Assembly (NCBI GenBank): GCA_027317185.1
Contig: DAHVFB010000031.1
Coordinates: 1-34,059, forward strand
Direction of reading: 5' to 3'
DNA length: 34,059 nucleotides
From: Deltaproteobacteria bacterium
GTDB taxonomy: Bacteria; Desulfobacterota; Binatia; Binatales; Binataceae
Positions 1-34,059 of this stretch are shown here, piece by piece. The notes below the pieces were generated by a model, which saw nothing but the letters and a program-made list of their open reading frames with translations, made no database searches and was not told where the DNA came from. Made by a program: the position numbers and the translations under genes. The number at the start of each line of letters is the position of its first letter. Position 1 is the first letter of the stretch.

Positions 1-2
1 TC

Positions 3-797
3 GATACCGGTCTTACGCGGGTGGGCGAGCGCGAGCGGATGGAAACCAGTTTCGCGGGCGCGCTTGGGATCGACTTGCGGGTCAGCGAGGCGGCCGATCT
101 TTTTATTGACCGGCTGGCGGGCGTGCTGGACCCGGAACGCAAGCGGCGCATCATCGGGCATACATTTATCGAGGTATTCGAACGCGAAGCGGCGGCGCTC
201 GGCGGTGCGCGCTTTCTCGGCCAGGGGACGCTATACCCGGACGTAATCGAATCGGTTTCGTCCAAAGGCCCCTCGGCCACCATCAAGAGTCATCATAACG
301 TAGGCGGCCTGCCCGAGCGGATGAGGCTTGAGCTGGTCGAGCCGCTGCGGGAATTGTTCAAGGACGAGGTTCGCGAACTGGGACGCGAACTGGGTCTCGA
401 TCCGGGAATTGTCGATCGCGAGCCGTTTCCAGGTCCCGGGTTGGCGGTCCGTATCGTGGGCGAGGTGACTCGCGAACGGCTAGACCTTTTGCGCCGTGCG
501 GATGCCGTGGTGATGGACGAGTTTGCCGCCTCCTGGAAGGGCGAATTGCTGTGGCAGGCGTTCGGCGTGCTGCTGCCGCTCAAAACGGTGGGCGTGATGG
601 GCGACGGACGCAGTTACGAGAGCGTGATCGCGATTCGCGCGGTGGAATCGTCCGACGGTATGACGGCCGATTGGGCGCGTCTTGATCCCGGTTTTCTGGC
701 CCGGCTCTCTAGCCGGATTACGAATGAAATTCGCGGCGTGAACCGCGTGGTATACGACATCACATCGAAACCGCCCGCCACTATCGAATGGGAGTAA
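3..797 (+). CDS. guaA: GMP synthase (glutamine-hydrolysing), C-terminal part
   Basis: GMP synthase aminates XMP to GMP using glutamine and ATP in the last step of guanine nucleotide synthesis. Only the 3' half is present and the frame is open to the left edge. What remains is the end of the ATP-pyrophosphatase domain, starting in the DTGL segment, followed by the dimerisation domain. Diagnostic pieces are the [14 protein letters not shown] segment, the [10 protein letters not shown] segment, the [11 protein letters not shown] motif and the family's C-terminal signature ending KPPATIEWE. The gene stops 4 bp before gltX, so the two are probably co-transcribed. The glutaminase domain lies outside the window. 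GTG at 21 and ATG at 39 are internal codons, not starts. Confidence 0.96.
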
Positions 798-801
798 ACT
801 G

Positions 802-2250
802 TTGACTGTCCGCACTCGCTACGCGCCGAGCCCGACTGGCGCGCTTCATATCGGCAACGTCCGATCCGGTTTGTTTGCATACCTGTACGCACGGCATTGC
901 GGCGGATCGTTTGTGCTGCGCATTGACGATACCGACCAGGAGCGATCGACCAAAGAATCGCTTGACGAAATTCTTCAGAGTCTCGCCTGGCTCGGGATAG
1001 AGTGGGACGACGGTCCGCCCGATCCGAAGTATTTCCAGTCCACTCGTTTCGATCGTTATCGCGAGGCGGCGCGCCGGCTGCTGCGTGAAGGTAAAGCCTA
1101 TCCATGTTACTGCACCGCCGGAGAACTCGACGCGATGCGCAAGCAGGCCGAGCGGGAGCATCGCAAGCCCGGCTACGACGGCCGCTGCCGTGACTTGCCG
1201 TTCGCGGCTGATATCGAACTACCCGGGGCCAACGCGGACCGTAAGTACACGATTCGTTTCCGGTCGCCGCATGAAGGCGAAACGGTGGTCGAGGATCTGG
1301 TCAAAGGCCGCGCGGTATTCGACAACGCGGAACTCGACGATCTGATCATCTTCCGTTCCGACGGCGTGCCCACCTATAACTTCGCAACCGTGCTCGACGA
1401 CGCGGACTTTCAGATCACGCACGTGATTCGCGGCGACGATCATCTGCCGAATACCCCGCGCCAGATGCAGATTTTTCTCGCGCTGGGGCTGACGCCACCG
1501 GCCTATGCGCACCTGCCGATGGTGATGGGCCACGACGGCAGCAAACTGTCGAAGCGGCACGGCGCCACCTCGGTCTTTGCGTATCGCGACGCGGGCTACC
1601 TGCCTGCTGCGTTGATTAACTACCTGGCGCGGCTGGGATGGTCGCATGGAGATCAGGAGGTCTTTTCGCCCGCGGAACTGATCCAGTTTTTCGATTTGAA
1701 CGATTGCGGGAAATCAGCCGGTATTTTCAATCCCGAAAAATTACTTTGGCTGAATTTTCATTACATGAAAGAGCGGCCCCTTGATCTGCTTGCCCGCGAG
1801 GTGCGCCCGTTTATCGAAAAGCGCGGCATGCAGGTGCCGGGTGATGATGCGTGGCTTGAACGGGTGGTGGCAACTCTACGCGAGCGCGCCAAGACGCTGG
1901 ATGAGTTGGCCGAGTTCGCCGGCTTTTATCTGCGAGACGAAATCCAAATCGAAGCGAAGGCGGCGGCGAAGTTTCTGAAGCCCGATATCGTTGAGCCGCT
2001 CAGGGTGCTCGCCAGCGAACTCGACTCGCTCGATGGAAACTTCAAGGAAGAAGCAATCAAGCAGGCCTTTGAACGTGTGATGGATCGCTACCAGATGAAG
2101 CTGGGTCAACTGGCGCAACCGGTCCGGGTAGCGCTGACCGGCGGCACTGTCAGCCCCGGGATTTTCGAGGTAATCGCGGTGCTGGGAGCGGAGCGATCGG
2201 GTGCGCGGTTGCGCAAGGCGATTCAGCAGGCATCCCAGCCGGGATCGTAG
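802..2250 (+). CDS. gltX: Glutamyl-tRNA synthetase
   Basis: Class I aminoacyl-tRNA synthetase that charges tRNA-Glu with glutamate in the cytoplasm. The 482 residues match the bacterial family length. The HIGH signature appears as HIGN at residues 16-19 within PSPTGALHIGN, and the KMSKS signature as KLSKR at 248-252. A zinc-site-like cysteine cluster is visible (C102, C104, C129). The C-terminal helical anticodon-binding domain begins near residue 320. The start is a TTG preceded by GGGAG at 790-794, with the stop of guaA lying between, which suggests coupling. I cannot tell from this window whether the enzyme is discriminating or also charges tRNA-Gln; that depends on whether gatCAB or glnS exists elsewhere. 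Confidence 0.97.
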   Translation: MTVRTRYAPSPTGALHIGNVRSGLFAYLYARHCGGSFVLRIDDTDQERSTKESLDEILQSLAWLGIEWDDGPPDPKYFQSTRFDRYREAARRLLREGKAYPCYCTAGELDAMRKQAEREHRKPGYDGRCRDLPFAADIELPGANADRKYTIRFRSPHEGETVVEDLVKGRAVFDNAELDDLIIFRSDGVPTYNFATVLDDADFQITHVIRGDDHLPNTPRQMQIFLALGLTPPAYAHLPMVMGHDGSKLSKRHGATSVFAYRDAGYLPAALINYLARLGWSHGDQEVFSPAELIQFFDLNDCGKSAGIFNPEKLLWLNFHYMKERPLDLLAREVRPFIEKRGMQVPGDDAWLERVVATLRERAKTLDELAEFAGFYLRDEIQIEAKAAAKFLKPDIVEPLRVLASELDSLDGNFKEEAIKQAFERVMDRYQMKLGQLAQPVRVALTGGTVSPGIFEVIAVLGAERSGARLRKAIQQASQPGS

Positions 2251-2298
2251 ACAGTATTCTGGACGCTATTCCGGCTGCGAGAGCTGGCAGCAAAATAA

Positions 2299-2334
2299 GG
2301 CGGCGGATCCGAAATGGAATCGAAATCCGCCGCC
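2299..2334 (-). terminator. Intrinsic terminator of the flp pilin gene (possibly bidirectional)
   Basis: A perfect 10-bp inverted repeat (GGCGGCGGAT at 2299-2308, ATCCGCCGCC at 2325-2334) with a 16-nt loop. Read on the minus strand it begins 6 nt after the pilin stop codon and is followed by TTATTTTG, a T-rich tail. On the plus strand it lies about 50 nt after gltX but has no T-tract there, so it may also weakly end gltX transcription. Confidence 0.72.
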
Positions 2335-2340
2335 GGTTAG

Positions 2341-2514
2341 TTATAGGTCGCTACCAACCTTGGTGGCCATCGTGGAGATGCTGCTTCCCATACCCTGATA
2401 GGCGACGAACGCAGCCACCGCGACTGCGGCCAAAATCAACGCATATTCCGTCATAGTTTGGCCCGGAAGCGACTCGTGTAAACGAACGCAGAACTTGAGC
2501 AATTTCTCTCTCAT
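2341..2514 (-). CDS. flp: Flp/Fap-type pilin subunit (57 aa)
   Basis: Very small pilin of the tight-adherence (Tad) type IVb class. The 57-residue product has a short basic leader (MREKLLKF), then GQTMTEYALILAAVAVAAFVA. This is the Flp layout: a Gly-x-Thr-x-x-Glu-Tyr prepilin site and a hydrophobic helix, with E23-Y24 matching the conserved Glu-Tyr pair. Prepilin peptidase would cut at or near G18 and the protein would be an inner-membrane pilin precursor. A good ribosome site (AGGGAGAG on the minus strand, about 2517-2524) precedes the ATG. The gene stands alone, with its own terminator and a sigma-54-like promoter. No tadA, tadB, tadC, rcpA or prepilin peptidase gene is in the window, so the assembly machinery must be encoded elsewhere or be absent. 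Confidence 0.9.
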   Translation of the reverse strand: MREKLLKFCVRLHESLPGQTMTEYALILAAVAVAAFVAYQGMGSSISTMATKVGSDL

Positions 2515-2611
2515 AATCTCTCCCTGTTGAAGCGATAGAACTACTGGAAAGGGCCGCGCATCAGCTTCTAATTGGCTGATTCGATGGCTCTTTCATTCAG
2601 CGGTTATCTAA

Positions 2612-2627
2612 AGCAGTCAACATGCCA
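2612..2627 (-). promoter_or_regulatory. Sigma-54-like promoter upstream of flp
   Basis: Read on the minus strand this is TGGCATGTTGACTGCT. It has the -24 GG and -12 GC doublets with exactly 10 nt between them and fits TGGCAYG-N4-TTGCW except at one position. Transcription would start near 2601, giving a leader of about 87 nt before the pilin ATG. No enhancer-binding-protein site was identified, so this is a motif match only. Confidence 0.42.
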
Positions 2628-2809
2628 TCGAAATACTTATAATTGTTCAATTTTTAGGAGGAAGTTTCGCTTTTTATTTCTATAACGCGCCATTTTTTTG
2701 GCAGTAATGCCAGTGCGATGGCATCGACGATCGCCAAACTGATGTGCAGTAATTTGGATGAGGCGAATCGTTTTGACGATCGCCAGATGATTCGGGTGGC
2801 TATGACAGT

Positions 2810-4270
2810 CTAATCCGCGACGGATAATGGCGCCGCGATTTTCTCGAGGCTCATCCGTTCAGCGGCGATACCATAAATGACCTCGATCACCGCAGCCCCC
2901 AGCATGAGTGTTGCCGCCAACGCGTAGCCATAAAATAGTTCGACGCGGGATCCCGAATCGATCAGCCGGCCGAATAGCCATGGCGCAGCGATTCCGCCGA
3001 CTGCCGTGCCCGCCGAATAAAAAATCGCGATCGCCAGTGCTCGCATCTCCAACGGGAAAATTTCGCTGATCGTCAGATATGCGGAACTCGCAGCCGGCGA
3101 TGCGAAAAAAAACATCACTGTCCACAAAATGGTTTGCGACAGGCTGGTGAGGGCGCCTTCGGCGAACAAAAATCCGGTCACGATTAGAATCACGGCCGAG
3201 ATCGTATAGGTGCCGGCGATCATCTGACGGCGTCCGATGGTGTCGAAGAAATGGCCGAGTGCGAGCGGACCAAGAAAATTTCCGACCGCGAAGGGCAGCA
3301 GGTACAGGCCGGTAACATCGGCTGGCACACCATAGAAAAGGTGCAGCACCAGCGCGTAGGTGAAGAAAATCGCATTGTAGACGAAGGCCTGCGCCACCAT
3401 CAGCGAGAGTGCGAGAATCGAACGCGAGCGATAGGTGGTGATCAGCGGCAGGAGGATCGCGCCGAGACCGAATCGATGGCGAATATAAATCTTGAGTGAG
3501 TTCTCAGGCGAGGGGGCGGTCAGATGCTGGCCGGTTTCCTCCATCACTGTCCGCTCGATATCGGCGGTGGTCGCTTCGGCTTGATCGCGATAGCCATGCG
3601 TTAACAGCCAGCGTGGGCTTTCCGGAATGAAACGCCGCAAAGGGAAAACGATCAATCCGATCACTGCGCCCACTCCGAAACCCATCCGCCAGCCGAAATT
3701 GTGCGGCATGAAATGCGGATTGAGTATTATCAAGGTCGAGGCGGAAGCCGCGGCCGCGCCGATCCAATAGCTGCCGTTGATGATCAGATCGACTCGTCCA
3801 CGCAGGCGCGCCGGTATCAGTTCATCGATCGCCGAATTTACTGCCGAGTACTCGCCTCCAATTCCCGCGCCAGTAAGAAAGCGAAAGATTGCGAAGCTCG
3901 CGAGATTCCACGAGCAGGCCGTGAGCGCCACCCCCGCCAGGTAAATCGCCAGACTCAGAAGGAACAATCGCCGCCTTCCGAATCGGTCGGTGAGATGGCC
4001 GAAGATGAGCGATCCGATTACCGCGCCTGCGAGATACGCCGAGCTGATGAAGCCAATTTGCGCGGAGGTGAATCCGAGTACATCGTGACGTTGAAGCACG
4101 GCGCTGATCGCGCCCATCATCGTGATTTCGATCCCGTCGAGGATCCAAGTGATGCCGAGTCCAATTACCAGCAGCCAATGAAACCGCGACCACTCCAAAC
4201 GGTCGAGACGCGCGGGGATCAAAGTCTCGAAGGTTTCGCTGGACTTGGTATTGAGGGTGGAAGGCGGCAT
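2810..4270 (-). CDS. MFS transporter, sugar-porter-like / metabolite:H+ symporter
   Basis: Inner-membrane major facilitator of 486 residues with about 12 predicted hydrophobic helices. The loop 2-3 motif A is present as GHLTDRFGRRR near residue 92. The segment GAGIGGEYSAVNS and the PESPRWL motif after helix 6 are typical of the sugar-porter/aromatic-acid branch of the MFS. The central loop (about residues 225-270) is long and polar. The substrate cannot be read from the sequence. The gene is monocistronic and divergent from folD, with about 400 bp between them. The start is the ATG at 4268-4270; the upstream ribosome site is weak (CTGAAG abutting the ATG). The stop lies about 295 bp from the flp start. 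Confidence 0.9.
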   Translation of the reverse strand: MPPSTLNTKSSETFETLIPARLDRLEWSRFHWLLVIGLGITWILDGIEITMMGAISAVLQRHDVLGFTSAQIGFISSAYLAGAVIGSLIFGHLTDRFGRRRLFLLSLAIYLAGVALTACSWNLASFAIFRFLTGAGIGGEYSAVNSAIDELIPARLRGRVDLIINGSYWIGAAAASASTLIILNPHFMPHNFGWRMGFGVGAVIGLIVFPLRRFIPESPRWLLTHGYRDQAEATTADIERTVMEETGQHLTAPSPENSLKIYIRHRFGLGAILLPLITTYRSRSILALSLMVAQAFVYNAIFFTYALVLHLFYGVPADVTGLYLLPFAVGNFLGPLALGHFFDTIGRRQMIAGTYTISAVILIVTGFLFAEGALTSLSQTILWTVMFFFASPAASSAYLTISEIFPLEMRALAIAIFYSAGTAVGGIAAPWLFGRLIDSGSRVELFYGYALAATLMLGAAVIEVIYGIAAERMSLEKIAAPLSVAD

Positions 4271-4669
4271 CTTCAGAAGGATCGGTAGGGGTTCAGTGCG
4301 GAGGTAATTGTTGTGGGTGCAAGCCGCATTGCGGGATTCTGATAAACCCTGATCGATTTTCGGGTGCGCCAGGAACGAGCATAGACCTTGGATAGTCGAA
4401 AATCATGCAAAGTTACCCACTACCGAGGACAAGCCGGTCACCGCGAGCGAAATTTTCCACTCGAACTTCCAATAATGAATTTGAGGTGGCCATTAGAACG
4501 GATGTTCGGCGCCTGTTTTTAAGCCGGAGGATGCTGATGCCGGTCGGGCAATTTGATTGCTCGAAGGTCCCGGCGTTTGGTTAAATTAGCGGTCGGCGCT
4601 TATCGGCTGTCGATAAAATTCTCGCGGGCAGGCTCGCTTTCAACCGAAAAATCCAAGAACATCGCATTT
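4271..4669. other. Divergent intergenic region between the MFS gene and folD
   Basis: No convincing gene. It must carry the promoters for both flanking genes. The only structured element noted is a 6-bp inverted repeat, TTATCG-GCTGT-CGATAA, at 4600-4616, about 54 bp before the chosen folD start, which could be an operator. The folD frame is open back to a TTG at 4553, but that stretch does not look like FolD. Confidence 0.4.
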
Positions 4670-5575
4670 ATGCCCGCGATAATTATGGATGGCCGCGAGG
4701 TCAGCCGCTTTTTTCGGCCACTCCTGCTGGCGCAAGCGCGCGAGTTGGCTGACGTGTACGGATGCCGTCCGGGGTTGGCGGCGATATTGGTAGGCGACGA
4801 TCCAGCTTCGATTCAATACACGCGAAACAAACGCCGGCTGGCCGAAGAACTCGGGTTCACCTGTGAAATAAAGGCAATGCCGGTCGCCGGGACGGACACG
4901 GGCAAGCTGCTGGATACCATCGACGATCTCAATCGCGACGATGCCATCACGGGGATTCTGATCCAACTGCCACTGCCCGGCGGGGTGGACCAGACTCGCT
5001 TATTCGATGCGATCGATCCCATTAAAGATATCGACGCAGTAGGCGCGGCGAGCGTCGCCGGTGTCTATCGCGGCCTCAATCCGCAATTCGTTCCATGTAC
5101 GCCGCGCGGCGTGATCGATCTGTTAAAACATTACGGCGTCACCACCGCGGGTAAACGCGCCGTAATTATTGGGCGCAGCGATATTACCGGCAAGCCATTG
5201 GCGATGCTGCTGGCGGGCAAACACTGTAACGCGACGGTAACCTGGTGCCATCGGCAGACGCGCGAGCTGAAGGCGATATGCCAGGAGGCCGACATTTTAA
5301 TTTCATGCGCGGGAGTTACAGGCGAGGCTGGAAGCTCTTTAGTGACCGCGGACATGATCAAGCCGGGCGCGTGTGTCGTGGACGTGGGCTTTCGCCGTCT
5401 ACCTTCGGGCGCGTTCAGTGGCGATGTCGATTTCGATGCCGTCAAGCAAGTTGCAGGATGGATCACGCCAAATCCAGGCGGCACCGGACCGATGACCGTG
5501 GTCGCCTTGATGCAAAACCTTATCGATGCCACCCGCTATCGCCTGGGTCTCGCCAGAGCTGAATATCCGCGCTGA
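4670..5575 (+). CDS. folD: Bifunctional methylenetetrahydrofolate dehydrogenase / methenyltetrahydrofolate cyclohydrolase
   Basis: Interconverts 5,10-methylene-, methenyl- and 10-formyl-tetrahydrofolate for one-carbon metabolism in the cytoplasm. The chosen ATG gives MPAIIMDGREVSRFF, the usual FolD N-terminus, and 301 residues. The longer frame from 4553 adds 39 residues unlike the family. Visible motifs are the substrate/catalytic segment with conserved Tyr and Lys (QYTRNKRRLAEELG), GILIQLPLPGG, DPIKDIDAV, the Rossmann segment AVIIGRSDITGKPLAMLL, and the C-terminal PGGTGPMTV. The gene appears monocistronic. The ribosome site before 4670 is weak, so a start at the in-frame ATG 4688 cannot be excluded. 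Confidence 0.94.
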   Translation: MPAIIMDGREVSRFFRPLLLAQARELADVYGCRPGLAAILVGDDPASIQYTRNKRRLAEELGFTCEIKAMPVAGTDTGKLLDTIDDLNRDDAITGILIQLPLPGGVDQTRLFDAIDPIKDIDAVGAASVAGVYRGLNPQFVPCTPRGVIDLLKHYGVTTAGKRAVIIGRSDITGKPLAMLLAGKHCNATVTWCHRQTRELKAICQEADILISCAGVTGEAGSSLVTADMIKPGACVVDVGFRRLPSGAFSGDVDFDAVKQVAGWITPNPGGTGPMTVVALMQNLIDATRYRLGLARAEYPR

Positions 5576-5708
5576 ACGCCGACGACTGCAGCCGTCTCGC
5601 TAAACTCAAAGATCGGTTACCTGCCTGCGAACTCATGGTCTTAACCTGCTCGATGGCAGAGCTAATAAGCAATTTATCGAAGTTGCGACTGTGCATTATT
5701 TGAACGGG

Positions 5709-5742
5709 TTGACAACAAATTTCCATGCTGTTAGGTGGAAAT
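5709..5742 (+). promoter_or_regulatory. Candidate promoter/operator of the MarR regulator gene
   Basis: A consensus -35 hexamer TTGACA at 5709-5714 is followed by a perfect 7-bp inverted repeat, ATTTCCA (5719-5725) and TGGAAAT (5736-5742), separated by 10 nt. The repeat occupies the -35/-10 spacer and the -10 position, as expected for a site through which a dimeric MarR protein represses its own gene. The -10 itself is poor. The site ends 43 bp before the regulator start. Confidence 0.42.
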
Positions 5743-5785
5743 CGCAATTTGCAAGGGATAGTTCCGGACTTCGCTAAATGAAGCA

Positions 5786-6340
5786 GTGCCGCGTGCCATG
5801 AAGACCGCTGTTTCTACCAGACGCGCCAGCCGTCATAACCCGGAGCGCACTTACGCGGGTAAGCGCCTGACCGAGCTGTTCCTAATAATTTTTAAGGTGC
5901 ACGGTTTGATGCTTTCGCGGGGCAACGAACTGGTTCGTCCGCTGAAGTTATCCGGCCACCAGTGGCAGATTATGAGCAGCGTGCGTGTGACGCCGCTTAC
6001 GATGGCGCAGATAGCCAGGCGCATGGGACTGACCCGGCAAGGTGTGCGGCAGGTGGTGATGCGCCTGATTAAGGATGGGATGGTTGAATTGGCATCCAAC
6101 CCCGACCATCTCCGTTCAAGACTTGTCGGACTGACACCGGCTGGTCGCAAGCTGCTCCGGCTTGCGGATTCCCGCCAGGCCCATTGGGTCAATGGGCTCG
6201 CCAGCCAGCTCGACTCCAAGGCGTTGGTAACGGCTCATCAAACCATGAGCGAGTTATGCGCGGTTCTGGAATGGCAGAATAAACCACTCCGATTCAATGG
6301 CGCGAGGAAAACTATGGGGGACGCCGAAGGCAGTGGCTGA
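5786..6340 (+). CDS. MarR-family transcriptional regulator
   Basis: A 184-residue winged-helix DNA-binding protein. The MarR core is clear: a helix-rich N-terminal dimerisation part, the LSGHQWQIMSSV segment, then MTMAQIARRMGLTRQGVRQVVMRL as helix-turn-helix with the following wing (NPDHLRSRLVGLTPAGRKLL). The ligand is unknown. It precedes the DUF1329 gene by about 300 bp on the same strand, but nothing shows that it controls that gene. The start may be GTG 5786 or ATG 5798; neither has a strong ribosome site. An inverted repeat upstream suggests autoregulation. Confidence 0.88.
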   Translation: MPRAMKTAVSTRRASRHNPERTYAGKRLTELFLIIFKVHGLMLSRGNELVRPLKLSGHQWQIMSSVRVTPLTMAQIARRMGLTRQGVRQVVMRLIKDGMVELASNPDHLRSRLVGLTPAGRKLLRLADSRQAHWVNGLASQLDSKALVTAHQTMSELCAVLEWQNKPLRFNGARKTMGDAEGSG

Positions 6341-6645
6341 TCGGAGGCAGGACGTTGTCTCATCGGACACTTGTTTTGCGTATTTCGCGGCTGCTTTCTT
6401 ATTTCAAGGTCCTGGCGGTTCCAAACTTAATGAGATGAAAATGTTTCGCGATCGCGATGAAGTTCGCGCGCGCTGGGCAGCGATCAGATCTCCGGAATCA
6501 ATCTCATGAGCAGGGGCTTATAAAAAGGAGGTATGAGCGGGAGGAGCTTTTTGCATTGCGATAGGCGTGGTGTTTTGTCGGCAATCGATGGTGGGCAACG
6601 TGTGCTGGCTGGATTTTCACGAAATTTAAATCGGGGTTAATTGCT
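6341..6645 (+). other. Intergenic region between the MarR regulator and DUF1329 genes
   Basis: No recognisable gene. It contains a very strong anti-Shine-Dalgarno match (AAAAAGGAGGT, 6522-6532) directly abutting an ATG at 6533. That ATG opens a 35-codon frame ending with TAA at 6638-6640, just before the DUF1329 start. The product resembles nothing I know and the spacing is too short for normal initiation, so I list it only as a possible leader. Confidence 0.35.
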
Positions 6646-7938
6646 ATGAACAGTTTCAAGGTATGGCGTTATATCGCGTTCGCAGTCGCCATCGCGCTTT
6701 CCTCAAGCGCGGCCCTTGCCGCTCCTGCGGAAACGAATGGGATCGCGTCCGGAACCGTTATTACCAAGCAGAACTGGCAACAGTACCGGGCTTATATGCC
6801 GGATGGACTGCAGGCTCTTTTCACAGGCAACTATCATTGGGGATTGCCGGCCGATTTTCAGATGCTGGTGGGACCAACGCACTCTTATCCATTGCCGGCG
6901 ATTTATCGCGATAACACAGAGAAGTACAGTCGGAGCGTTAAGATACGAAGTCTGCCCAATGGCGGACTGACGGTCGACGGCTACGTCGCCGGGTCCCCGT
7001 TTCCAGATCCTGTATCGCCACACAAGGGCTGGAAAATTTTGGTCGACCTTTGGTACTCGTATGTTCCTTATTTGATCTGCGGGGATATGAACTTCTGGTT
7101 CGTCGACCGCTTCAATAACACTTCTTCTGAGCAGGCGTTGCTGGTTTACAGACGTTTGAGCCATATCAGCGACGTTGGACAGCCCATAACGGATCCAAAG
7201 GCTCAGGGTGTCGACTACAGCGAATACCTCGAGATCAATTTACCGGAACAATCTCGATATCTGGCGAATCTGACGTTGTACTACGACGACCCCGGGAAGC
7301 CGGAGGATACCTTTTTATTCATTCCGGCCCTGCGCCGATCCCTGCGGCTTTCTTCGGCTGCCCGTTGCAGTCCAATCATCGGCACCGACTATGCGCAGGA
7401 CGACGCGCGAAATGGTGATTTCAACGGCGGGATTACGCGGTTTCAGGCACACTTCCTCAGAGATCAGACAATTCTGGTGCTTACCACTCCGGACATCACC
7501 GACTGGGACAAAATCGATAATCTCTACCGTCCTATTTTTTTCCCGAGTCCCCGGGTTGGCAAATGGGAACTGCGTGATGACTATGTAATCGATGTTCGCC
7601 GCATACCCGCACTCGCTACCGGCTACTGTTACGGCAAAAAGATTATTTATGTCGATAAGCAAACTTCTCTGGGAAGCTGGACTGATATCTATGATACGAA
7701 CATGAAGTTATGGAAGGTGGCGCCGGTGCAGAATCTGGTCCACGAAGTCCCCTCCGAAGGGAATCAGTTGGCCGGCAATAATATCCTCATTTCGATGTAT
7801 GACATGCAAAACAATCACCTAACCTCGGCTTACCTGAGGCCGGGGAACAATGGCGAGTGCAATAACTATCGGGGCGTCAACTACGCCGACATTAATCGCT
7901 ATAGCAACGTGGGTGGTCTGTCTCAGATCATGCGCTGA
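6646..7938 (+). CDS. Secreted DUF1329-family protein
   Basis: A 430-residue exported protein. A classical signal peptide is visible, with a positively charged start, a hydrophobic core at about residues 9-24 and a cleavage site after ALA (residue 25). There is no lipobox cysteine. The mature part fits DUF1329, a periplasmic/outer-membrane-associated family. Matching pieces are an early IxKQNWQQY block, a central P-x-L-R-R block (PALRRSLRLS), a GTDYAQDDARNGDFNGGITRF block and a C-terminal YDxNMKLWK-like block. In proteobacteria, DUF1329 genes are often found beside RND-type (MMPL) exporters or hydrocarbon and steroid genes. No such neighbour is here, so the role is open. It is probably its own transcription unit, ending in a hairpin at 7960-7989. 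Confidence 0.8.
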   Translation: MNSFKVWRYIAFAVAIALSSSAALAAPAETNGIASGTVITKQNWQQYRAYMPDGLQALFTGNYHWGLPADFQMLVGPTHSYPLPAIYRDNTEKYSRSVKIRSLPNGGLTVDGYVAGSPFPDPVSPHKGWKILVDLWYSYVPYLICGDMNFWFVDRFNNTSSEQALLVYRRLSHISDVGQPITDPKAQGVDYSEYLEINLPEQSRYLANLTLYYDDPGKPEDTFLFIPALRRSLRLSSAARCSPIIGTDYAQDDARNGDFNGGITRFQAHFLRDQTILVLTTPDITDWDKIDNLYRPIFFPSPRVGKWELRDDYVIDVRRIPALATGYCYGKKIIYVDKQTSLGSWTDIYDTNMKLWKVAPVQNLVHEVPSEGNQLAGNNILISMYDMQNNHLTSAYLRPGNNGECNNYRGVNYADINRYSNVGGLSQIMR

Positions 7939-7959
7939 GGCTCGCTCACCGGGTGATTC

Positions 7960-7989
7960 CGCCTGACGCTCGTTCGCGGGCGTCAGGCG
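7960..7989. terminator. Hairpin between DUF1329 gene and tRNA-Arg
   Basis: A perfect 10-bp inverted repeat (CGCCTGACGC, GCGTCAGGCG) with a 10-nt loop, 21 nt after the DUF1329 stop. It lies between two convergent transcription units. Neither strand has a clear T-tract, so termination is inferred from position and stem strength only. Confidence 0.5.
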
Positions 7990-8015
7990 TCAGAGAAGCG
8001 GATTTTCTAGTTCAA

Positions 8016-8090
8016 TGGTGCCCCGGCCGGGAATCGAACCCGGACTTGAGGTTCCGGAGACCTCCGTGATGTCCTTTTCACTACCGGGAC
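8016..8090 (-). tRNA. tRNA-Arg(CCG)
   Basis: Complete 75-nt cloverleaf on the minus strand with an encoded CCA end. The acceptor is GTCCCGG paired with CCGGGGC (one T-G pair). The D arm is closed by GTG/CAC. The anticodon arm is GAGGT-CTCCGGA-ACCTC, giving anticodon CCG with G37. The variable loop is 4 nt and the T arm is CCGGG-TTCGATT-CCCGG. It reads the CGG codon, which is common in this window. Confidence 0.97.
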
Positions 8091-8101
8091 CCAATGGCCA
8101 T

Positions 8102-8128
8102 GAAGCTAACGAATGGAAGCTAACGAAT
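8102..8128. repeat. 14-bp tandem duplication upstream of tRNA-Arg
   Basis: GAAGCTAACGAAT occurs twice with a period of 14 bp (8102-8114 and 8116-8128). It lies just upstream of the tRNA gene, within its likely promoter region. It looks like a simple slippage or short-duplication product. Confidence 0.8.
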
Positions 8129-8190
8129 ACATGATCGGACTGCGCTGAACAAGATTGCCGATCGCGACTGTGGAAGTCCCTCAAGCGGCG

Positions 8191-9036
8191 TCAGGCCTTC
8201 GGCGCGACGGATTCCGATAGCGGTTCGATTTCGAATTGACGGCGCTCGGCGTCCTGCCAATTCTCCGCGATCGTATCGAGCATGGCGCGATGCACATGGC
8301 TGTTGCTGGCGACGATTCGACCGCCCTCGAGATCGAGCGCTGACTCGTCCATGTTGGTAACCCGTCCGCCGGCCTCTTCGACGATCAAAGCACCCGCCGC
8401 CACGTCCCACGGTCGCAGGCCGAATTCCCAAAAACCCTCGACCCGCCCGCATGCCACATATGCGAGATCGAGTGCGGCGGAGCCGGTGCGGCGGACACCC
8501 TGCACGCGCATCATGAAGGCCTCCCAGAACGCCAGATAAAATCGCCGCCGTTCGCGCCGGTCGTACGGGAAACCGGTTCCCAGCAGCGAGGCTCCCAAAG
8601 TATCGGTACCGCTTACCCGGATCGTATGGCCGTTGAGCCGCGCACCCTTGCCGCGCCGCGCCACGAAACATTCCTTTTTGAGCGCATCGAAGATCACCCC
8701 CACCTGCACGCGGCCGCGCCGCTCATATGCGATCGAAACGCAGAATTGCGGGTAGCCATGGGCGAAATTGGTGGTGCCATCGAGCGGGTCGATGATCCAT
8801 CGATGTTCGCTGCCATGAAAACTCGCGCCGCTTTCTTCGGCCAGGATTGCATGCGACGGAAAGGCGCGTTGCAGGATCGCAATCACCGCGGCCTCGGCCT
8901 CATGGTCGGCTTCGGTCACCAAATTGATCGGATTGGCGGCCTTGCGCATAACATTGATGCGCCGCAACCGCTGCAGATGCACTTTTCCCGCGGCGCGGGC
9001 GGCGCGCAGGGCAACCCGTTCGATTTCATCAATCAC
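8191..9036 (-). CDS. suhB: Inositol monophosphatase family phosphatase (SuhB-like)
   Basis: Mg-dependent, Li-sensitive-type phosphomonoesterase of the inositol monophosphatase superfamily. Key motifs are the metal-binding ES pair in ILAEESGA, DPLDGTTNF (motif A, binding metals and water) and WDVAAGALIVEEAGG (motif B). Activity on inositol-1-phosphate is likely but relatives act on other phosphates, and SuhB also acts in rRNA antitermination. The GTG at 9036 gives 281 residues with the usual 7-residue lead before the first helix. A TTG at 9069 in the same frame would add 11 residues; neither has a good ribosome site. It is divergent from the MFS gene at 9139. Confidence 0.88.
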   Translation of the reverse strand: MIDEIERVALRAARAAGKVHLQRLRRINVMRKAANPINLVTEADHEAEAAVIAILQRAFPSHAILAEESGASFHGSEHRWIIDPLDGTTNFAHGYPQFCVSIAYERRGRVQVGVIFDALKKECFVARRGKGARLNGHTIRVSGTDTLGASLLGTGFPYDRRERRRFYLAFWEAFMMRVQGVRRTGSAALDLAYVACGRVEGFWEFGLRPWDVAAGALIVEEAGGRVTNMDESALDLEGGRIVASNSHVHRAMLDTIAENWQDAERRQFEIEPLSESVAPKA

Positions 9037-9138
9037 GGTCAGGCAACTTAATCGACTATCGCTTCTCAATCCAGTGCGGCTCGAAGTGACCGTCGCATCC
9101 TCGATTTATCGTATCGCGGATGCGCGCGAAGCATCGCG

Positions 9139-10407
9139 ATGGTAAGACCAGTAACAGTGCTCTCTTTTGCCGAGACCGCGCGGGCGGAGAATATACGCCG
9201 CGTCACCCGCAGCTACTATGCCGTTTCCCTGGTATATGCGCTGGCCGGTGGATTTTTGTTTGGCGTCTATCCGCTGTTCCTGCGCTCGCGCGGACTTACT
9301 CAGCTCCAGATCAACAGCGTGATGGCGGTGTATTTCGTCGTGATCTTCCTGACCGACATCCCGACCGGCGCCTTCGCCGACGCGATCGGACGCCGCAATT
9401 CGTTTGTCGCCGGATGCATCATGCGGACGATCGGATTCGTGACGTATTTCTTCGTCCACAGCTATGGGTTGTTTCTTGTCGCAGAAATTATCGACGGCAT
9501 CGGCACCACCTTCTGTAGCGGTGCAATCGATGCCTGGGGCGTCGATGCGCTCGATGCGGCCGGTTACGCGGGCGTCAAGGACCGTTTGTTTTCGCGCATC
9601 CTGCAACTGACTAACGTCGGCTGGATGGTTTCGGCGCTGGCCGGCGCATACCTCGCGGACGTGAATATTTCGTGGCCATGGCTGATGGGCGCGGTGGGGT
9701 ACATCGTCAGCGCGGCGGTTGCGCTAATGCTGATGAAGGAGCATCGCTCGGCGCGATCGACGATCGCCGCCGCACAGATTCCGCTACAGGTGGCGCGCCG
9801 CGTGATGACCGGGATGCGGCAGGGATTCGGCCGCCGTACCGTGCTGCTGCTCAGTCTCGCCAATGCGATGTCGTTCGCGGCGTGGTCATCGTACTGGATG
9901 CAATGGCCGCAATTGATCAGCGACGATTACGGCGTCGGCGTGTGGATCGTCGGTTGGATCTTCTGCCTGCTAACGGTGGGGCAGCTAATTGGGGCGGAAG
10001 TGGTGGCGCGCTTGCGACCCGCTGAATCGTCGCGCCCGCTGCGGTTATCCCTGCTCGTGATCGGATCCGCGGCGCTGCTGGCGGCCGCCGGTCTTGGCGC
10101 GGGGCGGCCGAACGTGGTGGTCGCGCTGCTCGCGCTCATGAGAATCTGCACGGGAGCGATGCAGCCGTTGGCCAACAGTTGGCTCAATGAACAGATACAG
10201 GCCGACGAGCGCGCCACGTTACTGTCGTTCACCAATACTTTCGCCACCTTTGGCGGTTCGGGCGGGTTGATCGTCGGCGGTATCGCCGCCGATTACCTGG
10301 GAATCCCGATTACCTGGATGATTCTTGCGGGGATCGCGCTGCTCGCAGCGCCATGCTTCTGGGCGCTACGAACCGCGGCGGCAGTAGTGCCGGCCTCCTC
10401 GGCTTAA
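9139..10407 (+). CDS. MFS transporter
   Basis: A 422-residue inner-membrane facilitator with about 12 hydrophobic helices. Motif A is recognisable as TGAFADAIGRRNSF after helix 2. The C-terminal half shows the second repeat with TLLSFTNTFATFGGSGGLIVGG. It belongs to the general drug/metabolite MFS group; the substrate is not determinable. The ATG at 9139 is 102 bp from the suhB start on the other strand, so the two genes probably share a divergent promoter region. It ends 102 bp before alaC. A 7-bp inverted repeat in that gap (10410-10416 and 10433-10439) could slow transcription but has no T-tract. Confidence 0.87.
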   Translation: MVRPVTVLSFAETARAENIRRVTRSYYAVSLVYALAGGFLFGVYPLFLRSRGLTQLQINSVMAVYFVVIFLTDIPTGAFADAIGRRNSFVAGCIMRTIGFVTYFFVHSYGLFLVAEIIDGIGTTFCSGAIDAWGVDALDAAGYAGVKDRLFSRILQLTNVGWMVSALAGAYLADVNISWPWLMGAVGYIVSAAVALMLMKEHRSARSTIAAAQIPLQVARRVMTGMRQGFGRRTVLLLSLANAMSFAAWSSYWMQWPQLISDDYGVGVWIVGWIFCLLTVGQLIGAEVVARLRPAESSRPLRLSLLVIGSAALLAAAGLGAGRPNVVVALLALMRICTGAMQPLANSWLNEQIQADERATLLSFTNTFATFGGSGGLIVGGIAADYLGIPITWMILAGIALLAAPCFWALRTAAAVVPASSA

Positions 10408-10509
10408 CCAGCATCCCCAGCATTCGCAAGCCGGATGCTACTGGCGGAAGGAGGCTCGGTCGGTTAAAACTTATAACCAGAGCCAATTCAGAGCGGTGGA
10501 AAAGAGGGG

Positions 10510-11718
10510 ATGGATTTTCCAAGAATAAAGCGGCTGCCACCTTACGTCTTCAACGCTATTGGAGAGCTATGCCTCCAGGCGCGGCGCGCAGGAGAAGACG
10601 TCATCGATTTCGGGATGGGTAATCCCGACGGCGCCACGCCGCCCCATATTGTCAACAAAATGGTGGAGGCCGCGACCAAGGCGCCCAACCATCGTTATTC
10701 GGTATCGCGTGGCGTGTACAAGCTTCGTCTGGCGATCGCCGACTGGTACCGGCGCCGCTACAACGTCGAGATCGATCCCGATTCCGAAGCAATTGCCACT
10801 ATCGGCAGCAAAGAGGGGATCGGGCATATGGCGCTGGCGATCCTCGATCAGGGCGATGTGGTGTTGGCGCCCACTCCGACTTATCCAATTCACAAATACG
10901 GATGCATCATTGCCGGCGCGCAGGTGCAGGGCGTCCCGTTGCAGCGGGGCGAGGAGTTCTTCGAGCATCTGACAGAAACCGTCGCGCGATGCTGGCCGCG
11001 GCCCAAATTTCTGATCATGAGCTTCCCGCATAATCCCACCACCGCCACCGTGCCCCCGGCCTTTATGCGCCGAGTGGTCGAGTTCGCACGCGAAAATGAG
11101 ATCATGGTAGCGCATGATTTCGCCTACGCCGACCTGTGCTTCGATGGCTACCGGGCGCCCTCGCTGATGGAAGTGCCGGGCGCGAGAGAGATCGGCGTCG
11201 AGTTTTTCACGCTCTCCAAGAGCTACAATATGCCTGGCTGGCGGGTTGGCTTCGCGGTCGGCAATGCCGAGATGATCGGCGCGCTGTCGCGGCTCAAATC
11301 ATATTTCGATTACGGCATGTTTGCCCCCGTGCAGGTGGCGGCAATCCACGCGCTTAACGGTCCGCAGGACTGTGTGGGCGAAATCGTCGAGACTTATCGG
11401 CGCAGGCGCGACGTGCTGATCGACGGTCTTAACCGCGCTGGATGGCCGGTCGAGAAGCCGCGCGCCACGATGTTCGTATGGGCCCCGATACCGGAACCGT
11501 TTCGCGCCATGGGGTCGCTGGAGTTTTCCAAGTTTCTACTTACCGAGGCCAAAGTCGCGGTTTCGCCGGGGGTGGGATTCGGCGCGGACGGCGATGGCTT
11601 CGTGCGGTTCGCTTTAATCGAAAACGAGCATCGGATTCGCCAGGCCTGCCGCGGCATCCGGCACGCCTTTAATCAGCGTCTGGGAACCGCGCCGGGCCAA
11701 CTGGCGAACATTTCCTGA
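10510..11718 (+). CDS. alaC: Glutamate-pyruvate aminotransferase (AlaC-type, class I/II PLP enzyme)
   Basis: PLP-dependent aminotransferase of fold type I; in E. coli AlaC makes alanine from pyruvate and glutamate. The 402-residue product follows AlaC closely along its length. Matching segments include [54 protein letters not shown] and the Schiff-base segment [13 protein letters not shown], with K237 as the PLP lysine. The C-terminus carries the substrate-carboxylate arginine in [10 protein letters not shown]. It begins a five-gene same-strand run with hom and thrC, so in this organism it may also act in aspartate-family amino-acid metabolism. The ribosome site AGAGGGG lies directly before the ATG. 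Confidence 0.92.
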
Positions 11719-11746
11719 CGGCTTCCAACCAGCTTCGGAATTGCGA

Positions 11747-13054
11747 TTGAAACCGGTGCGGTTAGCTCTGCTCGGATGCGGCACTGTCGGCGGCGGCGTG
11801 GTCAGGCTGTTGCGCGACAACGGCGATCGGATGGCGCAAAAGCTCGGCGCGCCGATCGAATTGGCGGGTATCGCCGATCGTAGTCTGAAGCCCGATCGCA
11901 AGCTCGGAATTACCGCCGCGCTTATCACCCGCGATGCGTCCGCGCTGGTGGAGCGGCCCGATGTCGATCTCGTAATCGAACTTTTTGGCGGTTACGAACC
12001 CGCTCGCAGCCTGATCTTACGCGCTTTGCGCGCGGGCAAGGATGTGGTCACCGCCAATAAGGCGCTGCTGGCCGGGCATGGCGCAGAAATTTTCCGCGCC
12101 GCCGCCGCCGCTGACCGCGCTATCGGTTTCGAGGCCAGCGTGGCCGGCGGCATTCCGGTGATTCGAACCTTGCGCGATGCGCTGGCTGGCGATCGCCATC
12201 GCTCGGTTCATGGGATTGTCAACGGCACCTGCAATTCCATTCTCACCACCATGAGTGAGCGCGGCAGCGAGTTTTCCGCTGCACTCGCCGAGGCGCAGCG
12301 TTTGGGGCTGGCCGAAGCCGATCCCACGCTGGATATCGAAGGACACGACTCGGCCCATAAGCTATGTCTGCTCGCGATGCTGGCGTTCGGCGCGATGCTG
12401 AAGCCCGACCAGGTTCATACCGAGGGTATCGCGCAGGTGACGCAGGCCGATATTATGCATGCCCGCGATCTCGGCTACGTGATCAAATTGCTGGCGATCG
12501 CCAAGGACGACGACGGTACGATCGAGGCGCGAGTGCATCCCACGATGATTCCGGTCAGCAATCTGCTGGCCAGCGTGCGCGGCGCCTACAACGCCATCAA
12601 TGTGCATAGCGAGGCGCTGGGCTCCACGATCTATTTCGGCGCGGGAGCGGGACAGATGCCGACCGCCACCGCCGTGATCGCGGATGTCCTCGATCTTGCG
12701 CGCCGGCGGATGGGCGGACCTGCCGCCCGCGGCTTTCCACTGGGCTTTCCGCTATCGGAACTCAAGCGCGCCCGTATCAAGCCGATGAACGACGTGGTAT
12801 GCGAGTATTATTTGCGTTTCGCGGCGCGTGACCAGCCCGGCGTACTCGGCGCGATCGCCTCGGTTTTGGGCCGCAACGGAATTTCGATAGTATCCGTGAT
12901 CCAGCAAGGGCGCGGGGCCGAAAGCACCGTGCCGGTTATCATGCGGACCCATCAGGCGCGCGAGCGAAACCTGAGACTCGCACTCAGGCAGATTCAGCAG
13001 CGCCGGATCGTCGAGGCCGCGCCCGCATTTATAAGAATTGAGGATCGTCTGTAA
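11747..13054 (+). CDS. hom: Homoserine dehydrogenase
   Basis: Reduces aspartate semialdehyde to homoserine with NAD(P)H, the branch point to threonine and methionine. The N-terminal Rossmann motif is LLGCGTVGGGVV. The catalytic domain contains TANKALLAGHG, GFEASVAGGIPVIRTLRD and NGTCNSILT. A C-terminal ACT domain (about residues 350-410, FAARDQPGVLGAIASVLGRN) suggests feedback control by threonine. The start is taken as TTG 11747 (MKPVRLALLGCG), since GGAA at 11737-11740 lies 6 nt upstream; TTG 11741 is the alternative. The gene is 28 bp after alaC and 5 bp before thrC, so they are very likely one operon. Confidence 0.95.
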   Translation: MKPVRLALLGCGTVGGGVVRLLRDNGDRMAQKLGAPIELAGIADRSLKPDRKLGITAALITRDASALVERPDVDLVIELFGGYEPARSLILRALRAGKDVVTANKALLAGHGAEIFRAAAAADRAIGFEASVAGGIPVIRTLRDALAGDRHRSVHGIVNGTCNSILTTMSERGSEFSAALAEAQRLGLAEADPTLDIEGHDSAHKLCLLAMLAFGAMLKPDQVHTEGIAQVTQADIMHARDLGYVIKLLAIAKDDDGTIEARVHPTMIPVSNLLASVRGAYNAINVHSEALGSTIYFGAGAGQMPTATAVIADVLDLARRRMGGPAARGFPLGFPLSELKRARIKPMNDVVCEYYLRFAARDQPGVLGAIASVLGRNGISIVSVIQQGRGAESTVPVIMRTHQARERNLRLALRQIQQRRIVEAAPAFIRIEDRL

Positions 13055-13059
13055 AAGTT

Positions 13060-14166
13060 ATGGCCGTCCGACCCGAGAACGCCAATCATCGCGGCCAGCG
13101 GCTCACCCGCTGGCCCGGACTGATCGAGCACTTCCGGCGCTTTCTGCCGGTGGACGATCGCACTCCGGTGGTCACCCTCAACGAGGGCAATACGCCTTTG
13201 ATTGAAGCTCCCGCGATCGCCGAGCGAGTCGGACAAAACATAAAGTTTTACCTTAAGTTTGAAGGCGCCAATCCAACCGGATCGTTCAAGGACCGGGGCA
13301 TGACGGTGGCGGTCAGCAAGGCGCTGGGCGAGGGCGCGCGGGTGGCGATCTGCGCTTCGACCGGCAACACCGCCGCCTCCGCCGCGGCCTATGCCGGTCG
13401 CGCCGGGATGCGCGCGTTCGTGCTGATCCCAAAAGGCGCGGTGGCGCTCGGTAAGCTGTCGCAAAGCGTGATGCATGGGGCGCGCGTACTCGAAATTATC
13501 GGCAACTTCGATATCTGCCTTAAGGTGGTGCGCGACCTTGCGTTGCACGATCCGGTTGGAATTCGACTGGTCAACAGCGTCAATCCGGATCGGATAGCGG
13601 GGCAGAAGACTGCCGCGTTTGAAGTGTGCGATCAGCTTGGCGAAGCGCCCACTCATCATTTTTTGCCGGTCGGCAACGCCGGAAATATCACCGCTTACTG
13701 GGCTGGCTACAAGGAATATCAGACGGCAGGGTTTTCTCACCGATTGCCCAAGATGATGGGTTATCAGGCGGCCGAAGCCGCGCCGATCGTGCTGGGGCAT
13801 CCGATTGACGATCCGCATACGGTGGCCACCGCGATCAAAATCGGCAACCCGGCAAGCTGGACCGGGGCGACGGCTGCACGCGACGAATCCGGCGGCATGA
13901 TCGACATGGTCACCGATGCCGAAATTCTTTCGGCCTATCGCTTAATTGCTTTGCAGGGAATATTCGCCGAACCGGCCTCCGCGGCCTCGGTTGCGGGTGC
14001 GCTTAAATTCGGCGCCAGTGGCGGACTCAAGCCCGGTTCGGTTGTGGTTTGCACGCTCACCGGACATGGCTTGAAGGATCCCGATACGGCGCTGAAAAAT
14101 CTGAGCAATACGATCGTGGCTGAACCGGACTTGGCGAAGGTTTTGAAAATACTCGAGCGCGAGTAG
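13060..14166 (+). CDS. thrC: Threonine synthase
   Basis: PLP enzyme (fold type II) converting O-phosphohomoserine to threonine. The 368-residue product is the short form of the family. The Schiff-base lysine is K77 in PTGSFKDRGM. The segment STGNTAASAAAYAGRAG binds the cofactor phosphate or substrate, and VGNAGNITAYW is the glycine-rich PLP-phosphate loop. It lies 5 bp after hom with no separate ribosome site of note, which suggests translational coupling. Its substrate must come from a homoserine kinase, yet no thrB is in the cluster; the next gene is the candidate for that step. Confidence 0.95.
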   Translation: MAVRPENANHRGQRLTRWPGLIEHFRRFLPVDDRTPVVTLNEGNTPLIEAPAIAERVGQNIKFYLKFEGANPTGSFKDRGMTVAVSKALGEGARVAICASTGNTAASAAAYAGRAGMRAFVLIPKGAVALGKLSQSVMHGARVLEIIGNFDICLKVVRDLALHDPVGIRLVNSVNPDRIAGQKTAAFEVCDQLGEAPTHHFLPVGNAGNITAYWAGYKEYQTAGFSHRLPKMMGYQAAEAAPIVLGHPIDDPHTVATAIKIGNPASWTGATAARDESGGMIDMVTDAEILSAYRLIALQGIFAEPASAASVAGALKFGASGGLKPGSVVVCTLTGHGLKDPDTALKNLSNTIVAEPDLAKVLKILERE

Positions 14167-14186
14167 GGGCTCGACCTGGGGGAGCC

Positions 14187-15410
14187 GTGAAATACGTTAT
14201 CATCCATGGCGATGGCATGGCGGACTGGCCATGCGACGAACTGGGCGGCAAGACTCCGCTGCAGGCGGCGCACAAACCGAACATGGACGCGATCGCGGCG
14301 CAGGGGCAACTTGGCCTCGTTGCCACGATTCCGGCCGGGATGCCGCCAGGCAGCGACGTCGGCACCATGACGATGTTGGGTTACGATCCCGCGCGTTACC
14401 ATACCGGCCGCGCGCCGATCGAGGCCGCCAGCCTGGGCCTCGAGATGGGACCGCGCGACGTGGCGTTTCGCATGAACCTGGTTGCGGTCACGCCCGGACC
14501 TGACGGCGCGCCGATCATGCAGGACTTCACCGCCGGCCATATCACCAGCGCGGAAGCGGCGGCGATTGTCGCCGATCTGCGGACGGGTATGGCGGGCGAT
14601 GGAATAGAATTTTTCAATGGTGTCAGCTATCGCCATCTCATGATTTGGCGCGAGGGACTTTCCGGCGCGAAACTGACCCCGCCGCATGACATCACCGGCC
14701 AGCCTATCGAGCCGTATCTGCCGGCGGGCGAGGGCGCGAATCGTTTGCGTTCGCTGATGGATCGGGCGCGCGAAATCCTGCGCGATCACCGGGTCAATCG
14801 CGATCGGCGCGCGGCGGGAAAGCCGCCGGCCAGCGCGATCTGGTTCTGGGGACAGGGATTGCGGCCCGCGGTGCCGACGCTGCACGATAGATTCGCTTTG
14901 CATGGGGCCTGTATCTCCGCGGTCGATCTGGTGAATGGACTGGGACGGCTGGCGGGTCTCGAGATCGTCACGGTGCCGGGCGCCACCGGGTTTCTCGATA
15001 CCGACTATGCCGCCAAAGGACGCTACGGGCTCGACGCGCTGCGGCGCAAGGATTTCCTGCTGCTCCATATCGAGGCGCCGGACGAAGCGGGGCACATGGG
15101 AAGAGCCGATCTGAAGGTGCAGGCGATCGAGCGGATCGACGAACTAATCCTCGGTCCGATGCTGGCCGGCTTGCGCGCGATGGGTGAGTTTGCGCTGCTG
15201 CTGATGCCGGATCATGCCACCCCCTGCATGCTGAAAACGCACTCGAACGATCCGGTACCCTTTGCTATCTTGAGCAGTACGATGCCGCTGGGATCCGGAA
15301 ATCCGGATCGGCGCTATACCGAAGCGGACGCGGCAGGCGCCGGAATTTTCTTTGAACATGGTTACGAGTTGATCGCGACGCTCATCACCAGCGGACTCGC
15401 TGCGAACTGA
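14187..15410 (+). CDS. ApgM-like alkaline-phosphatase-superfamily enzyme, proposed homoserine kinase
   Basis: A 407-residue member of the cofactor-independent phosphoglycerate mutase family of the archaeal (ApgM, COG3635-like) type. The N-terminal metal/nucleophile region reads IIHGDGMADWP, followed by PGSDVGTMTMLGYDP. The C-terminal metal ligands are in HIEAPDEAGHMG and MPDHATPCM. A bacterial branch of this family, encoded next to hom and thrC in genomes lacking thrB, is known as a proposed homoserine kinase (TIGR02535, cited from memory). Its position 20 bp after thrC and the missing thrB fit that role. A phosphoglycerate mutase role is the alternative, supported by glpX downstream. The start GTG has GGGGAG just upstream. 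Confidence 0.85.
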   Translation: MKYVIIHGDGMADWPCDELGGKTPLQAAHKPNMDAIAAQGQLGLVATIPAGMPPGSDVGTMTMLGYDPARYHTGRAPIEAASLGLEMGPRDVAFRMNLVAVTPGPDGAPIMQDFTAGHITSAEAAAIVADLRTGMAGDGIEFFNGVSYRHLMIWREGLSGAKLTPPHDITGQPIEPYLPAGEGANRLRSLMDRAREILRDHRVNRDRRAAGKPPASAIWFWGQGLRPAVPTLHDRFALHGACISAVDLVNGLGRLAGLEIVTVPGATGFLDTDYAAKGRYGLDALRRKDFLLLHIEAPDEAGHMGRADLKVQAIERIDELILGPMLAGLRAMGEFALLLMPDHATPCMLKTHSNDPVPFAILSSTMPLGSGNPDRRYTEADAAGAGIFFEHGYELIATLITSGLAAN

Positions 15411-15425
15411 GCAAAAGGGGCCGCG

Positions 15426-16379
15426 ATGGAGCGAAATCTCGCGCTTGAAGTTGTTCGCGCCACCGAAGCGGCGGCGCTCGCGGCCTCGCGCTACGCCGGA
15501 AAGGGCGACGAACGATTGGCTGATCGCGCGGCGTGTGAAGGCATGCGCGCGGCGCTGAATTCGGTCGCGATGGATGGCCATGTGGTGATTGGCGAAGGCG
15601 AGCAGGATGTCGCCGACATGCTGTACGCGGGCGAAATCGTCGGCACCGGTATCGGGCCCGAGGTCGATGTCGCGCTGGACGCCCTCGAAGGTTCGTTGAT
15701 TATCGCGACTGGCGGTCCCAATGCGCTCGCCTGCGTGGCATTGGCGGAGCGCGGCAAACTGCTGCGCTGCCCCGACACGTATATGGACAAGCTCGCGGTC
15801 GGTTCGATTGGCCGCGGCGTGGTCGATCTTGATCGCTCCCCGACCGAGAATCTAAAGGCGTTGGCCGCGGCCAAAAATGTGTATGTCGAAGATCTGCGGG
15901 TCGCGATTCTCGATCGTCCGCGGCATGAGAAATTGATCGCCGAGGTGCGCAAGGCCGGCGCTGGTATCAAGCTGCTATCGGCCGGCGACCTGTCGGCGGC
16001 GCTCGCCACCACACGTTTGGAGGGCGAAGTGGACATTTTGATGGGCGTCGGGGGCGCGCATCAGGGCGTCCTCGCGGCGGCTGCGATTCGCTCGGCGGGC
16101 GGTAATATGCAGTGCCGCTTCGTGCCGCGTAATCCGCAGGAGACCGAGGCCTGCCTCGCGGCCGGCATCCTCGATTTACAGCATCGCTATTCGCTTGACG
16201 ATCTGGCGGGCGATAACGTGATGTTCGCGGCAACCGGGGTGACCACCGGCGATTATCTGAAGGGCGTACGGTTTTTTTCCGGCGGCGCGATGACCAATAG
16301 CGTCGTAATGCGCTCGAAGACACGCACTGTGCGGTTTATCGAAGCAATCCATCATTTCGATTTCAAGCCCGAATACTAA
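15426..16379 (+). CDS. glpX: GlpX-type (class II) fructose-1,6-bisphosphatase homologue, diverged active site
   Basis: A 317-residue homologue of class II fructose-1,6-bisphosphatase, the gluconeogenic enzyme that removes the 1-phosphate. Alignment by eye to E. coli GlpX runs end to end without gaps up to residue 213, including GEGE at 56-59, D33, D85, E88, Y119 and RPRH. Several otherwise very conserved positions differ: K29 is E, P86 is A, T90 is S, D186 is A (AGD for DGD) and the metal ligand E213 is Q (GAHQGV for GAPEGV). Activity or substrate may therefore be altered. The gene follows apgM-like by 15 bp with a good ribosome site (AAAGGGG) and closes the operon. Confidence 0.85.
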   Translation: MERNLALEVVRATEAAALAASRYAGKGDERLADRAACEGMRAALNSVAMDGHVVIGEGEQDVADMLYAGEIVGTGIGPEVDVALDALEGSLIIATGGPNALACVALAERGKLLRCPDTYMDKLAVGSIGRGVVDLDRSPTENLKALAAAKNVYVEDLRVAILDRPRHEKLIAEVRKAGAGIKLLSAGDLSAALATTRLEGEVDILMGVGGAHQGVLAAAAIRSAGGNMQCRFVPRNPQETEACLAAGILDLQHRYSLDDLAGDNVMFAATGVTTGDYLKGVRFFSGGAMTNSVVMRSKTRTVRFIEAIHHFDFKPEY

Positions 16380-16609
16380 CCGATATTGGTTCGCGACTTG
16401 CTGATGTTCTCCCTCGATGAGCAATGGCAGGCACGATCCGCTCGGAATTGATCTGTTGCATAAGCAGCTTGATGAGAGCCAACGCGCAATTCGGCTCGCG
16501 CTATTGGCTTATCTTAAGCATTTGAATGCGCTGCACAATGGTGAACAGATTGAAAATTTGACCACGAGCGGCGCCCATGCCCGGCAAGAATTAACCGATC
16601 GTGTCCCGC

Positions 16610-17692
16610 TCAGCCGCCATGAGGATGGCGATGGTGAAGGTCAGAGACATGAGGGTGCGCATGACGTAGCGCCGAATGCCGATGCGGATGGGCGTGTGGC
16701 TCATGCGGTGACTCACCGGCCAGATGGGCATGTAGATGGTGCCGATCATGATAATGCAGATGATCGTGGACCAGCTCGTCGTGAACATGCGCGTGGTTGT
16801 GATTCTCACGAATCAGCAGCGCCACCCCGATCGCCATCGAAGCCGCAGCGATCCACTCCGCCGTTCCTGGTAACATCCGGAAGATTGCTAAAGACAAAAT
16901 GGCGCCGATGAACGGGGCTGACGCGAAGTAGGCCGCCTCGCGAGCGGCGCCGAGCATCCGCAGCGCCAAAACGTCAAGATATAAACTTAATCCATAACAG
17001 ACCGATCCGATCGCCAGCGCCGCCAGGCCGATCCCGATACCCGGCGACGGCATGCCGATCGCGAAAGCGATCGTCAAAGTCGTCAACCCTGCGACGGCCG
17101 CTTTGATAGTCGCGATCGCAGCCGGATCGCGCAGTGACAGACGCTGCGTCAAATTATTGTCGATTCCCCAGCATAGGCAGGCGGCCGCGATCGATCCGAT
17201 ACCGAGGCTATCCGCGCGGAGGCTGCCCGGTGCCCATCCGAGCAATATCGTCCCGCCGATAATCAGCAGCGCGGCCAGTATCGCGCGCGATCCCAGGTAC
17301 TCGCGGAACAAAACTACCGCAATGATAATTGTAAACGGCGCTTCGAGATTGAGCGCTAGCGATCCCGCCAATGCCGAAACGCGTGTGAGACCATAGAGCA
17401 TGAGGATCGGACCGGCGATTCCGCCAAGTATCGTGATGGCGCTCAGCAACGCGAAGTCGCGTCCGCGCAGCGCAGCCTCTTTCGCGATTGAAACGCGGCT
17501 CGAAACACGCTGCAAGATAAACAGGCCGGCGGCCGCGCCGAGGTATAAAAAAGCCGAGACGATCAGCGGCCCGGCGTGGCCCAGTAGCAATTTCGACAAG
17601 GGCGCGCTCGCCCCGAACAACGCTGCCGCGCCGAGGCCATAACCGGCGCCAATCATTTTTTCGCGACGTGCGCCGCTTTCGTTCGCGGTCAT
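16610..17692 (-). CDS. EamA/DMT-family exporter with His-rich C-terminal tail
   Basis: A 360-residue inner-membrane protein with two EamA repeats (about residues 12-145 and 165-292), ten hydrophobic helices in all, typical of drug/metabolite exporters. Residues 296-360 form a polar tail with 24 histidines in 65 residues, much of it as alternating H-x-H. This could bind Ni, Co or Zn and either sense or buffer metal. DMT proteins with comparable His-rich tails exist in alphaproteobacteria (from memory). The substrate is unknown. The gene converges on glpX. The ATG at 17690-17692 has no strong ribosome site. Confidence 0.88.
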   Translation of the reverse strand: MTANESGARREKMIGAGYGLGAAALFGASAPLSKLLLGHAGPLIVSAFLYLGAAAGLFILQRVSSRVSIAKEAALRGRDFALLSAITILGGIAGPILMLYGLTRVSALAGSLALNLEAPFTIIIAVVLFREYLGSRAILAALLIIGGTILLGWAPGSLRADSLGIGSIAAACLCWGIDNNLTQRLSLRDPAAIATIKAAVAGLTTLTIAFAIGMPSPGIGIGLAALAIGSVCYGLSLYLDVLALRMLGAAREAAYFASAPFIGAILSLAIFRMLPGTAEWIAAASMAIGVALLIRENHNHAHVHDELVHDHLHYHDRHHLHAHLAGESPHEPHAHPHRHSALRHAHPHVSDLHHRHPHGG

Positions 17693-17833
17693 CGATCGCA
17701 GTTTACTATGTGTGTCCCGTTGGAGGGATGATAATCAGTACAATTATCGACGGTAAAAAAGTCGCGCAGTTGGCGGACGCTCTCGACCTGTAGTAGCTGA
17801 AACAGTAGCTGAGATTTGCCAGGGAGAATGACA

Positions 17834-18775
17834 ATGAATCAGATACGCGCGGTGGTGGTCGATCCCACGGCAAGCGGACGTTTGGCGGTAAGGAACGTGG
17901 CTGCGCCCAGCGCCGGGGGGTCCGAGGCGATGATTCGCGTGCGGGCTATCTCGTTAAATCTGGGAGAGATTCGGCGCGCCCGCGCGGCGCAAGCCGGATG
18001 GCGTCCGGGTTGGGATGTCGCTGGAGTGGTGGAAGCTGCCGCGGCTGACGGATCGGGACCGAAGGCGGGTGCCCGCGTGGTCGGATTCCTGCCGGTGGCG
18101 GCATGGGCGGAACTATTGGCGATTCCAACCGGATCGCTGGCGGCGATTCCTGATTCGATCAGCTTTGAAGCCGCCGCCACGCTGCCGGTGGCCGGAATGA
18201 CCGCGCTCTATGCGTTGGGCAAGAACGGATCGCTGCTGGGACGGCCGGTGCTGATTACCGGCGCGTCAGGCGGAGTGGGGCAGTTCGCAGTCCAACTGGC
18301 CCAGCTCTCGGGTGCCCGCGTGGTCGCCTGTGTCAGCCGGGCCGAACGGGCAAAGTACGCACGCGATTGCGGTGCGGACGAGGTGCTGGTCGGTAACGAT
18401 CCGGAAGGCGCGTCGCGTTTCGGTCCATACCATCTGATACTCGAATCGATCGGCGGCAAGTCATTAGCCGCCGCGCTTTCGATGCTGCGTCCCGCCGGGA
18501 TGTGCGTACTGTTCGGCACCTCGGATACACCCGAAGTGACCTTCGACGCGCGCCAGTTCTATTCGGGCGCGGGAATTCTGTACGGCTTCATCCTGTTTGA
18601 CGAGGTTAAACGCGAGTCGGCGGCGCAGGGTTTGGCGCGCCTGGTCAGCCTGATGGCCGCGGGACGGTTGCGATCGCCGATCGAAGTGCGTGGCTCATGG
18701 AACGAGATCGGTAAATTCGCCGAGCGTTTGTGGAACCGCGAAATCGCGGGCAAAGTGGTACTCAGTATCGATTAG
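17834..18775 (+). CDS. MDR-superfamily NAD(P)-dependent oxidoreductase (quinone-oxidoreductase-like)
   Basis: A 313-residue medium-chain dehydrogenase/reductase. The N-terminal GroES-like domain is followed by a Rossmann domain with the nucleotide motif GASGGVGQFAVQLAQL and the tail ARVVACVSRAERAKYARDCGADEVL. No structural-zinc cysteine cluster is seen, which favours the quinone oxidoreductase/enoyl-reductase branch rather than zinc alcohol dehydrogenases. The substrate is unknown. ATG 17834 is chosen because AGGGAGA lies 6 nt upstream (17821-17827); in-frame starts at 17816 (TTG) and 17828 (ATG) would add a few residues. It is separated from the ThDP enzyme by 258 bp in which I see no gene. 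Confidence 0.9.
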   Translation: MNQIRAVVVDPTASGRLAVRNVAAPSAGGSEAMIRVRAISLNLGEIRRARAAQAGWRPGWDVAGVVEAAAADGSGPKAGARVVGFLPVAAWAELLAIPTGSLAAIPDSISFEAAATLPVAGMTALYALGKNGSLLGRPVLITGASGGVGQFAVQLAQLSGARVVACVSRAERAKYARDCGADEVLVGNDPEGASRFGPYHLILESIGGKSLAAALSMLRPAGMCVLFGTSDTPEVTFDARQFYSGAGILYGFILFDEVKRESAAQGLARLVSLMAAGRLRSPIEVRGSWNEIGKFAERLWNREIAGKVVLSID

Positions 18776-19033
18776 AGAAGCGATAGACCCAAAAGCCGGG
18801 TTATTATTCGAGTGAGTGGAGTATACGGCGCGAAGAAACCCGCGATTCCTAACTGCGCCTGGTTCGGTGAAATGGGATGGGCTTGATGCAGACCTTCCCT
18901 ACGGAAATTTTTATGCTAATGCTTTCGATCGAGTTGCCACGCGGCCGGCATAGTTTCCGCCGCGTTCAGAAGGCATGCCGAACAGCTTCGCGCGGTCATT
19001 TACCCGCGCAGGCCCTTTGAGGAGGATTTTCCG

Positions 19034-20848
19034 GTGGCCGTAAGAAAGCGCGCCCAGGATTCACAATCGAGTCGGCCCAAGCTGGTCGGCCGCGAAACCG
19101 TAAAAGTTTCCAATACCGCACAGGCGTATCTCAGCCTGCTCGGCGCTCGCGGTATCGACTATTTTTTCGCCAATGGCGGGACCGACTTCGCCTCGATCAT
19201 CGATGGCTTCGCGCGGCTCACCCATGAGCGCAAGCGAGTGCCCAAGCCGATGACGGTGCCGCACGAGATGGTCGCCGCCAGCATGGCGCATGGTTACTAT
19301 CTCGCCACCGGACGGCCCCAGGTGGTGATGGTCCACGTGACCGTGGGAACCGCGAACCTGCTCAACGCGATGATCAATGCCTCTCGCGCCAAGGTGCCGA
19401 TCATCTTTTCGGCGGGACGCACTCCGATCACGGAAAAAGGCTCACCGGCCTCGCGCAACATCTATATCCATTGGGCGCAGGAATCCTTCGATCAGGGTGG
19501 TATCGCGCGCGAATGGACCAAGTGGGATTACGAACTGCGCAATTTCGACCAGCTCGAGACCGTGGTCGATCGAGCGCTATCGCTTGCGATGGCCGAGCCG
19601 CGCGGTCCGGTATATTTGACGCTGCCGCGCGAAGTACTGGCCGAAGAATGCAAATCTTTCAGCTTTTCTTCCACCGCGCGCGTACGGCCGCCCGAGCTGG
19701 CGCATACCACGCCCGAGGGTATCGAAGAAGCCGCTGCCGCGCTGGCGAAGGCGCGCAATCCGCTGATCATCACCTCGCAGGCCGGAATGTGGCATGGCGC
19801 AGTCGGACAGCTTGCCATCCTTGCCGAATCGATGGGTATCCCGGTGGTCGAAACGCCGGGCCGCTATTTCATGAATCTGCCAACCGCTCATCCGATGCAT
19901 CTGGGCTTCAATCCACACGAACTGCTGGCGGATGCCGACGTGATCCTGGCGGTCGAATCCGATGCGCCCTGGTATCCGGCGATGGCCGAGCCCAAGCTTA
20001 ACGCGACCGTAATCCAGATGGGTACCGATCCGCTCAACTCCAATTATCCGATTTGGGGTTTCCCGGCCGATATCGCGATCACCGTCAATCCTGAGGCCGG
20101 GCTTGCTGCGCTCAACCGCGCTATCGAGCCTTACCTGCCGATGAAGCGCAAGGAGATTGAAACCCGGGTTCAGCGCTGGACCAAAGTGCACGACAAACAA
20201 CGCGCGGCCTGGCGCAATACCGGCTTGAGCACGCGCAACGACAAGCCGATCGATCCGGCTTGGGTCTCGCGCTGTATCAACGAGGTCAAGGATGCGGACA
20301 CGATCTGCGTCAACGAATACGACCTCTCGCCTTTGCAGAGCGAATTCAGTGAACCGGGTACCTACTTCCAAAGTCCACCGTCGGGCGGATTGGGCTGGGG
20401 GCTGGGCGCGGCGCTGGGCGTGAAGCTCGGCTCTGGCGATCGCACCGTAATCTGCACGGTGGGCGATGGCGCGTATATTTTCGGCTCTCCCAGCGCCGCC
20501 CATTTCGTCGCGCGCGCGCAAAATATTCCAGTGCTGTTCGTGGTTTACAATAATCAATGCTGGCGCGCGGTGATGGATGCGTGCCTGTACGTGCATCCCG
20601 ATGGCTACGCGCGCAAGCACAAGAACTTTCCGCTGAGTGACCTGGGGCCTTCGCCGGATTTCGACAAGATCGTGACCGCTTTCGGCGGCTACGGCGAACG
20701 AGTCGAGGAACCATCGGAGATGGTTCCGGCCCTGCGGCGGGCGCTTAAGGCGGTCCGCGAGGAGAAACGCCAGGCGGTGCTCAACGTGATCTGTAAATAT
20801 CCCGATCCCGTACCGATACCGCGCAAGACTCGCGAATGGCGTCCATAA
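19034..20848 (+). CDS. Thiamine-diphosphate-dependent enzyme (acetolactate-synthase-like fold), substrate unknown
   Basis: A 604-residue member of the acetohydroxyacid synthase/benzoylformate decarboxylase fold with three domains. The N-terminal pyrimidine-binding domain contains the catalytic glutamate E78 in VPHEMVAASMAHGY. A middle domain follows (about residues 225-350). The C-terminal pyrophosphate domain has GDG at 477-479 and NN at 506-507, the ThDP/Mg motif with its usual spacing. The highly conserved GHG/QEE patterns of particular enzymes are absent, and the middle domain does not allow a specific assignment. The GTG start has GGAGGA 7 nt upstream. The gene is followed by the selenoprotein gene 56 bp on. 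It could be a 2-oxoacid decarboxylase, a carboligase or an acyl-CoA lyase. Confidence 0.85.
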   Translation: MAVRKRAQDSQSSRPKLVGRETVKVSNTAQAYLSLLGARGIDYFFANGGTDFASIIDGFARLTHERKRVPKPMTVPHEMVAASMAHGYYLATGRPQVVMVHVTVGTANLLNAMINASRAKVPIIFSAGRTPITEKGSPASRNIYIHWAQESFDQGGIAREWTKWDYELRNFDQLETVVDRALSLAMAEPRGPVYLTLPREVLAEECKSFSFSSTARVRPPELAHTTPEGIEEAAAALAKARNPLIITSQAGMWHGAVGQLAILAESMGIPVVETPGRYFMNLPTAHPMHLGFNPHELLADADVILAVESDAPWYPAMAEPKLNATVIQMGTDPLNSNYPIWGFPADIAITVNPEAGLAALNRAIEPYLPMKRKEIETRVQRWTKVHDKQRAAWRNTGLSTRNDKPIDPAWVSRCINEVKDADTICVNEYDLSPLQSEFSEPGTYFQSPPSGGLGWGLGAALGVKLGSGDRTVICTVGDGAYIFGSPSAAHFVARAQNIPVLFVVYNNQCWRAVMDACLYVHPDGYARKHKNFPLSDLGPSPDFDKIVTAFGGYGERVEEPSEMVPALRRALKAVREEKRQAVLNVICKYPDPVPIPRKTREWRP

Positions 20849-20904
20849 GTAACCGTTTTCGAAAACGTCCCGAATGTAACTGCGAAATTGCACAAGGGTG
20901 AAAT

Positions 20905-21561
20905 ATGACGCTAAAGGAACAGCTCGCGGCAATGAAGGCGGCTTCCGCCGATCGGATACCGCCGGAGATCCAAGCCGTGATGAAAAAGGGGCTTGACGAT
21001 CTGCGGGCGACGGGAATAGCCGCGCGCACGCTGAAAGTTGGCGACCGCGCACCCGAGTTTTCATTGCCCAATCAGGATGGCGCGATGGTATCCTCGGCCG
21101 CGCTGCTAACCCGAGGTCCGCTGGGGCTAAGCTTCTATCGGGGTAAGTGGTGACCCTATTGCAACGCCGAGCTGGCAGCTCTGGCGAAGGTCACCGCGGA
21201 CATCCGTGCAGCCGGTGGGAATTTGATCGCGATCTCGCCTCAGCTTGAACAATTCAGTAAGGAAATGGTCGACCAGCATAAGCTCGACTTTGACTTGTTG
21301 TCTGATCAAGGCAATGCGGTCGCCAAAAAATTCGGCCTGGTATTTCAGTTTTCCGACGAGTTGCGTCAAGCCTATAAGAAATTAGGTGTGGATTTGGAGA
21401 AATTCAACGGCGACGATTCGTGGAGCTTGCCCATTCCAGGATCGTTCGTGATCGATCGCCAGGGGATAATTCGGCACACAAATGTGGATGTAGACCATAC
21501 TGTTCGGCCCGAGCCGGCGGAAATGGTGGATGCGATCGGGTTCGCAGCCAAACAGAAATAA
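20905..21561 (+). CDS. Peroxiredoxin-like selenoprotein (UxxC), TGA at 21151-21153 read as Sec
   Basis: A thioredoxin-fold, AhpC/TSA-type protein of the peroxiredoxin-like branch with a (F/Y)YRGxWCPYC active site. Here the frame reads FYRGKW, then TGA, then PYCNAEL, and remains open to a TAA at 21559-21561. This gives 218 residues with position 83 as selenocysteine and C86 as the resolving cysteine. Both sides are clearly the same family: RAPEFSLPNQDG before, and LIAISPQ, LLSDQGNAVAKKFGLVF, LPIPGSFVIDRQGIIRH after. No frame change is needed and a SECIS-like hairpin follows. The protein would reduce peroxides or act as a thiol oxidoreductase in the cytoplasm (no signal peptide). AAGGGTG precedes the ATG. 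The alternative is a nonsense pseudogene. Confidence 0.88.
21165..21186 (+). promoter_or_regulatory. Bacterial SECIS-like hairpin
   Basis: The stem is CGCC-GAGCT / AGCTC-(T)-GGCG: nine base pairs with one bulged T at 21182, capped by the loop GGC at 21174-21176. The stem begins 11 nt after the TGA. The loop's first base is a G, 21 nt after the TGA, matching the bacterial rule (a G in the first two loop positions, about 16-37 nt downstream). It lies inside the coding sequence, as bacterial SECIS elements do. Confidence 0.75.
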
Positions 21562-21680
21562 AAAATGCGAGAGTTGCGACTGGGGGCATTAACATACGAG
21601 CTGGCACTTCAAGCGGCCTGACCAGTCGTGCTAGGCTCACACTGTCCCGGCGCATCACCATAGCCTCATTGAGTTTGCGG

Positions 21681-21756
21681 GGCGGCGTACCCAAGTGGCT
21701 AAGGGAGAGGTCTGCAAAACCTCGATTCAGCGGTTCGAATCCGCTCGCCGCCTCCA
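21681..21756 (+). tRNA. tRNA-Cys(GCA)
   Basis: Complete 76-nt cloverleaf with encoded CCA. The acceptor is GGCGGCG paired with CGCCGCC, with discriminator base T73, the identity base for cysteine. The D arm is closed by CCC/GGG. The anticodon arm is GAGGT-CTGCAAA-ACCTC with anticodon GCA. The T arm is AGCGG-TTCGAAT-CCGCT. It lies 119 bp after the selenoprotein gene. Confidence 0.97.
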
Positions 21757-21910
21757 ATTTTCTCAGTACTTTCGAGTGGCCGACTATCAAACTGCGCGGC
21801 GTTCCGTTCGCTCATGAAGGCGGTTTCACCGGTCCGCAAGGGGTTCCCCCGCGCCGTTTAGAGGCGCTGCTCCCGGCTGGGATCGCCATCTGAAGCCGAA
21901 GCTGAGACCA

Positions 21911-23134
21911 GTGTCGCATCAAGCTGCTGAAGCTATCGCCGGGCAGGGCGTACTCGCCGAGTTCGATTCCGCGCGGGCCTGGCGAATGGTGTTCGCGGCC
22001 TTCGTTGAGATGTTCGCGGTCTATGCTGTCGCCTACAGTTTCGGGGCATTTTTCAAGCCGATGGTTTCCGAGTTCGGCGCCAGCCTGAGCAGCACCTCAC
22101 TCGTCTTCTCGGTGACGGTATTTCTGTGGTCGATTCTCGGTCCGTTGACCGGTCATCTGACGGATCGCTTCGGACCGCGGCCGGTGGTGTGCAGCGGCGC
22201 GATCGTCATGGGCCTCGGGCTGATCGTCACCGCGGACATCGATCGGCTGTGGATCGGCTATGTGACCTATGGCATCGCGGTTGGCGTGGGAGTGGCCTGC
22301 GCATACGTGCCGATGACCACGGTGGTGGTGGGATGGTTCATGCGGCGGCGCAATACCGCATTGGGAATCGCAGTATCGGGGGTGGGATGCGGTACCGTAT
22401 TCGGGCCGCCGGTCGCCGCCGCCTTGATTCACTGGGCCGGATGGCGCACCACCTACGTGATCTTCGGGAGCGCCGCCGCTGTCGCGATGTTCGTATGCGG
22501 CTGGATTGCGCAGGCGCCGCCGGTTCATTTCAGCCATTCGCCACTCGATCTGCGCGCAACTATCCGTAATCCAGCCTTCGTCCGCTTGTATCTTTCGGTC
22601 GGGCTACTCTCGCTGGCGTTGTTCGTGCCGTTCGTATACCTACCGTCGTTCGCACAAAAACACGGATCGAGCGAGGTCGCGGCCGCGGCCCTGGTCAGTT
22701 TTATCGGGGCAGCCAGCGTGGTGGGACGTTTGGGGCTGGGCGCGCTGGGCGATCGTACCGGGGTGGTGCGCCTGTACCAGTTAAGTTTTCTCGCGCTCGG
22801 GCTGAGTTACGGTATCTGGCTGTGCGCCAATTCTTATTTGACGATGGTGCTGTTCACACTGGTAATGGGCGTTGGCTATGGCGGTTACGTAGCGCTGGCG
22901 CCGGCGGTGCTGGCTCATCTGTTCGGCACCCGGAAACTTGGAACCGTGATGGGTATCATGTGGACCAGCACCGGCGTGGGAGCGCTGGTCGGAGCGCCGC
23001 TGGCCGGCCGGATCGTCGATGTAACCGGCAGTTACCGGGGGGCGATCGCGTTCGCTTTCGCAGCCGCGATGCTGTCGTTTGTGGTGTTGATCCCGCTGCC
23101 GCGTGTCCCCTCAAACGTACCCGCACCTGGTTAG
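21911..23134 (+). CDS. MFS transporter, monocarboxylate/oxalate-formate-like
   Basis: A 407-residue inner-membrane facilitator with about 12 helices. The segment GHLTDRFGPRPVV is motif A. The sequence VGWFMRRRNTALGIAVSGVGCGTVFGPPVAAALI is the hallmark stretch of the monocarboxylate/oxalate-formate-antiporter group, which suggests a small organic acid as substrate. The second half repeats the pattern with GALGDRTGVVRLYQ. The start is GTG 21911, with only a weak ribosome site (CTGAGA). The gene converges on the GYD gene; a small hairpin lies between the two stop codons. Confidence 0.88.
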   Translation: MSHQAAEAIAGQGVLAEFDSARAWRMVFAAFVEMFAVYAVAYSFGAFFKPMVSEFGASLSSTSLVFSVTVFLWSILGPLTGHLTDRFGPRPVVCSGAIVMGLGLIVTADIDRLWIGYVTYGIAVGVGVACAYVPMTTVVVGWFMRRRNTALGIAVSGVGCGTVFGPPVAAALIHWAGWRTTYVIFGSAAAVAMFVCGWIAQAPPVHFSHSPLDLRATIRNPAFVRLYLSVGLLSLALFVPFVYLPSFAQKHGSSEVAAAALVSFIGAASVVGRLGLGALGDRTGVVRLYQLSFLALGLSYGIWLCANSYLTMVLFTLVMGVGYGGYVALAPAVLAHLFGTRKLGTVMGIMWTSTGVGALVGAPLAGRIVDVTGSYRGAIAFAFAAAMLSFVVLIPLPRVPSNVPAPG

Positions 23135-23135
23135 T

Positions 23136-23152
23136 GGTCCGACGGCCGGACC
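23136..23152. terminator. Hairpin between convergent genes
   Basis: A 6-bp inverted repeat, GGTCCG-ACGGC-CGGACC, right after the MFS stop and before the end of the convergent GYD gene. It is GC-rich but lacks a T-tract, so it is only a plausible bidirectional terminator. Confidence 0.35.
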
Positions 23153-23170
23153 GCCGACAAGGGAACCGCG

Positions 23171-23464
23171 TCAGTCAGGCTGGGCGAGTATTTCGGCAAA
23201 CTCCTGCAATGGTATCGCTTCCGATACCTCGACTGTGATCAGGCCATCGATGGTATTCGATTGCACGATCTCGAGCGCTTCGTGATCGCTGGGAAACTCG
23301 ACCACGAACATAATCTCGTAGCGGCCGAAGGTTGCCCATGCGCTGATCATACGGCCGTTGAGCTGCCGTCGTTCTTTCGTAATTGCTGCAATCTTCTGCG
23401 CTAGATCGGTGACCGTGTGAACGCCTTTCTCGGTGCGATTCACTCCCATTATGTAATAAGGCAT
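23171..23464 (-). CDS. GYD-domain protein
   Basis: A 97-residue cytoplasmic protein matching the GYD domain, a small ferredoxin-like alpha/beta fold of unknown function. The characteristic centre is ATFGRYEIMFVVEFPSDHEALEIV, and the C-terminal part (TIDGLITVEVSEAIPLQEFAEIL) follows family form. The family often occurs as dimers. The ATG at 23462-23464 comes directly after a TAA on the same strand. It is the last gene of the minus-strand series starting at fabF, but 168 bp separate it from its upstream neighbour, so it may have its own promoter. Confidence 0.78.
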   Translation of the reverse strand: MPYYIMGVNRTEKGVHTVTDLAQKIAAITKERRQLNGRMISAWATFGRYEIMFVVEFPSDHEALEIVQSNTIDGLITVEVSEAIPLQEFAEILAQPD

Positions 23465-23632
23465 TTATCTCACGCGGCGCGCCGCGCCTCCGATTTGCTG
23501 GTAGTAGAAAACTCGCGGAAACTCGATGGTATGATTCCAGCCGAACATCTGTGGCTGCCGACGAAAATTATCGTCGCTCGATGATACGCCGCCCGGCTGA
23601 TGCAACCAACGCCATGACTCATGGACGGCCCG

Positions 23633-24103
23633 CTATTGCGCGCCGGGCGATGCGCCCGCGTTAGTCGGCATCACGTTCAGTTTGACCGCGCAATTGGTGG
23701 ATTCGGCGCCATAGCAGACCTCGGCGATCTCACCCGGCGGGGTGGCGCCGGCGAGCTGCGAGTAGCCGGGGCAAATCCATTCGCCGCCTTCGAGATATTG
23801 GGCCACCGCGAAATAACGTCCGGCCGCGATTTGGCCGCCGACGCGATGCTCTGAGCTGCTCAGGTCGCGCGAATGCACGATCGTGAAGCCGTCATGGCCG
23901 CCCATCGGATCAAACGACATCAACAACAGCCGCCAGCGCCTGCCGCCCGCCTCGCGCGTCACCTGGTAGCGCATCGGACTGGAAGCCGAGAAGACCGGCT
24001 TGTCGCGGCACAGCCACGGCCGCGCCTGGGCGGACTCGGCCGCCGGGGCGAAGGAAATAAGAGCTACTGTAAGGATTGCAATTGCGAGTCCGGCGGATTT
24101 CAC
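23633..24103 (-). CDS. Small secreted protein of unknown function
   Basis: A 156-residue protein I do not recognise. It has a signal peptide (hydrophobic residues about 4-23, likely cleavage near AQA, residue 27). The mature part is about 130 residues and contains four cysteines, in WLC, ICPGY, VCYG and NCAV. These could form two disulfides in the periplasm. The fold looks beta-rich with short turns such as GGHDG. The GTG start has AGGTGA upstream and lies 15 bp after the ArsA-like stop, so the two are probably co-transcribed. After its TAG stop the same frame stays open for 55 more codons. Confidence 0.65.
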   Translation of the reverse strand: MKSAGLAIAILTVALISFAPAAESAQARPWLCRDKPVFSASSPMRYQVTREAGGRRWRLLLMSFDPMGGHDGFTIVHSRDLSSSEHRVGGQIAAGRYFAVAQYLEGGEWICPGYSQLAGATPPGEIAEVCYGAESTNCAVKLNVMPTNAGASPGAQ

Positions 24104-24118
24104 TTCATCACCTGTCAG

Positions 24119-25081
24119 TTATCCGAGATGAATTGATTTTTCTCTGGAGGGTCGATGGCGGTTGAATCCGACCGCCAGTTCGGCGGCCAGCTTTTCGATC
24201 AGCTCGCGACCGTGCACGTTCAGATGCTCGGCCAATTCAATGATCGGCGTCCCGGTTTGTTCATGTAGCGTGTGCGCAGCCTGATCGGTTCGATCCGCCG
24301 CATCGAGTAATCGGCGTGCGCGAACGGCATATGAACCCCACTCCGATCCATTGGGGCGCTGCGCCAGATGGGCAAGGGCGGAGACGGCGGGCGGCCCGTA
24401 TGGCACTGAAAATTTCCGGTTGAAGACGATGGCGGCGGGCGGCATCGCGATGTCTTTCAGTGCTTGGTGGAATTCTATCGTTTCAGACACCGCGAGACCG
24501 TCGGCGGTGGCGATCTGCACCACCGCGCATTTTGTCGGATCATGGAGGAAAGCCGTGACGTTATGTGCTTCGCGGCCGACGATACTGGCGCCGAAGGTCT
24601 CGTGCGCCGTGGCCGGCATTCTAAGCAAATCGAGCGCCTGGCCCGACGCCGGTCCATCGAAGATCACCACATCCCAGGGCGGCAGGTTTGCCGGCCGCCG
24701 CTCGATTTCATGATACAGCTTACCGATCATGATTAGCTCGCGCAGGCCGGGCGCGGCCTGTATGAAATAATTATACAACCGGCTCGAAAGCACGCTGCGC
24801 AAAACCCGTGGGCTCGGCACCGTGAGACTTAAATACTCTTCGAGCGTGCGCGGCCCATTGAGGGCGGCGAGGAACAGCCCGCTTTCGACCTCGATCGGCA
24901 CGTAAGCCGGCGCATGTCCGAACATCGCGGCCATCGGCGCGCCGGTGTCGTATTCGATCACGCAGACACGCCGGCCGGTTCGGGCAGTTGCCAGGCCCAG
25001 CGCGGCGCTGACAGCGGTGCGACCGACGCCGCCTTTCCCAAGGACAATCAGGACGCGGCGCTTGATCAGTTCATCCAGCAT
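24119..25081 (-). CDS. ArsA/Get3-like ATPase with altered P-loop
   Basis: A 320-residue SIMIBI-class ATPase of the anion-transporting ATPase (ArsA/Get3) family, by its N-terminal deviant Walker A and a switch II segment DGPASGQALDLLRMP that parallels D-T-A-P-T-G-H in ArsA. The Walker A reads GKGGVGRTAVSA: the signature lysine K16 is kept but the P-loop lysine is R21. The usual DPAHS motif is replaced by EYDTGAPM. No metal-binding cysteines of arsenite-type ArsA are evident, and there are no ars genes nearby. The frame is open back to 25213, overlapping fabH, but ATG 25081 starts just before the P-loop as in the family. Function unknown. Confidence 0.8.
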   Translation of the reverse strand: MLDELIKRRVLIVLGKGGVGRTAVSAALGLATARTGRRVCVIEYDTGAPMAAMFGHAPAYVPIEVESGLFLAALNGPRTLEEYLSLTVPSPRVLRSVLSSRLYNYFIQAAPGLRELIMIGKLYHEIERRPANLPPWDVVIFDGPASGQALDLLRMPATAHETFGASIVGREAHNVTAFLHDPTKCAVVQIATADGLAVSETIEFHQALKDIAMPPAAIVFNRKFSVPYGPPAVSALAHLAQRPNGSEWGSYAVRARRLLDAADRTDQAAHTLHEQTGTPIIELAEHLNVHGRELIEKLAAELAVGFNRHRPSREKSIHLG

Positions 25082-25163
25082 CGGCGCTGCTTCGTCGCGA
25101 CCTGCAGGCTGAATTCGTCCAGCGCCACAAGCGAGACTCTGGTAATGAAAGCAATCCGGCGGC

Positions 25164-26144
25164 CTACCAGCGGACCAGATTCGCGCCCCACGTGAGTCCG
25201 CCACCACAGGCATTCAAGAGCACCAGATCGTTGTCGTGAATCCGGTTCGCTTCGAGGGCTTCGTCGAGCGCGATTGGAACCGATGCGGCTGAGGTATTGC
25301 CGTAGCGGCCAACATTCAGGAAAACCTTGTCGGCGCTCAGACCGAGCCGATCGGCGACTGCATTGATAATGCGCGCATTGGCCTGATGCGGCAAAATCAG
25401 CGCAACATCCTCAAGCCGCACGCCGGCCTTTTCGACCACCCTGCGGGTCACTTCCTCCATGCTGCGGACCGCGATACGGAACAACTCGGGACCGCGCATC
25501 TGGATGCCCTCGTCGGCGGTGCGGCGGACTTCGGAGTCGTAAGTGCAGCGGGTGCCTGCGCTATTGCGAACGGAAAGCAGGTTCCAATGCTGGCCCGCGG
25601 AGCGCAGCAGACTACCGAGTACGCCGCGCGGTCCCGGCTCGGTCACCAGCACGCAGGCGCCTGCGCCATCGCCGAACAGCACGGCCGTGCGGCGGTCGTT
25701 CCAATCGACCATCGTGGAGAGCGCATCGGCGCCCACCACTAGAACGCGCTTCCAGTCGCCCGATCGCATGGAGGCGTCGGCTACCGAAAGTGCATAGATA
25801 AACCCCGAGCAGGCGGCGGCCAAATCGAACGCGGGAATATCGGTGATTCCCAGCCGGTCCTGCAACTGGCAGGCAAAGGATGGAAAGCCGAAGTCCGAGG
25901 AAACGGTGCCGACCACGATCGCCTCAAGATCGGAGGGTTTCAAGCCAGCGCGCGAAAGTGCGGTCCGGCTCGCCTCGGCGGCGATATCGACCAGCGATTC
26001 GCCGTTAGTCAGCACATAGCGCTGCTCGATTCCGGTGCGGCTACGAATCCATTCATCCGACGTATCCAGCCGGCTTTCGAGATCCTGATTAACGAGTCGT
26101 GTGCGCGGCAGCGCGCGTCCGGTGCCAACGATTCTGGAGCCCAT
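25164..26144 (-). CDS. fabH: 3-oxoacyl-ACP synthase III (KAS III)
   Basis: Condenses an acyl-CoA starter with malonyl-ACP to begin type II fatty-acid synthesis. The 326-residue thiolase-fold enzyme has the Cys-His-Asn triad: C112 in AAACSGF, H253 in LPHQANARI and N283 in GNTSAASVP. The N-terminal TGIEQR and DTSDEWI segments and the C-terminal CGGGLTWGA are typical. It begins 11 bp after fabF and is surely co-transcribed with it. Whether it prefers acetyl-CoA or branched or longer starters cannot be told by eye. Confidence 0.95.
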   Translation of the reverse strand: MGSRIVGTGRALPRTRLVNQDLESRLDTSDEWIRSRTGIEQRYVLTNGESLVDIAAEASRTALSRAGLKPSDLEAIVVGTVSSDFGFPSFACQLQDRLGITDIPAFDLAAACSGFIYALSVADASMRSGDWKRVLVVGADALSTMVDWNDRRTAVLFGDGAGACVLVTEPGPRGVLGSLLRSAGQHWNLLSVRNSAGTRCTYDSEVRRTADEGIQMRGPELFRIAVRSMEEVTRRVVEKAGVRLEDVALILPHQANARIINAVADRLGLSADKVFLNVGRYGNTSAASVPIALDEALEANRIHDNDLVLLNACGGGLTWGANLVRW

Positions 26145-26155
26145 CTAAACGTCCG

Positions 26156-27412
26156 TTAATTGTCCGCCGCGGCTCGAAACGCCAGCGTGGTGTTGGTGCC
26201 GCCGAACCCAAACGAGTTGTTCAACGCAACTTTGACGTTGAGCTTGCGCGAGGTATTCGGCACGTAATCGAGGTCGCATTCAGGATCTGGATGCTCATAA
26301 TTGATCGTCGGCGGAATTATGCCCCGGTCGATAGCCAGCACGGTATAGACTGATTCGATCGCGCCGGCGGCGCCCAGCGTATGGCCGGTCATCGACTTGG
26401 TCGAGCTGATCGCAATTTTCGCGGCATGTTCGCCGAACACCAGCTTGATCGCATGGGTCTCGGCGAGATCGCCCTGGGGCGTCGAAGTCCCGTGTGCATT
26501 GATATAGCCGATATCGCGAATATCGATATCGCCGTCCGCCAGGCACAACTGAATGCATTTGGCGGCGCCGGTGCCCTCCGGCGAGGGCGAGGTGATGTGA
26601 TAAGCATCGCCGTTGGCGGCATAGGCTACGATTTCCGCCAGTATGGTGGCGCCGCGGCGGATGGCGCTGTCGCGTTCTTCGAGAATCATCGCGGCTGCTC
26701 CTTCCGAGATAACGAAGCCGTCGCGATCGCGATCGAATGGCCGGCTGGCGGCTTCGGGCGAATCGTTGCGGGTCGACAGCGCGCGCATCGCGATAAACCC
26801 GCCGACTCCGAGCGGCGTCAAGGCCGCCTCCGCGCCGCCGGTGATGGCGGCATCGAGATAGCCCCCACGAATCATCCGGAAGGCTTCGCCGATGGCGTGA
26901 CTGCCTGAGGCGCAGGCGCTGGTGGTGGTCAGGTTCACGCCGCGCGCGCCATAGCGGATTGCGATCTGGCCGGGCGCGAGATTACCGATCAGCTTGGGGA
27001 TGAAGAACGGGGTCACCCGCTTGAGACGGCTGTCGAGAAATGCGAGATGATTTTCCTCGATCGTGCACAGCCCGCCGATCCCGACGCCAATCAGAACCCC
27101 GAGCCGGTCGGCATTGTCCTCGGTGACCTGGAGAGCCGATTGGCGCATCGCCTGCTCGGCGGCCCCGACCGCATACTGAATGAACAGGTCCATCTTCTTG
27201 ACGTCGCGCTTTTCGATCCAGTCGAGCGGATCGAAATCGCGCACCTCGCCCGCGATGCGCGAAGGGAAATCGTCTACGTTAAAACGATCGATCAGGCCGA
27301 CGCCCGAACGGCCCGCGATCAACGCTTCCCAGTTCTTTTCCAAACCGGTACCGAGCGGGGTGACCAGGCCCAGTCCGGTCACGACCACTCGCCGATCCAC
27401 CCGTGATCTCAT
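26156..27412 (-). CDS. fabF: 3-oxoacyl-ACP synthase II (KAS II)
   Basis: Elongating condensing enzyme of type II fatty-acid synthesis, with membrane lipid as the main product. The 418-residue thiolase-fold protein has C167 in TTTSACASGSHA, H307 in NAHGTSTPQGD, K339 and H344 in STKSMTGHTLGAAGA, and the C-terminal NNSFGFGGTNT loop. It heads the minus-strand group fabF-fabH-ArsA-like. No acpP, fabD or fabG is adjacent, unlike the common fab cluster. The ATG at 27410-27412 lies some distance from its GGAGGAAT ribosome site. A four-codon ATG-CGG-ATC-TAA frame sits between the two. Confidence 0.95.
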   Translation of the reverse strand: MRSRVDRRVVVTGLGLVTPLGTGLEKNWEALIAGRSGVGLIDRFNVDDFPSRIAGEVRDFDPLDWIEKRDVKKMDLFIQYAVGAAEQAMRQSALQVTEDNADRLGVLIGVGIGGLCTIEENHLAFLDSRLKRVTPFFIPKLIGNLAPGQIAIRYGARGVNLTTTSACASGSHAIGEAFRMIRGGYLDAAITGGAEAALTPLGVGGFIAMRALSTRNDSPEAASRPFDRDRDGFVISEGAAAMILEERDSAIRRGATILAEIVAYAANGDAYHITSPSPEGTGAAKCIQLCLADGDIDIRDIGYINAHGTSTPQGDLAETHAIKLVFGEHAAKIAISSTKSMTGHTLGAAGAIESVYTVLAIDRGIIPPTINYEHPDPECDLDYVPNTSRKLNVKVALNNSFGFGGTNTTLAFRAAADN

Positions 27413-27580
27413 TTAGATCCGCATTCCTCCGGAGACATTAGAAGAATTTTTATCAGAAACGGCGCTCCACCCAAAGGTACCTGTTCGCAGAGACCAATTC
27501 CCATGACCGAAAGTCGTTTGGAACTAGCCCTTCAAGGTAGGTAATGAGCGAGGTGGAAATTGCTACATGAATCCATTCGC

Positions 27581-27598
27581 CATATGCGTTAACATATG
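27581..27598 (+). promoter_or_regulatory. Candidate vapBC operator
   Basis: Two CATATG hexamers (27581-27586 and 27593-27598) flank CGTTAA, forming an inverted repeat 9 bp upstream of the vapB frame. It overlaps a possible -10. VapBC complexes usually bind such palindromes to repress their own operon. Confidence 0.42.
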
Positions 27599-27612
27599 CC
27601 AATGAGGTGATC

Positions 27613-27846
27613 GTGAACCGCGAACGACATGTCAAACTTTTCAAGAACGGTAGCAATCAGGCGGTGCGGATTCCCCGCGAATTCGAGCTTCCCGGCGAGG
27701 ACGCCATCATGCGCAAGGAAGGCGATCGGCTGATCATCGAACCCACCGCGCCAAAGTCCCTGCTGGCGGTGCTGGCCACCCTCGCCCCGCTCGATGAGGA
27801 TTTTCCGCTGATTCCCGAATTGGCCCTCGATCCGGTCGAGCTTTGA
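27613..27846 (+). CDS. vapB: VapB-type antitoxin (AbrB/SpoVT-like)
   Basis: A 77-residue antitoxin with an N-terminal swapped-hairpin DNA-binding domain. The segment VKLFKNGSNQAVRIPREFELPG is the VapB/VagC signature, followed by a variable C-terminal arm that would wrap the toxin. It should neutralise VapC and repress the operon at an upstream palindrome. GTG 27613 is preferred because GAGGTG at 27604-27609 lies 3 nt upstream; GTG 27607 in the same frame adds two residues. The stop overlaps the vapC start (TGATG). Confidence 0.88.
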   Translation: MNRERHVKLFKNGSNQAVRIPREFELPGEDAIMRKEGDRLIIEPTAPKSLLAVLATLAPLDEDFPLIPELALDPVEL

Positions 27847-28250
27847 TGCGTTACCTGTTCGACACCAACATTGTCTCCGACCTTATTCGCAACCCGCAAG
27901 GCCGAGTGGCGCAACACATCCGCGAGGTTGGCGAAACGCAGGTCTGCACCAGCATAATTGTTGCGGCGGAATTGCGTTACGGGGCCACGAAAAAGGGATC
28001 GTCGCGACTCACCACGCAGCTTGAAGCGGTGCTCGGCGCACTCGACGTGCTGCCCTTCGAGGCGCCAGCCGAAACCGCCTATGGCCTGCTCCGCGCACGC
28101 CTTGAACAGGGCGGTCAGCCAATCGGCGGCAACGATCTGCTTATCGCTGCTCAGGCTGTCGCGCTCGGCTATGCCATCGTGACCGGCAACGAGCGCAAGT
28201 TTGCCCGGATCGAGGGCCTTCCCTGCGAGAATTGGCTGCGTGAAATTTGA
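27846..28250 (+). CDS. vapC: VapC-type PIN-domain toxin ribonuclease
   Basis: A 134-residue PIN-domain endoribonuclease, the toxin of a type II toxin-antitoxin pair; relatives cut tRNA or rRNA. The acidic metal-binding residues are D6 in FDTNIVSD, E42 in AAELRYG and D97 in GGNDLLIAA. The C-terminal TGNERKFARIEGLPCENW is the usual VapC ending. The ATG overlaps the antitoxin stop by one base. All catalytic acids are present, so it looks functional. The pair sits between housekeeping genes (fabF and tkt), which suggests acquisition, but I see no flanking repeats. Confidence 0.92.
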   Translation: MRYLFDTNIVSDLIRNPQGRVAQHIREVGETQVCTSIIVAAELRYGATKKGSSRLTTQLEAVLGALDVLPFEAPAETAYGLLRARLEQGGQPIGGNDLLIAAQAVALGYAIVTGNERKFARIEGLPCENWLREI

Positions 28251-28460
28251 GTACTGTTTTCCCGTTTCCTGGAATGCGAAGGCTCTGCGACCGTGCAGTT
28301 GCTGCAGGCGTGGGGCTTGAACTAGCTCGTGAATTTGAAAACGATGGAACTGTTCACCGTGACGGTGTTACATGGTCTGGATCGGAATCGATCTCGCGAT
28401 CGATCGCAACCAGCGGTATATCGCCGCTATCAACCTGGCCGAATGGGAATGCGGTAAGCA

Positions 28461-30485
28461 GTGGCAAGCGAAACAAAATCGTCTGGAAATCTCGATCAGC
28501 TTTGTATCAACTCAATCCGCGTCCTCGCGATCGACGCCGTGCAGAAGGCCAATTCGGGTCATCCGGGACTGCCGATGGGGATGGCGCCGGTGGGCTATCT
28601 GCTGTTCACGCGCTTTCTTCGGCATAATCCCAGGAATCCCGGCTGGTTTGGCCGCGACCGCTTCGTGCTATCGGCGGGCCATGGCTCGATGCTGCTCTAC
28701 AGCCTGCTTTATCTCACCGGTTACGACCTGACCCTCGACGATATCAAGCAGTTCCGCCAGCTTAACAGCCGCACGCCAGGGCATCCGGAGCACTTCATGA
28801 CTCCGGGTGTGGAAACCACCACCGGACCGCTGGGGCAGGGCTTCGGCAATGGGGTTGGGATGGCGATCGGGGCGAAGCATCTGGCGGCACGCTTCGAGCG
28901 CGAGAATGCAAGTCTGTTTGCTCATCGGGTCTTCGCGATTGTAAGCGACGGTGATTTGATGGAAGGGGTGTCGAGCGAGGCGGCGTCGATCGCGGGCCAT
29001 CTCGGACTCGGCAATATCATCTACCTCTACGACGACAATCACGTAACCATCGACGGGCATACCGAGATCGCTTTTACCGAAGACGTATGCCGCCGGTTCG
29101 ACGCCTATGGCTGGCATACCCAGGTGGTCGAAGATGCCAACGATCTCGGCGCACTGACAATCGCGATTGAAAATGGAATCGCGGAGACCGGGCGTCCATC
29201 GCTGATTCGCGTGCGCAGCCATATCGGGTACGGCAGTCCGCATTACCAGGACTCGCCGGAAGCGCATGGCAAGGCGCTCGGAGTCGAGGAAGTCAAACTC
29301 ACCAAGAAGAATTACGGATGGCCGCCGGAGCCGTTGTTTTATGTACCGGACGAGGCGCTGACCGAGTTTCGCAAATGCGTCGACCGCGGCGCGAAGCTCG
29401 AGTCGGATTGGAATCGCGAATTCGAGCAATATCGCACGAAACATTCCGCCGAAGCGGCCGAGTTCACCGCGATGCTCAAGGGTGAGTTGCCCGCGGGATG
29501 GGATTCCGATCTCCCCCGGTTTACGCCCAAGGATGAACTGGCCACGCGCCAATCGGCCTCGCAGGCGCAGCAGGCGATTGCGAAAAAGGTCTGGAACCTG
29601 TTTGGCGGCGCGGCCGATCTGAATGAATCGACTTTCACCGATGTCAAAGACGGCGGCAGCTTTGAACCTGGTTCATGGGCTGGACGCAATCTGCACTTCG
29701 GCATCCGCGAACATGGAATGTGCTCGATTCTCAATGGGATTGCGCTGCATGGCGGCTTCATCCCCTACGGATCGAGCTTCATGGTTTTCACCGATTACTG
29801 CCGTCCATCGATCCGGCTGTCTGCGCTGATGGGCATACAGGTAATCTATGTATTCACCCATGACTCAATCGGAGTGGGCGAGGACGGACCGACCCATCAG
29901 CCGATTGAGCATATGACCGCGCTGCGCGCGATTCCCAACCTGACGCTGATTCGGCCCGGCGATGCCAACGAAGCCGCCGAGGCCTGGCGGGTTGCGATGA
30001 CGCATAAGCACGGCCCCGTGATGCTGTCGTTGACGCGCCAGAAGATTCCAACTCTCGATCGATCGGCTATGGCCCCGGCGGGCGAACTCAGACGCGGCGC
30101 TTACGTCCTCACCGAGACCAAAGGGCGCGCGCCCGAATTGATCCTGATTGCGACCGGTTCGGAATTGCATCTGGCGGTGGGCGCTAAAACCGAACTGGAG
30201 AATCGCGGACATGCGATCAGGGTCGTCAGTATGCCCAGTTTCGAGTTGTTCGAGGCGCAGGACGCCGCCTATTGCGACGCGGTGCTGCCGCCGTCAATCC
30301 GCAAGCGGCTGGCGATCGAAACCGCGGTGCCGCTGGGCTGGTATCGATGGGTCGGGCTCGATGGGGATGTGCTTGGCATGACGAGGTACGGCGCTTCTGG
30401 CCCATCTCAAAAAGTCCTCGAATACTTTGGCTTTACGGTGGAGAACGTGGTCGATCGCGCGCTCAAACTGCTGTCGCGCGTCTAG
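28461..30485 (+). CDS. tkt: Transketolase
   Basis: ThDP enzyme moving two-carbon ketol units between sugar phosphates in the non-oxidative pentose phosphate pathway (or the Calvin cycle). The 674 residues have the standard three domains. Visible are [12 protein letters not shown] with the substrate-site histidine, [24 protein letters not shown], the ThDP/Mg loop SDGDLMEG with the following DDN, and the Pyr domain with FGIREHGM and [14 protein letters not shown]. The GTG start has only a modest ribosome site. pgl follows after 20 bp, so a tkt-pgl operon feeding the pentose phosphate pathway is likely. Confidence 0.96.
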
Positions 30486-30505
30486 ATCACGAGGTTGCCC
30501 TTTCA

Positions 30506-31252
30506 ATGAGCGAACCGAAGATTGTGGTGCTCGAAGATGCCGAGGCGGCGTGCGTGCGCGCGGCTGAGGAAATTACCCATGTGGCCGGCGAGGCGATCTG
30601 CACTCATGCTGAATTTCGCCTCTGTCTGACTGGCGGATCAACGCCAGTAAAAACTTACGAATTGCTCGCGACGCGCTTCCATCTGAGCGTCGATTGGAAG
30701 GAGGTTCAGTTCTTCTGGGGTGACGAGCGTTGCGTGCCGCCAGATGACCAGGCCAGCAATTACGGGATGGCCGACCGCACCATGCTGGAACGGTTGGAAC
30801 TGCGCCCCGAGCAGGTTCATCGAATTCGCGGCGAGGACGATCCCGAGCAGGCGGCGCGGAAATATGAAGACGATCTGCGCGAGTCGTTCTCGTTGGATGA
30901 AGGCGAGTTTCCACGTTTTCATCTGATGCTGCTCGGGCTTGGCGACAACGCCCATATGGCGTCCCTGTTCCCCGGTGATCCCGCTCTTCATGAGCAAACG
31001 CGATTGGCGGTGGCGGTCAACGTTCCCGCCGAGGCCGCCCGGCGCGTGAGTCTGACCGTGCCGGTAATCAGTCTTAGCGAACGAATTTTATTCATCGTCA
31101 CCGGCGAGAAAAAAGCGCAGGCGGTGAAGAACGTGCTTGAAGGTTCCCGCGACCCCGAGCGATATCCCGCGCAAATGGCTTTGGCGGGACAGAGCGAGGT
31201 CATGTGGATCATCGACCAGGCTGCGGCCAGCCTGCTCACCCGTAAGAGCTAG
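30506..31252 (+). CDS. pgl: 6-phosphogluconolactonase
   Basis: Hydrolyses 6-phosphogluconolactone to 6-phosphogluconate in the oxidative pentose phosphate pathway. The 248-residue product is of the DevB/Pgl (NagB-like) fold. It has the phosphate-binding LTGGSTPVKTYELLA, the WKEVQFFWGDERCVPPDD block and LLGLGDNAHMASLFPG. The ATG at 30506 follows GAGG at 30491-30494. The frame is open upstream into tkt, but that part is out-of-frame tkt sequence. In the catalytic block H953-equivalent 'NAHMAS' stands where many Pgl enzymes have DGHTAS, a small deviation. Confidence 0.93.
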   Translation: MSEPKIVVLEDAEAACVRAAEEITHVAGEAICTHAEFRLCLTGGSTPVKTYELLATRFHLSVDWKEVQFFWGDERCVPPDDQASNYGMADRTMLERLELRPEQVHRIRGEDDPEQAARKYEDDLRESFSLDEGEFPRFHLMLLGLGDNAHMASLFPGDPALHEQTRLAVAVNVPAEAARRVSLTVPVISLSERILFIVTGEKKAQAVKNVLEGSRDPERYPAQMALAGQSEVMWIIDQAAASLLTRKS

Positions 31253-31281
31253 ATGCCGGTGCCGAGGGGGATAAGTCGTTG

Positions 31282-31848
31282 ATGGGACGCTTTGCGATCA
31301 GGCATTGGACGGCGATTCTCGTAATTTCCGTAGTTGCCGCATGGGCGATTTTCTATCTTCCGGGCACACCCTCGTATGCGGTTTACCAGATGAAGCACGC
31401 GATCGACGCTCGCGACGGTGCGACCGCGGCAACCTACGTGAACTTTCCCAGCGTGGTTAGGAATGCCGGCTACGAGATGGTTCAGCAGCGAACGGATGCC
31501 GGTAACGTGCTTGAACAGATGGTTGGGAAGGGTGCGGTGGACATGTTCGCCCAGCCGGTCGCTGCGATGGTTGACACCTGGACGCAACGGCAGGTGGATA
31601 ATGGCGCGAAAAACGTGCAGATGCCGGGCTGGGCGGTGCTGGCCTCGATCGCGATGATCCATCGTAACGGCGACAACGCATATACGCACTTCACTGACCC
31701 GCGCGGGCGGGTATGGGATGTTCGAATGAAGCGCGATTCGGTTAGCGGGCGCTGGCAGGTGATCGAAATCAAACATATCGAACAGATGATTCAGCAGCTC
31801 GAAAGCGAAAATGGCGGGGCGCGCGCGATCGTGCCGCCGCCTCCATAA
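31282..31848 (+). CDS. DUF2939-family membrane-anchored protein
   Basis: A 188-residue protein with a single N-terminal membrane segment (about residues 10-27) and a soluble outer domain. The start of that domain, SYAVYQMKHAIDARDGATAATYVNFPSV, is the DUF2939 hallmark. The family has no known function and is thought to be periplasmic. It has a proline-rich C-terminal end. ATG 31282 is preferred to the TTG just before it, with GGGGATAA upstream. It lies 29 bp after pgl and is probably the last gene of the tkt operon, ended by the hairpin at 31852-31868. Confidence 0.82.
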   Translation: MGRFAIRHWTAILVISVVAAWAIFYLPGTPSYAVYQMKHAIDARDGATAATYVNFPSVVRNAGYEMVQQRTDAGNVLEQMVGKGAVDMFAQPVAAMVDTWTQRQVDNGAKNVQMPGWAVLASIAMIHRNGDNAYTHFTDPRGRVWDVRMKRDSVSGRWQVIEIKHIEQMIQQLESENGGARAIVPPPP

Positions 31849-31851
31849 ATT

Positions 31852-31868
31852 GCCGGAAAAATTCCGGC
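31852..31868 (+). terminator. Hairpin after the DUF2939 gene
   Basis: A perfect 7-bp inverted repeat, GCCGGAA-AAA-TTCCGGC, starting 3 nt after the DUF2939 stop and ahead of the typA promoter. It has no T-tract, so it is a possible rather than certain intrinsic terminator. Confidence 0.45.
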
Positions 31869-31917
31869 CGCGCTTATCAATTCCGCCATTACTGACTTCG
31901 GCGCGCTCCCGGGCGCG

Positions 31918-31946
31918 TTTACACTCTGTCAAATGCAAGCTACAAT
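31918..31946 (+). promoter_or_regulatory. Sigma-70-type promoter of typA
   Basis: TTTACA (31918-31923), a 17-bp spacer and TACAAT (31941-31946). Each hexamer has one mismatch to consensus and the spacing is ideal. Transcription would start near 31953, leaving a leader of about 47 nt before the typA ATG. This also argues against the longer typA start at 31955. Confidence 0.72.
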
Positions 31947-31999
31947 AAGCCCGTGTGCGGCCGGGCCGCTTTTCGGCACGGTCGCCTTTTAGTATCCAG

Positions 32000-33844
32000 A
32001 TGCAGCGAAAAGACATTCGAAACATAGCTATCGTCGCCCACGTTGATCATGGAAAAACCACGCTGGTCGATGCACTGCTTCGACAGGCGGGTGCGTTTCG
32101 CGCCAACGAGCAGGTGGTCGATCGGGTGATGGACTCCGGTGCGCTCGAGCGCGAGCGGGGCATCACAATTCTTGCGAAGAACACCTCCATCGTATGGAAA
32201 GACACGCGGATCAACATCGTTGATACTCCCGGCCATTCCGATTTCGGCGGCGAGGTGGAACGCACGCTGACCCTGGTTGACGGCATCGTGCTGCTGGTTG
32301 ACGCCTGCGAAGGGCCGTTGCCGCAGACCCGGTTCGTTTTGCGCAAGGCGCTTGAATCACATCTTTCGGTTGTCGTTTGCATCAACAAGATCGATCGTTC
32401 GGATGCGCGCCCGGCCGAGGTCCTCGACGAGATTTACGATCTGTTTATCGATCTCGGCGCGGAAGAGAGACAGCTTGATTTTCCGGTGCTCTACAGCAAT
32501 GCGCGAACCGGCACCGCAAGTCTGAACGTGCGCGAAGCGGGTATCGATTTGCGGCCGATGTTTGAGACTATCGTGGAGCATTTGCCGGGTCCCGAAGTGG
32601 ATCCGGACGCGCCGGTCCAGTTTCAGGCTAATAATTTGGATTACGACGATTATGTCGGCCGGCTCGCAATCGGACGCCTGCTGGCGGGTGAGTTGCGGGT
32701 GGGCGGCAGCTACGCGCTGTGCCGCCTCGACGGCAGCCGGCGCGACTGCAAGATCGTGCGGCTTTACGGATGGAACGGCCTTAAGCGGGTCGATCTCGAT
32801 CGCGCGGCGGCTGGCGATATCGTGATGGTGGCCGGGATTGAAGATATAGCGATGGGTGAAACCATTACTGACTCTGCGCAGCCCCGGCCCCTGCCGCCCA
32901 TCCGGATCGACGAACCAACGGTGGCGATGACCTTCGCAGTGAATACCTCGCCATGGGCGGGACGCGAGGGCGATTACGTCACGTCGCGCAAGCTGGGCGA
33001 GCGTATCGAACAGGAATCCCGCCGCAATGTGAGCATTCATATCGATCAGGCCAGCCCCGATGCGTGGCGGATTCTTGGCCGTGGCGAGCTGCAGCTCGCA
33101 GTTATTGTTGAGACCATGCGGCGCGAGGGCTATGAGCTGGCGGTCTCGAAGCCGACCGTCGTCACCCGTCAATCTTCCGATGGGGCGCTGCTTGAGCCGA
33201 TGGAAATGCTAATCGTCGACATCCCCGAGGAAGGCATCGGCGTCGTCACGCAACTGCTGTCGGCGCGGCGTGGCCGGATGCAAAGCATGACCACCTACTC
33301 GGGTGGCCGAGTGCGGCTTGAGTATGAGATCCCTGCGCGCGGACTGATCGGCTTCCGCAGCCGCTTCCTGGCCGAGACCCGCGGCACCGGCGTGATGCAC
33401 TCGATTTTCAACGGCTACTCGCCATGGTGCGGTCCAATACGATCCCGCCAGAATGGCGCGATGATCTCGGATCGTGACGGCGTGACGACCGGCTATGCGC
33501 TATTCCATCTGCAGGAACGTGGGAAATTTTTTGTCGGTCCCGGCGAGCCGGTTTACGAGGGCATGATCACCGGCGAGTATTCGCGGGAGATCAATCTGGC
33601 GGTCAATGTCTGCCGCGAGAAGAAACTGACCAATATGCGGGCCTCGGGCCACGATGAAGCCATCCGGCTTACCACGCCGCTCAAAATGTCGCTCGATTTG
33701 GCGCTCGAATGGATCGATGACGAGGAGCTGGTCGAGGTAACACCCGCTTCCGTGCGGCTGCGCAATCGGATATTGAAGACGGCCTTGCGCAACAAGCATC
33801 GCGCCGGTTTGCAGGACAGCATGCCAGATGCGGGGATCGGCTAG
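32000..33844 (+). CDS. typA: Ribosome-associated GTPase TypA/BipA
   Basis: Translational GTPase that binds the 70S ribosome and aids large-subunit assembly, especially in cold or stress. The 614 residues match the family. GTPase motifs are [12 protein letters not shown] (G1, residues 13-24), [11 protein letters not shown] (G2 region), [16 protein letters not shown] (G3) and NKID (G4). The EF-G-like domains III and V and the TypA-specific C-terminal domain follow, with the characteristic [24 protein letters not shown] 32000 starts directly at the conserved [13 protein letters not shown]; the GTG at 31955 would add 15 residues and sits at the predicted transcription start. Confidence 0.95.
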
Positions 33845-33865
33845 AGCAAACCGTCCGGGACTTCA

Positions 33866-34059
33866 GTGCCGGGGCAGCTATCGGCGCAGGCGCGCCGCCG
33901 GCGTTGCGAATTCGTGAAAGCGCTTCGCATCGCTGCGCTGCTGCTGCTGGTGTCCGTCGCGATGGCCAGTGGCATCGCGATTTTCGCTTATCACAATCAG
34001 GATCGTATTGTTAAGCTGGTGCTGGCGCGAATCGGCGCGGACACCGGCTTGCGCATTAG
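33866..34059 (+). CDS. N-terminus of an AsmA-like membrane-anchored protein (runs off the window)
   Basis: The visible 64 residues have a basic stretch (RRRRCEF), one hydrophobic membrane segment (LRIAALLLLVSVAMASGIAI) and then YHNQDRIVKLVLARIGADTGLRI. This pattern resembles the start of AsmA/YhdP-type proteins of the cell envelope, in which a signal anchor precedes a segment of the form I..LV..RI...TG. The gene is cut by the right edge. GTG 33866 has GGGA 5 nt upstream; GTG 33914, just before the membrane segment, is the alternative start. The family call rests on little sequence. Confidence 0.55.
   Translation, partial: MPGQLSAQARRRRCEFVKALRIAALLLLVSVAMASGIAIFAYHNQDRIVKLVLARIGADTGLRI

Follow-up and report, generated by a model that had tools for sequence, protein, structure and literature searches.

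A predicted peroxiredoxin-like UxxC selenoprotein gene with a SECIS-type hairpin in a Binataceae genome

Peroxiredoxin (Prx)-like selenoproteins with UXXC instead of TXXU were described in the Sargasso Sea study of 2005 (PMC1088965) and were divided into subfamilies, including 'Prx-like 1', in 2008 (GOS; PMC2398784). In the catalogue of 2026, Prx-like UxxC selenoproteins are found among the high-confidence predictions, and the peroxiredoxin-like family protein cd02970 is entered only with UxxS (PMC13188914). The candidate gene studied here, which a first-pass annotation had correctly assigned to an already known class, lies in a stretch of 34,059 nucleotides (contig DAHVFB010000031.1 of assembly GCA_027317185.1; hereafter the window) from a Deltaproteobacteria bacterium placed in the family Binataceae, phylum Desulfobacterota.

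The reading frame and the hairpin behind the TGA

The gene was read in a single frame on the forward strand, in which one TGA is the sole internal stop (Table 1). The readthrough product matched the AhpC-TSA family in Pfam (PF00578, 7.7e-29) and carries the active-site motif FYRGKW-U-PYC; frame, stop codon and motif were all as the first-pass annotation had described them. Its expectation that automatic annotation would split the gene was also borne out, as the ORF listing under translation table 11 yielded two fragments, one of 82 residues ending at position 21153 and one of 112 residues from position 21223. Conservation against the nearest homologue was about equal on the two sides of the TGA (57% before it, 55% after it). 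The dS between the window gene and this homologue was returned as −1, which was taken as saturation, and dN/dS is therefore not given. A tRNA-Cys (GCA) gene (positions 21681-21756 of the window, +) follows the selenoprotein gene after 119 nt, a proximity that is probably a coincidence. Three other in-frame TGAs near a Cys codon in the window were dismissed as Sec candidates: they either overlap annotated-looking genes, for transketolase and a translational GTPase, in a different frame or are located at the ends of these genes.

Table 1. Features of the candidate selenoprotein gene and of the predicted hairpin (positions in the window)
Feature	Position	Strand	Remarks
Prx-like selenoprotein gene (candidate)	20905-21561	+	218 residues with U83; ATG at 20905, TAA at 21559-21561
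UGA codon predicted to encode Sec83, position 1 of the UPYC motif	21151-21153	+	homologues: TGA or TGT/TGC at the aligned codon
TGC codon, Cys86, sole cysteine of the protein	21160-21162	+	invariant in the alignment; aligned with the Prx Cys
SECIS-type hairpin, 5' arm	21165-21173	+	predicted
SECIS-type hairpin, apical loop GGC	21174-21176	+	first G 21 nt after the UGA
SECIS-type hairpin, 3' arm	21177-21186	+	predicted; U21182 bulged

The stem of the predicted hairpin begins after 11 nt downstream of the TGA, and its 5' arm pairs with positions 21177-21181 and 21183-21186, giving nine pairs and one bulge. The bacterial SECIS model describes an apical loop of 3-9 nt on an upper stem of 4-16 bp (PMC13188914, Fig. 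2A), with a G in the first two loop positions, a spacing of 16-37 nt between the UGA and the apical loop and a free energy of at most −7.5 kcal/mol (PMC13188914). On all four counts the hairpin falls within this model: the loop of 3 nt, GGC, is carried by nine pairs with one bulge, the distance from the UGA to the loop is 20 nt, and the energy of the hairpin alone is −11.8 kcal/mol. The geometry proposed in the first pass (nine-pair stem, GGC loop, start after 11 nt, loop G at 21 nt) was reproduced in full. A scan against Rfam matched the nearby tRNA only and gave no match for the hairpin.

A dinucleotide shuffle of the isolated 50-nt hairpin piece was not significant (z −0.43), and we therefore adopted a second test, in which only synonymous codons were shuffled and the best hairpin obeying the loop, G and spacing rules was scored. 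The window gene reached a z of −2.3 (p = 0.017) in this test. The mean z was −2.05 for the TGA members (n = 28) and −0.05 for the Cys members (n = 17; Mann-Whitney p 1.7e-6), and a hairpin at p < 0.05 was found in 14/28 versus 0/17 of them, respectively, all these p-values being rough, since the sequences are related and not independent. The G+C content of the Cys set was lower on average; however, no hairpin at p < 0.05 was found among the eight plasmid Cys members, whose G+C content is 55-69%. Within the class that has the loop at the same place as the window gene, four core pairs were invariant, two pairs were changed on both sides, and 93% of the pair cells form; the covariation score exceeded that of 500 of 500 shuffles and of every slid register. 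A second class (L076, L078, L080 and L083) has its hairpin a few bases farther downstream, with a GCUGC stem and the different loop GGUCAUU. The structure was thus kept while the sequence differed.

Distribution of the TGA codon and the decoding machinery

The aligned codon was TGA in 29 of the 38 homologous loci (L047 and L059 among them being apparently one and the same gene), whereas the nine others carry TGT or TGC; L085, additional to the 38, has TGA as well. When 395 genomes of the phylum were scanned with an orthologue cut-off of E ≤ 1e-35, an orthologue was found in 27. Exactly one TGA was present in 27 of the 28 orthologous places (the window counted), and the remaining one is an open frame with TGT at this codon. 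In the TGA rows of the phylum, the TGA always stands three residues ahead of the second Cys of the motif; it is followed by PYC or PFC in 25 rows and by VFC in L085. The same-codon TGA was also seen in named bins labelled Proteobacteria, Deltaproteobacteria (Myxococcota), Gemmatimonadetes (Gemmatimonadota) and Alphaproteobacteria. TGT or TGC was found at this codon in Dadabacteria, Cyanobacteria, Vampirovibrio, Clostridium and Flavobacteriales, and TGC in plasmid-borne homologues (Methylobacterium, Rhizobium, Pantoea and others). A plasmid of Kozakia baliensis holds a full-length Cys homologue (L091:1001-1609) without a listed gene in the PLSDB table; since its codon is TGC, we regard this as an annotation gap and not as a selenoprotein.

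The family's remaining 40 genomes yielded no close orthologue, so that the presence of the gene is patchy. This absence, together with the 27 of 395 genomes in the phylum, suggests horizontal transfer or frequent loss. Four state changes were needed on a tree of the Sec and Cys members, at least two of them forced by well-supported branches; we do not claim a direction for the Sec/Cys change, because the root of the tree is unsure.

The assembly of the window comprises 4.1 Mb in 249 contigs and is 93% complete, with an estimated contamination of 4.8%. The first-pass annotation had implied that the organism possesses SelA, SelB, SelD and tRNA-Sec, and all four genes were found in this genome, on contigs other than that of the window: selA (570 bits), selB (364 bits, with SelB winged-helix domains), the tRNA-Sec gene (71 bits, UCA anticodon) and selD, which immediately follows selB. 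On contig C111, selD (L001:363-1433, minus strand) itself has an in-frame TGA (CKAAG-U-AGK), with a GGC-loop hairpin behind this codon too. The ORF listing had placed its start too late, and the same frame reads MKAKDNNAGREDLIRLTARCKAAG-U-AGKLGPADL when followed upstream. With this in-frame TGA, selD is itself a selenoprotein gene, which standard gene finding would call too short. As 38 of the family's 41 genomes have selA, Sec decoding is a lineage trait and does not stem from a contaminating contig. Among the other genomes with the TGA form, 24 of 25 carry selA, the exception being an 82% complete genome. The sole phylum genome with the Cys form carries selA as well, and the Cys form is thus not restricted to genomes devoid of the machinery.

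Two further peroxiredoxin-like genes of this genome, both assigned to AhpC-TSA by Pfam, have a TGA before PxC. One of them, on contig C180 (L087:582-1124, +), reads FYRGYW-U-PKC and represents a third peroxiredoxin-like selenoprotein candidate. The other, on contig C205 (L086:529-1638, +), is a 369-residue frame with the TGA at FSRSADW-U-PYC, in which the AhpC/TSA domain is joined to a DsbD N-terminal-like domain (PF11412). A frame of approximately 400 residues with one TGA was observed in many genomes of the family. The lineage hence translates UGA as Sec, and several of its peroxiredoxin-like proteins make use of this residue.

We consider it almost certain that the window gene is a functional selenoprotein gene, in which the UGA at 21151-21153 is decoded as Sec, and that its product is a single-domain Prx/thioredoxin-fold oxidoreductase with Sec83-x-x-Cys86. 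The decoding would be performed by SelB and Sec-tRNA(UCA), with the hairpin directing the insertion of Sec. A pseudogene, in which a nonsense mutation had split a former Cys-type peroxiredoxin-like gene, might be suspected, as one base separates TGA from TGC or TGT and the standard ORF listing divides the gene in two. However, many genera of the phylum have orthologues with TGA at this same codon, as do bins placed in other phyla, the frame has no other disruption, the downstream half is conserved as well as the upstream half, and the Sec machinery is present in the genome, which makes a pseudogene highly improbable. Random nonsense mutation had already been judged unlikely in the first pass; the observations named there as speaking against a selenoprotein, i.e., a genome without selB and tRNA-Sec or scattered disruptions in relatives, were not made, as both genes are present and the relatives have TGA or Cys at one codon. 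The fragmentation of the assembly might also point to a TGC or TGT misread as TGA during sequencing or assembly, but independent assemblies have the same-codon TGA with the hairpin behind it, and we give such an error hardly any weight. Genome-wide use of UGA as a sense codon for Trp or Cys, without Sec, is extremely improbable: Cys would suit the position, yet TGA is the stop of 7 of the 23 main genes of the window, tRNA-Sec, SelA and SelB are present, and the SECIS-type hairpin is favoured in the TGA members only. The shared codon, the conservation past the TGA and these TGA stops led us to exclude all three of these explanations. The uncertainty that is left concerns the chemistry, not the decoding.

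Fold and putative active-site chemistry

The AlphaFold model (mean pLDDT 96, pTM 0.92) showed a peroxiredoxin/thioredoxin fold, extended at the N terminus by an added helical part that comprises helices 3-17 and 20-36; residue 83 lies immediately before helix 84-95. The nearest solved folds were those of the Bcp/PrxQ and AhpE peroxiredoxins and of the disulfide reductase ResA. In the alignment with Bcp (2cx3), RGKWUPYC stands opposite PAAFSPVC, so that Sec83 occupies the Ser/Thr position and Cys86 the peroxidatic position; the classical peroxiredoxin motif PxxxT/SxxC is absent from the window protein. As there is no cysteine besides Cys86, Sec83 and Cys86 form the sole redox pair. The proposal of the first-pass annotation that the TGA replaces the first, attacking Cys is upheld by a thioredoxin-type reading of UxxC, but it fails as a direct equivalence with peroxiredoxins, in which this Sec corresponds to Thr/Ser and Cys86 to the attacking residue.

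In thioredoxin-fold proteins with a UxxC or CxxC pair, the residue exposed as the nucleophile is the first of the two. Most likely, the window protein has a UxxC redox pair of this kind, in which Sec83 would be the exposed nucleophile and Cys86 would probably act as the resolving partner. A peroxide or a disulfide may be reduced by the Sec83 selenolate, which is positioned right in front of the active-site helix; resolution by Cys86 would give a selenenylsulfide, from which the enzyme would be recycled by thioredoxin or glutathione. It is possible, if rather unlikely, that Sec is decoded but serves another chemistry, with Cys86 as the peroxidatic residue and Sec83 as its partner, or with a disulfide oxidoreductase inactive on peroxide. 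That the peroxidatic Cys of Bcp/PrxQ faces Cys86 in the alignment, and the Thr/Ser faces Sec83, is consistent with this, as is the occurrence of both peroxiredoxins (Bcp, AhpE) and ResA among the nearest folds. Nevertheless, the established role of the first residue as the exposed nucleophile, and the fact that Sec replaced this residue and not Cys86, argue for Sec83 as the attacking residue.

Comparison with known selenoproteins

Ordinary gene calling would split or truncate this gene and its relatives in many genomes. The approximately 29 Sec and 17 Cys homologues form a set for studying how Sec and the SECIS hairpin have been gained and lost, and the picture of the Sec insertion mechanism is unchanged by the window gene. 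We put forward only as a rather unlikely reading that the full-length FYRGxW-U-PYC group (approximately 210-220 residues, with the helical N-terminal extension) constitutes a subfamily of its own, for the most part with Sec in the phylum, which lacks a separate entry in the 2026 catalogue and moves horizontally between Sec-decoding bacteria.

The window protein gave a weak profile match of 38.6 bits to the SelL-related redox protein NF040769, for which the curated cut-off is much higher (120 bits), and was not counted as a member. The Sec-containing peroxiredoxins of the TxxU type share its fold and Pfam family, but their Sec replaces the peroxidatic Cys, whereas the Sec of the window protein precedes this site by three residues (UxxC) and takes the position of the Thr. 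The closest annotated homologues are named 'peroxiredoxin-like family protein', as is cd02970; compared by name and motif, the latter has UxxS and the window protein UxxC (UPYC). With the Prx-like UxxC selenoproteins (PMC1088965, PMC2398784, PMC13188914), the window gene shares PF00578, UxxC in place of TxxU, the existence of Cys homologues and a predicted bacterial SECIS behind the UGA. By this likeness of domain and motif, the window gene is a further member of the Prx-like UxxC selenoproteins known since 2005.
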